Of a DNA stretch of 64,000 nucleotides, positions 1-64,000 are shown in pieces. Numbering within the stretch: the first letter of the stretch is position 1; each line of letters starts with the position of its first letter. The position numbers and the translations under genes are program-made. Origin of the DNA: Steroidobacteraceae bacterium (lineage in GTDB: Bacteria > Pseudomonadota > Gammaproteobacteria > Steroidobacterales > Steroidobacteraceae); NCBI GenBank assembly GCA_029266835.1, contig JAQSWD010000005.1, positions 1-64,000 of the forward strand, given 5' to 3'. The notes below the pieces were generated by a model, which worked only from the letters and a program-made list of their open reading frames with translations, was not told where the DNA came from and ran no database searches.

Positions 1-308
1 GCGCCCGTCATGGTGTAGCAGGCCAGCACCTCGGGGCGATCGATGAGCGTGCGCCGGAACCGCTCCACGATCTCGTCGGAATGCTGCTCGAGCTTGATCT
101 GGACGATGGCCTGGATGGTCTGGCCCGCGCGCTTCGGGTCGATGATGGCCGAGTACCCCTGGATCAGCCCCGAGCTTTCCAGCTGGCGGATGCGGCGCGC
201 GCAGGGCGTGGCCGAGAGCCCGACGCGCTCGGCCAGATCGGTGACGCTGATGCGGGCGTCACGCTGCAGCACTTCCAGAATGCGCCGATCCGTCTTGTCC
301 AGCTTCAT
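1..308 (-). CDS. Lrp/AsnC-family transcriptional regulator (3' end outside window)
   Basis: The first 102 codons of a leucine-responsive-regulator-type DNA-binding protein; the rest lies beyond the left edge. It begins MKLDKTDRRILEVLQ and continues with the AsnC-type helix-turn-helix (DLAERVGLSATPCARRI, about residues 23-39), followed by the start of the ligand-sensing RAM domain (TIQAIVQIKLEQ). Such proteins regulate amino-acid metabolism and often sense an amino acid. It is divergent from phhA with a 115-bp AT-rich gap, so control of phenylalanine hydroxylation is the obvious inference, although the ligand cannot be read from the sequence. Confidence 0.9.
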   Translation of the reverse strand, partial: MKLDKTDRRILEVLQRDARISVTDLAERVGLSATPCARRIRQLESSGLIQGYSAIIDPKRAGQTIQAIVQIKLEQHSDEIVERFRRTLIDRPEVLACYTMTG

Positions 309-319
309 ATATGACGGAT

Positions 320-348
320 TTGACCACAAAACCATCAAAAATTAGAGA
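320..348 (+). promoter_or_regulatory. Candidate phhA promoter
   Basis: In the AT-rich gap between the Lrp-type regulator and phhA, TTGACC (320-325) is followed after 17 bp by TAGAGA (343-348). The -35 element is good and the -10 is weak (3 of 6). The tract around it (runs of A and T at 326-342) would suit Lrp-type binding. No experiment or conservation supports it here. Confidence 0.35.
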
Positions 349-423
349 AACATATCGCCATTTGAGGCTTTTCCCGACGGGAATAGCCATTTTTTCGCAA
401 ACTGTGCGGTGGAAGATGCCGGC

Positions 424-1290
424 ATGTCCCGTTTACCCGTTGCACCGACCCAATCTCCCGTACAGCTGCGCGGCGACTACGCCCAGGCGGCGCCGGATTT
501 CCGCGTCGCCCAGAATTACGACAACTACACCGCCGATGAGCAGGCCATCTGGCGCACGTTGTATGAGCGCCAGCTCGGCCTCCTGGGCGAACACGCCGCG
601 CCCGAATTCTTGGCCGGCCTGCGTTTGTTAGGGGCCGACGCGGGAAGAATTCCCGTGCTGGCCGAGGCCAGCGAGCGGCTCAAGCGGCTCACGGGCTTCG
701 AAGTCATCGGCGTGCCGGGCCTGATTCCCGAAGCGGATTTCTTCGCGCACCTTGCCGAGCGCCGCTTCCCGGTGACGGTCTGGATGCGCCGGCGCGACGA
801 GTTGGACTACCTGGTCGAACCCGACTTGTTCCACGACTTCTTCGGGCACCTGCCCATGCTCGCGCACACGGTGTTCGCGAACTTCATCCAGGCCTATGGC
901 GCGCTGGGCGAGCGGGCCCAGGGACCGGCGCAGCTGAAGATGCTGGCGCGTCTCTACTGGTACACCGTGGAGTTCGGCCTGGTCGCGACTTCGCGCGGAC
1001 TGCGCGCTTACGGCGCGGGCATTCTCTCCTCGAGCGGCGAGACGGTGTATGCCACGCGCGCGTCGGGGCCGGCGCGCATCGGTTTCGACCTGCAGCGCGT
1101 GCTGCGCACGAACTACCTGATCGACGCCTATCAGAAGACTTACTTCGTGCTGGACGACATCGAGCAGCTGTTCGACAGCGTACTGGAAGCGGATTTCGAC
1201 GCACTGTTCGCGCAGGCCGACTTGCCCGCGTACGAGCCGGATGCGCGGCTTCCCATCGACCAGCCGGTGGCTTCGACCAGCACGTTCTGA
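424..1290 (+). CDS. phhA: Phenylalanine-4-hydroxylase
   Basis: Converts phenylalanine to tyrosine using O2 and tetrahydropterin, the entry step to tyrosine catabolism. 288 aa, the size of bacterial single-domain enzymes. The iron ligands are visible: two histidines in FHDFFGH (H137, H142) and the glutamate in YWYTVEFGL (E183). An in-frame GTG lies at 409, but the ATG at 424 is preferred because GGTGGA (408-413) gives it a Shine-Dalgarno at suitable spacing and the extra five residues match nothing familiar. The divergent Lrp-type regulator probably controls it. The downstream pathway genes hpd, maiA and scoAB lie about 15 kb away. Confidence 0.95.
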   Translation: MSRLPVAPTQSPVQLRGDYAQAAPDFRVAQNYDNYTADEQAIWRTLYERQLGLLGEHAAPEFLAGLRLLGADAGRIPVLAEASERLKRLTGFEVIGVPGLIPEADFFAHLAERRFPVTVWMRRRDELDYLVEPDLFHDFFGHLPMLAHTVFANFIQAYGALGERAQGPAQLKMLARLYWYTVEFGLVATSRGLRAYGAGILSSSGETVYATRASGPARIGFDLQRVLRTNYLIDAYQKTYFVLDDIEQLFDSVLEADFDALFAQADLPAYEPDARLPIDQPVASTSTF

Positions 1291-1346
1291 TTCGTCTCGC
1301 GCCGGGCCTATCGTCGGCAAGCCGGGGCCGGTAATCTCCGGCGCCG

Positions 1347-2849
1347 ATGCCGAAACGCTCCCGCGCCGCGAACCCGTTCCTTTCCGTCACGCTCCGGCGC
1401 ATCGACCTCGATCGCGGCGGCCGCGCGGTGCTGCGTGACGTCACGTGGAGCATCAAGCCCGGCCAGCGCTGGTTGCTGATCGGCGGCAACGGCGCCGGCA
1501 AGACGCAACTGCTCAAGCTGATTTCCGGCGCGGTGTGGCCTGCGCCCACGGGCAAGGAGGTGCGCCGCTACCACTGGAAGGGGGAGCGTTTCGACCAGCC
1601 CGCGGGAATCCTCGACGAGATCGCCTACGTCGGCGCCGAGCGGCAGGACCGCTACGAACACTACGAATGGAATTTTCCCGCGCGCGACGTCGTGGGCACC
1701 GGCATCACGCGCAGCGACATTCCCATGCGCGCATTGAACGATGCCGAGACCCGCCGCGTTGCCGCCCTGTTCAAGCGGCTGGACATCGCCGAACTCGCGG
1801 ACCGACACTTCCTCACCTTGTCGTATGGCGAACGGCGCCTGGTGCTGATCGCCCGCGCGCTGGCCAGCCAGCCCAAACTACTGCTGCTCGACGAGGTGGC
1901 CAATGGTCTCGACGCGCGCAATCACGCGCGGTTGATGCGCTGGCTGTCGGGCACCGGCACCTCGGATCTTCCCTGGGTGTTCGCCACGCATCGCGGCCCG
2001 GATGTGCCGGATTCGATGACGCACCTGCTGGAACTCCAGCAGGGCCGGGTGAGGCGGAGCGGCGCGATGCGCGCGACGCGCGCACGCGAACTGCTGCGCC
2101 AGGATTCGAGCGAATTCCTCGATGCCAGCGCGCGCCGGCGAGTCAAAGCCAGGCCGCGCCGCCGCGTGCTGGTGTCCTTGCGGAATGCGCATGTACACGT
2201 GGACGATGCGCACATCCTGCACGGCATCGACATGGAAATCGCGGCGGGCGACTGCTGGGTGGTGCACGGTGCGAACGGATCCGGCAAGAGCACGCTGCTG
2301 CGGACTATCTACGGCGATCACGGTGTCGCATCGGGCGGCAGCATCACGCGCGCCGGAATCGTCCCGGGCGTGCCGCTCGAAAAGTTCAAGCTGCGCACCG
2401 CCTACGTGGCTCCGCATCTTCAGACCTGGCATGCGCCGAAGATGCCGGTGATGGAAGTGGTGGCGTCGGGCCGCTATGCCAGCATCGGCCTCAATGAGGC
2501 GATCACCGCCAGCGATCGGCGGCATGCCGAAAGGGCTCTGAAGCGTTTCGGGCTGCTGGGCCTGAAGAATCGCACCATGGCCGAAATGTCGTACGGCCAG
2601 GCGCGCCGCGTGTTGTTTGCCCGTGCCTGGGCGCGAGAACCGCGGCTGGCACTGCTGGACGAGCCATTCGCCGGCCTGGATCGCGCCACGCGCGCGGACC
2701 TTGCGCGCCGGCTCAACGCCTGGCTGGCGGAAGGCGGCAGCTGTGTCATTGCCACGCATCATCGGGAAGAATGGCCGGCGCATACCACGCATGTGCTGCA
2801 GATGGCCGATGGCCATGGCGTGGAAACCGTAGCCGGAGACAGCCGATGA
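1347..2849 (+). CDS. Twin-ATPase ABC protein, ModF/PhrA-like
   Basis: Two ABC ATPase domains in one 500-aa chain with no membrane segment. Domain 1 has Walker A GGNGAGKT (about 46-53), signature LSYGERR and Walker B LLLLDEVANGLD. Domain 2 has Walker A GANGSGKS (about 309-316), signature MSYGQARR and Walker B LALLDEPFAGLD. The layout matches ModF-like proteins, named for proximity to molybdate transport genes but of uncertain function. No permease or molybdate gene is adjacent. Its stop codon overlaps the start of the following serine-hydrolase-like gene (ATGA), so the two are translationally coupled. Confidence 0.85.
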   Translation: MPKRSRAANPFLSVTLRRIDLDRGGRAVLRDVTWSIKPGQRWLLIGGNGAGKTQLLKLISGAVWPAPTGKEVRRYHWKGERFDQPAGILDEIAYVGAERQDRYEHYEWNFPARDVVGTGITRSDIPMRALNDAETRRVAALFKRLDIAELADRHFLTLSYGERRLVLIARALASQPKLLLLDEVANGLDARNHARLMRWLSGTGTSDLPWVFATHRGPDVPDSMTHLLELQQGRVRRSGAMRATRARELLRQDSSEFLDASARRRVKARPRRRVLVSLRNAHVHVDDAHILHGIDMEIAAGDCWVVHGANGSGKSTLLRTIYGDHGVASGGSITRAGIVPGVPLEKFKLRTAYVAPHLQTWHAPKMPVMEVVASGRYASIGLNEAITASDRRHAERALKRFGLLGLKNRTMAEMSYGQARRVLFARAWAREPRLALLDEPFAGLDRATRADLARRLNAWLAEGGSCVIATHHREEWPAHTTHVLQMADGHGVETVAGDSR

Positions 2850-4024
2850 AGCGGTGGTGGATGCTCCTGGTATTGCTGATCGTGATTGCCGTTGCGCTGG
2901 TTCTCGGTGGCGGAAATCCGTTGCGCCTGCTCACCGGCATGGTCTCGGGTGCGGACGCGCTGGCCTACCGCGGGCCACGCCGGGATATCGCGGTGCCTCC
3001 GGGCCCGCCGCAGCCCACGCTGTCGCTGGCCGAGGCCGGTGTCGACCCGGAGTCCGTGGACCTCGCGATGCGCTATGCGGAAACGCGCAATTCGAGCGCG
3101 CTGGTGGTGGGCGTGAACGGGCACGTCGTCTACCAGAAGTTCTGGGGCGCCACCACCCTCGACAGCGAGGTGGAACTTTCCGGCTTCACACCGGTGCTGG
3201 CGGCGCTGGTGCTGGGCACCGCGCAACAGAATGGCGAGATCCGCGATCTCGACACGCCGGTGTCTACCTACCTCGAAGCCTGGGCCGCGGATCCTCGCGG
3301 CACCATCACCCTGCGCGATCTGCTCACCGGCAACAGCAACCTGGCCGCGCCGGGTTCACGCACCTGGCCCGGGTCGCTGGCGGCGCGCTATCACGTCGGC
3401 GACGACCTTGGCGCGGCTCTGCTGTCGTGGCCGCAGGCGGAAAAGCCGGACCCCGCGGGTTCGCCTGAATCCGTGGACGCCGACATCCTTGCGCTCGTGC
3501 TCACGCGCGCCTTGAAGGCCAACTATTCGGAGCTGCTGAAAGAACGCGTCTGGACGCCGCTGGGCGCCGGAAACTTCTCGGTGGGAATCGACGGCGCACG
3601 AGGAGCCGAAGTACACACGCGCGCCGGCTGCTGCCTTCGCGCGCGCATCAGTGACTGGATGCGCGTGGGCGCGCTGATCGCCAACCACGGCATATTCGAA
3701 GGGACTCAGCTTGCGCCGCCCGGATTCGCGAAGCTGCTGATCACGCCGACTCACAAGGATTCCGCGCGTGCAGCCTTCCTGCGCGTGGACGGCCGGTTCG
3801 CCGCGCGCGACCTGGTGCGTCTTGAGGCGGCGGGCAACCAGCGCATGTGGATGGTGCCTTCGTTGAAGCTGGTGATCCTGCGCGTGGGCGCGGAACCGCC
3901 CGCGGACCAGGGATGGGATGAAGCGATGATCCCCGACAACATCATTCGCGGGACGCGCGGCTGGCAGCCGGCGGGGCGGGGCGAAGGCGAAAAGGTGGAT
4001 CCCAACCTCTACGCTCCCCACTGA
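2846..4024 (+). CDS. Membrane-anchored serine-hydrolase (beta-lactamase) fold protein, probably inactive
   Basis: 392 aa with one N-terminal membrane helix (residues 5-21) followed by a domain resembling the beta-lactamase/esterase family (class C type). The start is the ATG overlapping the upstream stop, because it places the membrane helix at the N-terminus. Aligned with family members, the SxxK active-site motif reads S112-G-F-T115, so the catalytic lysine is replaced by threonine. The family YxS/N motif reads P207-E-S209, so the tyrosine is lost too. The fold appears intact (DLDTPVSTYLEAW, TLRDLL, WTPLGAGNF). I infer a non-catalytic role, perhaps peptidoglycan or ligand binding. Coupled to the twin ATPase upstream and convergent with the phzF-like gene. 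Confidence 0.75.
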   Translation: MKRWWMLLVLLIVIAVALVLGGGNPLRLLTGMVSGADALAYRGPRRDIAVPPGPPQPTLSLAEAGVDPESVDLAMRYAETRNSSALVVGVNGHVVYQKFWGATTLDSEVELSGFTPVLAALVLGTAQQNGEIRDLDTPVSTYLEAWAADPRGTITLRDLLTGNSNLAAPGSRTWPGSLAARYHVGDDLGAALLSWPQAEKPDPAGSPESVDADILALVLTRALKANYSELLKERVWTPLGAGNFSVGIDGARGAEVHTRAGCCLRARISDWMRVGALIANHGIFEGTQLAPPGFAKLLITPTHKDSARAAFLRVDGRFAARDLVRLEAAGNQRMWMVPSLKLVILRVGAEPPADQGWDEAMIPDNIIRGTRGWQPAGRGEGEKVDPNLYAPH

Positions 4025-4041
4025 TGGGGCGCCACTGACTT

Positions 4042-4974
4042 CTAGAGCGTCATTTCCGTTTCGAAGATCGACACGGCCTGGCCGACGATCCACACGGCAT
4101 CGAGCTTCGATTCATTCTTCTCGTTGGGCGTGAACTCGAGTTCCACGTCGATGCGGCCGGAGCGATGCAGATGATGGCCCTGCGCGCCCGTGAACTTCGC
4201 GGAGCCGTTGGTGTGCTGCAGCAGGCCCTGTTCGGCGAGGTAGGCGCCTAACAATCCATGGGCATTGCCGCTGACCGGGTCCTCGGGAATGCCGAGCGCC
4301 GGGCAGAACATGCGCGACTCGGTCAGGCAACCGGGCAGTGCATGCGTCAGCGTGAACACGAAGAAGCCCGCGGCTCCGAGCTGCGCCGAGAGGGTAGTCA
4401 GGCGCAGGAAGTCGGGCTTGAGCTGCTTGAGGTGATCGGTATTGCGCACGCCGATGAGCAGCCGCGTGCCCGAGCCGCCGACGATGCGCAGCGGGCAGCG
4501 TGTATCGATGTCGCCAGTGGACAGGGCCAACGCATCGAGCACGGCCAGGCGTTCGCGGTCGTTCAGCTGGCGACCCAGCGGAGGAGCCGGCTGACGAACC
4601 GCGATGCGCCGCGTCTCGCCTTCGCCGCGCACTTCCACGGTCACGAGGCCGGACTTCTGCTTCTGCCGGACACGGCCACCTTCGCCCTGCAGCCGGGCAA
4701 CGCCCTCGCGCGACAGCACGAAATGAGTGGCCACCGTCGCATGGCCCACGAAGCTCGCTTCGGTGCGCGGGGTGAAGAATCGCACGCGCAGATCGTGATC
4801 GGCGCCGTCGGGCTTGAGCACGAAGGCCGTGTCCGCGTTGTTGAGCTCGCGCGCGATGGCGAGCATTTCCGCATCGGTGAGCGAGTCGGCGTCGAGCACC
4901 ACACCGGCCGGATTGCCCGTGAAGCGATCCGTGGTGAATGCGTCGACCTGGAATATGCGGATGCGGCGGCTCAT
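4042..4974 (-). CDS. PhzF-family isomerase/epimerase-like protein
   Basis: 310 aa when started at MSRRIRIFQVDAFTTD; the longer reading frame upstream would run into the riboswitch region and is not credible. The family has a diaminopimelate-epimerase-like fold and includes the phenazine enzyme PhzF and many proteins of unknown substrate. Family motifs are present: FTGNPAGVV near the N-terminus and DPVSGNAHG in the second half. The position that carries the catalytic glutamate of PhzF (SETTF-type motif) appears to be aspartate here (NADTAF, D48). There are no phenazine genes nearby, so the substrate is unknown. Confidence 0.85.
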   Translation of the reverse strand: MSRRIRIFQVDAFTTDRFTGNPAGVVLDADSLTDAEMLAIARELNNADTAFVLKPDGADHDLRVRFFTPRTEASFVGHATVATHFVLSREGVARLQGEGGRVRQKQKSGLVTVEVRGEGETRRIAVRQPAPPLGRQLNDRERLAVLDALALSTGDIDTRCPLRIVGGSGTRLLIGVRNTDHLKQLKPDFLRLTTLSAQLGAAGFFVFTLTHALPGCLTESRMFCPALGIPEDPVSGNAHGLLGAYLAEQGLLQHTNGSAKFTGAQGHHLHRSGRIDVELEFTPNEKNESKLDAVWIVGQAVSIFETEMTL

Positions 4975-5027
4975 GCGGGGCGCGAATTTTACCTGCAAAA
5001 CACCCTCACTCAAGCGACAAATTCCGT

Positions 5028-5033
5028 TACCAT
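5028..5033 (+). promoter_or_regulatory. Candidate -10 element for the riboswitch transcript
   Basis: TACCAT followed by GCGCGCC. A transcript from it would begin near 5040, exactly where the TPP aptamer starts. No good -35 box is visible 17 bp upstream (CTCACT). Confidence 0.35.
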
Positions 5034-5040
5034 GCGCGCC

Positions 5041-5139
5041 GACCTCGGGGTGGCCCGGTGCATCACGCACCCGGCCTGAGACGCGGATGGGCCGCGAACC
5101 CGTAGAACCTGATCCGGTTAGTACCGGCGGAGGGATAGG
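5041..5139 (+). promoter_or_regulatory. TPP (thiamine pyrophosphate) riboswitch
   Basis: All conserved THI-box blocks are present in order: CTCGGGGTG (5045-5053), CCTGAGA (5075-5081), ACCCG (5098-5102), ACCTGATCCGGTTA (5107-5120) and the 3' GTACCGGCGGAGGGA (5121-5135). The variable P3 stem is between CTGAGA and ACCCG. The 3' strand of P1 contains GGAGGG (5129-5134), which is also the only good Shine-Dalgarno for the ATG at 5140. The aptamer therefore runs directly into the start codon with no separate expression platform. Binding of TPP should close P1 (ACCTC at 5042-5046 against GAGG at 5130-5133) and block ribosome entry. Confidence 0.95.
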
Positions 5140-7224
5140 ATGTTGGCCTCACCGCGCGCCATCGGCGCCATTTCATTGTTGTTTGTCTCACTGGCCGCCG
5201 TGGCCGACGACTCTCTGGACGAGATCGTGGTCACCGCGGATCTGCGCGAGCGCGAATTGCGCCAGCTGCCAGCCAGCGCGACCGTGCTCGATTCGCGCCT
5301 GTTGGCCACCGCCGGCGTCCAGCATTTCCAGGACGTCATCAATCTCGTGCCCAACCTCAACTGGTCGGCCGGCACTTCGCGACCGCGCTTTTTCCAGATT
5401 CGCGGCGTGGGCGAGCTCTCGCAGTGGCAGGGCGCGCCGAATCCTTCCGTCGGCTTTCTGATCGACGACATCGATTTTTCCGGCGTCGGCATGCCGGCGA
5501 CGCTCAATGACGTGAATCGCATCGAAGTGTTGCGCGGCCCACAGGGCACCGCGTACGGCGCGAATGCGCTCGCGGGGTTGATAGCCGTGAACACCAACGA
5601 TGCGCATCGGGATTCCGAGCTCGAGGCTGGACTGGTGGTCGGCGATTACGGCACCTACGGCGCGAACGCGGTGATCGGCGGCGCGCTGGGCTCGGGCGAC
5701 ACCGCCTGGCGGCTCACGGCCGGCGACTATCGCAGCGATGGTTTTCGTCACAACACCTTTCTCGGGCGCGATGACACCAACGGGTACCGCGAATCGCAGG
5801 CGCGTCTGAAGCTGGGCACGCAGTTCGGTGAGAAGTTGCGCGCGCGATTCACCGCGATGTGGGTGGATCTCGACAATGGCTACGATGCCTTCTCCATCGA
5901 CAACTCCCGCACCACGCTGTCCGACAAACCAGGCCAGGACGCGCAGATCTCGCGCGCCGTCGGCATTCGGCTCGACTATGACGCGCACGCGGTCCAGGTC
6001 ATCAGCCGTACCTCGTTCAGCGACTCGCGCAGCGTGTACTCCTTCGACGGCGACTGGGGTAACGATGATTCCTGGGGCGCGAACTCGCCCTATGATTATT
6101 TCCAGCGCTTCGATCGCGATCGCGACGCCCTGAGCCAGGACCTGCGCCTGGTCTCGCGCGACAACGTGGATGACGGCGCGGACTTCGCCTGGCTGGCCGG
6201 CGTGTACGCGTTGCGTACCACCGAGGACGTGCGTCAGACCGACGTCTGGCGCGACCTGCAGTGGGGCGACGGGAACACTGAATTCCTCAGCGAATATCGA
6301 GCCACCAATCTCGCGGCATACGGCGAGCTGGAGTGGCGGGTCGGCGATCGAACCGTGCTGTCGGCGGGCGGGCGCGCCGAGCGGCGCGGCGCCGACTACT
6401 CCGATTCGGACGGCGCCACGTTTTCACCCGACGAAACCATGTATGGCGGGTCCGTGTCGCTGCGCCACGAGTTCGGCGCACGACGCACCGCGTACGCTCG
6501 TCTCGCGCGGGGCTACAAGGCGGGCGGTTTCAATATCGGCGAAGCGCTGCCTGACAACCTGCTCACCTATGACACCGAGACCCTGCACAACCTGGAAGTG
6601 GGCTACCGCGCCCGCAACGAGGACGGCACCCTGAATTACGACGTCGCCGTCTTCTACATGCGCCGCCATGACCAGCAGGTCCCTACCGGGGTGCAGCTGG
6701 AGGCCGGGGATCCCCTGACTTTCGTGCAGTACACCGACAACGCCGCGGGCGGAGAGAACTATGGGGTCGAGGCCACGGTGGGCTGGCGTCCCTTCGTCTC
6801 ACTACTCGTCGATGCGCGTCTCGCACTGCTGGAAACTCGCTACCTGGACTACGTGATCGAAGACGTCGGCCTGGACCTGAGCGGCCGCGAGCAGGCGCAC
6901 GCACCGCAGTATCAATTCGACCTGGGACTGGAATACCGCCGTTCTTCGTACTTTGCGCGCCTCGATTTCGCCGGCGTCGATGACTTCCACTTCGACGACT
7001 CGCACAATGAGCGTGCGCCGGCCCGAGTGTTGACCAACCTCAAGGCCGGGCTCTCAGGGAAACACTGGCGCGCTGAAGTCTGGGTTCGAAACCTGTTTGA
7101 TGAGTATTATTCGCAGCGTGGCTTCTGGTTCGGCAACGAACCTCCGGACTTTCCGCCCAAACGTTACGTGCAAGCGGGTGATCCGCGCCACTTCGGAATT
7201 TCGCTGACTTACGAGTTTCAGTAG
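5140..7224 (+). CDS. TonB-dependent outer membrane receptor, probably for thiamine or a precursor
   Basis: 694 aa: signal peptide (1-22, ending AAVADD), TonB box DEIVVTA (about 27-33), plug domain (PNLNW to VLRGPQGTAYG) and a long beta-barrel ending in an aromatic residue pattern (SLTYEFQ), as expected for outer membrane insertion. The family imports iron chelates, cobalamin, sugars and thiamine. Placement immediately after a TPP riboswitch and before thiamine-related genes makes thiamine (or HMP) the likely ligand; similar riboswitch-linked receptors are known in gammaproteobacteria. The start ATG abuts the aptamer. Confidence 0.9.
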   Translation: MLASPRAIGAISLLFVSLAAVADDSLDEIVVTADLRERELRQLPASATVLDSRLLATAGVQHFQDVINLVPNLNWSAGTSRPRFFQIRGVGELSQWQGAPNPSVGFLIDDIDFSGVGMPATLNDVNRIEVLRGPQGTAYGANALAGLIAVNTNDAHRDSELEAGLVVGDYGTYGANAVIGGALGSGDTAWRLTAGDYRSDGFRHNTFLGRDDTNGYRESQARLKLGTQFGEKLRARFTAMWVDLDNGYDAFSIDNSRTTLSDKPGQDAQISRAVGIRLDYDAHAVQVISRTSFSDSRSVYSFDGDWGNDDSWGANSPYDYFQRFDRDRDALSQDLRLVSRDNVDDGADFAWLAGVYALRTTEDVRQTDVWRDLQWGDGNTEFLSEYRATNLAAYGELEWRVGDRTVLSAGGRAERRGADYSDSDGATFSPDETMYGGSVSLRHEFGARRTAYARLARGYKAGGFNIGEALPDNLLTYDTETLHNLEVGYRARNEDGTLNYDVAVFYMRRHDQQVPTGVQLEAGDPLTFVQYTDNAAGGENYGVEATVGWRPFVSLLVDARLALLETRYLDYVIEDVGLDLSGREQAHAPQYQFDLGLEYRRSSYFARLDFAGVDDFHFDDSHNERAPARVLTNLKAGLSGKHWRAEVWVRNLFDEYYSQRGFWFGNEPPDFPPKRYVQAGDPRHFGISLTYEFQ

Positions 7225-7235
7225 CTGGAGAACGG

Positions 7236-7481
7236 ATGAACATCGGCGTCGAGATCAGTCTCTATCCCCTGCGCGACGAGTTCATTCCGCCCATCCGCGG
7301 GTTCATCGACAGGCTCAACGCCGACGGCCGTTTCAAGGTGATCACCAACGACATGAGCACGCAGGTGTTCGGTCGCTATGAAGACGTCATGGACGCACTG
7401 GCGCGGGAGATCCGTCCCACCTTCGAGCGCGATGGCAAGGCCATATTCGTCATGAAGGTCCTGGGCCCGCTGGGTCAGTGA
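7236..7481 (+). CDS. YkoF/MTH1187-like thiamine-binding protein
   Basis: 81 aa, a single ferredoxin-like domain of the thiamine-binding YkoF/DUF77 type: MNIGVEISLYPL at the N-terminus, a central FKVITNDMSTQVFG strand and a helix ending in PTFERDGKAIFVMKV. It has no signal peptide, so it should be cytoplasmic. In Bacillus, YkoF accompanies an ABC transporter for HMP; here no ABC component is present and the neighbours are a TonB receptor and a PnuC-type carrier. A good Shine-Dalgarno (GGAGAACGG) precedes the ATG. It overlaps the next gene by 4 bp. Confidence 0.85.
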   Translation: MNIGVEISLYPLRDEFIPPIRGFIDRLNADGRFKVITNDMSTQVFGRYEDVMDALAREIRPTFERDGKAIFVMKVLGPLGQ

Positions 7482-8068
7482 ACTTGTCTCCCGAGGTTGT
7501 CAGGGCGATCGAGATCGTCGCGACGCTGTTCGGCGCCGCGTACGTTATTCTCGCAGCCCGCCGCAACCGCATCTGCTGGCTGGCGGGGGCCGCGAGTTCG
7601 GCGCTTGTCGGCTACCTTTCCGTGGTCCGCGAGCTGCCCATGCAGGGCGCGCTCAACGCCTATTACGTCGGGATGTCCGCTTATGGATGGTGGAACTGGA
7701 GCCGCATGAGCGGCGAGGGCGAATTGCCCGTGCGCACGCTGCCGCTCAAGTGGCACGTGCTGGCCGCCCTGGTCCTCGTGCCGCTGTCATGGCTGACGGC
7801 GGAGCTGCTCGCGCGTGAAACCCAGGCCGCCTGGCCGCTGCTCGATTCGCTAACTACCTGGTTCGCGCTGTTCGCGACCTGGCTGGTGGCGCGGGCGCGC
7901 ATCGAGAACTGGATCTACTGGATCGTCATCGACGGAGTTCTCGTGTATCTCTACTACATGCAGGGGTTGCCGGTGGTCGCGTTGCAGTTCGCGGTCTTCA
8001 TGGGATTGGCGCTCGCCGGGTTCATCGCATGGCGCCGTCGCCTCGCGGCACAGGCGGTGCCGCCGTGA
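7478..8068 (+). CDS. pnuT: PnuC-family transporter, probably thiamine (PnuT)
   Basis: 196 aa, inner-membrane protein with about six to seven helices, of the PnuC (SWEET-like) facilitator family that carries vitamins (nicotinamide riboside, riboflavin, thiamine). Family hallmarks: an aromatic-rich NAYYVGMSAYGWWNW segment and RIENWIYWIVID near the C-terminal half. Start GTG overlaps the previous stop (GTGA). The TPP riboswitch at the head of the operon and the downstream kinase, which would trap the imported vitamin, argue for thiamine (PnuT) rather than nicotinamide riboside; specificity is inferred from context. Confidence 0.88.
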   Translation: MNLSPEVVRAIEIVATLFGAAYVILAARRNRICWLAGAASSALVGYLSVVRELPMQGALNAYYVGMSAYGWWNWSRMSGEGELPVRTLPLKWHVLAALVLVPLSWLTAELLARETQAAWPLLDSLTTWFALFATWLVARARIENWIYWIVIDGVLVYLYYMQGLPVVALQFAVFMGLALAGFIAWRRRLAAQAVPP

Positions 8069-9012
8069 TCGCCGGCGAATTGCTGCTGCAGGTACCCGGC
8101 TGCGAAGACGGCGACCCGCCGTATTCGCAGGAGCTCATCGGTGGCGGACGCGTCAATCGCAGCTACCTGGTGCGCACGCGCCGCGGGCGATTCGTCGTGC
8201 GTCTCAATGACAACTCGTCCTCCGACCCCGGGCTGGACCGCGACCGCGAACTCGCGCTGCACACCGCCGCCGCTGGCGCCGGAGTCGCGCCGGCCGTCGT
8301 CTACGCCGCACCCGACCGATCCAGCATTGTCACCGAATTCCTCGACGGCCGGTTGTGGACGCCGCACTACTTCTCGCGCATGCGCGACCTGCGTTCGCTG
8401 GGGCAGCGTTTGCGCATCTTGCGCGGCGTCACGCCGCCGCCGCTCATGCGCTACGACCCGATGGTGACTGCGCGCCGTTATGCCGACTCCATCCTGCGCC
8501 ATGACGGCGACGAGGCCAGCCGCATCGGGATGTTGTTAGACAACGGCGCCGAGGCGCTGGCGCGCAGCGGTTGGGGCAAGCGCGCCGCCAGCATCGTGCA
8601 CGGCGACCTGCATCATGGGAACGTGCTGACCGCCGACCGTATCTATTTCATCGATTGGGAATACGCGCAGATCGCAGACCCCCTTCACGACCTGGCCTGC
8701 ATCCTGGCGTACTACCCGCGGGCGGCCATGCATGGCGGTCTGCTGCTCGAAGCCGCTGGGCTCGACAAGACCGGCGCGACGCCGGCGATGCTGGCCGATC
8801 TCACCAACGTCTTCGTCCTGATCAACTACCTCTGGTATCGCGCCCGCCGCGTGACGCGCACCGTCCCGGCCACCGACCTGCAGCTCGAATCCGCCGCCCT
8901 TCGGCGGCTGTTGACGCTGGCGCCCGAAGCCCAACCTCGGCACACTAGCGCCGCGCATTCGCGCGATTTTTCAGGTGTCGGGAAAGGTAATGGCGACGTT
9001 GCAGGTGATTGA
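8065..9012 (+). CDS. Aminoglycoside/choline-kinase-fold kinase, probable thiamine kinase
   Basis: 315 aa from the GTG that overlaps the PnuC-type stop (GTGA), the same junction style as upstream; an ATG at 8029 would extend it 12 residues into the transporter gene. The APH-type kinase fold shows the catalytic HGDLHHGN loop (about 179-186) and the metal-binding DWEY (about 197-200). Thiamine kinase (ThiK) belongs to this fold. The position after the TPP riboswitch, receptor and transporter points to phosphorylation of imported thiamine, so that uptake is metabolic trapping. Its 3' end overlaps the ferredoxin start by 23 bp. Confidence 0.82.
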   Translation: MIAGELLLQVPGCEDGDPPYSQELIGGGRVNRSYLVRTRRGRFVVRLNDNSSSDPGLDRDRELALHTAAAGAGVAPAVVYAAPDRSSIVTEFLDGRLWTPHYFSRMRDLRSLGQRLRILRGVTPPPLMRYDPMVTARRYADSILRHDGDEASRIGMLLDNGAEALARSGWGKRAASIVHGDLHHGNVLTADRIYFIDWEYAQIADPLHDLACILAYYPRAAMHGGLLLEAAGLDKTGATPAMLADLTNVFVLINYLWYRARRVTRTVPATDLQLESAALRRLLTLAPEAQPRHTSAAHSRDFSGVGKGNGDVAGD

Positions 9013-9304
9013 TCGGGACGGCGTTTCTCACGACGTGGAGGCCAAGCCCGGCCTCAAGGTGATGGAGGTGTTGCGGGAACTGGACTACGGCGTCGCAGCC
9101 ATCTGCGGCGGCATGTGTTCCTGCGCCACCTGCCACATCTACGTGGACCCGGCCTGGGCCGATAAACTGCCGCCCCCGATGTCCGACGAGCGCGAGCTCC
9201 TGACCGAGCTGTCGCACTACAAGGAAAACTCGCGGCTTTCATGCCAGGTGGAATTCACCGCGGCGTTGTCCGGTCTCAAAGTCACCATCGCCGAAGACGA
9301 GTAG
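8990..9304 (+). CDS. 2Fe-2S ferredoxin, adrenodoxin type
   Basis: 104 aa electron carrier. The cluster ligands are C39, C45, C48 and C85 (ICGGMCSCATC and SCQ), the C-x5-C-x2-C spacing of adrenodoxin/putidaredoxin-type ferredoxins, with an additional non-ligand cysteine at 43. The start is the ATG at 8990, preceded by GGGAAAGG; an upstream GTG at 8975 is less likely. Redox partners are not adjacent. It overlaps the kinase gene, so it may ride on the thiamine operon transcript, but no functional tie is evident. Note that the isc locus in this window lacks its usual fdx. Confidence 0.9.
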   Translation: MATLQVIDRDGVSHDVEAKPGLKVMEVLRELDYGVAAICGGMCSCATCHIYVDPAWADKLPPPMSDERELLTELSHYKENSRLSCQVEFTAALSGLKVTIAEDE

Positions 9305-9306
9305 CC

Positions 9307-9750
9307 ATGGAATTGTCCGCCACCTGGATGTATGCGTTCGCCATCATCGGCGGCGTGGTGGCCGCGTGGCGCATCTGGCAGAACCTGCAGAAACTGCGCC
9401 GCCAGAAGAACGATTCGTGGGACGAGCGCCTGATCGCGCAGCTGCGCAAACGCGGGTCCGACCCCTTCAAGCCGCATGATGTGGATTTCTTCCTGGCCTT
9501 CCCCACGCCCGAGGGCGCGATGGAAGTGGACAGGATGCTCAAGGCCGAAGGCTTCGACGCGGAAATCGTCGACACGCCGGACAATGGCGAGCAGCGCTAC
9601 GTGTTGCACGCTCACAAGTCCATGCAGCTCACCGTGCCCGACATGCAGGAGCTGAGCCGCCGCCTCACCGAGGCCGCGACCCAGCGCCAGGGACGTTACG
9701 ACGGGTGGAGCGCGAAGGAAGTGCCCATCGCGCCGGGGCCTCCGGTCTAG
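9307..9750 (+). CDS. Membrane-anchored RraB-like protein
   Basis: 147 aa. Residues about 5-18 form a membrane helix (TWMYAFAIIGGVVA); the remainder resembles RraB, the regulator of RNase E: a WDERLIAQLRKRGSD motif, a FFLAFPTPEGA strand-helix, and a C-terminal RYDGW block. E. coli RraB is soluble, so an N-terminal anchor is unusual and would place it at the membrane, where RNase E also sits. Starts two bases after the ferredoxin stop, so probably co-transcribed. A regulatory effect on RNase E is inference from family only. Confidence 0.7.
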   Translation: MELSATWMYAFAIIGGVVAAWRIWQNLQKLRRQKNDSWDERLIAQLRKRGSDPFKPHDVDFFLAFPTPEGAMEVDRMLKAEGFDAEIVDTPDNGEQRYVLHAHKSMQLTVPDMQELSRRLTEAATQRQGRYDGWSAKEVPIAPGPPV

Positions 9751-10503
9751 CTACTTTTTCTTCTCGGTCTGCTTCTTCACGGCCTCGGCAGCCGCCTTGA
9801 TGGCTTCCGGATCGCCGAGATAACCGCTCTTCACCGGCTTGAGCTGCTCATCGAGCTCGTACACCAGCGGCACACCCGTGGGAATGTTGAGCTCGGTGAT
9901 GTCCGCCTCGCTGACATTGTCGAGCATCTTCACCACGGCGCGCAGCGAGTTGCCGTGCGCCACCACCATCACGTTCTTGCCGGCCTTGAGTTCGGCGACG
10001 ATGCGGTCATTCCAGAAGGGCAGCACTCGAGCCAGGGTGTCCTTGAGCGATTCCGAAGCCGGCAGCACGCGCGGATCGATCTTCGAATAGCGGCGATCGT
10101 TGACCGGGTGACGGGCATCGCTCGAATCCAGCGGCGGCGGCGGAATGTCATAGCTGCGGCGCCAGATCTTTACCTGCGCCTCGCCGTGTTTCTCCACCGT
10201 CTGCGCCTTGTCGAGGCCTTGCAGCGCGCCGTAGTGGCGCTCGTTCAGGCGCCAGCTGCGCTCCACCGGCAGCCACATGAGATCGAGCTCATCGAGAATG
10301 GTCCACATGGTGCGGATGGCGCGCTTGAGAACCGAGGTGAAAACCACGTCGGGCACGATGCCGGCCTTCTTGATCTCGACGCCCGCTGACCTGGCCTCCT
10401 GGCGGCCCAGGTCGGACAGGTCGACGTCATGCCAGCCCGTGAACAGGTTCTCGACGTTCCAGGTGCTCTGGCCATGACGAACAAGGATCAATTTGCCGGG
10501 CAT
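9751..10503 (-). CDS. gpmA: 2,3-bisphosphoglycerate-dependent phosphoglycerate mutase
   Basis: Interconverts 3- and 2-phosphoglycerate in glycolysis/gluconeogenesis. 250 aa, family length. The RHG motif with the phosphorylated histidine is at residues 9-11 ([10 protein letters not shown]), followed by the [13 protein letters not shown] signature, the [15 protein letters not shown] segment and the second catalytic histidine in [10 protein letters not shown]. The tail is lysine-rich (KKQTEKKK). Stop codon directly abuts the stop of the convergent RraB-like gene, leaving no room for a separate terminator. Confidence 0.97.
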
Positions 10504-10530
10504 GTGCGACTCCGTGAAAGGGGCGCCATG

Positions 10531-11331
10531 TTAACCGCAAGTCGTGTGGGCATCGAGCCCGCGCTCGCACCACGTGCGCCGTTCGCGCACCGTCCGGTCC
10601 AGGACCTCACGATTGGCCGGCAGGGCGGCGCGCGAGGCGGGCGGGTGATGCAGGTGCACGGCGATGCCGCCGAACAGCAGCGTCTGTCGGTGGACTCCGG
10701 CATTTCCCAGCCGCGCGCACAGCTCCTTGTCCTCGGGCCCCCAACCCTCGATGTCTTCGTTGAAACCGTTCACGCGCGCCAGGTCGGTGCGCCAGAAGGC
10801 CTGGTTGCAGCCCTTGATGGCGATGAAACGATTGGCCAAACGGTGCGCGGCCGAAGCCAGCTTGCGTGAGCGAAGTAGATAGGCCCGGCGCAGCAGGCCG
10901 AGGCCCGGCGTCCATGGGTCCAACGGGGTGCGTGGATCGTCGATGAGGCGGGCGGTCAGCGACTCATCCGCGCGGACACGCACGCCCTGCGTGAAGAATC
11001 CGGGCCGCGCCAGACGGCGGTGATCGGCGACGAAACCTTCGTGCAGCAGCATGTCGCCGTCGATGAAGATGAGGTAGTCGCCTGTGGCTGCCGCGATGGC
11101 CAGATTGCGCAGCCGGGTCAACCGGAACCCCTCGTGAGGCTGGGAGACCGCCCGCACCGGCACGGCCGACCGGCGGGTGAAGCCGGCGATTACTTCACGC
11201 GTGGCCTCGCCGGAGCCGTCATCCGCGACGACAATCTCGTCGGAAGCCGCGCGCTGCCTGGCAACACTGTCGAGTACCGCGGCGAGGGCGTCGGGACGCT
11301 CATGGGTGCTGATGATCAGCGAAATACGCAA
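10531..11331 (-). CDS. Family 2 glycosyltransferase
   Basis: 266 aa, GT-A fold. Starts MRISLIISTHERPDAL, has the nucleotide-sugar DDGSG motif, the metal-binding DGD (LIFIDGDMLL) and a C-terminal galactosyltransferase-like block with GWGPEDKELCARL, where the acidic pair is the usual catalytic site. No signal peptide or membrane segment. Substrate is unknown; enzymes of this layout build lipopolysaccharide or exopolysaccharide. It sits three bases downstream of nothing else on its strand except gdhB, whose stop codon lies upstream of gene order (gdhB first, then this gene), so it may be the second gene of that transcript. Confidence 0.85.
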   Translation of the reverse strand: MRISLIISTHERPDALAAVLDSVARQRAASDEIVVADDGSGEATREVIAGFTRRSAVPVRAVSQPHEGFRLTRLRNLAIAAATGDYLIFIDGDMLLHEGFVADHRRLARPGFFTQGVRVRADESLTARLIDDPRTPLDPWTPGLGLLRRAYLLRSRKLASAAHRLANRFIAIKGCNQAFWRTDLARVNGFNEDIEGWGPEDKELCARLGNAGVHRQTLLFGGIAVHLHHPPASRAALPANREVLDRTVRERRTWCERGLDAHTTCG

Positions 11332-11334
11332 TCA

Positions 11335-14300
11335 TCAACCCGCGGCGAGCTTGCGCACCGCATCCAGGCCCACCGTGAGCGTGGCGAAGTCGGCGGTGCC
11401 CACCGCGCGCATTTCGGTTTGCGTCCGCTTCCAGCCGGCGAGCACTTCTCCGCGTTGTGCACTCCAGGCCGCCAGCCTCTGCGCGGGAGCGCCGCGCGTG
11501 CGCAGCACCTGCAGCGTCAGCTCGCGATGCGCGCGCATGGCGGCATCGCGCAAACCGGTGCGAGCCGTCGCCTGCCAGGACCCGTCGACCGAGAGGCCGT
11601 CGATTTCGGTATGCAGCCAGTCGAGACCGAGCAGCGCGCCCAGTTCGAAGTAGACGCGCGCCACCTCGATGACCGGTGACTTCTCGCTGCTGGCCATCGC
11701 GACGATGTCGAGTGCCGGCTCGAGCATGGCGAGCCTCGCGACGCGCCGCGCCAGTTTCTCGGGTACGCCGCCAGCGGAGAGTTCCGAATGCACGCGATCG
11801 TGGCGCGCGCGGACCGTGCCGCCGAGCACCGAGTCGATTTGTCCGGCCAGGACTTCCACGCCCGGCCGAAGTTCGCGCACGGTGTTCTCGATGTGCAGGT
11901 TGCGTCCGCGCTCGCGCAGCAGCCAGTAGCTGGTATGCCGAAGAAGGCGGGTGGCGCGATAGAACATGCCGTATTGCATCCCCGCCGACACCTTGTTGTC
12001 GAGCGCCTCGATGTCGAACCACATCGAACGCATGGCGAACACCTCGCGCGCGATGGAGTAGGCGCGAGCGATCACGGCCGGGTCGGCGCCGGTTTCCTCC
12101 TGCGCGCGGACGACGAAAACCGGGCCCATGCGATTCACGAGGCTGTTGGTGGTCTGGGTGGTCACGATCTCGCGGCGCAGCCGATGTTTCGGGATCTCGC
12201 GCGAGTAGCGCTTGCGCATGGGTGTGGGGAAGTAGCGCAGCACTTCGCTGGCGAAGTACGGATCGTCGGGCAGATCGGAATCGAGCAGGTGATTGCTGAG
12301 CCAGATCTTGCTGTAGGCCAGCACCACCGCGAGTTCCGGACGCGTCAGTCCCCGGCGTTGCTTGCGCCTCTCCTGGAATTCGTCGTCGGCGGGCAGGAAC
12401 TCGATGGCGCGGTTCAGATGCCCGCCACGTTCCAGCGTTCGGATGACGCTCTGGTACTCGGTAAGCCGTTCGGCCGCCTTCTGCTCGAGCACCGACAACG
12501 CCTGGCTCTGTAGATAGTTGTTGTGCAGGACGATGTTTGCCACTTCGGACGTCATGCTCGCGAGGAGCTTGTCGCGCGCGGCGCGGGTGAGCTTGCCCTT
12601 GCGCGCGACGTCGGCGGCCAGGATCTTGATGTTCACCTCGACATCCGAAGTGTTCACACCGGCGGAGTTGTCGATGAAATCGGTGTTGACCTTGCCGCCG
12701 TTGCGCTCGGCGCCGCCCGATTGCGCGTATTCGACGCGGCCCTTCTGCGTGCAGCCGAGGTTGCCGCCTTCACCGATCACACGTGCGCGGATCTCGCGTC
12801 CGTCGGCGCGGATGGCATCATTGGCGCGGTCGCGCACCTCGGCATGGCTTTCTTCGTAGGCCTTCACGTAGGTGCCGATGCCGCCATTCCACAGCAGGTC
12901 GACGCGCATGCGCAGGATGGCGCGCATCACGTCAACGGGCGTGGCCGCGGTGGCATTGATATCGAGCAGCTTCTGCGCCTCGGCGGACAGCGGAATGGAC
13001 TTGGCGCTGCGCGGCCACACGCCGCCGCCACGCGAAATGAGCTTGCGCGAATAGTCTTCCCAGCTGGAGCGCGGCAGCTTGAACAGGCGTTCTCGCTCGC
13101 GATGACTCGCGGCGGCGTCGGGGCTCGGGTCGATGAAGATGTGACGATGATCGAAAGCCGCGACCAGGCGGATGTGTTTCGACAGCAGCATGCCGTTGCC
13201 GAACACGTCGCCCGACATGTCGCCGATGCCGGCGCAGGTGAATTCCTGCGTCTGGATGTCCGTGCCCAGTTCGCGGAAGTGGCGCTTCACGCACTCCCAC
13301 GCGCCGCGCGCGGTGATGCCCATGCCCTTGTGGTCGTAGCCGGCGGAGCCGCCGGAGGCGAAGGCATCGCCTAACCAGTGGCCGTATTCCACGGAGATGG
13401 CGTTGGCGATGTCGGAGAACGTCGCCGTGCCCTTGTCGGCCGCCACGACCAGGTAGGCGTCGTCGCCGTCACGCCGGACGATGCCTGGCCGAACCACCGT
13501 CTTGCCATTGACGATGTTGTCGGTGACGTCGAGCAGGCCGCGGATGAAGGTCTGGTAGCTGGCGATGCCTTCCTTCTGGATTTCCTCGCGCGTGCCGTTG
13601 GCCGGCAGCCGCTTGGGATAGAAACCACCCTTGGCGCCCGCGGGCACGATGACGGTGTTCTTCACGTTCTGCGCCTTCATGAGGCCCAGCACTTCGGTGC
13701 GGAAATCCTCGCGGCGATCGGACCAGCGCAGGCCGCCGCGCGCCACGTAGGCCATGCGCAGATGCACGCCTTCCACACGCGGGCTGTACACGAAGATCTC
13801 GAACTTGGGCCTGGGCAGCGGCAGATCGGGTATGGCGTGCGGATCGAACTTGAACGACACCCAGCTCTTGGGCGTGCCGTTCGGCAGGGATCCGCCCTCC
13901 ATGGATTGATAGTAGTTCGTGCGCAGCGTGGCGCGGATCGCCGTGAGATAGCCGCGCAGGATGCGGTCCTCGTCGAGGCTCTGCACCTTGTCCAGTGCGC
14001 GCACGATGCCGGCGCGGATGCGCTCGGCGGCGGCTTCGCGCGATTTTCCCGTCAACGAGAACTGCGTTTCGAACAAGCGCACCAGTTGCCGCGTGATGGG
14101 CGCCTGCGCCACCAGCACGCGTTCCATGTAGGCCTGGCTGAACGGAATGCCGGTTTGCAGCAGGTAACGGCAATACGCGCGCACCACCACGATCTCGCGG
14201 GCGGAGAGTCCCGCGCACAGCAGCAGTCGATTGAAGCCGTCGTTCTCGACTTCGCCGCGCCAGGTGGCCAGCAACGCTTCCTTGAACAGCGGCTCGAGAC

Positions 14301-16185
14301 CGGCGGCATCGACGCGCTTGATGTCACGTGATTCCAGGCCGAAGTCCTGGATCGACACCGGCCGATCGTTCGCCGGTATCTCGTACAGATGTTCGGCCAC
14401 CACGCGCAGCCCGAAATTCTCGAGCATGGGCAGGATGTCGGAAATCGAGATCGGGTCTCCGAACTGCAGGATGCGCAGCCGCAGTCCGCCTTGTTTGTGG
14501 CTGCCGTTCGCGCGCAGGTTGATCTGCGGAGTCGACGGGTTCGCCGTCAGCGCTTCGAGGTCGACGATGTCGTCGAGCGCCTGCGCGGGCTCGACGTCGG
14601 CGCGATACGAAGTGGGGAACATGCGCGCGTAGCGCGCCGCCAGTTCCACGGCGTCACGACCCACGCCGCGCGTGATCAGCGCCTGCTGCAGCCGGTCTTC
14701 CCAGGTGGCCGCGGCGGCGGCGATGGCATTTTCGATGGAAGCGACATCCTCCACGGGCGGCGCGCCCTGCGGCGTGCGCACCAGCAAATGCAGCCTGGCG
14801 AGCATGGAATCCGAGATCTGCACCTGGCTTTCCACGTGTGTGCCGGAGAAGCGATCGCACACGATTCGCTCGATTCGTTCGCGGACTTCGGTGTTGTAGC
14901 GGTCGCGCGGCACGAACACGAGGCAGGAGTAGAAACGCTCATAGCTGTCACGCCGCACGAACAGGCGCACACGGCGACGTTCGTACAGATTGACGATGCC
15001 GCGCACGATGGGGATGAGTTCGGCGGCCGGAGTCTGAAACAGTTCGTCGCGCGGAAACGTCTCGATGACATTGACCACGGACTTCGCGTCATGGCTCTGT
15101 GCGGGCAGGCCGAAGTGCGCGATCACCGCATCGAGCTTGCGGCGGAGCAGGGGAATTTCCGCGGGCGGCTTGTGGTAGGCGCTCGAAGTCCACAGGCCGA
15201 GGAATCGGTGTTCACCCGTGACCTCGCCCTTGGCGTCGAAGGTCTTGACGCCCACGTAGTCAAGGTAGCTGCCGCGATGCACGGTGGAGGGCGTGTTGGC
15301 CTTGGTCAGCACCAGCAGTTCAGGCGCGCGCGCCTGTCGCCGCAGATGGCCGGTGAGCACGATGGGCGGCGGCGGCTTGCGTCCGGATTGCGTGCGCAGG
15401 ATGCCGAGCCCGCTGCCGTCGTCGCGGACCAGCGCGTCGCGCGAGCGGCCACGCTTGAGTCGGTAGTAGCGGTATCCCAGGAACACGAAATGCCCGTCGT
15501 GCATCCAGGCGAGCAGCGCGCGCGCCTCGCTGGCGTGCGAACGCGGCACGGGTAGTTTGGCGAGTTCCAGGTCGTTGGCCACGGCGCGGATGCGTTCGAG
15601 CATGGGGCGAAAGTCCGCCACCGCCCGTCGCACATCTTCCAGCGCGGCGCGCACGCGTCGTTCCAGCTCCCGGGCGCTGGCCTCGTCGCGCGGGCGGTCG
15701 ATCTCCATCATCTGCCAGGACTCGGCCTGCGTGCCGCGGCCGCGCTCTCCTTCCTGTCCGCTGCCGACGGACTTGAGCACGCCGCGCGCGTCGCGCTTCA
15801 CGGTGAGTACCGGGTGCACGATCAGGTGCACGCCGATGTTCATCTGGCCGAAGATGATGCCGATGGAGTCCACCAGGAAGGGCATGTCGGGCGCGACCAC
15901 GCGCAGCAACACACGATGCGAGGCCGTCGGCGCATCGACGTTGAGCGGCGGCGCCAGCTCCACCAGCACGCGGTTGCCGGCGCGTTGCCGGCCGAAATCG
16001 AGATGTGCCAGGCCTGCCGCGGCGAGATCGCGCGGCCGGTGGGCGCGCAGGTCTTCTTCCGCGACGCCGCGGAAGAAGGAGCGCAGGAAATCGCCGGCCA
16101 GCGCCTGTGATTTGTCCAGCCGGGTGGAGCGGGCGACTATCTTTTCGATGAGCGCGAGTCGCGCTGCCGGAATCTTGCCAAGCAT
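11335..16185 (-). CDS. gdhB: NAD-specific glutamate dehydrogenase, large (180 kDa) type
   Basis: 1616 aa, the size of the large bacterial NAD-GDHs that deaminate glutamate to 2-oxoglutarate and ammonium for catabolism. The central catalytic region is recognisable: GGLRWSDRREDFRTEVLGL, AKGGFYPKRLP with the substrate lysine, GDMSGDVFGNGML, and the Rossmann region GEGGNLGCTQKGR. Long N-terminal ACT-like and C-terminal helical regions are typical of the class. No frame break is visible across 4.85 kb. Only 3 bp separate its stop from the downstream glycosyltransferase start. No regulator is adjacent. Confidence 0.97.
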   Translation of the reverse strand: MLGKIPAARLALIEKIVARSTRLDKSQALAGDFLRSFFRGVAEEDLRAHRPRDLAAAGLAHLDFGRQRAGNRVLVELAPPLNVDAPTASHRVLLRVVAPDMPFLVDSIGIIFGQMNIGVHLIVHPVLTVKRDARGVLKSVGSGQEGERGRGTQAESWQMMEIDRPRDEASARELERRVRAALEDVRRAVADFRPMLERIRAVANDLELAKLPVPRSHASEARALLAWMHDGHFVFLGYRYYRLKRGRSRDALVRDDGSGLGILRTQSGRKPPPPIVLTGHLRRQARAPELLVLTKANTPSTVHRGSYLDYVGVKTFDAKGEVTGEHRFLGLWTSSAYHKPPAEIPLLRRKLDAVIAHFGLPAQSHDAKSVVNVIETFPRDELFQTPAAELIPIVRGIVNLYERRRVRLFVRRDSYERFYSCLVFVPRDRYNTEVRERIERIVCDRFSGTHVESQVQISDSMLARLHLLVRTPQGAPPVEDVASIENAIAAAAATWEDRLQQALITRGVGRDAVELAARYARMFPTSYRADVEPAQALDDIVDLEALTANPSTPQINLRANGSHKQGGLRLRILQFGDPISISDILPMLENFGLRVVAEHLYEIPANDRPVSIQDFGLESRDIKRVDAAGLEPLFKEALLATWRGEVENDGFNRLLLCAGLSAREIVVVRAYCRYLLQTGIPFSQAYMERVLVAQAPITRQLVRLFETQFSLTGKSREAAAERIRAGIVRALDKVQSLDEDRILRGYLTAIRATLRTNYYQSMEGGSLPNGTPKSWVSFKFDPHAIPDLPLPRPKFEIFVYSPRVEGVHLRMAYVARGGLRWSDRREDFRTEVLGLMKAQNVKNTVIVPAGAKGGFYPKRLPANGTREEIQKEGIASYQTFIRGLLDVTDNIVNGKTVVRPGIVRRDGDDAYLVVAADKGTATFSDIANAISVEYGHWLGDAFASGGSAGYDHKGMGITARGAWECVKRHFRELGTDIQTQEFTCAGIGDMSGDVFGNGMLLSKHIRLVAAFDHRHIFIDPSPDAAASHRERERLFKLPRSSWEDYSRKLISRGGGVWPRSAKSIPLSAEAQKLLDINATAATPVDVMRAILRMRVDLLWNGGIGTYVKAYEESHAEVRDRANDAIRADGREIRARVIGEGGNLGCTQKGRVEYAQSGGAERNGGKVNTDFIDNSAGVNTSDVEVNIKILAADVARKGKLTRAARDKLLASMTSEVANIVLHNNYLQSQALSVLEQKAAERLTEYQSVIRTLERGGHLNRAIEFLPADDEFQERRKQRRGLTRPELAVVLAYSKIWLSNHLLDSDLPDDPYFASEVLRYFPTPMRKRYSREIPKHRLRREIVTTQTTNSLVNRMGPVFVVRAQEETGADPAVIARAYSIAREVFAMRSMWFDIEALDNKVSAGMQYGMFYRATRLLRHTSYWLLRERGRNLHIENTVRELRPGVEVLAGQIDSVLGGTVRARHDRVHSELSAGGVPEKLARRVARLAMLEPALDIVAMASSEKSPVIEVARVYFELGALLGLDWLHTEIDGLSVDGSWQATARTGLRDAAMRAHRELTLQVLRTRGAPAQRLAAWSAQRGEVLAGWKRTQTEMRAVGTADFATLTVGLDAVRKLAAG

Positions 16186-16224
16186 CTGGGGACGACTCTC
16201 CGGATCGGAACTATAAGGGAGGCT

Positions 16225-16689
16225 TCATTCGGCGTGCACGGGGCCGAGTTCGACGGCGCGGCCCAACAGGATTCGCAGGATGCGGTCGAGCGTGGCGCGG
16301 TCCTTGGCCGACAAGGGTGCGATCAGGTGGCGCTCGTAATTCAGCGCCATGGGCACCACCTGCGCGTAGACGCGCACACCGGCCGGGGTGAGCTCGAGAT
16401 GTGTCCGCCGCCGGTCGGCCTTGGCCATGGTGCGCCGCAGCCGGCCGGCATCCATCAGCGTGCCCACCGCCCGGCTGACGGCGACTTTGTCCATCGCCGT
16501 TCGCGCCGTCACTTCGGCGGCGGACAGGCCGGGATTGGCCGCGAGGACGGCCATCACTCGCCATTCGGGAATCGACAAGCCGAAATGGGCGAAATAGGCC
16601 GCGGCAATCGCCCCGCTGACCGTGTTGGACAAGACCGACAGGCGGTAGGGGAGAAAATTCTCCAAGTGCAGTTTCGATGGGGCGCGCAT
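16225..16689 (-). CDS. MarR-family transcriptional regulator, probable repressor of hpd
   Basis: 154 aa winged-helix regulator: LSIPEWRVMAVLAANPGLS, recognition helix AMDKVAVSRAVGTLMDAG and wing RRTMAKADRRRTHLELT. MarR proteins bind palindromes as dimers and release on binding small phenolic or aromatic ligands. It is divergent from hpd with only 44 bp between starts, and a perfect inverted repeat lies between them. A repressor of tyrosine catabolism responding to an aromatic intermediate is the natural inference. The start has no Shine-Dalgarno, so a very short or absent leader is possible. Confidence 0.9.
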   Translation of the reverse strand: MRAPSKLHLENFLPYRLSVLSNTVSGAIAAAYFAHFGLSIPEWRVMAVLAANPGLSAAEVTARTAMDKVAVSRAVGTLMDAGRLRRTMAKADRRRTHLELTPAGVRVYAQVVPMALNYERHLIAPLSAKDRATLDRILRILLGRAVELGPVHAE

Positions 16690-16696
16690 TGGTTAC

Positions 16697-16715
16697 AATT
16701 GAAACTAAATCAATT
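16697..16715. promoter_or_regulatory. MarR-type operator between regulator and hpd
   Basis: AATTGA-N7-TCAATT, a perfect 6-bp inverted repeat of the size MarR dimers bind. It begins 8 bp upstream of the regulator's start codon and ends 18 bp before the hpd ATG. It also overlaps TACAAT (16694-16699), a good -10 box for hpd. Binding would block both promoters. Confidence 0.6.
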
Positions 16716-16733
16716 TCGTTCCGGAGGCCAGCG

Positions 16734-17792
16734 ATGGCTGCCATTTTGACCCACTCCCTCAACCCCATGGGCACCGATGGATTCGAATTCGTCGAATACG
16801 CGGCGCCGGACGCGCAGCTGCTGCGCAATCTGTTCGAACGCCTCGGTTTCCCCGTGGTCGCGCGCCACCGCAGCAAGAACGTCACCCTGCATTCCCAGGG
16901 GGACATCAATTTCGTCATCAATGCCGAGCCGGATTCGTTCGCGCAGAAGTTCGCGCAGGCGCACGGGCCTTCGGTGTGCGCCATGGCGTTCCGCGTCAAG
17001 GACGCGGCTGCCGCTTTCGAGCGCGCCGTTTCACTGGGCGCCGAGCCGCATCGCGGCAGCGTCGGGCCCATGGAGCTCAACATCCCGGCCATCGTCGGCA
17101 TCGGTGGCTCGCTCATCTACTTCGTCGATCGTTACGGCGGCCCATCCATCTACGACGTGGACTTCAAACCGGTGAAGGTGCAGCCGGTGGAGCGAGCGGG
17201 CCTGCTGCAGATCGACCATCTCACGCACAATGTCCACCGCGGCAACATGAACAAGTGGACGGCCTTCTACGAGAAGCTGTTCAACTTCCGCGAGATCCGC
17301 TACTTCGACATCGAAGGCAAGAAGACCGGTCTGTTCTCGCGCGCGCTCACCAGTCCCTGCGGAAAGATCCGCATCCCGATCAACGAATCGCAGGACGACA
17401 AGTCGCAGATCGAGGAGTACCTGCGCGAATACAAGGGCGAGGGCATCCAGCACATCGCCTTGTCCACCGACGACATCTATCGCACGGTGGACGTGTTGCG
17501 CAGCCGGGCCGTGGAATTCCAGGACACGCCCGAGACTTACTACGAGGGCGTGAACGCCCGCGTGGCCGGGCACCGCGAGAGCATCGCCGAGCTCCAGAAA
17601 CGTCGGATACTTATTGACGGCAATGGCGAGACCGCCGAGGGTGTGCTCCTGCAGATCTTCACGGCCAATGTGATCGGGCCCATCTTCTTCGAGATCATCC
17701 AGCGCAAGGGCAACCAGGGTTTCGGCGAAGGCAACTTCAAGGCACTGTTCGAGTCCATCGAACTGGACCAGATACGGCGGGGTGTCATTTGA
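16734..17792 (+). CDS. hpd: 4-hydroxyphenylpyruvate dioxygenase
   Basis: Makes homogentisate from 4-hydroxyphenylpyruvate, the second step of tyrosine breakdown. 352 aa; two VOC-type halves with the iron ligands in QIDHLTHNV (H), GIQHIALST (H) and PIFFEIIQR (E) of the C-terminal half. The start ATG at 16734 has CCGGAGGC as Shine-Dalgarno; an upstream ATG at 16677 lies inside the regulator. Followed by maiA with a 4-bp overlap and then scoAB, so four tyrosine-pathway genes form one unit; homogentisate dioxygenase is not among them. Confidence 0.97.
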   Translation: MAAILTHSLNPMGTDGFEFVEYAAPDAQLLRNLFERLGFPVVARHRSKNVTLHSQGDINFVINAEPDSFAQKFAQAHGPSVCAMAFRVKDAAAAFERAVSLGAEPHRGSVGPMELNIPAIVGIGGSLIYFVDRYGGPSIYDVDFKPVKVQPVERAGLLQIDHLTHNVHRGNMNKWTAFYEKLFNFREIRYFDIEGKKTGLFSRALTSPCGKIRIPINESQDDKSQIEEYLREYKGEGIQHIALSTDDIYRTVDVLRSRAVEFQDTPETYYEGVNARVAGHRESIAELQKRRILIDGNGETAEGVLLQIFTANVIGPIFFEIIQRKGNQGFGEGNFKALFESIELDQIRRGVI

Positions 17793-18439
17793 CGGTCGAG
17801 CTTTATACCTACTGGCGCAGCTCCGCGGCCTACCGCGTACGCATCGCGCTCAACCTGAAGTCTCTTCCCTATGTCATGCACGCGGTCAACCTGGTCAAGG
17901 ACGGCGGTGAGCAGTATTCGGCGCAGTATCGCGGCGTGAATCCGCAGAGCCGCGTACCCACGTTGGTGCACGATGGACAGCGCTTCGCCCAGTCGCTGGC
18001 CATCATCGAGTACTTGGACGAAACATTTCCGGGTACGCGCCTCATCCCCAAGGACCCCGTGGACCGCGCGCGCGTGCGCATGTTGTCGCAGATCATCGCC
18101 TGCGACATCCAGCCGATGCAGAACACCAGCACCACGCGCTATCTCAAGGAAAAACTCAAACTCGATGACGCGGGCGTTTCCGAATGGGTGCGCGAGTGGG
18201 TCACGCGCGGCCTCGATGCCTTCACCGCGCACCTCGAGCATGACCACCTGAGTGGCAAGTTCTGCCACGGGGATTCGCCCACCATGGCGGACTGCTGCCT
18301 GGTGCCGCAGCTGTACGCCGCGGAACGATTCGGCGTACCTGCGACGAAGTATCCGCGCCTGGCGCTGATCGCGGAGAACTGCAGCCAAATGGCGGCGTTC
18401 CAGCACGCGCATCCTTCCAGGCAGACCGATGCCGCCTGA
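17789..18439 (+). CDS. maiA: Maleylacetoacetate isomerase
   Basis: Glutathione-dependent isomerisation of maleylacetoacetate to fumarylacetoacetate. 216 aa, zeta-class GST fold: the active-site motif [14 protein letters not shown] is at residues 8-21, and NPQSRVPTL plus [11 protein letters not shown] form the glutathione site. The start is a TTG overlapping the hpd stop (TTGA), with GGCGGGGTG upstream as ribosome site; no ATG or GTG is available at the family N-terminus. It overlaps scoA by 11 bp. The genes for the flanking steps (hmgA, fahA) are absent from the window. Confidence 0.95.
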
Positions 18440-19205
18440 ATCGGAGAAGGCCGGATCGAGGAAGGCCGGATCGAGGAAGGCCGGATCGAGGAAGGCCGGA
18501 TCGAGGAAGGTATACGCCGACGCCAAGTCCGCGCTCGCCGGCCTCACCCGCGACGGTATGACCGTGATGTCAGGTGGCTTCGGGTTGTGCGGCATTCCCG
18601 AGAACCTGATCCTGGCGTTGCGCGACAGCGGTGCGAGAAACCTCACCATCATTTCCAACAACGCTGGTGTGGATGGCTTCGGGCTGGGTCTGCTGCTCGA
18701 GACCCGCCAGATCCGCAAGATGGTTTCGTCATACGTGGGCGAGAACAAGGAATTCGAGCGGCAGTTCCTCTCGAAGGAACTGGAGCTCGAGTTCAACCCT
18801 CAGGGCACGCTGGCCGAGCGAATCCGTGCGGGCGGTGCGGGCATCTACGGCTTCTACACGCGCACCGGCGCGGGCACCGTGGTCGCGGAAGGCAAGGAGC
18901 AGCGCGAAGTGAACGGCGAGACGTTCGTGCTGGAAACCGGGCTGACGGCGGATCTGGCCATCGTGAAAGCCTGGAAAGGCGACACCGAGGGCAACCTCGT
19001 CTATCGCAAGACCGCGCGCAACTTCAACCCGATGATGGCCACGGCGGGGCGCGTGACCGTGGCCGAAGTGGAGGAACTGGTCGAGCCGGGGACGCTGGAC
19101 CCGGATCACATCCATACCCCGGGCATCTTCGTGCAGCGGCTGATCCAGGGCGTCGACTACCAGAAACGCATCGAGCAGCGCACCGTCCGCAAGCGAGGTA
19201 GCTAG
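18429..19205 (+). CDS. scoA: Succinyl-CoA:3-ketoacid CoA-transferase subunit A, with N-terminal KAGSR repeats
   Basis: 258 aa alpha subunit. Activates acetoacetate, an end product of tyrosine degradation, with CoA from succinyl-CoA. Family motifs: [12 protein letters not shown], the [14 protein letters not shown] oxyanion/CoA loop and [14 protein letters not shown]. The usual protein begins near KVYADAK; here about 27 additional residues precede it, made of MPPESE and four KAGSR units encoded by exact 15-bp repeats. No start codon follows the repeats before the core, so the repeats are translated if the annotated ATG is right. The gene starts inside the maiA 3' end. Confidence 0.93.
18446..18505 (+). 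repeat. Four perfect 15-bp tandem repeats in scoA
   Basis: The unit GAAGGCCGGATCGAG is repeated four times without a mismatch, followed by five bases of a fifth (18506-18510). Being a multiple of three, copy-number change keeps the frame and adds or removes KAGSR from the N-terminus of ScoA. The identity of all copies suggests recent expansion by slippage. Confidence 0.97.
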
Positions 19206-19206
19206 G

Positions 19207-19842
<636 letters not shown>

Positions 19843-19937
19843 AACGGGATATCGAATTCGCGACAGGCGTGTCGAATCGCGCGCACGCCGTTCGACCAGT
19901 CAGTGCGTTTCCAAAAACCACTGAAGAGGAGATCCCC

Positions 19938-20429
19938 ATGTCGCGTCCCGCAGCCAAGCCCATTCCCGACGGCTATCACACCCTCACGCCGTTCCTGATC
20001 TGCAAGGACGCGTTGCGCGCACTGGATTTCTACCAGCGGGCATTCGGCGCCGAGGTGATCTCCAGTCTCGTCGGACCCGACGGCAAGCTCATGCATGGCG
20101 CGCTCCGCATCGGTGATTCCGTTCTCATGCTCACGGACGAATGCCCGGAGATGGGCGGCTTCAGCGCGTTGCATTTCGGCGGATCGCCCGTGACCGTCCA
20201 CTTGTCGGTAGCCGATGCCGACGCATCCTTCGCCCGAGCCACCGACGCGGGCGCCACGCCGCTCATGCCGGTCACGGAAATGTTCTGGGGCGCGCGTTAC
20301 GGCGTGTTCAAGGATCCATTCGGCCACAACTGGTCGGTGGCCACGCAGGTGAAGGAGATGTCCCCCGAAGAAGTCCAGGCGGCGGCCGCGAAGGCCTGCG
20401 CCGAACACGCCGCGTCCGCGGCGGCCTGA
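19938..20429 (+). CDS. VOC-superfamily (PhnB-like glyoxalase fold) protein
   Basis: 163 aa. The start is chosen at 19938 because AAGAGGAGAT precedes it; an upstream in-frame ATG at 19869 has none. Family features: PDGYHTLTPFLICKDALRALDFYQRAFGAEV at the N-terminus (cited here in two parts, residues 10-40), the TVHLSVADADASFARA strand-helix and DPFGHNW. PhnB-type proteins of this family have no secure function; some are fosfomycin-type or glyoxalase-like. Alanine-rich C-terminal tail. It stands alone between scoB and a convergent HxlR regulator. Confidence 0.85.
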   Translation: MSRPAAKPIPDGYHTLTPFLICKDALRALDFYQRAFGAEVISSLVGPDGKLMHGALRIGDSVLMLTDECPEMGGFSALHFGGSPVTVHLSVADADASFARATDAGATPLMPVTEMFWGARYGVFKDPFGHNWSVATQVKEMSPEEVQAAAAKACAEHAASAAA

Positions 20430-20443
20430 GAAAGGGGCAAACT

Positions 20444-20472
20444 ACCGGCGCGCCGGCTCGCGGCGCGCCGGT
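20444..20472. terminator. Bidirectional hairpin between convergent genes
   Basis: ACCGGCGCGCC, 7-base loop, GGCGCGCCGGT: a perfect 11-bp GC-rich stem in the 49-bp gap between the VOC gene and the convergent HxlR gene. There is no long T tract on either side, so it is a weak intrinsic terminator or a transcript-end stabiliser. Confidence 0.6.
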
Positions 20473-20478
20473 TGGTGA

Positions 20479-20835
20479 TCAGGCGGCGTCGTAGCGCCGC
20501 ACGCTGCCCGTCATGCGCGTGTAGTGAGTCGTCACCCACTGCTCGATTTCCACGACCAGCGATGCCAGCGATCTCCCCAGCGCGGACAGGCGATATTCCA
20601 CCCGTGGCGGCACCTCCGCGAAATCCTCGCGCTCGACGATGCCATGCCTCTCCAGCTCGCGCAGCGTTTGCGTGAGCATCTTCGCCGATACGCCGTCGAG
20701 CCGGCGCTTGAGTTCGCCGGTGCGCCTGGGCCCGGTGCGCAGCGCGCAGAGAACGAGCATCGACCACTTGCTGCCGATGAGTTGCAGGATGCCCTGCGAG
20801 GGGCAGTCGACATTGAAGACGTCGGGTTTGGCCAT
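20479..20835 (-). CDS. HxlR-family transcriptional regulator
   Basis: 118 aa winged-helix protein. The family cysteine is in FNVDCPSQGILQLIGSKW (C11), followed by VLCALRTGPRRTGELKRRL, the recognition helix VSAKMLTQTLRELERHGI and a wing VEYRLSALGRSL. HxlR regulators often sense electrophiles or formaldehyde through the N-terminal cysteine. Divergent from the nitronate monooxygenase gene with a 56-bp gap, so that gene is the likely target. Confidence 0.92.
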   Translation of the reverse strand: MAKPDVFNVDCPSQGILQLIGSKWSMLVLCALRTGPRRTGELKRRLDGVSAKMLTQTLRELERHGIVEREDFAEVPPRVEYRLSALGRSLASLVVEIEQWVTTHYTRMTGSVRRYDAA

Positions 20836-20891
20836 GGTTACCGGAAGGTGCGTACTTACCAGTGGGAGCGCATGAGCTTACTCTTGCGTGC

Positions 20892-21947
20892 ATGTGGAAA
20901 GACACCGCGGTAAGCCGCCGACTGAAGCTCGAATCGCCCATCGTCCAGGGGCCATTTGGCGGCGGCCTGTCATCGGTGAATCTCGTGGTCGCGGTCAGCG
21001 AGAACGGGGGCCTCGGGTCCTTCGGCGTGCATCACCTCGAAGGCGCCGGCATCCGGGACGTCGCGGCCGGCATCCGCGCGCGCACCGGCCGCCCATTCGC
21101 GCTGAACCTGTGGATTCCGCTGCGCGACAGCGACGACCCGCAGCTTACCGACGCGCAATGGAAAACCGCGTTGCAGTTGCTGCAGCCGTACTTCGACCAG
21201 CTCCGGTTGCCGTTGCCCGCGCGGCCGGCGCGGTTCGCGCCGCGCTATGAAGATCAGGTCGAAACAGTCCTGGAGCTCAGGCCCGCGGTGTTCAGTTTCG
21301 TGTTCGGGGTTCCCTCGGCCTCGGTGCTCGATCGTTGCCGCTCCGCCGGCATCGTTACGCTGGGTGCCGCCACCACGCCGGCCGAGGCCAAACTACTGGC
21401 GGATGCCGGCGTCGACATGATCGTCGCCACCGGGTTCGAGGCGGGCGGTCACCGTGTTTCTTTTCTGCAGGAGCCCGAGGATTGTCTGACCGGCACCGCG
21501 TCCCTGGTGCCGCAAGTAGTGGACGCGGTGCGGACTCCCGTCATCGCCGCGGGCGGGATCGTCGATGGCAGGGGAATCGCATCCGCCCTGGCGCTGGGCG
21601 CGGCGGCCGCGCAGATCGGCACGGCGTTCCTGGCCTGCGAGGAATCCAACGCCGCACCGCTGCATCGGCAGGCGCTGTTCAGCGATGCCGCCCGGCGCAC
21701 TTCGCTGACACGCGCGTTCTCCGGCAGGTTGGCGCGCAGCATCCACAACGAGTTCGTCGAGGCCTTTGGCGACAAGCAACACCTCCTTCCGCCGTATCCG
21801 GTGCAGAACTGGCTCACCGCGCAGTTCCGAAAGGCCGCGCTCGCAGCCGGCCGCACCGACATGGTCTCACTCTGGTCAGGGCAATCCGCGCCCCTGCTGA
21901 AGCACCGGCGCGCCGCGGAGCTGATGCGGGCGTTGGCCGCGCATTGA
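20892..21947 (+). CDS. Nitronate monooxygenase (2-nitropropane dioxygenase family)
   Basis: 351 aa TIM-barrel flavoprotein that oxidises alkyl nitronates, a detoxification role. Motifs: PIVQGPFGGGLSS at the N-terminus, the FMN-binding ATGFEAGGHR with the catalytic histidine, PVIAAGGIVDGRGIASALALGA and QIGTAFLACEES. The start is the ATG at 20892 (MWKDTAV), since an in-frame ATG 30 bp upstream overlaps the likely promoter of both divergent genes. The related enoyl-reductase FabK shares the fold, but the AGGHR motif favours the NMO assignment. Confidence 0.88.
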   Translation: MWKDTAVSRRLKLESPIVQGPFGGGLSSVNLVVAVSENGGLGSFGVHHLEGAGIRDVAAGIRARTGRPFALNLWIPLRDSDDPQLTDAQWKTALQLLQPYFDQLRLPLPARPARFAPRYEDQVETVLELRPAVFSFVFGVPSASVLDRCRSAGIVTLGAATTPAEAKLLADAGVDMIVATGFEAGGHRVSFLQEPEDCLTGTASLVPQVVDAVRTPVIAAGGIVDGRGIASALALGAAAAQIGTAFLACEESNAAPLHRQALFSDAARRTSLTRAFSGRLARSIHNEFVEAFGDKQHLLPPYPVQNWLTAQFRKAALAAGRTDMVSLWSGQSAPLLKHRRAAELMRALAAH

Positions 21948-22044
21948 CCAGAACGCCCATCCTGGTCGCCAAAACGAGACTCCCGCCGCCGCTGACGGAT
22001 GAGCTACGCTGGGCGGTAGTTTGTCCAGGAAGGGGAGTTTGAAA

Positions 22045-22584
22045 ATGCGGAAATTGGTCATCTTCATGGCAGCGACGGTGTTGGCCTCGTGCGGAAAGTC
22101 CGCGGTGGACAATCCGGCCAAGCCGGCGAGCGCGGACGCGACGCAGGCGGCCGCCGCACCGGCTGACAAGCCCGTCTCGGGCAAGGACCCCTGCGCGCTC
22201 GTGTCGGATCCGGATGCCTTGTTCGGCGTGCCGGTGACTTCGAGCGTCACGTCGCACACGGGGACGGCTGTTTGCGAGTGGAAGAGCGCGGATGGCCGCA
22301 TCTGCGGCAGCCTCACGCTGTTCACTCCCGCCTACAACTCCAGTCCGGATCCCAAGGTCAACTACTCGGCCATGGTGACGTCGCTCGGCGCCTTTGGTGA
22401 AGTGAAAGACGTCGCGGGCATCGGCGAGGAAGCCAGAATGGTGGATGGGGGAATGCTGGGCGCGCAGGTGGCGTTCAGGACGGCGTCGAACGCGGCGCTG
22501 GCGGCCTCTGCGTGCCGGTCAGGCACTGAGGGGCAGGTCGAGCTCGCGCAGAAACTGGCGCGCGAAGTGTCCGGTAAGCTCTAG
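22045..22584 (+). CDS. Putative lipoprotein of unknown function
   Basis: 179 aa. A signal sequence with lipobox VLASC (cysteine at 16) predicts a lipid-anchored periplasmic or outer membrane protein. After an Ala/Pro-rich linker the mature part contains DPCALVSDPDALFGVPV, a pattern seen in small exported DUF3558-like proteins, and three cysteines. The start at 22045 is preceded by GGAAGGGGAG. It stands alone between the NMO gene and the convergent zapE. I do not recognise a function. Confidence 0.75.
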   Translation: MRKLVIFMAATVLASCGKSAVDNPAKPASADATQAAAAPADKPVSGKDPCALVSDPDALFGVPVTSSVTSHTGTAVCEWKSADGRICGSLTLFTPAYNSSPDPKVNYSAMVTSLGAFGEVKDVAGIGEEARMVDGGMLGAQVAFRTASNAALAASACRSGTEGQVELAQKLAREVSGKL

Positions 22585-22658
22585 ATAGACGGATACAGCG
22601 GAGCGGGCGCATGCGGTGCGCCCGTTCCGCTGGTATTCGAGCGGTGAGCTCTGTGGGC

Positions 22659-23765
22659 TCATGCCGCGCGATGTGCGCGCGAGAGATACTCCTCGCTCTG
22701 CATCTCCGTCAGCCGGCTGGCGGTGCGCTGAAACTCGAACTTGAGCTTCTCGCCCTTGTACAACTCAGAAGGCGCCGCCGCCGCCGAGATGATCACGTTC
22801 ACGCCGCGGTCATAGAACTCGTCGATCACCGAAATGAACCGCCGCGCCGAATTGTCGGCGTCCACGCCGAACACCGGCACGTTGGCGATGATCACGGACT
22901 GGTACTCGCTGGCCAGCGCCACGTAGTCGGCCGGGCTGCGCGGGCCTTCGCAGAGCGCGGCAAAATCGAACCAGATGACGTTCTCGCTCTCGCGCACCAC
23001 CTTGATCTTCCGGTTATGGATGGTGATGGTGCCATCGGACTCGATGTCGTCGTCGGACAGGTCGTCGAACAACTCATCGAGCCTCCTGGTCGTGTCGGCG
23101 GCACTGGTCGGCAGGTAGATGGGCGCGGCCGTGAGCTGGCGCAGGCGATAATCCACGCCGCCGTCGACGTTGATGACTTCGCAGTGCTTCTCGATCAGCG
23201 CGATCGTGGGCACGAAGCGGTCGCGCTGCAGGCCGTTCTTGTAGAGATCCCTGGGTTTCACGTTTGAGGTGAACACCAGCGCGACGCCACGCTTGAGCAA
23301 CGCCTGGAACAAACCGGCGAGGATCATGGCGTCGGCGATGTCGGAGACGAACAACTCGTCGAAGCAGATGACCCGCGCCTTCTTCGAGATCTTGTCGGCC
23401 ACGCCGTCGAGTGGCGACTGCATGCCTTTGAGGCGCTTGAGGTCGGCATGCACCTCCTGCATGAATCGGTAGAAGTGCGTTCGGCGCTTCGCCGCCAGCG
23501 TGAGGCTGGAGTAGAAGAGGTCCATGAGCCAGGTCTTGCCGCGGCCGACGCCGCCCCAAAGATAGACGCCGCGCGGCGCGTCACCGTTGCTGGTGAGCCC
23601 GCGCAGGATGCGCTTGCCCAGCGGGGCGGATGCGGCCTCGGTGAGTTCGGCGCGCAGCCTTTCGAGCTGGCGGATGGCGGCGAGCTGGGCAGGGTCGGCG
23701 GTGAAGCCGCGCTTGGCGATCTCCCCGGCATGCAACGCGCCGAGGACGTCTTTGTTCGAAGTCAC
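22659..23765 (-). CDS. zapE: Cell division ATPase ZapE (AFG1 family)
   Basis: 368 aa AAA-type ATPase that in E. coli acts at the division septum under stress. Walker A GGVGRGKT is in YLWGGVGRGKTWLMD, Walker B is VICFDELFVSD, sensor region LVFTSNVKPRDLYKNG. The family C-terminal block WFDFAALCEGPRSPADY is present. The start overlaps the ETF-QO stop by 4 bp, so it is the last gene of the minus-strand transcript from the acyl-CoA locus. Confidence 0.95.
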   Translation of the reverse strand: MTSNKDVLGALHAGEIAKRGFTADPAQLAAIRQLERLRAELTEAASAPLGKRILRGLTSNGDAPRGVYLWGGVGRGKTWLMDLFYSSLTLAAKRRTHFYRFMQEVHADLKRLKGMQSPLDGVADKISKKARVICFDELFVSDIADAMILAGLFQALLKRGVALVFTSNVKPRDLYKNGLQRDRFVPTIALIEKHCEVINVDGGVDYRLRQLTAAPIYLPTSAADTTRRLDELFDDLSDDDIESDGTITIHNRKIKVVRESENVIWFDFAALCEGPRSPADYVALASEYQSVIIANVPVFGVDADNSARRFISVIDEFYDRGVNVIISAAAAPSELYKGEKLKFEFQRTASRLTEMQSEEYLSRAHRAA

Positions 23766-25375
23766 AACAGCTGGTAGTTGGGACCGGAACCGCCTTCGGG
23801 CGTGGTCCAGTCGATGATCTGGTAAGGGTCCTTGATGTCGCAGGCCTTGCAGTGCACGCAGTTGGCCGCGTTGATCTGCAGGCGTTTGCCGCCGGCGCCG
23901 TCGTCCACCATCTCGTAGACATTGGCGGGGCAGAAACGCGTGCAGGGGTTGCCGTACTCGGTGACGCAGCGCGTCGCACAGATGCTGGTGTCGCGCACCT
24001 TGAGGTGCGCAGGCTGCACTTCATCGTGCGCGGTCACCGAATGAAACACCGACGACAGCCGGTCGCGGGGCGGCAGGTCGCGCTGCACCCAGTGCCGGTT
24101 GGGCGACGTGTACTCCTCGAGCTTCTCGAGCGGGTAAGTCGCGGTGTTCTTGAGGGTCCACGGCGTCTTGCCGGCAAGGATGCTCTCGACACCGGCGTTC
24201 AACAGGCCGAATCTCAAGCCACGTTTGAAGCCGGGCTTGATGTTGCGCACCTGGCGCAGCTCTTCCACGGCCTCGGTCTTGCGCCAGACGGCATCGAAAC
24301 CGATGCTGGTGTCATTCTCGGCGAAGTAATCAGCCGCGGCCATCGCGCAGCGCAAGGCCTGGTGGATGCCCTTGATCTTGGGAACGTTGAGCGTGCCACC
24401 GGCATCGCCCACGAGCACGGCGCCTGGCATTTCGAGCTTGGGCAGCGACTGGAACCCGCCGGCGGAGATCGCGCGCGCACCGGCCGACAGGATTTCCCCG
24501 CCCTTCAGAAATTCGTGCATCACCGGGTGATGCTTGAACTGCTGGAAGGCCTCGAACGGAAAGAAACGCGGATCGCGATAGTCCAGCCCGGCGACAAAGC
24601 CCACGTAGGCGCGGTTGTCGTCGAGGTGGTAAACGAAGCTGCCACCGTAGGTGCGTGAATCCAGCGGCCAGCCCACGGAGTGCTGCACCAGCCCGGGGGT
24701 CACGCGCCCGGGCGGCAGCTGCCACAGTTCCTTCATGCCCAGCGCGTAGACCTGCGGATCGCAGCCGGCGTCGAGCTTGTACTTGTTGATGAGCACCTTG
24801 GCGAGGCTGCCGCGGCAACCTTCGGCTATGACCGTAAGCCTCGCGCGCACTTCCGCGCCCGGCGTGTAGTTAGGACCGCGGGAGCCGTCGTGCTGCACGC
24901 CCATGTCGCCGATCTGCACGCCGGCCATCGAGCCGTCGTCGTCGAACAGCGGCAGCGCGGCGGCGAAGCCGGCGAACACATCCACACCCAGGGACTCGGC
25001 CCGCGTGGCCATCCACGCCACCAGGCCGCCCAGTGAAACGATGAAGTTGCCATCGTTGTGCAGGTAGCTGGGAATCCACGGAACGCGGGTCGCGCCCTTG
25101 CGTCCCAGCCAGACGAACTCATCCCTCACTACTGGCACCTTGATGGGCAGCGGCGCGTTGCGCCACTCGGGCAGCAGGACATCGAGCGGGCCCGGCTCGA
25201 GCACGGCGCCGGACAGCGAGTGCGCACCGATGGTCGAGCCTTTCTCGAGCACACAGACGGTGAGCTCGGGCTTGCGTTGCTTCAGACGGATGGCCGTGGC
25301 CAGCCCCGCCGGACCGCCGCCAATGACGGCGACGTCGTACTCCATCACATCGCGTTGTGCGGGACCGTTGGCCAT
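23762..25375 (-). CDS. Electron transfer flavoprotein-ubiquinone oxidoreductase
   Basis: 537 aa. Passes electrons from acyl-CoA dehydrogenases via ETF to ubiquinone at the inner membrane. The FAD dinucleotide motif VIGGGPAGLATAIRL is at residues 15-29; the C-terminus holds the 4Fe-4S ligands in CPANVYE and CVHCKACDIKDP. Length matches the family. It starts 3 bp after the HSD10-like gene on the same strand, so it is part of a beta-oxidation-like operon. The ETF subunits themselves are not in the window. Confidence 0.96.
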   Translation of the reverse strand: MANGPAQRDVMEYDVAVIGGGPAGLATAIRLKQRKPELTVCVLEKGSTIGAHSLSGAVLEPGPLDVLLPEWRNAPLPIKVPVVRDEFVWLGRKGATRVPWIPSYLHNDGNFIVSLGGLVAWMATRAESLGVDVFAGFAAALPLFDDDGSMAGVQIGDMGVQHDGSRGPNYTPGAEVRARLTVIAEGCRGSLAKVLINKYKLDAGCDPQVYALGMKELWQLPPGRVTPGLVQHSVGWPLDSRTYGGSFVYHLDDNRAYVGFVAGLDYRDPRFFPFEAFQQFKHHPVMHEFLKGGEILSAGARAISAGGFQSLPKLEMPGAVLVGDAGGTLNVPKIKGIHQALRCAMAAADYFAENDTSIGFDAVWRKTEAVEELRQVRNIKPGFKRGLRFGLLNAGVESILAGKTPWTLKNTATYPLEKLEEYTSPNRHWVQRDLPPRDRLSSVFHSVTAHDEVQPAHLKVRDTSICATRCVTEYGNPCTRFCPANVYEMVDDGAGGKRLQINAANCVHCKACDIKDPYQIIDWTTPEGGSGPNYQLL

Positions 25376-25378
25376 GAA

Positions 25379-26146
25379 TTATTTCGGCTGCATCCGGATG
25401 GCGCCGTCGAGGCGGATGGTTTCGCCGTTGAGGTAGGCCACTTCGAAAATGGTCTGCACCAGCGCCGCAAACTCCTCGGGTTTGCCCAGCCGCGGGGGGA
25501 AGGGCACCTGCTTCCCGAGCGAGTCCTGCACATCTTGCGGCATTCCCGCCAGCATGGGCGTGGCGAAGATGCCCGGCGCCAGCGAACACACGCGGATGCC
25601 GAACTGCGCGAACTCGCGCGCGATGGGCAGCGTCATGCCGGACACGGCGGCCTTGGTGGCCGAGTAGGCGGCCTGGCCTATCTGCCCCTCGAATGCGGCA
25701 ACTGAAGAGGTGTGCACGATCACGCCACGCTCGCCATCGGCGCTCGGCGCGTTGTTCTGCATGAGCGCCGCCGCGGCCTTGTCGCACAGGAAGGTGCCGA
25801 TGAGATTGATGTGCACCACGCGCGTGAAGAAATCACCGGCCATGGGGCCGTTCTTGCCCAGTACGCGCCCGGCGCCGATGACGCCTGCGCAATTCACGAG
25901 CAGATTGAGGCCGCCGAGATTTTTCGCGGCTGCCTGCATGGCGGCGTTGACCTCGGTCTCGGAGGTGACATCGCACTTGGCGAAGCTGGCGTTCGCGCCC
26001 AGCGCCGAGGCGGCCGCCTGGCCGGGGCCTTCCTGCACATCTAACAAGCACACGCGACCGCCGGCCGCGACGATGTGCCGCGCGACGGCATGACCCAAAC
26101 CGGAAGCGCCGCCGGTGACGACGGCGCGCGCGTCAGAGATTTTCAT
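25379..26146 (-). CDS. Short-chain 3-hydroxyacyl-CoA dehydrogenase (HSD10/type II-like)
   Basis: 255 aa SDR. The NAD site is VVTGGASGLGHAVA (9-22), and the catalytic residues are S147/S148, Y161 and K165 (YSATK). Sequence features resemble HSD17B10 (IGTFLCDKAAAALMQNN, RLGKPEEFAALV), which oxidises 2-methyl-3-hydroxybutyryl-CoA in isoleucine breakdown and short 3-hydroxyacyl-CoAs. A thiolase upstream would do the next step and ETF-QO downstream would take the electrons from the preceding dehydrogenation. Substrate is inferred, not shown. Confidence 0.9.
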   Translation of the reverse strand: MKISDARAVVTGGASGLGHAVARHIVAAGGRVCLLDVQEGPGQAAASALGANASFAKCDVTSETEVNAAMQAAAKNLGGLNLLVNCAGVIGAGRVLGKNGPMAGDFFTRVVHINLIGTFLCDKAAAALMQNNAPSADGERGVIVHTSSVAAFEGQIGQAAYSATKAAVSGMTLPIAREFAQFGIRVCSLAPGIFATPMLAGMPQDVQDSLGKQVPFPPRLGKPEEFAALVQTIFEVAYLNGETIRLDGAIRMQPK

Positions 26147-26227
26147 TGTTCACACCTGCGAGAGGACCCACAGCATAACGGAGCGGGGAAGCCCCGTCAG
26201 GCCCGGGAAACGGCGCATGGGACCGGC

Positions 26228-27406
26228 TCAAGACACCTCGACGGCGATGGCGGTGGCTTCGCCGCCGCCGATGCACAAGGAAGCGATGCCGCGGCCGCCA
26301 CCACGCGCACGAAGCGCGTGCACCAGCGTGGCGACGATGCGCGCGCCGGTAGCGCCAATCGGGTGGCCCAACGAACAGGCGCCGCCGTTCACATTGGTGC
26401 GCGCGTGGTCGAAGCCGACGTCTCGCATGGCGGCCATGGTCACCACGGCGAACGCCTCGTTGACTTCGTAGAGCGCCACGTCGGACGGTTTCCAGCCGAG
26501 CTGACCCAGCAATTTCTGGATGGCGCCGGCCGGCGCGGTGGTGAACCACTCCGGTTCGCGCGCGAAACTGGCGTAGCCCAGGATGCGCGCCAGCGGCGCG
26601 AGTCCGCGCGACTTCGCAGTGGCCGCGTCGGCCAGCACCACGGCCGCGGCGCCGTCGGAGATGGATGACGAGGAGGCGGCGGTAACGGTGCCGTCCTTGC
26701 GGAAGGCGGGCTTCAACGTGGCGATCTTCGCGAGATCGACCGTAAACGGCGTTTCATCGCGATCCACCACTGCCTCGCCTTTACGGCCCTTGACGGTCAC
26801 AGGCGTGATTTCCGCGGCGAACGCGCCCGAGCTCACGGCCTTGAGCGCACGTTGCGTGGACTCGGTGGCGAAGGCGTCCTGGTCCGCGCGGGAGAAGGCG
26901 TACTTCTGCGCGGTGGCCTCGGCGAACGCTCCCATGAGCTGTCCGTCGAAGGGGCTCTGGAGGCCGTCGTAGAACATGTGATCGAGCACCTCGCCGTGGC
27001 CCATGCGCATGCCGGCGCGCGCCTTCGGTAGTAGATAGGGTGCGTTGCTCATGGATTCGAGGCCGCCGGCCACCGCGATCTGCACGTCGCCCGCGCGGAT
27101 CTGGTCCGAGGCCATCATGATGGCCTTCATGCCGGAGCCGCACATCTTGTTGATGGTGGTGGTGGGCACGCCCTGCGGGATGCCGGCGCCCAGCGACGCC
27201 TGGCGCGCGGGCGCCTGGCCCAGTCCCGCGGACAACACGCAGCCCATGATCACTTCCTGCACGTCGGCGCCTTCGACCTTGGCGGCGGCGAGCGCGCCCT
27301 TGATGGCGGCCGCGCCGAGTTGCGGCGCGGTGGCGGGGGAGAGCACACCCTGGAACGCGCCGATGGGCGTGCGGGTGGCGGCGGCGATGATGATTTCCTT
27401 GCTCAT
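26228..27406 (-). CDS. Acetyl-CoA acetyltransferase (thiolase)
   Basis: 392 aa. The acyl-accepting cysteine is C89 in NKMCGSGMKAI, the histidine is in SLGHPIGATGAR and the second cysteine is in LCIGGGEATA. The length is typical of biosynthetic-type and degradative short-chain thiolases. It lies between the TetR gene and the HSD10-like gene, so thiolysis of acetoacetyl-CoA or 2-methylacetoacetyl-CoA is likely. It could also use the acetoacetyl-CoA made by ScoAB. GGAGA is the ribosome site, immediately after the 38-bp repeat. Confidence 0.94.
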   Translation of the reverse strand: MSKEIIIAAATRTPIGAFQGVLSPATAPQLGAAAIKGALAAAKVEGADVQEVIMGCVLSAGLGQAPARQASLGAGIPQGVPTTTINKMCGSGMKAIMMASDQIRAGDVQIAVAGGLESMSNAPYLLPKARAGMRMGHGEVLDHMFYDGLQSPFDGQLMGAFAEATAQKYAFSRADQDAFATESTQRALKAVSSGAFAAEITPVTVKGRKGEAVVDRDETPFTVDLAKIATLKPAFRKDGTVTAASSSSISDGAAAVVLADAATAKSRGLAPLARILGYASFAREPEWFTTAPAGAIQKLLGQLGWKPSDVALYEVNEAFAVVTMAAMRDVGFDHARTNVNGGACSLGHPIGATGARIVATLVHALRARGGGRGIASLCIGGGEATAIAVEVS

Positions 27407-27422
27407 GTCATTGTCTCCACGC

Positions 27423-27516
27423 GGCCGCGGAGGCCGTAATGATTGTCCTCGGTCAATTACGGCCGCGGAGGCCGTAATGATTGTCCTCGGTCAATTACGG
27501 CCGCGGAGGCCGTAAT
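27423..27516. repeat. 2.5 copies of a 38-bp tandem repeat with internal palindrome
   Basis: Two identical 38-bp units (27423-27460, 27461-27498) and 18 bp of a third. Each unit carries a 5-base-loop palindrome: ATTACGGCC, GCGGA, GGCCGTAAT for the two right-hand copies, with the left arm of the first imperfect. The rightmost part is the last eight codons and stop of the TetR gene, so the array is a duplication of that 3' end. On the minus strand the mRNA between tetR and the thiolase would hold up to three stacked hairpins. Confidence 0.95.
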
Positions 27517-28159
27517 TGAACACCTCAATAAACCGGTCGGCGATGTCCAGCGGCTTCAGCGAGGCGTCCTCGCGGTACCAGTGGCCCATCCAGTTGAGTG
27601 CGCCGGCCAGCGCGAATGCGGTCATGCGCGGGTCGCATTCGCGGATGGAGCCGTCGGCGACGCCGGCCTCGATGAGGGCGCGCATGCGCCGGTCGATGCC
27701 CGCCTTGAGTAGTTTGATCTTGCGCGACAGGGCGGCCGACAGGTGCTGGTCCTCGGCGCGAAGCATGCACCACCCGAAGTCGCCGACAATCGCCGCGGCA
27801 TAGCCGCGGATGAACCCGAACAGCCTTTCGCGCGCCAGGCCGGTCGCCTGTTCGCTGTCGTCGAGCGATGCCTGGATTTGCGCGAGCCCCGCACGAAAGC
27901 ACTCGAACAGGATGGCTTCCTTGTTCGGCACATACAGATAGAGCGTCGGCTTGGTGACCTTGAGGCTGGCTGCCAGATCGTCCAGCGACGTGTTGTGGTA
28001 ACCCCGGCTGGCGAACGCCCGCGCGGCGGCCAGGATCACCGCCTCGCGTTTCAGTGCGTGGTGTTCGCGCAGCCGGCGGCGGCCTTCCCAGGGGGAGGCC
28101 TCGCGCAACTCCTTGCGTGGCTTGGTCTTGGCGGCGGATGCGGGCATGCGGACGGCCAT
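27491..28159 (-). CDS. TetR-family transcriptional regulator
   Basis: 222 aa. The HTH is TSLDDLAASLKVTKPTLYLYV in the family position (about 58-78), followed by NKEAILFECF. The C-terminal ligand domain is typical of regulators of fatty-acid and branched-chain acyl-CoA catabolism (LiuR/PsrA-like by context only). GAAGGG gives a ribosome site. Divergent from icmF; two palindromes fill the gap. Its last codons lie inside the 38-bp repeat. It heads the operon with thiolase, HSD10-like dehydrogenase, ETF-QO and zapE. Confidence 0.92.
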   Translation of the reverse strand: MAVRMPASAAKTKPRKELREASPWEGRRRLREHHALKREAVILAAARAFASRGYHNTSLDDLAASLKVTKPTLYLYVPNKEAILFECFRAGLAQIQASLDDSEQATGLARERLFGFIRGYAAAIVGDFGWCMLRAEDQHLSAALSRKIKLLKAGIDRRMRALIEAGVADGSIRECDPRMTAFALAGALNWMGHWYREDASLKPLDIADRFIEVFNYGLRGRN

Positions 28160-28160
28160 G

Positions 28161-28178
28161 TGTTACCCTTCAGTAACA
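28161..28178. promoter_or_regulatory. TetR operator copy 1
   Basis: TGTTAC-N6-GTAACA, a perfect inverted repeat immediately upstream of the TetR start. It also contains the TetR ribosome binding site, suggesting autorepression. Confidence 0.65.
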
Positions 28179-28182
28179 CATC

Positions 28183-28196
28183 TTACCAGCCAGTAA
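28183..28196. promoter_or_regulatory. TetR operator copy 2
   Basis: TTAC-N6-GTAA, the same core as copy 1 (TTACC-N4-AGTAA in both), centred 20 bp away, about two helical turns. It ends one base before the icmF start codon, so the repressor would cover the start of the icmF message. Confidence 0.6.
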
Positions 28197-28197
28197 C

Positions 28198-31100
28198 ATG
28201 AAGCCACCAGAGCCCGGGCGACCGCTGCGTTTCGTCAGCGCCGCGTCCCTGTTCGACGGCCACGACGCCGCCATCAACATGATCCGCCGCCTGCTGCAGG
28301 CGGGCGGGGCCGAAGTGGTGCACCTGGGTCACAACCGTTCGGTCGCCGACATCGTGCGCGCGGCCATCGCCGAGGACGCCGACGCCATTGCCGTCAGCAG
28401 TTACCAGGGCGGCCACAACGAATACTTCCGGTACATGGTGGACATGCTGCGCGAGCGCGGCGCCGATCACATTCGCGTGGTGGTGGGCGGTGGTGGCACC
28501 ATCAGTCCCGCCGAAATCGCGCAGCTCGAGGCCTACGGGGTCACGAAGATCTACACGCCCGAGGACGGCAGGCATCTGGGCCTGACGGGCATGATCGACG
28601 ATGTGTTCGCGCGCGTGGGCCGTCGCGCACCGGCGAAGGCTGGCGACCTCGTGCCCGATGTCCGGGATCATGGCGGCATCGCACGCGCGATCACGCTGCT
28701 CGAGGGCGGCGGAAGCATCGACGGCGGTGATGCCGACGACTTGCGCCGGCAGCTCAGCACACGCATCGCCGCGCCACGCAGCGCTCCCGTCATCGGTTTG
28801 ACGGGTACGGGCGGCGCCGGCAAGAGCTCGCTCACCGACGAACTGTTGCAGCGTTTCCTGCGGCAGTTCCCGGATCGGCAGGTGGCGGTGGTCGCGGTGG
28901 ATCCCACCCGGCGCCGTTCCGGTGGCGCGCTGCTGGGTGATCGCATCCGCATGAATTCGCTGTCGGCGCCCAATGTGTTCATGCGCTCGCTGGCCACGCG
29001 GCGCCAGCACCTGGCTACCAGCGCGGTGCTCGCCGATGTGCTGGCGCTGTATCGCGCCGCGGGTTTCGACCTGATCGTGGTCGAGACCGCAGGCATCGGC
29101 CAGAGCGACACCGAGATCGTGGACCTGGCCGACCTGTCGCTGTACGTGATGACGGCCGAGTACGGCGCCGCCAGCCAGCTCGAGAAGATTGACATGCTCG
29201 ACTTCGCCGACATGGTCGTGTTGAACAAGTTCGAGAAGCGCGGCGCCGAAGACGCGCTGCGCGATGTGCGAAAACAATGGCGGCGAAATCATCCCGACCA
29301 GTTCAAATTGCCCGACGACGAGTTGCCGGTATTCCCCACCATCGCCAGCCGGTTCAATGACCCTGGCGTGAACCGCCTGTTCGAGGCGTTATGCGTGGCG
29401 CTGGATCGTGAGAGCGGAGTCGCGGGACGGTGGAGCAAACCGGCCAACCAGCCCGTGGACGCCGCGATCACCCCGTTCCGCTCCCGTGATCCGCTGGTGC
29501 CCGCCGCGCGGTCGCGTTATCTCGCCGACATCGCACTGCGCGGCCGGGAGACCCGCCGGCAGGCGGACGCGCGCGCGCAGGCGGCGCGCCGCGCGCATGG
29601 TCTGTACCTGGCGCTCCAGCAATTGGCCGACCCCGCGCTCCCCACGCCCTTCATGCCCGTGGCCGCGGGGGCTGCACCGCAGTTCGATGCGCTGCGCAGC
29701 GCATACAACACCGCGCTCGAGCAGGTAGGCGCCGAGGCGCTGGCGCAACTGCGATCCTGGCCGGCGCGTGCGCAGGGGGTCATCGACCCGGAATATTCCT
29801 ACCAGGTGCGCGGACGCGAAGTGCGCGGCTCCAACTACACCGAGTCGCTGAGCCACGAACTGATTCCCAAGCTGGCGCCGCCGCGATTCGAGGGCTGGGG
29901 CGAACTGCTGCGTTTCCTGGAAAACGAGAATCTGCCCGGAGCTTTTCCCTACACCGGCGGTGTTTATCCCTACCGGCGCGAAGAGGAAGACCCCACGCGC
30001 ATGTTCGCGGGCGAAGGTGCGCCTGAGCGTACCAACCGGCGCTTCCACTACCTGGCGCGCGGACACGAGGCCACTCGGCTATCTACCGCCTTCGACTCCA
30101 CCACGCTGTACGGCGAGGACCCGGACCCGCGCCCCGACATTTTCGGGCGGACCGGGAACTCTGGCGTGTCCATCGCCACGCTGGACGACATGAAGAAGCT
30201 GTACTCGGGCTTCGACCTGACCGCCCCGACCACCTCGGTATCGATGACCATCAATGGTCCCGCGCCTATTGTCCTGGCCATGTTCATGAACACCGCCATC
30301 GACCAGCGTCTCGAACGTGCGTTGCGGGAGCAGGGGCGGTGGGACACGATTGAAAAGGCCTTGCAACAGGCCGCGGCGGGTGATGCGCGCCGGCCCGTGT
30401 ACGCGGGCGAGTTGCCCGATGGTCACGACGGCGCCGGTCTTGGTTTGTTAGGCGTCTCCGGCCGCCAGCTGGTGAAGCTTGGCCTGGTCAGCGACGCCGA
30501 ATACCAGGGCTGGCGGCGGGAGGCACTGTCGCGTGTGCGCGGCACGGTGCAGGCCGACATCCTCAAGGAAGACCAGGCGCAGAACACCTGCATCTTCTCC
30601 ACCGAATTCGCGCTGCGCATGATGGGCGACGTGCAGCAGTTCTTCAGCGAGAACCAGGTGCGCAACTTCTACTCGGTGAGCATCTCCGGGTATCACATCG
30701 CCGAAGCTGGTGCGAACCCGGTGACGCAGCTGGCGTTCACGCTGGCCAATGGCTTCACCATCGTGGAGTACTACCTGGCGCGTGGCATGAAGATCGACGA
30801 CTTCGCGCCCAACCTGTCGTTCTTCTTCTCCAATGGCATGGACGCCGAATACGCGGTGATCGGCCGCGTGGCGCGGCGCATCTGGGCCCGCGCCATGAAA
30901 GACGTGTACCAGGCCGGCGCGCGCAGCCAGATGCTCAAGTACCACATCCAGACCTCCGGCCGTTCGCTGCATTCGCGTGAGATCCAGTTCAACGACATCC
31001 GTACGACGCTGCAGGCCATGTATGCCTTGTTCGACAACTGCAATTCGCTGCACACCAATGCCTACGACGAGGCCCTCACCACTCCGACCGAGGAGAGCGT

Positions 31101-31638
31101 GCGGCGCGCGGTGGCCATACAGCTCATCATCAATCGCGAACTCGGGCTCAACAAGATCCAGAACCCATGGCAGGGTTCGTTCGCCATCGAAGCCCTGACG
31201 GATCTGGTCGAAGAGGCCGTGTATCAGGAGTTCGAGTCAATCGCCGAGCGCGGCGGCGTGCTGGGCGCGATGGAGACCATGTACCAGCGCGGCAAGATCC
31301 AGGAAGAGTCGTTGCACTATGAGACGCGCAAACACGACGGCTCGCTGCCCATCGTCGGCGTCAACACTTTCCTCAACGAGCGGGGCGAAGGTGAACATGC
31401 GGCCGCTCCGCTGTTTCGCGCCAGCGAGGAAGAGCAGCAGGGCCAGGTGGATGCGGTGCGCGCATTCCAGGCGCGTCACGCCGCGGAATCCGCCGGCGCG
31501 CTGCGCCGCTTGCAACAGGTGGCTGCCGCGGGCGGCAACGTGTTCGCCGAACTACTCGAGACCGTGCAGACCTGCTCGCTGGGGCAGATCACGCATGCGT
31601 TGTACGAAGTCGGTGGCCAGTATCGTCGTCACATGTAG
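28198..31638 (+). CDS. icmF: Fused isobutyryl-CoA mutase (IcmF) with built-in G-protein chaperone
   Basis: 1146 aa. Order: B12-binding domain (SLFDGHDAAINMIRR with the DxH motif, then SSYQGGHNEYF), MeaB-type GTPase (GTGGAGKSSLTDE, about 202-214; NKFEKRG), and a mutase TIM barrel. The substrate loop reads FPYTGGVYPYRREEEDPTRM rather than the RGPYATMY of methylmalonyl-CoA mutases, which fits IcmF. It interconverts isobutyryl- and n-butyryl-CoA, and some IcmFs accept pivalyl- or isovaleryl-CoA. No Shine-Dalgarno precedes the ATG, which abuts a TetR operator. Divergent from the acyl-CoA degradation operon. Confidence 0.95.
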   Translation: MKPPEPGRPLRFVSAASLFDGHDAAINMIRRLLQAGGAEVVHLGHNRSVADIVRAAIAEDADAIAVSSYQGGHNEYFRYMVDMLRERGADHIRVVVGGGGTISPAEIAQLEAYGVTKIYTPEDGRHLGLTGMIDDVFARVGRRAPAKAGDLVPDVRDHGGIARAITLLEGGGSIDGGDADDLRRQLSTRIAAPRSAPVIGLTGTGGAGKSSLTDELLQRFLRQFPDRQVAVVAVDPTRRRSGGALLGDRIRMNSLSAPNVFMRSLATRRQHLATSAVLADVLALYRAAGFDLIVVETAGIGQSDTEIVDLADLSLYVMTAEYGAASQLEKIDMLDFADMVVLNKFEKRGAEDALRDVRKQWRRNHPDQFKLPDDELPVFPTIASRFNDPGVNRLFEALCVALDRESGVAGRWSKPANQPVDAAITPFRSRDPLVPAARSRYLADIALRGRETRRQADARAQAARRAHGLYLALQQLADPALPTPFMPVAAGAAPQFDALRSAYNTALEQVGAEALAQLRSWPARAQGVIDPEYSYQVRGREVRGSNYTESLSHELIPKLAPPRFEGWGELLRFLENENLPGAFPYTGGVYPYRREEEDPTRMFAGEGAPERTNRRFHYLARGHEATRLSTAFDSTTLYGEDPDPRPDIFGRTGNSGVSIATLDDMKKLYSGFDLTAPTTSVSMTINGPAPIVLAMFMNTAIDQRLERALREQGRWDTIEKALQQAAAGDARRPVYAGELPDGHDGAGLGLLGVSGRQLVKLGLVSDAEYQGWRREALSRVRGTVQADILKEDQAQNTCIFSTEFALRMMGDVQQFFSENQVRNFYSVSISGYHIAEAGANPVTQLAFTLANGFTIVEYYLARGMKIDDFAPNLSFFFSNGMDAEYAVIGRVARRIWARAMKDVYQAGARSQMLKYHIQTSGRSLHSREIQFNDIRTTLQAMYALFDNCNSLHTNAYDEALTTPTEESVRRAVAIQLIINRELGLNKIQNPWQGSFAIEALTDLVEEAVYQEFESIAERGGVLGAMETMYQRGKIQEESLHYETRKHDGSLPIVGVNTFLNERGEGEHAAAPLFRASEEEQQGQVDAVRAFQARHAAESAGALRRLQQVAAAGGNVFAELLETVQTCSLGQITHALYEVGGQYRRHM

Positions 31639-32295
31639 TCAGGTCCGCGAGAATTCGTCGATCTCGGCGACGCTCGCCCGAGCACGGGCGATGCTGTGGC
31701 TGAGCAGGAAATCATCCATCCACCTGGCGAGCCGCCCGTTCCGGCGACGCGCCCAGGCGTGCAGCAGCGGGGGCGTGAGCCCGCCCGCGAGGCATACCAG
31801 GAAGTTGCCCACCAGGTAGCCCGACGCACGTTCCCAGAGGTCGACGCCTGCGAAGCCCATGACGATGGCGACCAGGGCCGCAGGCACCAACACCCAGCTC
31901 GCGAACCATACGGCGTGAAAAGACGCCGCCTCGAACTTCTGCAGCGAGGCCAGCGAGCGCTGGATCACGAGTACGGGCTTCGAATAATCGATCCGCAGAA
32001 CCATGCCCAGCCGCACCGCGCCGATCACGACAAGGCCGACGCTGGCCAGTTGAAGCGCGATGCCGGCGATGGCCACCGCGGGTTTGTCGAGGTGTGCGCT
32101 CCAGAGACTCGCACAGATGACGACGAGCCACGCGCCAATGAGCATGTTGAGAACCGCGCCGATCATGACCGGCAACAGTCTCCACCGGGCCTTGCGGCTC
32201 AGCGTTTCGGTGAGCAACCGGCGATTGATCTCGGTGAGTTGGCCGACGCGCCGGTCGAGACTTTGCCAGGAGGCTTTCAGCTCATCGAGTTCCAT
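31639..32295 (-). CDS. Membrane protein paired with ECF sigma factor
   Basis: 218 aa. A cytoplasmic N-terminus (MELDELKASWQSLDRRVGQL) is followed by about four membrane helices (43-65, 73-95, 128-150, 160-178) and a charged tail. It overlaps the upstream ECF sigma gene by 14 bp, the arrangement expected of a cognate regulator or anti-sigma factor. No zinc anti-sigma motif is visible. I do not recognise a family beyond this; the anti-sigma role is inference from position. Convergent with icmF, whose stop is the adjacent base. Confidence 0.7.
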   Translation of the reverse strand: MELDELKASWQSLDRRVGQLTEINRRLLTETLSRKARWRLLPVMIGAVLNMLIGAWLVVICASLWSAHLDKPAVAIAGIALQLASVGLVVIGAVRLGMVLRIDYSKPVLVIQRSLASLQKFEAASFHAVWFASWVLVPAALVAIVMGFAGVDLWERASGYLVGNFLVCLAGGLTPPLLHAWARRRNGRLARWMDDFLLSHSIARARASVAEIDEFSRT

Positions 32296-32809
32296 GTTCT
32301 TTCTCCGCGAACCGGCTCAGTCGTTCCTTCAGCCGGTTGATCTTGGTAGTGAGGTTGGTGGTGGTCAGCCCGAGGATCTCCGCGATCTCGGACAGCGGGC
32401 GTTCTTCCAGATAGAGAAGCAGCAACGCGCGATCCAGCGCGCCCAAGGATTCGATGAAGCCGCGCAGGATGCGGCCTCCGTCGCCGGCGTCCGTTTCGTC
32501 GCCAACGGCCGGTTCATGCAGCTCCGCCTCATACGAAACCCAGCGCTGGCGGCGGGGCGCTTCCACGCGCAGCCACGAGATGGCGACGTTCAGCGCGATT
32601 CGATAGAGCCAGGTCGAGAAGCGACGTTGCGAGTCGTACGAAGGAAATGCACGCCACGCCTGGGCGGCGATTTCCTGCGCGAGGTCCTCGATTTCCGCGT
32701 GGCCGCGCGCGTAACTGCGTGCGACCCGATGGACCAGCCGCTGGTGATCGCGCAGCAACGCGACGAACGCGGTGGCGGGATCGGCAGTCATGGAGGCGAA
32801 GGCTTGCAT
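32282..32809 (-). CDS. ECF-family RNA polymerase sigma factor
   Basis: 175 aa. Region 2 (ARSYARGHAEIEDLAQEIAAQAW to FSTWLYRIALNVAISWLR) and region 4 (LLLLYLEERPLSEIAEILG, TTTNLTTKINRLKERL) are clear. The start could also be the internal ATG at residue 7 (MTADPATAF). It is followed with a 14-bp overlap by a four-helix membrane protein that may hold it inactive. No target promoter can be named from this window. Confidence 0.9.
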   Translation of the reverse strand: MQAFASMTADPATAFVALLRDHQRLVHRVARSYARGHAEIEDLAQEIAAQAWRAFPSYDSQRRFSTWLYRIALNVAISWLRVEAPRRQRWVSYEAELHEPAVGDETDAGDGGRILRGFIESLGALDRALLLLYLEERPLSEIAEILGLTTTNLTTKINRLKERLSRFAEKEHGTR

Positions 32810-32857
32810 GTTCTGCCACTGTGATTCGCAGCGCAGAAGGGAATGTCACAGGGGCCG

Positions 32858-33628
32858 TCAGGCGAGATCGGGCTCTCCCAGTTCCGCGAGAATGGCCGCG
32901 CGCGCGCGGTCGCGCAGCGCCAGTGCCGGGTCGTCCTGCGCGCCCAGCGAAGGCGCCGCAAGCAGGGGAGTGCCATAACGCACTTCCAGCGGACCGGGTC
33001 GCGGAAGCACGCGGGTCGCCGGCATGTTCCGGCGCGTGCCGAGGATCACCGCCGGCACGACCGGGCAGGACGCACGCGCCGCGATGGCGAATGCGCCCGT
33101 GTGGAACTTGCCCAGGCCCACCTCGGGTTTGAACGTGCCTTCCGGAAAGAACACCAATGAATGTCCATTGGCCGCGGTGCGCAGGACACGCCGCGCATCC
33201 GTGCCGCCCTTGTGGCGATTGGAGCGATCGACGAACTCCGAGCCGATGCGCCGCAGGAGCAGGCCGGCGAGGGGCACGTCGTTCATCTCGCGTTTGATGA
33301 CGAAGCCGAAGCGGGGCGGCAGGGCAGCCGCCATGACCACGCCGTCCAGATAGCTGGCGTGATTTGCCGCGACGACACATTGGCCCGCGGGCAGGTTTTC
33401 CAGCCCGCGCACCTTGAGTGGCATGCCGCTCAGGAAGAAGAACGACTTTGCTGCAATGCGCGCGGTGCCGCGCCGCGCCCGCAACGAGGGCAGCAGAAGT
33501 ACCCCCAGCAGGGCCACCAGCGCGACCAACAGGAACAGCAGTGCCGCGTAGATCCCGTAGGCGAGACGCAGGGGAACCGAAACGAGGGCTGGCCAGGGAG
33601 CGCGCGCCTGGCCCGATTCGACTGTCAT
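32858..33628 (-). CDS. 1-acyl-sn-glycerol-3-phosphate acyltransferase (PlsC family)
   Basis: 256 aa. Acylates lysophosphatidate in phospholipid synthesis. The HX4D motif is NHASYLD and the substrate motif is FFPEGTFKPE; an N-terminal membrane segment (residues 24-46) anchors it. DNA around it shows no partner gene: the ECF sigma gene follows 48 bp downstream and xerD is divergent. Could equally acylate another lipid such as an ornithine lipid; the main PlsC of the genome may be elsewhere. Confidence 0.9.
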   Translation of the reverse strand: MTVESGQARAPWPALVSVPLRLAYGIYAALLFLLVALVALLGVLLLPSLRARRGTARIAAKSFFFLSGMPLKVRGLENLPAGQCVVAANHASYLDGVVMAAALPPRFGFVIKREMNDVPLAGLLLRRIGSEFVDRSNRHKGGTDARRVLRTAANGHSLVFFPEGTFKPEVGLGKFHTGAFAIAARASCPVVPAVILGTRRNMPATRVLPRPGPLEVRYGTPLLAAPSLGAQDDPALALRDRARAAILAELGEPDLA

Positions 33629-33787
33629 GTATGGCTTTTTCCGCGCACCGATTCCGCATTCATGTGAACTGGTTCTCTTTATGTTAATGGTTTCGCTGAG
33701 CTGTGAAGGTCGTCACGTCCGTGCCGAACCCTCGAATCCATACTCGCCCGAAGCGTTATTCCGCATACGTATTAAGGCAATCACGTC

Positions 33788-34720
33788 TTGGTCAAACAAG
33801 CTACAGCGACGAACGAGGCGCCCGCCGCCGACTCCGCAGACGCCACCGTGTCGAAGTTTCTCGACGCGGTATGGATGGAGCGCGGCCTGTCCGCCAACAC
33901 GCTCGCGGCCTATCGCGCCGACCTGACCGCGCTCGGGCGCTGGTTGGCCGAACGTGGCACGCCGATCATCAAGACCACTCGCGCCGACCTGCTGGGCTTC
34001 ATCGCTTTCCGCGTCGAAGCGGGTGCGCGGCCCCGCTCGACCGCACGCCAGTTGTCCTCTTTCCGCCGTTTCTTCCGCTACTTCGTCCGCGAGGGCGTGC
34101 TGAAGGACGACCCGACCGCGCAGATCGCGATGCCGAAGATCGGCCGCTCGCTGCCGAAGTCGCTCACCGAAGAAGAAGTCGAGTCACTGCTCAACGCGCC
34201 GGCCATCGCCGACCCGCTGGGTCACCGCGACCGCACCATGCTCGAAGTGCTGTATGCCACGGGCCTGCGCGTCTCGGAGCTGGTGAACCTCAAGTACAAC
34301 CAGATCAATACCAACCAGGGTGTGATCCGCGTGATGGGCAAGGGCAATCGCGAGCGGCTGATTCCGCTCGGCGAGGAAGCCGTGCGCTGGCTGACGGACT
34401 TCGTCCGCGCGCCGCGCAGCGAGATCCTGCTCGACCGCACCACCGACTACCTGTTCCCGACTCGCCGCGGTGACCGCATGACGCGCCAGGCCTTCTGGCA
34501 CATCATCAAGCGTTACGCCCGCAAGGCCGTCATCGACAAGGAACTGTCGCCGCACACGCTGCGTCACGCCTTTGCCACTCACCTGCTCAATCATGGCGCG
34601 GACCTGCGCGTGGTGCAGATGCTGCTGGGTCATTCAGACCTGTCGACCACGCAGATCTACACGCATGTCGCCCGCGAGCGCATGAAAGAGCTGCACGGCA
34701 CGCACCACCCGCGCGGCTGA
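33788..34720 (+). CDS. xerD: Tyrosine recombinase XerD
   Basis: 310 aa. Resolves chromosome dimers at dif with XerC and FtsK. The N-terminal core-binding domain (VSKFLDAVWMERGLSANTL) and the catalytic domain are complete: R in GLRVSELVNL, HTLRHAFATHLLNHG (H, R), LGHSDLSTTQIYTH (H and nucleophile Y). The start is uncertain: a TTG at 33788 is the longest option, while GTG at 33848 would leave only a few residues before the core. No attachment-site or phage genes adjoin it, so it is the housekeeping enzyme. Confidence 0.93.
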   Translation: MVKQATATNEAPAADSADATVSKFLDAVWMERGLSANTLAAYRADLTALGRWLAERGTPIIKTTRADLLGFIAFRVEAGARPRSTARQLSSFRRFFRYFVREGVLKDDPTAQIAMPKIGRSLPKSLTEEEVESLLNAPAIADPLGHRDRTMLEVLYATGLRVSELVNLKYNQINTNQGVIRVMGKGNRERLIPLGEEAVRWLTDFVRAPRSEILLDRTTDYLFPTRRGDRMTRQAFWHIIKRYARKAVIDKELSPHTLRHAFATHLLNHGADLRVVQMLLGHSDLSTTQIYTHVARERMKELHGTHHPRG

Positions 34721-34860
34721 TCGTCGGGCGAGAGGCACACCGAGCCCTCCAAAGGCCGCCCCGCGATCTTCCTGCTAGACTTCCGGCGCTACGCGAACTT
34801 CACACTTCGCGCGCGGTCGTAACCGTACTCAGCTGCCAGGGTTTCGCCCAGAGATTTGCG

Positions 34861-35610
34861 ATGCGCCAACCATTGACCCTTTCTCTCGCCTTGATCGCCT
34901 GCGCCTGTATTTCCGGCGTGGCAATGGCCCAGGCTCCGGCGGCCCCCGCCGCCACGGCCAAGGCGGATCCCCGCGTGGCCATCGCCAAGCGCTTCGGCGA
35001 CATCAAGCTCGAGGACGTGCGCATGTCGCCGGTCAGCGGTGTGTACGAAGTGACGCGCGGTTCGGAGATCAGCTACGTCACCGCCGACGGCAGGTACGCC
35101 ATTCTCGGCGACATGATCGACATCGATGCTGACGCCAATCTTTCCGAGAATCGCCGCCGCACCATCCGCGCGCGCATCATCGAGACCATTCCGGACAGCG
35201 AGATGGTCGTGTACTCACCCAGGGATCCGAAGTACACCATCACCGTCTTCACCGACATCGACTGCGGCTATTGCCGCCGCCTGCACTCGCAGATCGCCGA
35301 GTACAACCGGCTGGGGATCCGCGTGCGCTATATGTTCTTCCCGCGCTCGGGCCCGAATACGGATTCCTGGCACAAGGCCGAAGCCGTGTGGTGCTCCTCC
35401 AACCGCAACGAGGCGCTGACCCGTGCCAAGAACGGCGAGGACGTGAAATCACCGAAGTGCCCCAGCGACATCGTCAAGCGCGACTTCGAGCTGGGCCAGA
35501 AACTGGCCGTTGACGGCACGCCGGCCATCTTCCTGCAAAGTGGCGAGATGCTCCCGGGCTACGCGCCGCCGGGGCAACTGGCGCGCTACCTGAAAACGGG
35601 AAAGATGTAG
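34861..35610 (+). CDS. dsbC: Thiol:disulfide interchange protein DsbC
   Basis: 249 aa periplasmic disulfide isomerase. Signal peptide ends AMAQ (24), followed by an Ala/Pro linker, a dimerisation domain (DIKLEDVRMSPVSGVYEV) and a thioredoxin-like domain with the CGYC active site at 135-138 (TDIDCGYCRRLH). The cis-proline loop is DGTPAIFLQSG. The second disulfide pair (WCSS and KCPSD) is also present. It is after xerD, as in other gammaproteobacteria, with a 140-bp gap. Confidence 0.95.
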   Translation: MRQPLTLSLALIACACISGVAMAQAPAAPAATAKADPRVAIAKRFGDIKLEDVRMSPVSGVYEVTRGSEISYVTADGRYAILGDMIDIDADANLSENRRRTIRARIIETIPDSEMVVYSPRDPKYTITVFTDIDCGYCRRLHSQIAEYNRLGIRVRYMFFPRSGPNTDSWHKAEAVWCSSNRNEALTRAKNGEDVKSPKCPSDIVKRDFELGQKLAVDGTPAIFLQSGEMLPGYAPPGQLARYLKTGKM

Positions 35611-35614
35611 CGGA

Positions 35615-35631
35615 GGGCGCGTCTCGCGCCC
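35615..35631. terminator. Hairpin between convergent dsbC and fdxA
   Basis: GGGCGCG, TCT loop, CGCGCCC: perfect 7-bp stem in the 24-bp gap between two convergent stops. No T tract, so it may act as a weak bidirectional terminator. Confidence 0.45.
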
Positions 35632-35634
35632 TGA

Positions 35635-35958
35635 TCAACTCTCGAGCAGCTTGCGCTTGTCGGCCACGCCCTCGAACTGCTTGGCGTCGGGGGGAGCGGG
35701 CTTCTTCTCCGCGATCACCGGCCACTTCTTGGCAAGCTCCGCATTGAGCTTCTTGAATTCTTCCTGGCCCGCGGGCACTTCATCTTCGGAGAAGATGGCC
35801 TCGACCGGGCATTCCGGCTCGCACAGCGTGCAATCGATGCACTCGTCCGGATCGATGACGAGGAAGTTAGGGCCCTCGTGGAAACAGTCGACCGGGCACA
35901 CCTCCACGCAGTCGGTGTACTTGCACTTGATGCACTGTTCCGTCACCACGAACGCCAT
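35635..35958 (-). CDS. fdxA: 7Fe-8S ferredoxin FdxA
   Basis: 107 aa. Two cluster motifs: [17 protein letters not shown] (3Fe-4S and the shared cysteine) and [12 protein letters not shown] (4Fe-4S), followed by the C-terminal extension with [15 protein letters not shown] typical of FdxA of gammaproteobacteria. It is a low-potential cytoplasmic electron carrier. Single gene between convergent dsbC and the NUDIX gene on the same strand. Confidence 0.95.
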
Positions 35959-36011
35959 CGCGATCCTCTCAGCTCGATCTTCTTGCGGGCCGTTATTCTA
36001 CTTGAAACGGC

Positions 36012-36551
36012 CTATTTGAAGCGCCGCGGCATTTCGGCGACGTGATGCAAATCCACTCCGGCCGCGCGATCAGCCACGAAATGGCGCAGCGCCGCCTCGG
36101 TGCTGGGGAAGGCGAGGTCTCCCCAGGGAATGTCCTTCTCGTCCACCAGCTTCACTTCCAGGCTCTCGTGTGTGACGGAAAAATCGGGGGTCCGCATGCG
36201 CGAGCGAAAGAACACGTGCACCTGCCGCGCATGGACCACATTGGCCAGCAGCAGCAGGCTGCCGATCTCGACGTCGATATGCGCCTCTTCCTGGGCCTCG
36301 CGTGCCGCGCCGGCCTCGAGGGTCTCGTCGTTCTCCATGAACCCGGCCGGAATGGTCCAGAAGCCGAGCCGAGGCTCGATGCCCCGTTTGCAGAGCAGGA
36401 TGCGCCCCTGGTACTCGGGCACCGAACCCACCACCAGCTTGGGATTCAGGTAGTGGATGGTCCCGCAGTTTTCGCAGACGTGGCGCGGCAGGAAGTCTGC
36501 CTCCGGAACTTTGAGGACGACTCGGTTGCCACAGTTGCTGCAGAAATTCAT
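36012..36551 (-). CDS. NUDIX hydrolase with zinc ribbon
   Basis: 179 aa from ATG 36551; a longer frame to 36590 would run into the tRNA gene. The N-terminal zinc ribbon has FCSNCG and HVCENCG. The NUDIX box follows the pattern GX5EX7REXXEE, starting at GFMENDETLEAG, and hydrolyses a nucleoside diphosphate linked to another group. Zinc-ribbon members include ADP-ribose pyrophosphatase-like enzymes and NudC relatives; the substrate here is unknown. It begins 10 bp after the 3' end of tRNA-Leu on the same strand, so they may share a transcript. Confidence 0.9.
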   Translation of the reverse strand: MNFCSNCGNRVVLKVPEADFLPRHVCENCGTIHYLNPKLVVGSVPEYQGRILLCKRGIEPRLGFWTIPAGFMENDETLEAGAAREAQEEAHIDVEIGSLLLLANVVHARQVHVFFRSRMRTPDFSVTHESLEVKLVDEKDIPWGDLAFPSTEAALRHFVADRAAGVDLHHVAEMPRRFK

Positions 36552-36560
36552 TACAAGAAA

Positions 36561-36648
36561 TGGTGCCGGGAGAGGGAATCGAACCCACACGCCTTATAAG
36601 GGCAACGGATTTTGAGTCCGCCGCGTCTACCAGTTCCGCCATCCCGGC
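36561..36648 (-). tRNA. tRNA-Leu (anticodon CAA)
   Basis: 88 nt with encoded CCA. Acceptor stem GCCGGGA/TCCCGGC, long variable arm as in class II leucine tRNAs (TGCCCTTATAAGGCG), anticodon loop CTCAAAA giving CAA, anticodon stem GCGGA/TCCGT and T-arm GGTTCGATTCC. It reads UUG codons. Confidence 0.97.
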
Positions 36649-36718
36649 GCGGGGGCGGAAGTATAGGCGAATGAATCGCCCATTTTGCGACCTTCTTCGG
36701 GACCGGCGCATCTAGACC

Positions 36719-37303
36719 ATGGACATGCAGAAACTGGCTGAAATCCAGGTGACCGAGACCGAGCTGGCCGCCGCCCGCGCGGGCGACCTGACCGTTCGCG
36801 GCGCATTGTTTCAGCGGGTCGCCGCCCCGACGCTGGGGCTGATCCGGCGCCTGGTCCGTCATCCAGCGCTGGCGGACGATTTGCTGCAGGACTCGCTGAT
36901 TGCCATGTTCGAGCACCTGGATGACTACCGTGGCGAAGCGCCGTTCGGCATCTGGGTGCGCAGCATCGCCGTGAGCCGGTGCCTCATGGCATTCCGTTCA
37001 CCCTGGCATCGGGCGCGCGTCGCTCTCGATGGGTTCACCGAAGATCACCGGCTGCCGGTCGAGGCCGAAGGGCGCACCGCCGACCTCATCGATCTCGACC
37101 GCGCGCTGGCCAGGCTCTCGCCAACGACCCGCGCGGTGGTCTGGCTGTACGACGTCGAAGGCTGGTCGCACGAAGAGATCGCGAAGTGCTTCGACCGCAC
37201 CGTGAGTTTTTCCAAGTCGCAACTGTCGCGCGGACACGCGCGGCTGCGCGGCGAGTTGTCGCCGCCGACCGCGTCCGGATTCGGCGCGTCATTGCTGGAG
37301 TGA
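36719..37303 (+). CDS. ECF-family RNA polymerase sigma factor
   Basis: 194 aa. Region 2 is GLIRRLVRHPALADDLLQDSL and FGIWVRSIAVSRCLMAF; region 4 is LSPTTRAVVWLYDVEGWSHEEIA with a recognition helix FSKSQLSRGHARLRGEL. The Phe/Ser-rich turn VSFSKSQLSRGHARL is characteristic of RpoE-like ECFs followed by a small anti-sigma. The next gene starts on its stop codon (TGATG). No target promoter was identified. Confidence 0.88.
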   Translation: MDMQKLAEIQVTETELAAARAGDLTVRGALFQRVAAPTLGLIRRLVRHPALADDLLQDSLIAMFEHLDDYRGEAPFGIWVRSIAVSRCLMAFRSPWHRARVALDGFTEDHRLPVEAEGRTADLIDLDRALARLSPTTRAVVWLYDVEGWSHEEIAKCFDRTVSFSKSQLSRGHARLRGELSPPTASGFGASLLE

Positions 37304-37770
37304 TGTCGATGGACAATCCCGACGAATTGATCGGCAACCTGCGGCGTCTCGACGCCGCCACGCGCGAGGTCGAACCCGCGTTCGATTATGCGGGTCTGCT
37401 TGAACGGAACGCCGCGCGCAAGGCGCGCGCACGCCGACGCGCGGGTTTCGCGCGCGGAACCGCCAGCGCCCTGGTGCTCGCCATGGTCGCGGTGAGCGTC
37501 TGGCGAGCGGGGCCGTCCGACGAGATGCATGCCGCCGTGCCGGAGTCCATCGAGTCACCGGCGCCGCAGCAGCGGCTGGTGCGTGCCGATACCTGGCTCG
37601 CGCTCGCCGCGATCGAAGACCACATCGCAACGATCGACGATGCGCTCAACGACGCGCGACTGGCCGCCCCACGCGGCGCGGAAGTGGCCCGCCTCGAGCG
37701 CACTCGCGCCGATCTGATGGATTCATACGCGCGTGTGCGTTATGCCGAGATGGTGAGCACGAGTTTCTGA
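37303..37770 (+). CDS. Single-pass membrane protein, probable anti-sigma factor
   Basis: 155 aa. Cytoplasmic N-terminus (MSMDNPDELIGNLRRLDAAT, then a basic stretch NAARKARARRR), one membrane helix about residues 48-65 (ASALVLAMVAVSVW), and a periplasmic helical tail. This one-helix layout with a sigma gene immediately upstream (1-bp overlap) and a PDZ protein downstream resembles RseA-like anti-sigma factors. I see no sequence family signature, so the role is inferred. An in-frame ATG at 37309 is the alternative start. Confidence 0.7.
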   Translation: MSMDNPDELIGNLRRLDAATREVEPAFDYAGLLERNAARKARARRRAGFARGTASALVLAMVAVSVWRAGPSDEMHAAVPESIESPAPQQRLVRADTWLALAAIEDHIATIDDALNDARLAAPRGAEVARLERTRADLMDSYARVRYAEMVSTSF

Positions 37771-37789
37771 TTTTCTTCTGGAGTGGTTC

Positions 37790-38839
37790 ATGAAAACGTT
37801 GACCGCAGTGTGTTTGCTGGCTGCCAGTGCCACGGTAATGGCGCAGTCGCCCGGCAAGGATGAGAAGGACGTGGCGCGCGCCGAAGCGCAGCGTCAGAAA
37901 GAGACGTCGAAAGTTGATGCCGACGAAGCGAAGACCCGCAAACAGCTGGACGAAGCTCGCGAACGACTCGACAAGGCCGCGCGCGAAGTGGCCGAGTTGT
38001 CCACCAAGCTCGGCGCGCACGCGCGTCACGAGATCAGGCTCATCGAAGGGGGGCCGCGCCGCGCCGTTCTCGGCATCCAGATCGACGATGACCCTGGCAA
38101 ACAAGGCGTGCGCGTGCTCAACGTGAGCCCCGGCGGCCCCGCCGCCGAGGCCGGCGTGCGCGACCGGGACATCATCATCGCGCTCGATGGCGAATCGCTG
38201 CCGGATTCGGGAGCGGATCGGGCGCTCCTGGACAGGATGCGCAAGGTGAAACCCGACCAGAAGGTGAAAGTCCGCGTACTCCGCGACGGCAAGAAGCAGG
38301 ATTACGTGGTGGTGGCGCGGCCCATGGTTTTCGAAGACCACGTGTTCAACATGCGCGTGCCCGAGATGGGCACGGTGGGCGCGTTTGGCGGCGGCAACGT
38401 GCGCGGTCCGTTCGTCACGGCATTCCGCGGTTTCGGGCCCGGTGAATTCGAGGGGATGGAACTCGCCAGCCTCACGCCCAAGCTGGGCGCGTACTTCGGT
38501 GCGACCGAGGGTGTACTCGTGGTGCAGGCGCCGAAGGGCGATGCTTTCAAGCTCGAGGACGGCGACGTGCTGCAGGCCATCGACGGGCGCAAGCCGGATG
38601 ACGGCGCGCATGCCATGCGCATCCTGCGCTCGTATCGATCGGGCGAGAAACTCAGCCTCACGGTATTGCGCCAGCGCAAGCCGGTGACCCTGGCGGTGAC
38701 CATGCCCGACCGTCCGGAGATGGGCGATATGATCTGGGAGTCCGCCATGCCGGCCATGCCGGCCATGCCGGGCGTGCCCGCGGCGCCGCCGGTTCCGATG
38801 ACGCGTCCGCTGCCCGGCGGCCCCGGCACTTTCGAATAA
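37790..38839 (+). CDS. Exported protein with two PDZ domains and a coiled coil
   Basis: 349 aa. Signal peptide (VMAQ), then a charged coiled coil (EKDVARAEAQRQKETSK to VAELSTKLG, about 24-80), a PDZ domain (VLGIQIDDDPGKQGVRVLNV, GPAAEAGVRDRDIIIALDG) and a second PDZ half (LGAYFGATEGVLVVQAP, DGDVLQAIDGRKP). No serine protease domain is present, unlike DegS/MucD. Three 9-bp repeats (38744-38770) encode MPA units in the Pro-rich tail. Follows the sigma and candidate anti-sigma genes by 19 bp, so it may sense envelope stress for them; that is inference. Confidence 0.8.
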   Translation: MKTLTAVCLLAASATVMAQSPGKDEKDVARAEAQRQKETSKVDADEAKTRKQLDEARERLDKAAREVAELSTKLGAHARHEIRLIEGGPRRAVLGIQIDDDPGKQGVRVLNVSPGGPAAEAGVRDRDIIIALDGESLPDSGADRALLDRMRKVKPDQKVKVRVLRDGKKQDYVVVARPMVFEDHVFNMRVPEMGTVGAFGGGNVRGPFVTAFRGFGPGEFEGMELASLTPKLGAYFGATEGVLVVQAPKGDAFKLEDGDVLQAIDGRKPDDGAHAMRILRSYRSGEKLSLTVLRQRKPVTLAVTMPDRPEMGDMIWESAMPAMPAMPGVPAAPPVPMTRPLPGGPGTFE

Positions 38840-38851
38840 CCGCCTGGAAAA

Positions 38852-38865
38852 CAATTCCGGAATTG
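38852..38865. promoter_or_regulatory. 14-bp palindrome upstream of queA
   Basis: CAATTCCGGAATTG is a perfect palindrome in the 57-bp gap before queA. It could be a regulator site or a protein-binding half of the queA promoter region; nothing in the sequence names the protein. Confidence 0.35.
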
Positions 38866-38896
38866 AAGGCGCGGCCATGACGGTAAACTTGCCGCC

Positions 38897-41109
<2,213 letters not shown>

Positions 41110-41132
41110 TTTTCGGCCAAAATACGCGCCCC

Positions 41133-41161
41133 GCGCCGCATACTGCGGCGCCGTTTTTTTT
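41133..41161 (+). terminator. Rho-independent terminator between tgt and yajC
   Basis: GCGCCGCA, TAC loop, TGCGGCGC, then CG and eight T: a perfect 8-bp stem with full U tract. It ends 18 bases before the yajC ATG. It should end the queA-tgt message or attenuate read-through into yajC-secD-secF. Confidence 0.88.
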
Positions 41162-41179
41162 GACCGGTGAGATAACCCC

Positions 41180-41512
41180 ATGAATTCATTGATCCCCGAC
41201 GCCATGGCGCAAGCCGCCGGCGGTGCCCAGCCTGGCGGCGGCGCCATGCCTTTCATCATGATGGCGGTTTTCGTCGTCATCTTTTATTTCCTGCTGATCC
41301 GTCCCCAGCAGAAGAAGCAGAAAGAACACCAGGCCATGCTGGGCAAACTTGCGGCGGGCGACGAAGTCGTCACCGCGGGTGGCATCCTCGGCCGCATCGT
41401 CGAGGTGGGCGAGCAGTTCCTCACCATTGAAATCGCCGACAACGTGCGCATCAAGGTCCAGCGGTTCCAGGTCACGACCATCGTGCCCAAGGGAACTCTC
41501 AAGGGAGCCTGA
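41180..41512 (+). CDS. yajC: Preprotein translocase subunit YajC
   Basis: 110 aa single-pass inner membrane protein of the SecDF-YajC holo-translocon. Membrane helix FIMMAVFVVIFYFLLIRPQQ (about 25-44) ending in the family RPQQKKQKEHQ, then LAAGDEVVTAGGILGRI. GGTGAG is the ribosome site. It precedes secD by 11 bp. The terminator just upstream leaves little room for a leader, so expression depends on read-through or a promoter overlapping the terminator. Confidence 0.96.
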   Translation: MNSLIPDAMAQAAGGAQPGGGAMPFIMMAVFVVIFYFLLIRPQQKKQKEHQAMLGKLAAGDEVVTAGGILGRIVEVGEQFLTIEIADNVRIKVQRFQVTTIVPKGTLKGA

Positions 41513-41523
41513 GGGCGCACAAG

Positions 41524-43395
41524 ATGCTCGAGTACGCGCGCTGGAAATACATGCTCGTCGCCGCGGTGCTGTTGCTGGCGCTGCTGTTCGCACTCCCCAA
41601 TGTGTTCGGTGACGACCGCGCGCTGCAGATCGCCCGCAAGGATCGCGCACCCATCGCCGAAGCGGAGTTCGCGAGCATCACGAAGACCCTGCAGGACGCC
41701 GGGGTCAAGTACGACAGCGCCGCCGTCGACCGGGGCAACGTCATGCTGCGGTTCTCGGACGACGCGGCGCAGCTCAGGGCGCGCGACCTCGTCAAGGACC
41801 AGAAGAGCGGTCTGACGCGCGACTACCTGAGCGCGATGTCCTATGCGTCGCGCGCGCCATCGTGGATGCAGGCCATAGGCCTGCGCGCCATGCCGCTGGG
41901 CCTCGACCTGCGTGGCGGCCTCTATCTACTTTACGAAGTGGACGTCAACGGCGCCGTGGCCAAGCTGCTGCAGAGCTATGACCAGGACTTCCGCCGCGCG
42001 CTGCGCGAAGCCAACATCGCCTTCATCGACATCAATACGCTTACCGTCGATTCGCCGATTCCCAATGGCCAGCGCATCCTGTTGCCGGCGACCGCCGACC
42101 GCGCCGCGGTGCGCGCCGCCATCGCCAAGGTGCAGCCCGACCTGCAGTGCCGGGACGCAAACGTCGCCGACGGCGTGGCCGTCGACTGCGTGATGACGGC
42201 GCAGCAGGTGCGCGAACGCCAGGATTTCGCCATCACCGCGAACGTCACCACGCTGCGCAACCGAGTCAACGAACTGGGCGTGTCCGAACCCATCGTGCAG
42301 CGACAGGGCCTGAACCGCATCTCGGTGCAGTTGCCCGGTGTGCAGAACTCGGCCGAAGTCACCGAGCTGCTGGGCAAGGTCGCCACTCTCGAATACCGCC
42401 TGGTCGATCCGCGGCCGCTTCCTGCCTCGGGCCGCGCGCCGGTCGGCGCGAAGATCTACGACACCAAGGATGGCGGCAAGATACTGCTCAAGCGCGACAT
42501 CATCGTCACCGGAGACCAGCTGACCAATGCCGTCGCCGGCTCCGGCGAACAGGGTCCCGAAGTCAACGTCACGCTTGACAGCGCCGGCGGCGAGGAAATG
42601 TTCCGGGTCACGCGCGCGAACGTGGGCAAACCCATGGCCGTGGTGTTCATCGAGATCCGAAGCGTGGTCACCAAGAACCCCGACGGCACCGAGACGCGCC
42701 GTGACATCAAGGAAGAGAAGGTCATCAACGTCGCCACCATCCAGAGCCCGTTGAGCAATCGCTTCCGCACCACCGGCCTGGGGTCCGCCGAGGCGCGTGA
42801 TCTTTCGCTGCTGCTGCGCGGCGGCGCGCTCACCGCGCCCATCGCACTGGTCAGCGAACGCACCATCACCGCCACGCTCGGCGAGAAGAACATTCAGGAT
42901 GGCGTGCGCGCGCTGGTCATCGGCATGGCGGCGCTGTTCGTCTTCATGATCATCTATTACCACCTGTTCGGCGTGGTCGCGAACCTGGTGCTGCTGGCCA
43001 ACGTCATCGTGCTGGCCGCGCTGCTTTCGATGTTGAAGACGGCGCTCACCTTGCCCGGCATCGCGGGCATCATCCTGACCGTCGGCATGGCAGTGGACGC
43101 GAACGTGCTGATCTACGAGCGCATCCGCGAAGAGCTGCGCAATGGCGTGTCGCCACAGGCGGCCATCAAGGCCGGCTTCGAAAAAGCCTTCTCCGCCATC
43201 GCCGACTCCAACGTCACCACCTTCATCGCCGGCGTGGTGTTGTTCGTGTTCGGCACGGGCGCGATCAAGGGCTTTGCCATCGTGCTGTCGCTGGGCATTC
43301 TCACTTCCATGTTCACTTCGCTCATGGGCTCGCGGGCGCTGATCACCCTCATGTTCGGCGGCAGCAAAAAGCTCGCCAAACTACCCATCGGCTGA
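41524..43395 (+). CDS. secD: Protein translocase subunit SecD
   Basis: 623 aa. Uses the proton gradient to assist SecYEG export. N-terminal helix (10-27), P1 domain with GLDLRGGLYLLYEV, large periplasmic head, then the RND-like membrane half with GMAVDANVLIYERIREE and GFAIVLSLGILTSMFTS. Family length. Followed by secF 19 bp later. Confidence 0.98.
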   Translation: MLEYARWKYMLVAAVLLLALLFALPNVFGDDRALQIARKDRAPIAEAEFASITKTLQDAGVKYDSAAVDRGNVMLRFSDDAAQLRARDLVKDQKSGLTRDYLSAMSYASRAPSWMQAIGLRAMPLGLDLRGGLYLLYEVDVNGAVAKLLQSYDQDFRRALREANIAFIDINTLTVDSPIPNGQRILLPATADRAAVRAAIAKVQPDLQCRDANVADGVAVDCVMTAQQVRERQDFAITANVTTLRNRVNELGVSEPIVQRQGLNRISVQLPGVQNSAEVTELLGKVATLEYRLVDPRPLPASGRAPVGAKIYDTKDGGKILLKRDIIVTGDQLTNAVAGSGEQGPEVNVTLDSAGGEEMFRVTRANVGKPMAVVFIEIRSVVTKNPDGTETRRDIKEEKVINVATIQSPLSNRFRTTGLGSAEARDLSLLLRGGALTAPIALVSERTITATLGEKNIQDGVRALVIGMAALFVFMIIYYHLFGVVANLVLLANVIVLAALLSMLKTALTLPGIAGIILTVGMAVDANVLIYERIREELRNGVSPQAAIKAGFEKAFSAIADSNVTTFIAGVVLFVFGTGAIKGFAIVLSLGILTSMFTSLMGSRALITLMFGGSKKLAKLPIG

Positions 43396-43414
43396 GACCG
43401 ACCAAGGAAAGACC

Positions 43415-44347
43415 GTGGAATTCTTCCATAAGAAAACCAACTTCCAGTTCATGGCCACGCGCAAGGTCTGGTACACCTTGTCGGCCGTGCTCATGATCGC
43501 GTCGTTCGCATCCTTCTTCGTGAAGGGACTGAACTTCGCAATCGACTTCACCGGCGGCGTCGCGGTCGAAGCCGAGTTTCCCAAGGACGTCAGCACCGAG
43601 GCGGTGCGTGACGTGGTGGTCGACGCGGGTTTCCATGATCCGCAGGTCAGCTACCTGGGCAGCACGCGCAGCATCAACATCGGCCTGCAGACCACGGGCG
43701 AGACGGCCGACGCGCTGCGCCCGCGGTTCGTCGCCGCCCTGTCGAAGGTGGATCCGGGTGTGACCATCGCCAACCTCGAAGTCGTGGGGCCGCAGGTGGG
43801 CGATGAGCTGCGTTACGCTGCGATCGTTTCGCTGGCCGTTACGCTGTTGTTGATCGCGGCGTACATCTTCTTCCGCTTCCACACCTGGCGTCTGTCCGTG
43901 GGCGCCATTCTGGCCGTGCTGCACGACCCCATCCTGGTGTTGGGCGTGTTTTCGGTGACGCAGACCAAGTTCGACCTCGCTGTAGTCGCGGCCATCCTCG
44001 CGGTCATCGGCTACTCGCTGAACGACACCGTCGTGGTCTTCGACCGCATCCGCGAGAACTTCGAGAAGAATCGTCGTCAGCCGCCTCAGGAAACTCTGGA
44101 TCGCGCCATCAACGACACGCTGTCGCGCACCATCATGACCAAGGTGGTCACCTCCATCGTAGTGGTGGCACTGTTGGTGTTGGGCGGTGAGTCGTTGCGA
44201 GGCTTCTCCGAGGCGTTGCTCATCGGCATCCTCGCGGGCACGTATTCGTCGATCTACATCTCGAGTTCCATCGCGTTGTCGTTCGGCCTGAAGGCGGAGC
44301 ACGTGTTCCCGCCGGTCTCGAAAGACCCCATCGACGAACTGCCGTAA
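43415..44347 (+). CDS. secF: Protein translocase subunit SecF
   Basis: 310 aa, partner of SecD. GTG start with AAGGAAAG ribosome site. N-terminal helix then LNFAIDFTGGVAVEAEF, and the six-helix half with GYSLNDTVVVFDRIRENF and LRGFSEALLIGILAGTYSSIYIS. Complete and typical. terC follows 18 bp downstream and may be in the same transcript. Confidence 0.98.
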   Translation: MEFFHKKTNFQFMATRKVWYTLSAVLMIASFASFFVKGLNFAIDFTGGVAVEAEFPKDVSTEAVRDVVVDAGFHDPQVSYLGSTRSINIGLQTTGETADALRPRFVAALSKVDPGVTIANLEVVGPQVGDELRYAAIVSLAVTLLLIAAYIFFRFHTWRLSVGAILAVLHDPILVLGVFSVTQTKFDLAVVAAILAVIGYSLNDTVVVFDRIRENFEKNRRQPPQETLDRAINDTLSRTIMTKVVTSIVVVALLVLGGESLRGFSEALLIGILAGTYSSIYISSSIALSFGLKAEHVFPPVSKDPIDELP

Positions 44348-44365
44348 CGAGGTCGACGCTTTCCG

Positions 44366-45118
44366 ATGTTGGAGTTGCTGACCGACCCTCAGGCCTGGAT
44401 CACGTTCATCACGTTGTCCGCGCTGGAGATCGTGCTCGGCATCGACAACATCATCTTCATCTCGATCCTGGTGAGCCGCCTGCCGCCGGAGCGGCGCGAG
44501 CGGGCGCGCGTGGTGGGCCTCGCGCTGGCCATGCTCACGCGCATCGCGCTGCTGTTTTCCATCGTCTGGCTGACGCGGCTAACGAAGCCGCTGTTCTCGG
44601 TGCTGGGACAGGAGTTCTCCGGCCGCGACATCATCCTGTTGTTAGGCGGCCTGTTCCTGCTGGCCAAGAGCGTCACCGAGATCCACGGCACGCTGGAAGG
44701 CACGGAAGAAGAGCGCAAGACCAAGGTTTACGCGAGTTTCACGGCCATCGTGGTGCAGATCGCCATCATCGACATCGTGTTCTCGCTGGACTCGGTGTTC
44801 ACGGCCGTGGGCCTGGCTACGGGCGATCAGTTGCCCATCATGGTGGCGGCCATCGTACTGGCCATCCTCGTCATGATATTGGTGGCGCGCTCCATCAGCG
44901 CATTCATCGAGCGTCATCCCACCATCAAGATCCTCGCGCTGGCCTTCCTCATCCTCGTGGGCGTGGTGCTGGTCGCCGATTCGTTCCACTTCGACGTGCC
45001 GAAGGGCTACCTGTACTTCGCAATGGCGTTCTCGGTGGGCGTCGAAATGGTGAACATCCGTCTGCGACGCCTCATGGATGCGCGCCGGAAACACAGCGAC
45101 GAGGGCGAGGGCGGCTGA
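44366..45118 (+). CDS. TerC-family integral membrane protein
   Basis: 250 aa with about seven helices. The acidic family motifs in membrane segments are LEIVLGIDNIIFISILVSRL and QIAIIDIVFSLDSVFTAVGL. Members related to TerC/Alx/YgdQ have been tied to manganese export or metallation of exported proteins; position after secDF fits a role linked to secretion. Exact substrate cannot be told from sequence. Confidence 0.92.
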   Translation: MLELLTDPQAWITFITLSALEIVLGIDNIIFISILVSRLPPERRERARVVGLALAMLTRIALLFSIVWLTRLTKPLFSVLGQEFSGRDIILLLGGLFLLAKSVTEIHGTLEGTEEERKTKVYASFTAIVVQIAIIDIVFSLDSVFTAVGLATGDQLPIMVAAIVLAILVMILVARSISAFIERHPTIKILALAFLILVGVVLVADSFHFDVPKGYLYFAMAFSVGVEMVNIRLRRLMDARRKHSDEGEGG

Positions 45119-45121
45119 TCA

Positions 45122-45153
45122 CGGCCCAAAAAGCGTAGCTTTTTGCGCGGCCG
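45122..45153 (+). terminator. Candidate terminator after terC
   Basis: CGGCC, then AAAAAGC-GTA-GCTTTTT, then GGCCG: nested inverted repeats with T run on the 3' arm, immediately after the terC stop and before the permease. The inner stem is A/T-rich, so strength is uncertain; the mirrored A and T runs would work in both directions. Confidence 0.5.
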
Positions 45154-45196
45154 GGTCCGTACACTGCGGCCACTACAAAAATTGCGGGGTCTTCCG

Positions 45197-47005
45197 ATGG
45201 GTTGGCGTACCAAGTCCATTGCTCAGGTCCAGACCGAATTCGAACGTGGCGAGCTGAAGCGCACGCTGGGTCCATGGCATCTGGTGCTGTTCGGCATCGG
45301 TTGCATCATCGGTGCGGGCATCTTCGTGCGTACCGGCACGGCGGCCGCGCAGTACGCAGGGCCGGCGGTCATCATCTCTTTCATCATCGCCGGCGTGGTC
45401 TGCGCACTCGCGGGCCTGTGTTATGCCGAGCTGGCGTCGATGCTGCCGGTGTCCGGATCCGCATACACGTACTCGTACACCACCGTCGGTGAGTTCGGCG
45501 CCTGGATCATGGGCGCGCTGTTGCTCCTCGAATATGCCCTCGCCGCGTCGGTGGTCGCGGTCGGGTGGTCGGGGTATGCGGTCAGTCTGCTGCATGACAT
45601 AGGAGCCGATCTTCCGGCGCAGCTCACGCAGCCCTGGGGTCATCTCGTGGTGACGGCGTTGACGAGCATCGGTCTCACCGATCCCACGGTCAGTCTCAAT
45701 GGTGTATCCGCGACGCTGGCTGATGGCAGCACGGTCCAGTTCTTCTCGCAGGGTTCGGCCACCATCCAGGGAGCGTTCACCACCAGCATCGGGCAGTACG
45801 ACATGGTGAAGCCGGCCGCTGATGGCGCCTATGCGCTGATCAATGCGCTGGACATCCCGGTGCCCGATGCGGCGACCGCGACGCTCGCCGAGACCACCAA
45901 GGTCATGGACCCGGCGACGCGCGCGCTTCGCGAGCTGGCCACCGGCACCGTGGTCAACGTGCCCGCGGGTGCGGTGGTGCAGTTGCCAGCTAACACCGCG
46001 GTGGCATTGCCCGCCGGCGCCGTCGTCACGGCGCTGTTCAACCTTCCTGCGGTGTTCATCACGCTCTCGGTCACGGTACTGCTGGTGCTCGGTGTGTCCG
46101 AATCCGCAACCGTGAACAACATCATCGTGGCCATCAAGGTGACGGTGATCCTGTTGTTCATCGCGGTGGGCGCGTTCTTCATCAATTCGGCCAATTGGCA
46201 ACCCTTCATTCCCGAACCCACGGGCGTGGAGAATCAGTTCGGTTGGGACGGCATCATCCGTGCCGCGACTATTGTCTTCTTTGCCTACATCGGCTTCGAG
46301 GCGGTCTCGACCGCGGGCCAGGAGGCCAAGAATCCCAAGAAGGACATGCCGATCGGCATCCTGGGGTCGCTGGTCGTCTGCACCATTCTCTACATGCTGA
46401 CGGCGGCGGTGCTCACCGGCGTGGTGTCCTTCACCAAGCTCAACGTGGCGGCGCCTGTCGCCACCGCGGTGGACACATTCGGTCCGGAGTGGAGCTGGCT
46501 GGCCAAGCTCATCAAGATTGGCGCGATCGCGGGATTGTCATCCGTGGTGCTGGTGCTGATGTTCGGCCAGACGCGCGTGTTTTATTCCATGTCACGCGAT
46601 GGGCTGCTGCCAAAGTCCCTGGGCAAGGTGCATCCCAAGTTCAAGACGCCCTGGATCAACACGATCATCGTGGGTCTCGTGGTCTCGGCCTTCGCAGCGG
46701 TGTACGACATCAACCGCCTGGGTGACCTGACATCGGTGGGCACGCTGGTTGCATTCGGACTGGTGTGCTTCTCGGTCATCTGGCTTCGCTACCAGCGTCC
46801 GGACCTGGACAGGCATTTCAAGGTGCCTTTCTTCCCGATCCTGCCGGGGCTCGGTGTGCTGGCCTGTTTCGCGCTGGCCTACATCGGGGTGGAGCAGAAC
46901 ATCCGCATCTGGTTCATGTGGTTCATCCTCATCGCCATCGCGGTGTACTTCATCTACCCGTACTGGGTCAGCCCGTTGCGCAACAAGGCCAGGGAAGCCG
47001 GCTGA
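45197..47005 (+). CDS. APC-family amino acid permease with a large extra loop
   Basis: 602 aa, longer than the usual 460-500. Start at 45197 (MGWRTKSIAQVQTEF) with GCGGGGTC upstream. The core matches cationic amino acid transporter/YfnA-type permeases: VLFGIGCIIGAGIFVRTGTAA, AYIGFEAVSTAGQEAKNP, MFGQTRVFYSMSRDGLLP. Between the third helix (ends near 132) and FNLPAVFITLSVTVLLVLG (from 281) lies an insertion of roughly 115-130 residues that is hydrophilic and ends in a three-fold repeat (NVPAGAVVQ, LPANTAVA, LPAGAVVT). It probably faces outside the membrane. Amino-acid specificity unknown. Confidence 0.9.
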   Translation: MGWRTKSIAQVQTEFERGELKRTLGPWHLVLFGIGCIIGAGIFVRTGTAAAQYAGPAVIISFIIAGVVCALAGLCYAELASMLPVSGSAYTYSYTTVGEFGAWIMGALLLLEYALAASVVAVGWSGYAVSLLHDIGADLPAQLTQPWGHLVVTALTSIGLTDPTVSLNGVSATLADGSTVQFFSQGSATIQGAFTTSIGQYDMVKPAADGAYALINALDIPVPDAATATLAETTKVMDPATRALRELATGTVVNVPAGAVVQLPANTAVALPAGAVVTALFNLPAVFITLSVTVLLVLGVSESATVNNIIVAIKVTVILLFIAVGAFFINSANWQPFIPEPTGVENQFGWDGIIRAATIVFFAYIGFEAVSTAGQEAKNPKKDMPIGILGSLVVCTILYMLTAAVLTGVVSFTKLNVAAPVATAVDTFGPEWSWLAKLIKIGAIAGLSSVVLVLMFGQTRVFYSMSRDGLLPKSLGKVHPKFKTPWINTIIVGLVVSAFAAVYDINRLGDLTSVGTLVAFGLVCFSVIWLRYQRPDLDRHFKVPFFPILPGLGVLACFALAYIGVEQNIRIWFMWFILIAIAVYFIYPYWVSPLRNKAREAG

Positions 47006-47032
47006 TCCCGCCGGTAGTCAGGCAATGGAACC

Positions 47033-47065
47033 AGGGCCGCCCGCGCAAGCAGGCGGCCCTTTTTT
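47033..47065 (+). terminator. Rho-independent terminator after permease
   Basis: GGGCCGCC, 10-base loop, GGCGGCCC followed by six T. Ends the permease transcript 12 bases before the stop of convergent suhB. Confidence 0.85.
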
Positions 47066-47076
47066 CTTGCGAGGGC

Positions 47077-47871
47077 TTACTCGAGACCGGGTGGAACGTG
47101 CGGCGCGAGTTCGGCGACCAGCGCCGCGTAGATCTTGGGTGTGCCGGCGATGACATTGCCGGTGAGCTTGTAGTCGCCACCGGTCAGCGTGCCGATGCGG
47201 CCGCCGGCCTCGGTGATCAGCAGCGACCCCGCGGCCGTATCCCAGGGCTTGAGGCCCATTTCCCAAAAGCCATCGACGCGGCCCGCGGCCACGTAGGCCA
47301 GGTCCAGCGCCGCGGCGCCGGGCCGGCGCAGGCCCGCGACCTTCATCATGACCGTGCGAAGCATGGCCAGGTATTCATCCACCCAGGGAGAATCCTGGCG
47401 GAACGGAAAACCCGTGGCGACGAGAGAGCCTTCCAGCGTGGCTTGTTTGCTCACGCGAATGCGCCGCCCATCGAGCTGCGCACCATCGCCGCGCGAGGCG
47501 GTGAACAGTTCCTGGCGCATGGGGTCGAACACCACGGCGTGCTCCATGCGTCCACGAATCTGCACGCCGATGGACACGGCGAAGGTGGGGAAGCCATGCA
47601 GGAAATTGGTGGTGCCATCGAGCGGGTCGATGATCCAGACCACGTCGTTGTTACCGGACGCACCACTTTCCTCGCCGAGGAAGGCGTGGTCGGGATGCAG
47701 CCGGCGCACGGTCTCGATGATGTCGGCCTCGGCGGCGCGATCGACTTCGGAAACGTAGTCGTTGCGGCCCTTGGTATGGATCTCCACGGATTCGAGCCGC
47801 GGGATGGCGCGGACGATGATGTCGCCGGCTCGGCGCGCGGCGCGCACCGCGATATTGAGTAAAGGCTGCAT
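47077..47871 (-). CDS. suhB: Inositol-1-monophosphatase family protein SuhB
   Basis: 264 aa. Start at MQPLLNIAVRAARRAGD; a longer frame reaches into trmJ and is not used. Metal-binding motifs: GEESG, IDPLDGTTNFLHGFP and KPWDTAAGSLLITEAGG. In E. coli SuhB also binds RNA polymerase and supports rRNA synthesis. Its divergent placement next to trmJ and iscS matches the gammaproteobacterial order suhB-trmJ-isc. Confidence 0.96.
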   Translation of the reverse strand: MQPLLNIAVRAARRAGDIIVRAIPRLESVEIHTKGRNDYVSEVDRAAEADIIETVRRLHPDHAFLGEESGASGNNDVVWIIDPLDGTTNFLHGFPTFAVSIGVQIRGRMEHAVVFDPMRQELFTASRGDGAQLDGRRIRVSKQATLEGSLVATGFPFRQDSPWVDEYLAMLRTVMMKVAGLRRPGAAALDLAYVAAGRVDGFWEMGLKPWDTAAGSLLITEAGGRIGTLTGGDYKLTGNVIAGTPKIYAALVAELAPHVPPGLE

Positions 47872-47911
47872 AAACGGGTGGTTACGGGATGGCGGGCCAA
47901 AAAGGGCCGCT

Positions 47912-48691
47912 ATGATACAGGCCGTGCCGCTGACCGCCATTCGCATCGTGCTCGTCGAACCCTCGCATCCGGGAAACATCGGGGCGGTGGCTCGCGCCAT
48001 GAAAAACATGGGTTTGTCCGACCTCGTCCTGGTACGCCCGAAGGCTTATCCGCATCCGGACGCCAGCGCGCGCGCTTCGGGCGCCGGCGACCTTCTGGAC
48101 CGGGCGCGCGTCGTGGACAGCGTGACCGACGCAGTGGCCGATGTGGGCTTCGTGGCGGCCACCACCTCGCGTCCACGCGACCAGAATTTCCGCGCGCTGG
48201 ACCTGCATGATGCCGCCGCGCGCATCTTCGAGATGAGCCAGCGCGGCCCGGCGGCCGTGTTGTTCGGCGCCGAGCGCACCGGCCTCACCAACGAAGAGCT
48301 GGCGCTGGCGCACCTGCTGATCCGCATCCCCGCGAACCCTGACTACCCGTCGCTGAATCTCGCGATGGCCGTGCAACTCACCACCTACGAGCTGTTCCGG
48401 GCCGCGGGATCGCCGGCCAGTTCGCGTCCGTTGTCCGAGCCCGTGGTGCCGCTGGCGCCCGGCGCCGACATGGAGCGCTTCTACACCCACCTGCAGCAGG
48501 TCATGGATGAGGTGGACTTCAAGGACCGCACCGTGGGCGGCACGCACCTGATGACGCGCATCCGCCGGCTGTTCCAGCGCTGCGAGATGGACCAGAACGA
48601 GGTCAACATCCTGCGCGGCATCCTCACGTCGGTGCAGCAGAAGCGGATCCGCGCCGGAGGCGCGCGCAAGAACGAGGCGCCGGGCGAGTGA
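47912..48691 (+). CDS. trmJ: tRNA (cytidine/uridine-2'-O-)-methyltransferase TrmJ
   Basis: 259 aa SPOUT methyltransferase modifying position 32 of tRNA. N-terminal IRIVLVEPSHPGNIGAVARA, then FGAERTGLTNEEL and PSLNLAMAVQLTTYELF form the trefoil knot SAM site. Start ATG 47912. Overlaps the iscS-fusion gene by 4 bp. In E. coli it is next to iscR, which is absent here, so the desulfurase follows trmJ directly. Confidence 0.96.
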   Translation: MIQAVPLTAIRIVLVEPSHPGNIGAVARAMKNMGLSDLVLVRPKAYPHPDASARASGAGDLLDRARVVDSVTDAVADVGFVAATTSRPRDQNFRALDLHDAAARIFEMSQRGPAAVLFGAERTGLTNEELALAHLLIRIPANPDYPSLNLAMAVQLTTYELFRAAGSPASSRPLSEPVVPLAPGADMERFYTHLQQVMDEVDFKDRTVGGTHLMTRIRRLFQRCEMDQNEVNILRGILTSVQQKRIRAGGARKNEAPGE

Positions 48692-50301
48692 CTATCTACC
48701 TGGACTACGCGGCCACCACGCCCGTGGATCCGGGCGTGGCGGAGGCCATGGTCGCCGTGCTCAACTCGCCCACGTTGCAGGGTAACTCCGCCTCGGCCAC
48801 GCACGGCGCGGGGCATTCGGCGAGCCAGGTCGTGGAGATGGGCCGCATCGCGGTGGCCCGGCTCATCGGCACCCGCGCGCGCCAGATCATCTTCACTTCC
48901 GGCGCCACCGAGTCCAACAACCTGGCCATCCAGGGTGTGGCCTCCGCGGCGCGGCGCATCGCCGAGGCCTTGCCCGCCACCGCGCGCAAACAGCCGCATT
49001 TCGTCAGTGCGCGCACCGAACACAGATCCGTGCTCGACACGTTCAGGGAGCTGGAGCGGCAGGGCGCCGATGTCACCTGGATCGAGCCCGATGAATGGGG
49101 CCGCGTACCGCCCGAGGCCGTGCGCACGGCGCTGCGTGACGAAACGCTGCTGGTGTCGATCATGCATGCCAACAACGAGCTGGGCTGCATCAACGACATC
49201 GCCGGCATCGCCGCGGTGTGTCGGGAGCGCGGCGTGCTGCTGCATTCCGACGCCAGCCAGAGCGCCGGCAAGATCGCTTGCGACGTGGGAGTGCTCGGCG
49301 TCGATTTCCTTTCGTTCACTGCGCACAAGATTCACGGACCCAAGGGCATCGGCGCGTTGTACGTGCGCGAGAGCGCTCGGCCGAAAATCGCGCCCATCCA
49401 GTTCGGCGGTGGCCATGAACGCGGATTGCGCTCCGGCACGCTGGCCACGCACCAGGTCGCGGGCTTCGGCCGGGCGGCGGTAATCGCCGCCGAGCGGCGT
49501 GCCGCCGATGCCGCGTACGCGCATGCCTTGCGCGCCAGGCTGACTCGCGATCTCGAGGCGATCCCCGGCGCGCTCTTCAACACGCGGCCGGGCGATGAAT
49601 CGCTGCCCGGCATCCTCAACGTTTCATTCGAGGGAGTGGAAGGAGAAAGCCTGGTCGTCGCTATCCCGGACGTTGCCCTGTCGACCGGGTCGGCGTGCAG
49701 CTCGGCCACGCGCGAGCCCAGTTATGTGTTGCGCGCGCTGGGCCGCGATACCGAGCTGGCGCAAAGTTCGCTCCGGCTGAGTTTCGGGCGCTTCAGCACC
49801 GAAGCGGAGATCGACCACACCGCCAGGGCCATCCGCCGCGAGGTCTCGCGACTGCGCCAGATCGCGGGTGGACAGGGCATTCCGGGCGCGTCTACCGAGG
49901 AACCGGACAGTGACGGCCCCACCTCCCAGGCTTCCGGCCTGTCGTCGGTGCTCGTGCCGTATTTTCGGAAGGCGCCACGTCCCCCGGAATACCCCGAAGG
50001 CGGCTCGCTGCCGGCCAGCGTCCGCCACGGCAAGGCCGGGCGCAGGTGCGATGGGGCCGAGGTGCGCTTCGAACTGCATATCGAGGGCGGGTTTGTGAAA
50101 AGCGCCCGTTCCACTGCGTACGGATGCCCCCATACTCTGGGCGTGACGGCCTGGTTATGTGAGGTTCTCGTAGGCCGCCGGCTCGACGCCGGCATCCCCG
50201 AAACCCCCGCAGAATGGGCCGCGCATTTCGAGGTGCCGGCCGAGAAACTTGGCCGGTTGTTGATCGTCGAAGATGCATTACGCGCGGCATTTGCCGGGTA
50301 G
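48688..50301 (+). CDS. iscS: Cysteine desulfurase fused to a degenerate IscU-like domain
   Basis: 537 aa; IscS is about 404. Residues 1-395 are a complete desulfurase: PLP lysine K214 ([11 protein letters not shown]), PLP-stacking H112 region (TEHRSVLDT) and active-site C337 in [15 protein letters not shown]. Residues about 421-537 resemble Isc[16 protein letters not shown] matches the HYENPRNVG start, C454 aligns with C37, AYGC480 with TYGC63, and [11 protein letters not shown] with ILAEDAIKAAI. The third ligand C106 aligns with R523, H105 with G522, and the HscA motif LPPVK reads VPAEK. iscA follows after 37 bp. Overlaps trmJ by GTGA. Confidence 0.9.
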
Positions 50302-50309
50302 ATTTCCCG

Positions 50310-50315
50310 TAAAAT
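50310..50315 (+). promoter_or_regulatory. Candidate -10 box for iscA
   Basis: TAAAAT followed by CGCGC, 24 bases before the iscA ATG and just after the fusion-gene stop. No clear -35. Confidence 0.3.
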
Positions 50316-50338
50316 CGCGCTTCAGGAACGGATCGCCA

Positions 50339-50662
50339 ATGGCCATTTCTCTTACACCCGCCGCCGCCGAACGCGTCAAGGGCTTCATCGCCGCCCGAGG
50401 CAAGGGCCTGGGCCTGCGCCTGGGTGTCCGCAAGACCGGCTGCTCGGGGTTTGCCTACGTCGTGAATTACGCCGATGACAGCCAGCCCAGGGACCTCGTG
50501 TTCGAGGATCAGGGCGTTAAGGTGTTCGTGGACCCCGAAAGCCTGCCGCTGATCAACGGCACCACGGTCGACTTCGTCAAACAGGGCCTCAACGAGGCCT
50601 TCCGCTTCCATAACCCCAACATCAAGGGCGAGTGCGGCTGCGGGGAGAGCTTTTCGGTTTAA
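50339..50662 (+). CDS. iscA: Iron-sulfur cluster assembly protein IscA
   Basis: 107 aa A-type carrier. The three conserved cysteines are in KTGCSGFAY (C35) and GECGCGESF (C99, C101). N-terminal [16 protein letters not shown] is typical. ATG 50339 is used; the upstream frame overlaps the desulfurase fusion. It is the only other isc gene left in this locus. Confidence 0.94.
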
Positions 50663-50690
50663 GTTTCAGCAAGTTAACTGGGGTTTCCAG

Positions 50691-50696
50691 TACAAT
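50691..50696 (+). promoter_or_regulatory. Candidate -10 box for ndk
   Basis: TACAAT (5 of 6 consensus) followed by CGCGCGCC, 36 bases before the ndk ATG. Possible -35-like TTCAGC/TTAACT upstream at non-ideal spacing. Confidence 0.45.
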
Positions 50697-50732
50697 CGCG
50701 CGCCTTTCCAGACCCTACAAGGAATCTTTCGC

Positions 50733-51161
50733 ATGGCGCTCGAGCGCACCTTTTCGATCATCAAGCCCGACGGCGTTGCCCGCAATCTCATCGGCCAGGT
50801 CCTGAGCCGTTTCGAGAAGGCCGGCCTCAAGGTCGTGGCCGCCCGCATGCAGCATCTCTCCCAGCGTGACGCCGAAGGTTTCTATGCCGTGCACGCCGCG
50901 CGTCCGTTCTTCAAGGACCTCGTGAAGTACATGACCTCCGGTCCCGTGCTGCTGCAGGTGCTCGAAGGTGAGAACGCCATCGCGAAGAACCGCGAGATCA
51001 TGGGCGCCACCGATCCGAAGAAGGCCGCCCCCGGCACGATCCGCGCCGATTTCGCCGAGAGCATCGAGGCGAACACCGTGCACGGTTCGGACGCCCCGGA
51101 AACCGCGGCTACCGAGATCGCGTACTTCTTCCGCTCGACGGAGATCTGCCCGCGCGGCTGA
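50733..51161 (+). CDS. ndk: Nucleoside diphosphate kinase
   Basis: 142 aa. Transfers the gamma-phosphate between NTPs through a phosphohistidine, here in [20 protein letters not shown] (cited residues around 115-134; the histidine is in VHGSD). The N-terminal [18 protein letters not shown] is diagnostic. One-base overlap with rlmN (TGATG). Same order as in E. coli, where ndk precedes rlmN. Confidence 0.98.
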
Positions 51162-52264
51162 TGCCTCGCGACAGAACAGACGGCATGTCTGCCGCAGCCG
51201 AAACTCCGCGCACGAATCTCCTCGGTCTCCCGAAGGCCGAGCTGGAGTCGTACGTCGCGGAGCTGGGCAGCAAACCTTTCCGCGCGCGCCAGGTGATGAA
51301 CTGGCTGTACAAGCGCGGCGAGGGCGACATCGCCAGCATGACGGACCTGGCCAAGGACTTCCGCGCGCAGCTGGTGCAGCGCGCGGAAGTCAAACTACCC
51401 GAGATCGTGAAGACCCAGGTGGCCTCCGACGGCACGCGCAAGTGGCTGCTGTCGGGCGAGGAAGACCGCGGCACGTTGTGCATCTCCTCGCAGGTGGGCT
51501 GCGTGCTCGACTGCTCGTTCTGCTCCACGGCGCAGCAGGGCTTCAACCGCAACCTCACCACCGCCGAGATCGTCGGCCAGGTGTGGCTGGCGAACAAGGA
51601 GCTCGGCTGGAAGGTAGGTGACGATCGCATCATCACCAACATCGTGCTCATGGGCATGGGTGAGCCACTGGCGAACTTCCGCAACGTCATCCCGGCCATC
51701 AAGATCTTCCTCGACGACCTGGGCTTCGACATCTCGCGCCGCCGCGTCACCTTGAGCACCTCGGGTCTCGTGCCGCAGATCTACAAGCTGGCCGAGGAAG
51801 TGAATTGCGCGCTGGCCGTGTCGCTGCACGCGCCCAACGACGATCTGCGCAACGAACTCGTGCCCATCAACCGCAAGCACAACATCGCCGAGCTGCTCGA
51901 GGCCTGCTGGCACTACCTCGACGAACAGAACGGCCGCAGCGTCACGTTCGAATACGTGATGCTCGACGGCGTCAACGACCAGCCCGATCACGCCCGCCAG
52001 CTCGCCAAACTACTGCGCGGCAAGCCGGCCAAGCTCAACCTCATTCCGTTCAATCCTTTTCCGGGAACGCAATATCGCCGCTCGCCGCAGGCGGCCATCG
52101 AGCGCTTCCGGGATGAGCTCATGCAGCGTGATCTCATCGTGACCATTCGCAAGACGCGCGGCGACGACATCGATGCGGCCTGCGGGCAACTCGCGGGCCA
52201 GGTCACCGATCGCACGGTGGTGCGGCTGGGTTCCAAAACATTTGGATTGCAGGTGCGCGCATGA
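51161..52264 (+). CDS. rlmN: Dual-specificity 23S rRNA/tRNA adenine-C2 methyltransferase RlmN
   Basis: 367 aa radical SAM enzyme. Cluster motif CVLDCSFC, GMGEPLANF, and the methyl-transfer cysteine near the C-terminus in DIDAACGQLAG with its partner in CISSQVGC. An internal ATG at residue 9 (MSAAAETPR) is an alternative start. Overlaps pilW by 4 bp. Confidence 0.97.
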   Translation: MPRDRTDGMSAAAETPRTNLLGLPKAELESYVAELGSKPFRARQVMNWLYKRGEGDIASMTDLAKDFRAQLVQRAEVKLPEIVKTQVASDGTRKWLLSGEEDRGTLCISSQVGCVLDCSFCSTAQQGFNRNLTTAEIVGQVWLANKELGWKVGDDRIITNIVLMGMGEPLANFRNVIPAIKIFLDDLGFDISRRRVTLSTSGLVPQIYKLAEEVNCALAVSLHAPNDDLRNELVPINRKHNIAELLEACWHYLDEQNGRSVTFEYVMLDGVNDQPDHARQLAKLLRGKPAKLNLIPFNPFPGTQYRRSPQAAIERFRDELMQRDLIVTIRKTRGDDIDAACGQLAGQVTDRTVVRLGSKTFGLQVRA

Positions 52265-53022
52265 AATCTCTCGCAACCGTGGTTGCTGTCTCGCTGGTCG
52301 CCTTGCTTGCCGGATGCGTGAGCTCCGACGGACGCAAGGAGCTCAAGGGGGAAAGCGCGGACATCACCGCTTCCAAGGCAAACATCCAGCTGGGCACGGC
52401 CTATCTGCAGCAGGGCAAGTTCGCGCTGGCCAAGGAAAAGCTCGACAAGGCGCTGGGGCAGAATCCGAAGGACCCGGACGTTCACACCAGCCTCGGCCTG
52501 CTGTACGACCGCACCGGCGAGGTGAAGCTCGCCGACAAGCACTTCCGCGAAGCGCTGCGCCTCGCGCCCGACAGGCCCGACCTGTCGAACAATTACGCCA
52601 TCTACCTCTGCAAGAATGGCCGCGTGGAAGAGGGCGTCGACAAGTTCACGTCGGTGGCGGCCAACCGGTACTACCGTACGCCGGAAGTGGCGCTCACCAA
52701 TGCGGGTGTCTGTCTGCTCGGCGCCAAGAAATACGACGAAGCGCAGAAGAACCTGGCCGCGGCCATCAAGGCGCGGCCCAACTACAGCGAGGCCACCGTG
52801 CAGCTGGCCGCCCTGCACCTGGAACGCGCGCAACTGCCCGAGGCCCGCAAGGTGGTCGACACCTACATCAATGCCTTCCGGCCGAACCCCGATGTGCTGT
52901 TCGCCGCCGTGAGCGTGGCCCGCGCCTCGAAGGACAAACTCGCCGAAGAGAAATACTCGCGCACGCTGCGCATGGAATTCCCCGACTCGGCCCAGGCCCG
53001 CGCGCTCAAGCGCGGCAGCTGA
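52261..53022 (+). CDS. pilW: Type IV pilus biogenesis lipoprotein PilW/PilF
   Basis: 253 aa. Signal peptide with lipobox LLAGC (cysteine 19), then TPR repeats (AYLQQGKFALAKEKLDKAL, LGLLYDRTGEVKLADKHFREAL and others). In Pseudomonas PilF is the pilotin for the PilQ secretin. Conserved between rlmN and rodZ. Presence implies type IV pili encoded elsewhere. Confidence 0.93.
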   Translation: MKSLATVVAVSLVALLAGCVSSDGRKELKGESADITASKANIQLGTAYLQQGKFALAKEKLDKALGQNPKDPDVHTSLGLLYDRTGEVKLADKHFREALRLAPDRPDLSNNYAIYLCKNGRVEEGVDKFTSVAANRYYRTPEVALTNAGVCLLGAKKYDEAQKNLAAAIKARPNYSEATVQLAALHLERAQLPEARKVVDTYINAFRPNPDVLFAAVSVARASKDKLAEEKYSRTLRMEFPDSAQARALKRGS

Positions 53023-53028
53023 TGATCC

Positions 53029-53931
53029 ATGAGCGACACGGCGGCAAATCCGGAAAGTTCAGCGGCGCCGCGCGCGCCCGAGACTGCGGCTCCCGCCGTC
53101 GCGCGCTCCATCGGTGAGCGGCTGCGGGCCGGCCGGGAACGTGCGGGCCTGTCGATTGCCGCCGCCGCCGAGAAGTTGCACCTCGACCCCAAGGTCATCG
53201 AAGCGCTCGAAGCCGATCGGTTCGCGGAAGTCGGCGCGTCGGTATACGTGCGTGGACACCTGAAGCGGTATGGCGACTTCGTGGGGGAGCCCGGCGCCGA
53301 GCTCGTGACCATGTACAGCACGCGCGAGACCCGCGCCAAGGCGCCCGATCTCACGCAGGTGCCGCATGCCGAGAGGCGGGCGGATCCCCGCCGGCTGGTG
53401 ACACCGCTGGTCGCGCTGGGCAGCGGCGCCGTGTTGCTGGCCGCCATCTGGTGGGTGCTGGCGGGGTCGCAAACCAAGGCACCCGCGCCCTTGTCGCAGA
53501 CTTCGCCCGTGGTGTCGGGTGACTCGACGCCAGTCGCGCCGGCGCTGGCCGCCACGCCCGCCGCACTCGACACCAGTGCGATGGCGTCAACGCAGCCCCT
53601 GCCGGCGAGCACGCCGGAACCCGAGCCGGCGCCGCCGACGCCAGTCAAGGAACAACCCGCGCGCGAAATCCGCCTGCGGCTCGAACTGACCAACGACAGC
53701 TGGGTCGAAGTCTACGATTCGCGCGGCGAGCGCCTGTTCTATGACGTGGCGAGCGCCGGAAGCGTGCAGAGCGTCACCGGAAGGGGCCCGCTGCGCGTCG
53801 TGCTGGGCAACGCCGCGGGTGTGATCGTCGAAGTCGACGGCCAGGCGCGCGACATTCCCGAAGGCGCCGTCGATGGGGAAGGCGCCCGTTTCACCGTGAA
53901 TCGCTCCGGCTCGCTCTCGCGGGCCCGCTGA
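53029..53931 (+). CDS. rodZ: Cytoskeleton protein RodZ
   Basis: 300 aa. N-terminal HTH (IGERLRAGRERAGLSIAAAA, about 27-46) that binds MreB, one membrane helix (LVTPLVALGSGAVLLAAIWW, about 124-143), a Pro/Ala/Thr-rich periplasmic linker and the DUF4115 domain (LTNDSWVEVYDSRGERLFYD). Helps set rod shape. In many gammaproteobacteria ispG follows; here hisS does. Confidence 0.93.
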   Translation: MSDTAANPESSAAPRAPETAAPAVARSIGERLRAGRERAGLSIAAAAEKLHLDPKVIEALEADRFAEVGASVYVRGHLKRYGDFVGEPGAELVTMYSTRETRAKAPDLTQVPHAERRADPRRLVTPLVALGSGAVLLAAIWWVLAGSQTKAPAPLSQTSPVVSGDSTPVAPALAATPAALDTSAMASTQPLPASTPEPEPAPPTPVKEQPAREIRLRLELTNDSWVEVYDSRGERLFYDVASAGSVQSVTGRGPLRVVLGNAAGVIVEVDGQARDIPEGAVDGEGARFTVNRSGSLSRAR

Positions 53932-53953
53932 CCGAAGTAAAACTAACTACTAG

Positions 53954-55237
53954 ATGAGCCGAAACATCCCGCCGGTCACCGGCATGAAAGACGTCCTCAG
54001 CGCCGACATCGGCCTGTGGCAGCACGTGGAACGCAGCTGGCGCGCCGTGGCGGACGCGTATGGCTACGAGGAAATCCGCGTGCCCGTGGTCGAGCACACC
54101 GAGCTGTTCAAGCGCGCCATCGGTGAGTACACCGACGTGGTCGAGAAGGAGATGTACACCTTCACCGACCAGGGCGGCGATAGTTTGACGCTGCGCCCCG
54201 AAGCCACCGCCGGCATCGTGCGCGCCTGCATCTCCAACGGCCTGCTGCGCGGTGCGCGGCTGAAGCTCTGGTGCCAGGGCCCGATGTTCCGCCACGAGAA
54301 GCCGCAGAAGGGCCGTTTCCGCCAGTTCAACCAGATCGATCTCGAGGCCATCGGTTTCGCCGGCCCGGACGTGGACATCGAGATCATCGCGCTTACCGCG
54401 CGCCTCTGGAAGCAGCTGGGCCTGACGCGCGTGAAGCTGCAGATCAACTCGCTGGGCACGCCGGAGTCGCGCAAGGCGTATCGCGCGCTGCTGCAGGACT
54501 ATTTCCGCCGACATCTGGACGCGTTGGATGACGACGGCAAGCGGCGCCTCGAAGGCAATCCGCTGCGTATCCTCGACAGCAAACACCCGCCCACGCAGGA
54601 AATCGTGAAGAACGCGCCGGTGCTCACCGAGCATCTGGATGCGGAGTCGACCGCGCATTTTGCCGAGCTGCGCGCGGGTCTAGATGCGCTGGGTATTCCC
54701 TACACGGTCAACCCGCGCCTGGTACGTGGCCTCGACTACTACTCGCGCACCGTCTTCGAGTGGATCACGGACGCGCTGGGCAGCCAGGACGCGGTCTGCT
54801 CCGGCGGCCGGTACGACGGCCTCATCGCGCAGATGGGTGGCGAGGCCACTCCCGCGATCGGCTTCGCCATGGGCGTGGAACGCGTGGTGGAGCTGGTGCG
54901 GCTGGCGGGCATGACGGCTCCGGCCAACCTGCCCGATGTGTTCGTCATGGCGCAGGGCGATGCCGCCCAGCGCGGCGCGCTGGCGCTGGCCGAAAAGCTG
55001 CGCGACGAGCTGCCTGGCCACGGTATCGTGGTCCATTGCGGCTCGGCCAAGTTCAAGACACAGTTCCGCCGCGCCGACGAGTCGGGCGCGCGCGTCGCGC
55101 TGGTGATCGGCGAGGACGAGCTGGCGCGCGGTGTGGTCGCGTTGAAGCCTTTGAAGGGTGCGGAAAACACCCAGAGTGAATACCCGGTGGCCGAAATCGG
55201 CGCGCGGGTGGCGGAGTTTTTGAGGAGATCGACGTGA
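53954..55237 (+). CDS. hisS: Histidyl-tRNA synthetase
   Basis: 427 aa class II synthetase. MSRNIPPVTGMKDVLSADI, motif 2 LRGARLKLWCQGPMFRHEKP, the histidine-specific RGLDYYSRTVFEW and motif 3 GFAMGVERVVEL are present. Stop overlaps the yfgM-like start (GTGA). Confidence 0.98.
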   Translation: MSRNIPPVTGMKDVLSADIGLWQHVERSWRAVADAYGYEEIRVPVVEHTELFKRAIGEYTDVVEKEMYTFTDQGGDSLTLRPEATAGIVRACISNGLLRGARLKLWCQGPMFRHEKPQKGRFRQFNQIDLEAIGFAGPDVDIEIIALTARLWKQLGLTRVKLQINSLGTPESRKAYRALLQDYFRRHLDALDDDGKRRLEGNPLRILDSKHPPTQEIVKNAPVLTEHLDAESTAHFAELRAGLDALGIPYTVNPRLVRGLDYYSRTVFEWITDALGSQDAVCSGGRYDGLIAQMGGEATPAIGFAMGVERVVELVRLAGMTAPANLPDVFVMAQGDAAQRGALALAEKLRDELPGHGIVVHCGSAKFKTQFRRADESGARVALVIGEDELARGVVALKPLKGAENTQSEYPVAEIGARVAEFLRRST

Positions 55238-55914
55238 GCGATTTGAACGAACAGGAACAATGGGAACTCGCGAAACAGAAGGTGCGCGAGTTGTGGATCT
55301 ACGTCGTCGGCGGCGTGGCCCTGGGCCTGGCCGGCCTGTACGGATGGAACTGGTGGAACGACCGGCGCGAAACGCAGGCGGAAACCGCCTCGGCCCGCTA
55401 CGAAGAACTCATCCAGGCTTTCGGCCGAAACGACGCCACGCGCGGCATGACGCTGCTCGATGACCTCAAGGGTCAGTACGCCTGGACGCCGTATCCGGCG
55501 CTGGGCAGCCTGATCGCCGCTCGCGTTCAGGTCGAAGCCAATGAACTCGACAAGGCCGTGGCCAGTCTGAAGTTCGTCATGGACAACGCGCACGACGACG
55601 AAATCAAGCTCATCGCCCGTCTGCGGCTGGCGCGCGTGCTGGCCGAACAGGGCAAACACGACGAAGCGTTGGCGTTGCTCAAGGTCGAGGAAGCCGGGGA
55701 ATTCGCGCCGCGCCTGGCCGACACTCGCGGCGATGTGCTGCTGGCCAAAGGCGACCGGGATGGCGCGCTGCGCGAATACCAGGCGGCGCGGGCCACGCCC
55801 AACGAAGACGGACGCGTCGATTTCGACATGCTCGACCTCAAGATCCGCGATCTCGGCGGTACGCCGCCGGCTTCGCTCCCCGACGGCGTGACCATTACGA
55901 CCGAGGAATCCTGA
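55234..55914 (+). CDS. yfgM: YfgM-like inner membrane TPR protein
   Basis: 226 aa. Short cytoplasmic N-terminus, membrane helix about residues 21-43 (LWIYVVGGVALGLAGLYGWN) and a periplasmic TPR-like helical domain (KAVASLKFVMDNAHDD, GKHDEALALLKVEE). E. coli YfgM associates with SecYEG and PpiD and affects periplasmic chaperone traffic. Shares an overlapping stop/start with bamB. Confidence 0.9.
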   Translation: MSDLNEQEQWELAKQKVRELWIYVVGGVALGLAGLYGWNWWNDRRETQAETASARYEELIQAFGRNDATRGMTLLDDLKGQYAWTPYPALGSLIAARVQVEANELDKAVASLKFVMDNAHDDEIKLIARLRLARVLAEQGKHDEALALLKVEEAGEFAPRLADTRGDVLLAKGDRDGALREYQAARATPNEDGRVDFDMLDLKIRDLGGTPPASLPDGVTITTEES

Positions 55915-57125
55915 TGAACTACCGCAGCCTGGTGCTGGTTGCCGCGATGCTTGCGCTCGCGGCCTGCTCGAAGGACAAGAAGCCCGATCAGCCGGCCGAA
56001 CTCGTGGACATCAAGAATCCGAGCGTTCGCGTGCAGAAGGTGTGGGGCGCCAGCGTTGGCGGAGGCGGCAAGAAGCTGCGGCTGGGGCTCGGACTCTCGA
56101 CCGTGGGCAACCGGCTGTTCGCCGCGGGACGCGATGGTGACGTCGCGGCCTTCGACATCAAGACGGGCAAACAACTCTGGCGCGTCTCCACCAAGCTCGA
56201 GCTGGCCGGCGGCACGGGCGCGGGCGGTGATGCGGTGGTCGTGGGTTCGGCCGATGGCCAGGTCATCGTGCTGTCCGCGGAAAACGGCGCCGAAAAATGG
56301 CGCAGCGACGTGAAGGGCGAGGTGTTGTCGGCGCCGGCCATCGCCGACAACGAAGTCATCGTCCGCACGGTCGACGGCAAGCTGCGCGCGCTCGCGCTGG
56401 CGGACGGCAAGGAAACCTGGACCACCGAGCAGCAGATTCCGCGGCTCACGCTGCGGGGCACGGCCGCCCCCGTGGTGGCGCGCGACATGGCTCTCTCGGG
56501 GTTCGACAATGGCCGCGTCATGGCGGTGAATCTCAGCGACGGCGCCACGGTCTGGGATTCTTCGGTATCGCCTGCGCATGGCCGCACCGAGCTCGAACGC
56601 CTGAACGACATCGACGCCGCCGTGAAGGTCTCGGGTGACGAAGTGTTCGTCGCCGGGTTCCAGGGTCGCGCCGCCATGCTCTCGCTGGATTCCGGCCAGA
56701 TCTGGTGGACGCAGGAACTGTCGAGCTACCGTGGCGTGGACGTGGATGACGACCAGATGTACGTCGCCACGTCGCAGGGCGACCTCGTGGCGCTCAAGAA
56801 GCGCAACGGTGTCGAGGTGTGGCGCAATGACACGCTCAAGCATCGCAGCTTGTCCGCACCGGCGGCGGCGGGCGATTACGTCGTGGTCGCCGATCTCGAG
56901 GGTTACGTGCACTGGTTCGACCGTGCCACCGGCTCGCTGGTCGCACGCGCCAAGACCAGCGGCGGCCGCGTGACGAACGCGCCGCTGGCCGCCAATGGCA
57001 ATGTCTACGTGATCACCGACAAGGGCGACATCTCCGCGTTGCACGGAATTCCGGTTGCCGCGCGGGCCGCGAAATCCGATCCGGCTCCGGCGGGCGAGGA
57101 CGCCTCGCCTTCGCCCGGTGGCTGA
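55914..57125 (+). CDS. bamB: Outer membrane assembly lipoprotein BamB
   Basis: 403 aa. Lipobox LAAC (cysteine 19); eight-bladed PQQ-type beta-propeller with blade repeats such as VAAFDIKTGKQLWRVST and VIVLSAENGAEKWRSDV. Part of the BAM complex that inserts outer membrane proteins. A Pro/Ala/Ser tail follows the propeller. Conserved upstream of der. Confidence 0.96.
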   Translation: MNYRSLVLVAAMLALAACSKDKKPDQPAELVDIKNPSVRVQKVWGASVGGGGKKLRLGLGLSTVGNRLFAAGRDGDVAAFDIKTGKQLWRVSTKLELAGGTGAGGDAVVVGSADGQVIVLSAENGAEKWRSDVKGEVLSAPAIADNEVIVRTVDGKLRALALADGKETWTTEQQIPRLTLRGTAAPVVARDMALSGFDNGRVMAVNLSDGATVWDSSVSPAHGRTELERLNDIDAAVKVSGDEVFVAGFQGRAAMLSLDSGQIWWTQELSSYRGVDVDDDQMYVATSQGDLVALKKRNGVEVWRNDTLKHRSLSAPAAAGDYVVVADLEGYVHWFDRATGSLVARAKTSGGRVTNAPLAANGNVYVITDKGDISALHGIPVAARAAKSDPAPAGEDASPSPGG

Positions 57126-57157
57126 TCCGCCCGCGTAGTACTTAAGAAGGTTTCTCC

Positions 57158-58579
57158 ATGCTGCCGGTCATCGCCATCGTCGGCCGGCCGAACGTCGGCA
57201 AGTCCACGCTGTTCAATACGCTCACGCAGACGCGTGACGCCATCGTCGCGGACGTGCCCGGCGTCACGCGCGACCGTCAGTATGGTTACGGCCGGCTCGG
57301 TCCCGTGCAGTACGTCTGCATCGACACCGGCGGCCTGGTGGAGAATCCCAGCGGCATGGACGCGCTCATGCGCATCCAGACCGAACACGCGATCAAGGAA
57401 GCCGATCGGCTGCTGTTCATCGCCGACGCGCGGGCCGGGCTCACGCCGCAGGACATGTTCTTCGCGCGCGAACTGCGCAAGTCCGGCAAGCCTGTCTACC
57501 TGGCGGTCAACAAGGCGGAAGGCATGGAAGCCGCCATCGCGGCCTCGGATTTCCATTCGTTGGGACTGGGCGAGCCGCATGCCATTGCCGCGACCCACGG
57601 TTATGGCTGCGAAGACCTCATGGAGTTGGTGCTCGAGGGCTTCGAAGCGCCGCCGCCCGAAGACGAGGAGCCGCAGGATGGCCGCATCCGCATCGCCGTC
57701 ATCGGCCGGCCCAATGTCGGCAAGTCCACGCTGATCAACCGGCTCATCGGCGAGGAGCGCGTGATCACCAGCGACGTGGCCGGCACCACGCGCGACAGCA
57801 TCCTGGTGCCCTTCGAGCGCGACAACCGGCTGTTCACGCTCATCGACACGGCGGGTGTCCGCCGGCGCGCCAGGATCGACGACGAAGTCGAACACCTGTC
57901 GGTGTCGAAGACGCTGCAGGCCATCGCCGAGGCGCACGTGGTCACCATGGTGGTGGACGCGCAGGATTCCATCGGCGAGCAGGACGCGAGCGTACTGGGT
58001 CTCGCCCTGAGCCGCGGCCGCGCGCTGATCCTCGCCGTGAACAAGTGGGACAACATTCCCAACGACCAGCGCGAAGAGATCAAGCGCCTGCTCACGCTGA
58101 AGATCGATTTCATCCCGTTCGCGCCCGTGCATTTCGTGAGCGCGCGCCACGGCACCGGCGTCGGCAACCTCGTGCATTCGATGATCCGCGCCTACGAGGC
58201 AGCGATGCGCCAGATGAAGACGCCGGAGCTCACCAAGTGCATGGAGGCGGCGATGGTGCAGCACCAGCCCCCCATCGTCCGCGGGCGGCGCATCCGGCTG
58301 CGCTACGCGCACCAGGGTGGACGCAATCCGCCGCGCATCATCGTGCACGGCAGCCAGGCGGCGCATGTGCCCGAGTCGTACAAGCGCTACCTGGCGAACG
58401 TGTTTCGCGAGCGTTTCGATCTGTTCGCCACGCCCGTGGCGGTGGAATTCCGCAGCGACGTGAATCCTTTCCTCAAGGACAAGCCTAAGGAAAAGCGCGG
58501 CTTGAAGACATCGCAGAAAGAGCGTCGAGACCGGCGCATCGCCAAAGACCGCGCGAAGCGCCCCGCCAAGAAGAAATAA
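57158..58579 (+). CDS. der: GTPase Der (EngA)
   Basis: 473 aa ribosome-assembly GTPase with two tandem G domains: GRPNVGKST at about 8-16 and again at about 184-192, DTGG and DTAG, NKAE and NKWD. C-terminal KH-like domain RQMKTPELTKCMEAAM and a basic tail (RRIAKDRAKRPAKKK). Last gene of the housekeeping run. Confidence 0.98.
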   Translation: MLPVIAIVGRPNVGKSTLFNTLTQTRDAIVADVPGVTRDRQYGYGRLGPVQYVCIDTGGLVENPSGMDALMRIQTEHAIKEADRLLFIADARAGLTPQDMFFARELRKSGKPVYLAVNKAEGMEAAIAASDFHSLGLGEPHAIAATHGYGCEDLMELVLEGFEAPPPEDEEPQDGRIRIAVIGRPNVGKSTLINRLIGEERVITSDVAGTTRDSILVPFERDNRLFTLIDTAGVRRRARIDDEVEHLSVSKTLQAIAEAHVVTMVVDAQDSIGEQDASVLGLALSRGRALILAVNKWDNIPNDQREEIKRLLTLKIDFIPFAPVHFVSARHGTGVGNLVHSMIRAYEAAMRQMKTPELTKCMEAAMVQHQPPIVRGRRIRLRYAHQGGRNPPRIIVHGSQAAHVPESYKRYLANVFRERFDLFATPVAVEFRSDVNPFLKDKPKEKRGLKTSQKERRDRRIAKDRAKRPAKKK

Positions 58580-59015
58580 CTGCGCGCGCCGCCGCGGGTA
58601 GCGAGGCCGCAGGGCTGGATAGCGCTTACATTCAATCGCTGTCGCCCGCGTACACCGTCGTGTCACGCAGCGCAATCATGACAACCCGTCAGAGCTTTTC
58701 TGTGGACGATTGCCGACAGTCGTGAACGACGGATCGACATCCGCCATGGAAAATTTTCAATCGCTTGCATTGTCACCGCTACGCGCCTAGCGTTCGAATC
58801 ACGCGCAGGTCAGCCACGGACGGCAACGACGACCGGGAAGATCCTGCAGAAGTTAGTTGAGCGTCGCGGCCGCAGGGCCGTTGGCGCGGACAGGAGCGGT
58901 GCAGGATGCACGTCGTCACAGCGCAGGTTGACGTGGGCCGGTTCTCGCCCACCAGCCTCCAATCTCAACTGGTTTCTGCCGGTCTCCCCGCCAACCAAAT
59001 CGCAAAGGGAGATCT
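58580..59015. other. 436-bp gene-free stretch before the subtilase gene
   Basis: No convincing ORF on either strand. Local features are weak: TTGCAT with TAGCGT 17 bp later (near 58764-58792) as a poor promoter for the subtilase, a 5-bp inverted repeat GTGCA-GGA-TGCAC and a 6-bp stem GTGGGC/GCCCAC (58933-58952). AAAGGGAGA just before 59016 is the subtilase ribosome site. A small RNA cannot be excluded from sequence alone. Confidence 0.5.
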
Positions 59016-60779
59016 ATGATTCGCCTATCTACCAAGGGAGGCGCGCGCCTCTCGCTCGCCATCGGCCTGTTGATGTGCGCTTCCGCGGCTTCGGCCGCCG
59101 ACGCGAACTTCACCGATCGCATCATCGTCAAGTATCGCAGCGGCGGCTTGTTGTCCGGGATCGAGCAGACCAAGCAGATGAATGCCACCGAGGCATCGGC
59201 GGCGCGCAGCGGCGTGGCGCTGACGCACGTTCGCGCGACGGGACTCGGTTCCCAGGTGCTCAGGGCCGATCGCCGGCTCAGCCTCGACGAGGCCAGGCGA
59301 CTCGCGGCCGACATCGCCGCCAGCGACCCGAACGTGGAATATGCCGAGCCCGACCGCATCATGCGGCACACGCTCACGCCCAACGACACGCGCTACAACG
59401 AGCAGTGGCACTACTTCGAGACCACCGGCGGCATCAACGCGCCGGCCGCCTGGGACAAGTCCACGGGCGCGGGCGTGGTGGTGGCGGTCATCGACACCGG
59501 CTATCGGCCGCATGCGGACCTCAACGCCAACATCCTGCAAGGCTACGACTTCATCAGCGACACATTCGTCTCCAACGACGGCAATGGGCGCGACAGTGAC
59601 GCGCGCGATCCGGGCGACTGGATCAACGCGGGTGAATGCGCGCCGGGCGACCCGGCTACCTTCGAAGCCTCGAGCTGGCACGGCACACATGTCGCGGGAA
59701 CCATTGCCGCGGTGACCAACAATACGAATGGCGTGGCGGGCGTGGCGTTCGGCGCGAAAGTCGTCCCGGCACGCGTGCTCGGCAAGTGCGGCGGTTATAC
59801 CTCCGACATCGCCGATGCCATCGTGTGGAGCTCGGGCGGCAGCGTGTCCGGCGTGCCGGCGAATGCCAACCCCGCGAAGGTGCTGAGCATCTCGCTGGGA
59901 GGTATCGGCCCCTGCGATAACACCACGCAGAACGCCATCAATTCGGCGCGTTCGCGCGGCGCATCGGTCATCGTCGCGGCGGGCAACTACAACCACAATG
60001 CGTCGCAGGATTCACCCGCGAATTGCTCGGGTGTAGTCACCGTCGCCGCTACCGGGCGCAACGGCGGCAAGGCCTCGTACTCCAACTACGGCGCCACCGT
60101 GGAAGTGGCCGCGCCCGGCGGCAGCGGCGGCGCCAACAGCGTGTTGTCGACGCTGAATACCGGCACGACCACGCCGGGTTCCGACAGCTACGCGCTGTAC
60201 AACGGCACGTCCATGGCCACGCCGCATGTGTCGGGCGTGGTGGCGCTCATGCTCGCGGCGAAGTCGACGCTCACGCCGGACCAGGTGACGTCCATCCTGC
60301 AGAGCACGGCGCGACCGTTCCCGGCGACATGCTCGCAGTGCGGCTCGGGCATCGTCAACGCCAACGCGGCCGTCGATGCGGCGCTGGGGAATACCACTCC
60401 GCCGGATCCGCCGGGCACCATCGCCGAGGTCGAGCCTAACAACTCGCGCTCGGCGTCCCAGCTGGTGTCGACGGACAACAGCACCGTGGCCGGCGTGATC
60501 GGCAGCACGTCCGACACCGACTATTACCGGGTGACACTGCCCGCCGGACGTACGCTGGTATCGACGTTGGTCCCCAATGCCACGTCTGACTACGACCTGT
60601 ACGTGTACAACAGCAATGGCTCGTTGATCGGCAGCAGCGAAAGAGGCACGGGTCAGACGGACACTGTCTCCGTGACCAACTCGGGCAGCAGCGCGATCAC
60701 GCGCTACATCCGGGTGACGCGCTGGAGCGGCGGAACGGGCGCGACCAACGGCAAGTACACACTCAACCTGAACTGGTGA
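59016..60779 (+). CDS. Secreted subtilisin-like serine peptidase (S8) with PPC domain
   Basis: 587 aa. Signal peptide (ASAASAAD, cut about 28), inhibitor-type propeptide (IIVKYRSGG to VEYAEPDRIM), catalytic domain with D160 (AVIDTGY), H222 (SWHGTHVAGT) and S399 (NGTSMATPH), then a linker (TTPPDPPGTIAEVEPNNS) and a bacterial pre-peptidase C-terminal domain (DTDYYRVTLPAG to YTLNLNW). Extracellular protein degradation. Cysteines in the mature part are paired plausibly (GKCGGY, PCDNTT, CSQCGSG). Ends at a strong terminator. Confidence 0.96.
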   Translation: MIRLSTKGGARLSLAIGLLMCASAASAADANFTDRIIVKYRSGGLLSGIEQTKQMNATEASAARSGVALTHVRATGLGSQVLRADRRLSLDEARRLAADIAASDPNVEYAEPDRIMRHTLTPNDTRYNEQWHYFETTGGINAPAAWDKSTGAGVVVAVIDTGYRPHADLNANILQGYDFISDTFVSNDGNGRDSDARDPGDWINAGECAPGDPATFEASSWHGTHVAGTIAAVTNNTNGVAGVAFGAKVVPARVLGKCGGYTSDIADAIVWSSGGSVSGVPANANPAKVLSISLGGIGPCDNTTQNAINSARSRGASVIVAAGNYNHNASQDSPANCSGVVTVAATGRNGGKASYSNYGATVEVAAPGGSGGANSVLSTLNTGTTTPGSDSYALYNGTSMATPHVSGVVALMLAAKSTLTPDQVTSILQSTARPFPATCSQCGSGIVNANAAVDAALGNTTPPDPPGTIAEVEPNNSRSASQLVSTDNSTVAGVIGSTSDTDYYRVTLPAGRTLVSTLVPNATSDYDLYVYNSNGSLIGSSERGTGQTDTVSVTNSGSSAITRYIRVTRWSGGTGATNGKYTLNLNW

Positions 60780-60805
60780 GGCTGAATCGGCAAGTAGCGA
60801 GAGTC

Positions 60806-60836
60806 GGGGACGGACGCGAGTCCGTCCCCTTTTTTT
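60806..60836 (+). terminator. Rho-independent terminator after subtilase
   Basis: GGGGACGGAC, GCGA loop, GTCCGTCCCC, then seven T: a 10-bp perfect stem. It lies between the subtilase and the convergent EF-hand gene and its A/T flanks could serve both. Confidence 0.93.
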
Positions 60837-60842
60837 CGAGAA

Positions 60843-61109
60843 TCAGCGGTCCGGCTTGGTGCGGACATTGCGGCGGAATTCACCCTTGCTGATGTAGCCG
60901 TCCGAATTGCGGTCGATCATCGTGAAGCTGCTGTTCAGGCCTTCGTGGCTGGCGGCTTCTTCCTTGCTCAGCTGGCCGTCGGAATCGCTGTCCAGGGTGG
61001 CGAACATGTCCTTTTTCTCGCCGCGGGAATCCGATTCCCCGGCTTGCGCGGAAACGGTGGCGGTCGCGAGCAGGGCGGCGGAGCAGAGCACCATGAGTGG
61101 GGTTTTCAT
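60843..61109 (-). CDS. Exported EF-hand calcium-binding protein
   Basis: 88 aa. Signal peptide (MKTPLMVLCSAALLATATVSAQAG is cleaved near 23; cited as residues 1-23) then two EF loops, DSDSDGQLSKEE and DRNSDGYISKGE, each with the acidic 1, 3, 5 and 12 positions intact. A small periplasmic or secreted calcium sensor or buffer. Convergent with the subtilase, which may need calcium, but a link is only suggested by position. GGAGAACG is the ribosome site. Confidence 0.88.
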   Translation of the reverse strand: MKTPLMVLCSAALLATATVSAQAGESDSRGEKKDMFATLDSDSDGQLSKEEAASHEGLNSSFTMIDRNSDGYISKGEFRRNVRTKPDR

Positions 61110-61125
61110 AACGTTCTCCGATATG

Positions 61126-61153
61126 GGTAGTTCGTCTGAACGGACGAACTACC
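61126..61153 (-). promoter_or_regulatory. Hairpin in the leader of the EF-hand gene
   Basis: GGTAGTTCGTC, 6-base loop, GACGAACTACC: an 11-bp perfect inverted repeat starting 17 bases upstream of the EF-hand start. No T tract follows on the minus strand. It may be an operator, a leader hairpin or a weak terminator for the M23 gene upstream. Confidence 0.5.
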
Positions 61154-61260
61154 GGCGCGCGGGTTCCGGAACGCGCGCGGCGTCGCGAAGACCGCGGCAA
61201 CGTCCGACATTCTGCTGCGCAGCGGCGGCGGCCCGGTAAGACCTCGCGCGGGTCAATCGG

Positions 61261-62145
61261 TCACTTTTTCCGATCGGCGGCCGGCGTGGCCGGCTTTTTC
61301 TGCGGCGGTGGAGGTGCGAGGAACAGCGCCGGATCCACCATGGTGCCACTCAGCGCCACGCCCCAATGCAGATGCGGCCCGGTGACGCGGCCCGTGGCGC
61401 CGACGTCGCCGATGACGTCGCCCAGCTTCACTTCCTGGCCCACCTCGACGCGGATCTTCGAGAGATGGCAGTACATGGTTGTGAGGCCCTGGCCGTGATC
61501 GATGATCACGTTGCCGCCGTTGAAATAATACTCGCCGATGTCGACGATCCTGCCGGCCAGCGGCGCCTTGATGGGCGTGCCCGTGGGGGCGGCGATGTCC
61601 ATGCCGCTGTGCGGCCGGCGCGATTCGCCATTGAACACCCGGCGCAAGCCGAAGGAGCTGGAGCGTGGGCCCGGCACGGGCTGCGACAGGCGCAACGTGG
61701 CCGGAGTATCAGGAGAAAAGCTCGCGAGCGCGGCGCGCACCTTCTCGCTTTCCCTTGCAATGCGCTCCTCGTTCTCCGGCGAAGGGTTCACCATCGCGGG
61801 CGCCACCTTGAGCTGCTGCGTGCGATATTGCTTGGGCAGCACCTGGAAGGAAATTTTGCGCGCATCCCGACCGGGTTGCTCCACGTCCACGCTTCGTTCG
61901 CCGGGTTCCACGTCCAGCGATATGCCCACGATGGCCAGCCACCCGTCGCCCTGGCGCACCACCATCGCGGCGCGATCGGCATGTTTCACCACGGGCTTCT
62001 CGTCAGCGCTGCCGGGTATGTTGAAAGTGACCACTCCGCCGGGCACGGCCGAGACCCGCGGTGCGACGAACCCGGCCGCGTACGCGGCGGGCGCCGCGAG
62101 CAACAGCCACGCGAACACGTGAACCAGGGAACTACGCATCTTCAT
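61261..62145 (-). CDS. M23-family metallopeptidase (LytM domain)
   Basis: 294 aa exported peptidoglycan hydrolase. Signal peptide (AAYAAG), an N-terminal Ig-like region (about 28-110), a linker, and the LytM domain with the zinc ligands H179 and D183 (HSGMD) and HLH (258-260, GPHLHWG), plus H227. All catalytic residues are present, so it is probably active, unlike EnvC/NlpD. C-terminal Pro/Lys tail. Overlaps xseA by 14 bp on the same strand. Confidence 0.93.
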   Translation of the reverse strand: MKMRSSLVHVFAWLLLAAPAAYAAGFVAPRVSAVPGGVVTFNIPGSADEKPVVKHADRAAMVVRQGDGWLAIVGISLDVEPGERSVDVEQPGRDARKISFQVLPKQYRTQQLKVAPAMVNPSPENEERIARESEKVRAALASFSPDTPATLRLSQPVPGPRSSSFGLRRVFNGESRRPHSGMDIAAPTGTPIKAPLAGRIVDIGEYYFNGGNVIIDHGQGLTTMYCHLSKIRVEVGQEVKLGDVIGDVGATGRVTGPHLHWGVALSGTMVDPALFLAPPPPQKKPATPAADRKK

Positions 62146-63544
62146 CCGTCACCTGCTTGTAGACCGTCGCACGCAATCTTCCTTTCGACAGGCGCGCTTC
62201 GATCTCGGTTCCCGCGGGGGCCTGTGACGCGTCTCGCAGAAGTTTGCCGTTGTCGACGCGGGTGACCACGGCGAATCCGCGGCCGATCGTCGCCAGCGGG
62301 CTCACGGCATCCAGCGTGCGCGCGGACAAGGCCAGGCGCTGTTCGAGTTTCCCCAAACTACCGGCGAAGGCCGTGACCATGCGCTGTCGCAGCGTCGCGG
62401 CTCGAGCGCACAGCACCTCCAGGCGATGCCGTGGATTCTCTCGCCACATCCGCGTGCCGAGATTCTCGAGCCGTTGGCGCTGGTGAAGCAGGCTGCCGCG
62501 CAAGGCGGAGCGTAACCGCATGTCGAGGTCGTCGAGGCGCTGCGCGTGTTGCGCCAGTCGCGCGCCGGGATGCGACACCTGCAGGCGCTGCGACAAGCCG
62601 CCCAGCGCCAGCGCCTGGGCGCGCACCGCGCGCCCCATGGAAGCCGCGAATCGCACCTGGAACTGCGCAAGCATTTCCAGCCACGCGGCCTTGTCGGGCA
62701 CCGCGGCCAGTGCCGCGGCCGAAGGCGTGGGGGCGCGCACGTCCGCGACGAAATCCGCGATGGTCACGTCCACTTCATGGCCCACGCCGGAGATGGTGGG
62801 CACGCGAGACGCGGCAATGGCGCGCGCGACGCGTTCATCGTTGAAACACCAGAGATCCTCCAGTGATCCGCCACCCCGGGCGACGATGAGCACGTCGCAC
62901 TCCCGGCGCCGCGAAGCGGCCTCGATGGCACGCACGATCTCTGGCACGGCGGCCGCGCCTTGCACGGCGGTGGGATAGATGAGCACCGCGGCGGCCGGGA
63001 AACGCGCCCGGAGTACTCTCAATATGTCGTGAATGGCCGCGCCGGTGGGCGATGTGACCACGCCGATGCGCCGCGGAACCGCAGGCAGTGGCCGCTTTCG
63101 TTCCGCGGCGAAAAGGCCTTCGGCGGCCAGCCTGGTCTTGAGCTTTTCGAACTCTCGCTTGAGCGCGCCTTCTCCAGCCTCTTCGAGATGTTCGACGATG
63201 AGCTGATATTCGCCGCGCGGCTCGTAAAGGCCGACGCGCGCCCGCGCGAGTACGTGCATGCCCTCCTTGGGCCGGAATCGCAGCAGGGAATTGCGCTGCC
63301 TCCACATCGCGCAGCGCACCTGCGCCTGGGCGTCCTTCAGCGAGAAATACCAATGGCCAGAGGCGGGTGCGGCAAAATTCGACAATTCCCCTTCCAGCCA
63401 GAGGACGGGCAAACCCGATTCCAGAAGGAGCCGCACTTCTTTATTGAGCCGCGAGACGGTGTAGACGTCGCGAGTGGCACCGACGGACTGAGCGGGGAAC
63501 AGCGGTAGATCGTCGGAGGGGCTCACGCGGCCATTGTAAGCCAT
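62132..63544 (-). CDS. xseA: Exodeoxyribonuclease VII large subunit
   Basis: 470 aa. N-terminal OB-fold (VSRLNKEVRLLLESGLPVLW, GHWYFSLKDAQAQVRC) and the catalytic region GVVTSPTGAAIHDILRVL, VARGGGSLEDLWCFNDERVARA and GVGHEVDVTIADFVADVRAPTP (the last cited only as residues around 254-275), then a coiled-coil tail. Degrades single-stranded DNA with XseB, which is not here. Start ATG at 63544; a GTG seven codons in is possible. Confidence 0.95.
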   Translation of the reverse strand: MAYNGRVSPSDDLPLFPAQSVGATRDVYTVSRLNKEVRLLLESGLPVLWLEGELSNFAAPASGHWYFSLKDAQAQVRCAMWRQRNSLLRFRPKEGMHVLARARVGLYEPRGEYQLIVEHLEEAGEGALKREFEKLKTRLAAEGLFAAERKRPLPAVPRRIGVVTSPTGAAIHDILRVLRARFPAAAVLIYPTAVQGAAAVPEIVRAIEAASRRRECDVLIVARGGGSLEDLWCFNDERVARAIAASRVPTISGVGHEVDVTIADFVADVRAPTPSAAALAAVPDKAAWLEMLAQFQVRFAASMGRAVRAQALALGGLSQRLQVSHPGARLAQHAQRLDDLDMRLRSALRGSLLHQRQRLENLGTRMWRENPRHRLEVLCARAATLRQRMVTAFAGSLGKLEQRLALSARTLDAVSPLATIGRGFAVVTRVDNGKLLRDASQAPAGTEIEARLSKGRLRATVYKQVTDEDA

Positions 63545-63595
63545 CGCGTATGGGCCATCGCGTAGCCATCGCTATGGGCCATGGCCATCGGGCCC
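63541..63595. repeat. Imperfect GCCATCGC repeats before xseA
   Basis: GCCATCGCGTATGG, GCCATCGCGTA, GCCATCGCTATGG and GCCATGGCCATCG occur in succession, overlapping the xseA start codon. Short, imperfect, of unclear meaning. Confidence 0.6.
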
Positions 63596-63625
63596 CGGCA
63601 TACTTGCGGCCAGAGGGAGGACTGC

Positions 63626-64000
63626 ATGATCAGAAAGGGGTTCGCGGTAGCGCTTCTATTGGCGTGTTCGATGGCTCTGGCTGCCGGGACGCCACTATCC
63701 GACGAGGCACTCACGCCAGCGGCGATGCTCGGGCTCGCGCAAAAACCGCGCGCGGAGTTCGTCGCCGAATGGGAGCGGCGGTGGCAGCGTTCGAGAGAAG
63801 CCCTTCCGGATGACGCGGCCAGGCCCGACGCCCTCACGAAGCTGCAGTTCCAGTATGCGCAGGGCCGCGTGATGTATCCCTTCTTCCATTGGCGCGAGTC
63901 GGACGACGCGCAGATCGAGGCCGATCCCGACCTCGCGCAAGTCCTCGACGCGTTGCCGCGCATCGATTCGCGCCTCTGGGAATTCCGCGAAGTCCGGGAC
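63626..64000 (+). CDS. Exported protein of unknown function (3' end outside window)
   Basis: 125 codons with no stop before the right edge. Start ATG 63626 with GAGGGAGG as ribosome site. The N-terminus MIRKGFAVALLLACSMALAAG is a signal sequence, either lipoprotein (LLAC) or cleaved after ALA. The mature part is charged and tryptophan-containing (FVAEWERRWQRSREALPDD, RVMYPFFHWRESDDAQ). I do not recognise a family. Divergent from xseA. Confidence 0.7.
   Translation, partial: MIRKGFAVALLLACSMALAAGTPLSDEALTPAAMLGLAQKPRAEFVAEWERRWQRSREALPDDAARPDALTKLQFQYAQGRVMYPFFHWRESDDAQIEADPDLAQVLDALPRIDSRLWEFREVRD

What the first reader, a model, noticed from the sequence alone, without database searches (positions are those of the whole stretch)
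48688..50301. Cysteine desulfurase fused to an IscU-like domain that has lost its third ligand and its HscA-binding motif
The gene reads as one 537-aa frame: a complete IscS followed by about 117 residues that align end to end with IscU. C37 and C63 equivalents (C454, C480) are kept, but C106 is replaced by arginine, H105 by glycine, the C37-G-D motif by C-D-G, and the LPPVK motif recognised by HscA reads VPAEK. A scaffold without its third cysteine and chaperone site would not work as normal IscU. It may be a sulfur relay, a desulfurase activator that mimics the IscS-IscU complex, or a sulfur-delivery enzyme for another path.
Basis: partly seen in the sequence, partly recalled or inferred. 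Interest (0 to 1): 0.8.

Follow-up and report, generated by a model that had tools for sequence, protein, structure and literature searches.

The report
Cysteine desulfurase fused to ligand-less IscU
In a group of bacteria that build iron-sulfur clusters with another machine (SUF), the old scaffold protein IscU has lost its cluster-binding residues but is still kept next to, and often fused onto, the sulfur-mobilising enzyme IscS, which suggests that IscU can have a second job as a partner of IscS.

Summary
Confirmed in the main and extended. The 537-aa frame is an IscS with intact catalytic residues followed by an IscU-fold domain (predicted structure, Z 14.1 to E. coli IscU) that lacks most cluster ligands. 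One detail is wrong: C454 is not the C37 equivalent, so only one of three cysteines (C63 = C480) remains. It is no oddity or sequencing error: all 52 genomes (own included) with an IscS hit carry this 'IscU*' beside it; of 56 genomes read it is fused in 20, separate in 36. Of 119 distinct IscU*, 116 keep C63, 0 C37, 2 C106; 109 keep K103, whose charge reversal stops E. coli IscU binding IscS. SUF is found in 58 of 59 genomes, HscA over cut-off in 0, TusA in 11. The domain is under purifying selection, and fusion arose or was lost repeatedly. Best reading: a leftover of the ISC operon after SUF took over, kept as a non-scaffold IscS subunit, probably a one-cysteine persulfide acceptor for a non-Fe-S path. 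Against the relay: 15 of 20 hand-picked homologs from other families lack C63 too. Mechanism untested; new variant of a known kind.

The parts
48688..50301 (+). IscS-IscU* fusion gene, 537 aa, GTG start inside the trmJ stop (GTGA overlap)
   Evidence: aligned with 45 other fused proteins
48688..49866 (+). IscS-type cysteine desulfurase domain (residues 1-393)
   Evidence: Aminotran_5 7.8e-74; PRK14012 1e-136; fold match 3lvm_B Z 54.2
49327..49329 (+). K214, PLP lysine (E. coli K206)
   Evidence: invariant in 46 fused rows; K206 column 114 K of 115, one X
49696..49698 (+). C337, persulfide cysteine (E. coli C328)
   Evidence: invariant in 46 fused rows; 114 of 115 rows
49867..49950 (+). linker, residues 394-421 (lower confidence, block means of pLDDT 64-79 over residues 391-420)
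49951..50298 (+). IscU* domain, residues 422-537, ligand-less IscU fold
   Evidence: NifU_N 22.4 bits for the part alone; model pLDDT 90.9, pTM 0.82; Z 14.1 to 3lvl_A
50047..50049 (+). C454, not the C37 equivalent (aligns with A36), not conserved
50125..50127 (+). C480, equivalent of IscU C63, in a GCPH motif
   Evidence: 116 of 119 distinct IscU*
50233..50247 (+). VPAEK in place of the HscA-binding LPPVK; the lysine (K103 equivalent, K520) is kept
   Evidence: K103 109 of 119, P101 11 of 119; V102 0 of 119
50251..50256 (+). G522-R523 in place of H105-C106
   Evidence: G at H105 107 of 119, R at C106 92 of 119
50339..50662 (+). iscA, A-type carrier, 107 aa, downstream neighbour
   Evidence: TIGR02011 IscA 153.2 bits, cut-off 150.6; PRK09502 157.3, cut-off 181 not reached (longer ORF); Fe-S_biosyn 76.8 bits
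47762..48691 (+). trmJ-like SpoU methylase ORF, upstream neighbour
   Evidence: SpoU_methylase 7e-30; found in 77 of 80 relatives' loci
50733..51161 (+). ndk, conserved neighbour (named by its match to E. coli ndk)
   Evidence: in 74 of 80 loci
51161..52264 (+). rlmN, conserved neighbour (named by its match to E. coli rlmN)
   Evidence: in 73 of 80 loci

Best explanation
IscU* is the IscU of a former ISC operon. After SUF took over cluster assembly, iscR, hscB, hscA, fdx and iscX were lost from the locus, and IscU lost its cluster ligands and chaperone motif but stayed as a dedicated partner of IscS at the old IscU docking site. It is often fused to the IscS C-terminus, the end at which IscU docks in E. 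coli. Proposed mechanism: the desulfurase loads C337 with a persulfide; the docked domain presents its only conserved cysteine, C480, as a SufE/TusA-like acceptor that protects the sulfur and passes it to a non-Fe-S path (tRNA thiolation by MnmA is the leading candidate, because TusA is usually not found). Shown by computation: architecture, predicted fold, ligand loss, locus, SUF present, HscA not found, selection, retained docking residues. Inferred: descent from an ISC operon and persistent docking. Hypothesis: sulfur relay through C480 and its target.
For: Same locus in relatives: of 80 loci trmJ 77, iscS 80, IscU* 80, iscA 77, and no hit for hscA, hscB, fdx, iscX or iscR (these loci were fetched by IscU*, so its presence there is by selection). 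Found by IscS instead: 52 of 52 genomes with an IscS hit have it there. C63 116 of 119, C37 0, C106 2, K103 109. K103E stops IscU binding IscS in E. coli (PMC2854127, passages); an E. coli IscS C328 - IscU C63 disulfide is cited there. IscS keeps catalytic residues and much of the IscU patch (E311 113 of 115, L313 114 of 115, R381 110 of 114) while the TusA-stacking W45 (26 of 26 canonical rows) is R in 83 and W in 0 of 112. TusA 11 of 59 genomes (8 over cut-off) against 111 of 143 in the class; MnmA 52 of 59. SUF 58 of 59, HscA over cut-off 0 of 59. Domain dN/dS 0.09-0.45 in all close pairs. Fused/split label needs 10 changes on the IscS tree, at least 7 by starred branches. The N-terminal helix, needed for binding in E. 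coli, is matched from the start in 67 of 69 split proteins; the match starts beyond position 20 in 22 of 50 fused and 0 of 69 split (the profile was built from the split ones, which favours them). Fusion model pTM 0.91.
Against: C63 is not universal: 3 of 119 in the set lack it (L145, L146, L161), and 15 of 20 hand-picked IscU homologs from other families of the class lack it, 12 of 20 lacking all three cysteines. TusA loss does not track the cysteine: the 11 relatives with TusA also have IscU*, and 11 of 20 outsiders have TusA. C63 is not the only acceptor in IscU: in Azotobacter the IscS link was to C37, and no single cysteine change abolished transfer (cited in PMC2854127). The last part of E. 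coli's IscU-docking helix (IscS 386-391) is not conserved, and E347 is variable. In E. coli IscU alone raises IscS activity only slightly (PMC11302665, section 5), a weak precedent for an activator role. The C337-C480 geometry was not measured. B. subtilis YrvO serves MnmA without a relay (PMC5372745, passages), so TusA loss needs no substitute.
Confidence: 0.5

Rival explanations
1. Cysteine-independent subunit: IscU* only docks on IscS to stabilise it, tune its activity, or gate access of other acceptors (a pseudo-scaffold); the cysteine is incidental or lineage-specific.
For: Of 20 hand-picked homologs in other families, 15 lack C63 and 12 lack all three cysteines, yet 18 of 20 lie directly after iscS; the other two stand at contig ends where iscS is cut or missing. 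K103 is retained in the order (109 of 119). In E. coli IscU and TusA compete for IscS and change its activity (PMC11302665, abstract and section 5).
Against: Within the window's order C63 is as conserved as neighbouring fixed residues (116 of 119; P64 118, A113 119, D112 116) and sits in a new GCP[HY] motif (H65 96, Y 13 of 119). K103 is K in only 8 of the 20 outsiders, R in 4.
Confidence: 0.3
2. Still a cluster scaffold, or part of a minimal IscS-IscU*-IscA assembly path, with the missing ligands supplied by IscS or IscA.
For: iscA lies in 77 of 80 loci; of the other three, two end at the contig end and one is L107. The predicted fold is IscU.
Against: C37 and D39 in 0, H105 in 1 and C106 in 2 of 119, chaperone motif lost, HscA over cut-off 0 of 59, SUF 58 of 59 with a SufU in the own SUF operon.
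Confidence: 0.05
3. Decaying remnant without function.
For: Low scores in four of 56 genomes (G046, G047, G048, G017) and long branches; a broader pattern of ligand loss in HscA-less genomes.
Against: Purifying selection in all close pairs (dN/dS 0.09-0.45); 52 of 52 genomes with IscS keep it; repeated fusion to the enzyme.
Confidence: 0.05
4. Sulfur donor into SUF itself (a SufE/SufU substitute feeding SufBCD).
For: SUF is the only complete cluster machine found; SufE-like CsdE shares the fold more distantly (Z 7.2).
Against: The own SUF operon has SufS and a SufU with a CGD motif and further cysteines.
Confidence: 0.1

Closest known systems
IscU (ISC scaffold; TIGR01999, PF01592)
   Same: Fold (Z 14.1 to 3lvl_A), position after iscS and before iscA as in E. 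coli, K103, C63
   Different: No C37, C106, D39, H105 or LPPVK in the window's protein; 22.7 bits against a cut-off of 192.4; HscA over cut-off in 0 of 59 genomes; often fused to IscS
SufE / CsdE sulfur acceptors
   Same: Single-cysteine acceptor of a desulfurase with a distantly similar fold (CsdE 5nq6_B Z 7.2); the functional analogy is recalled
   Different: Partner of an IscS-like enzyme, not SufS/CsdA; acceptor cysteine at a different place of the fold (recalled)
SufU
   Same: IscU fold (B. subtilis 6jzv_A Z 10.9); accepts sulfur from a desulfurase (recalled)
   Different: The own genome has a separate SufU in its SUF operon; no CGD motif or third cysteine in IscU*
TusA relay (E. coli IscS-TusA-TusBCDE-MnmA)
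   Same: Proposed role: passing persulfide from IscS to tRNA thiolation
   Different: Different fold and another site on IscS (PMC2854127, passages); TusA is found in only 11 of 59 genomes here
Lone IscS of Mycobacterium tuberculosis beside a complete SUF
   Same: ISC operon cut down in a SUF-based organism, desulfurase kept (PMC10848736, start of abstract in a search listing)
   Different: There only iscS remains; here iscS, IscU* and iscA remain and IscS is often fused to IscU*

Membership tests
IscU scaffold | IscU/NifU_N fold | tested here: met
   AlphaFold2 model of residues 422-537, Z 14.1 (2.3 A over 112) to E. coli IscU 3lvl_A and 15.8 to human ISCU2 6nzu_D
IscU scaffold | Three cysteine cluster ligands C37, C63, C106 | tested here: not met
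   Window: D, C, R. Family: C37 0, C63 116, C106 2 of 119
IscU scaffold | D39 and H105 of the ligand site | tested here: not met
   D39 0 of 119; H105 1 of 119
IscU scaffold | HscA motif LPPVK and HscA in the genome | tested here: not met
   VPAEK; P101 11 of 119; V102 0 of 119; HscA over cut-off 0 of 59
IscU scaffold | NCBIfam TIGR01999 curated cut-off | tested here: not met
   22.7 against 192.4 bits
IscU scaffold | Pfam NifU_N gathering score | tested here: inconclusive
   22.4 against 22 bits for the part alone, but 19.1 in the whole protein
IscU scaffold | K103, needed for binding IscS in E. coli | tested here: met
   K520; K in 109, R in 7 of 119; K103E no binding (PMC2854127)
IscU scaffold | Assembles a [2Fe-2S] cluster | not testable with these tools
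   needs purified protein
IscS-type cysteine desulfurase | PLP lysine, catalytic histidine, persulfide cysteine | tested here: met
   K206 114 of 115 (one X), H104 113 of 113, C328 114 of 115 rows; K214 and C337 in the window
IscS-type cysteine desulfurase | NCBIfam IscS equivalog cut-off | tested here: not met
   456.1 against 548 and 445.9 against 643.2 bits, though the best two of the NCBIfam matches
SufU | SufU ligand cysteines and SUF operon location | tested here: not met
   Not in the SUF operon, which holds its own SufU; first and third cysteines missing (their role in SufU is recalled)
SufE/CsdE | One acceptor cysteine paired with SufS/CsdA | tested here: inconclusive
   One conserved cysteine, but beside IscS; fold similarity weak (Z 7.2)

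The most novel reading that the evidence does not exclude
IscU has a second, scaffold-independent role as a subunit of IscS. SUF-based gammaproteobacteria are a natural separation-of-function experiment: they dropped the cluster ligands and chaperone motif yet kept, and repeatedly fused, the protein to IscS; in the window's order it has become a one-cysteine persulfide relay that replaces TusA in tRNA thiolation.
Probability: 0.35. Interest if true: 0.82.

Novelty: new variant of a known kind. Interest (0 to 1): 0.64.

Why it matters
IscU is usually treated as a cluster scaffold. Here the scaffold chemistry has been removed by evolution while the protein, its lysine for IscS binding and one cysteine were mostly kept wherever IscS was found, so the part of IscU function that is not cluster assembly becomes testable directly. 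It could also explain how SUF-based bacteria without TusA get sulfur from IscS to other uses, and it gives a single-chain model of a desulfurase with its acceptor.

Tried and rejected
Sequencing error or chance join of two genes: rejected, same fusion in a single-contig sister genome and many others. C454 as C37: rejected. Function as a cluster scaffold: unlikely (see rivals). Simple story 'C63 is kept because TusA is lost': not borne out, since cysteine state and TusA do not track each other outside the order. Fisher values printed treat genomes as independent, which they are not, and are not used. Of 59 genomes (own included), 4 gave no match to the domain at first (G001, G003, G046, G048); G046 and G048 have diverged copies beside iscS, 42.0 and 35.7 bits; G001 and G003 (93% and 67% complete) gave no IscS hit either. 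Five more genomes without an IscS hit (G010, G035, G037, G052, G053) do have the domain. G008 and G021 have a second IscS-like hit whose surroundings I did not look at.

Rows dropped: one search used 68 of 74 representatives (six very diverged or odd rows left out); one search holds the window plus 45 of the 46 fused references listed (L145 left out), and one search had skipped three short ones; one search used 110 of 119 plus E. coli; one search counts 56 genomes (G052 left out, no iscS in its stretch); one search used 115 of 119, 26 of 30 canonical, 18 of 20 outsiders. The 20 outsiders were picked by hand as short or low-scoring IscU-like matches, so they are no random sample. The genome-contig scan kept 80 of 91 relatives and used one peptide pattern that contains GCP, which favours rows with C63: 63 of the 119 distinct rows come from it, 56 from the whole-genome sample, which was found by protein similarity or by IscS; the three rows without C63 are all of the latter.

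The whole-fusion structure search showed IscS-like chains only, so docking of the second domain could not be compared with 3LVL. pTM 0.91 suggests a defined placement, but this is an inference. Papers: ten searches listed no paper that, by title, start of abstract or passages seen, reports an IscS-IscU fusion or a ligand-less IscU; listings were capped and only open-licence PMC text is covered. The passages shown of PMC2682760 and PMC8593673 mention no such form.

Full report
What is there. Window 48688-50301 (+) is one frame of 537 aa. Residues 1-393 are an IscS-type desulfurase with the PLP lysine K214 and persulfide cysteine C337. Residues 422-537 fold as IscU: AlphaFold2 on an alignment of 68 sequences gives pLDDT 90.9 and pTM 0.82, and the model matches human ISCU2 (Z 15.8, 1.8 A over 112) and E. 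coli IscU (Z 14.1, 2.3 A over 112) above SufU (about 11) and CsdE (7.2). By sequence the domain only just reaches Pfam NifU_N when scanned alone (22.4 against 22 bits; 19.1 in the whole protein) and is far below the IscU equivalog cut-off (22.7 against 192.4).

It is a family. The domain was found in 55 of 59 genomes, own included. All 52 genomes with an IscS hit carry it directly at that iscS: 50 by the places, and G046 and G048 by reading the locus. G001 and G003 show neither in the assembly. Of 56 genomes read, it is fused in 20 and separate in 36. Among 119 distinct sequences from these genomes and from 80 loci of the species collection, C63 is kept in 116, C37 in 0, C106 in 2, D39 in 0; G64 became P in 118 and S65 became H in 96 (Y in 13); K103 is K in 109 and R in 7; H105 became G in 107 and C106 became R in 92. 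The collection scan used a pattern containing GCP, so it is biased towards C63; the whole-genome rows are not. Record titles include Steroidobacteraceae, Woeseiaceae, Nevskiales, Chromatiales, Thioalkalivibrio sp. XN8 and unclassified proteobacterial MAGs.

Where it sits. The order suhB(-) trmJ iscS IscU* iscA ndk rlmN pilW rodZ hisS recurs: of 80 loci, trmJ 77, iscA 77, ndk 74, rlmN 73, with no hit for iscR, hscB, hscA, fdx or iscX. E. coli has iscR-iscS-iscU-iscA-hscB-hscA-fdx-iscX, and about 12 kb away ndk-rlmN-rodZ-ispG-hisS. So this looks like the ISC locus cut down. SufB/D-type proteins are in 58 of 59 genomes; the own SUF operon holds sufB, sufC, sufD, sufS, SufU and an IscR-like gene. 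HscA is over cut-off in 0 of 59 (I take the matches near 630 bits to be DnaK). In a class-wide sample of 143 genomes, 51 of 58 with canonical IscU over cut-off have an HscA match at E 1e-205 or better, and 0 of the 20 hand-picked genomes with degenerate IscU do.

It is under selection. dN/dS (Nei-Gojobori) of the domain lies between 0.09 and 0.45 in all pairs with at least 70% identity that the script compared, in most of them somewhat above that of IscS (values with dS over 1 are rough). Fused and separate states need 10 changes on the IscS tree, at least 7 forced by well-supported branches (quick tree, SH-aLRT only). Repeated fusion of the same two neighbours speaks for a physical partnership.

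It still looks built to dock on IscS. In E. coli, IscU touches IscS with Y3, Y11, G38, V40, K42, K59-G64 and K103; K103E and removal of residues 1-12 stop binding; the contacts on IscS are E309-A316, E347, the end of helix 11 and the C-terminal helix (PMC2854127, passages). In IscU*, K103 is kept and position 61 is Y, F or W in 100 of 119. The N-terminal part is matched from the start in 67 of 69 separate proteins, but the match starts beyond position 20 in 22 of 50 fused ones (the profile was built from the separate ones), as if the tether made it dispensable. On IscS, E309-L313, L380 and R381 are kept and 386-391 is not; W45, which stacks on TusA, is W in 26 of 26 canonical rows but R in 83 and W in 0 of 112 here. 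TusA matches are found in 11 of 59 genomes (8 over cut-off) against 111 of 143 genomes of the class, while MnmA is found in 52 of 59.

How it most likely works. C63 is the IscU cysteine found disulfide-linked to C328 of IscS in E. coli; in Azotobacter the link was to C37, and no single cysteine is indispensable for transfer (both cited in PMC2854127). Its near-invariance here, when the other ligands are gone, and the new GCP[HY] motif point to chemistry rather than structure: a persulfide acceptor held at the enzyme. The receiver is unknown; MnmA is the leading candidate because TusA is usually not found and IscS has lost the TusA residue. This step is a hypothesis. YrvO of B. subtilis shows that a desulfurase can serve MnmA without any relay (PMC5372745, passages).

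Evidence that cuts the other way. In 20 IscU homologs from 20 other families of the class, picked because they score low as IscU, C37 is lost in 20, C63 in 15, C106 in 16, and all three in 12; 18 of 20 lie directly after iscS, and two stand at contig ends. K103 is K in 8 and R in 4 of these 20, and 11 of the 20 genomes have TusA. In the window's order three sequences lost C63 (L145, L146, L161). Hence the cysteine relay may be specific to this order, and the older shared property may be a cysteine-independent role on IscS. The canonical IscU rows form one supported side of the tree (98), with IscU* and outsiders on the other (short alignment, several long branches that meet), which does not settle how often the ligands were lost.

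Relation to known systems. It works like a SufE- or TusA-type acceptor if the hypothesis holds, but it is not a member of either family; by descent it is IscU, yet it fails the defining ligand and chaperone tests of the IscU scaffold. The nearest known situation is M. tuberculosis, where the ISC operon is reduced to iscS beside a full SUF (PMC10848736, start of abstract in a search listing). Ten text searches listed no paper seen to describe an IscS-IscU fusion or a ligand-less IscU, in open-licence PMC papers only.

Verdict. Real, widespread and under selection; the scaffold role is very likely gone; an IscS-bound accessory role is likely (about 0.8 for relay and pseudo-subunit together); the one-cysteine relay is the single most likely mechanism (0.5).

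Noticed in passing
L229-L248 (G097, G129, G195, G086, G108, G098, G071, G120, G117, G084, G095, G160, G175, G116, G081, G122, G157, G186, G062, G077): In other families of the class the isc locus carries IscU homologs with still more ligand loss: C37 0, C63 5, C106 4 of 20, none of the three in 12 of 20.
   Followed up: partly
genomes G000-G058: TusA is not found in most of the order (11 of 59 with a match, 8 over cut-off) although MnmA is found in 52 of 59.
   Followed up: partly
L141 (G000:C128:1-14190): SUF operon of the own genome: IscR-like gene, sufB, sufC, sufD, sufS and a SufU; no sufE hit in the stretch.
   Followed up: partly
window 45143-47005 (+): Amino acid permease (AA_permease_2) of 620 aa with a long insert rich in VPAG/LPAN-like repeats, by eye around residues 180-300 of the frame.
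   Followed up: no
L117 and L134: Separate IscU* of G050 and G042 keep a cysteine at the C106 position as well as C63 and branch near the base of the IscS tree, possible intermediates of ligand loss.
   Followed up: partly
L107: Nevskiales MAG locus with iscS and IscU* but no iscA hit before ndk; the other two of 80 loci without iscA end at their contig ends.
   Followed up: no
L235 (G071): Outsider IscU homolog without any of the three cysteines in a 569-aa open frame close after an iscS match, possibly a fusion in another family.
   Followed up: no
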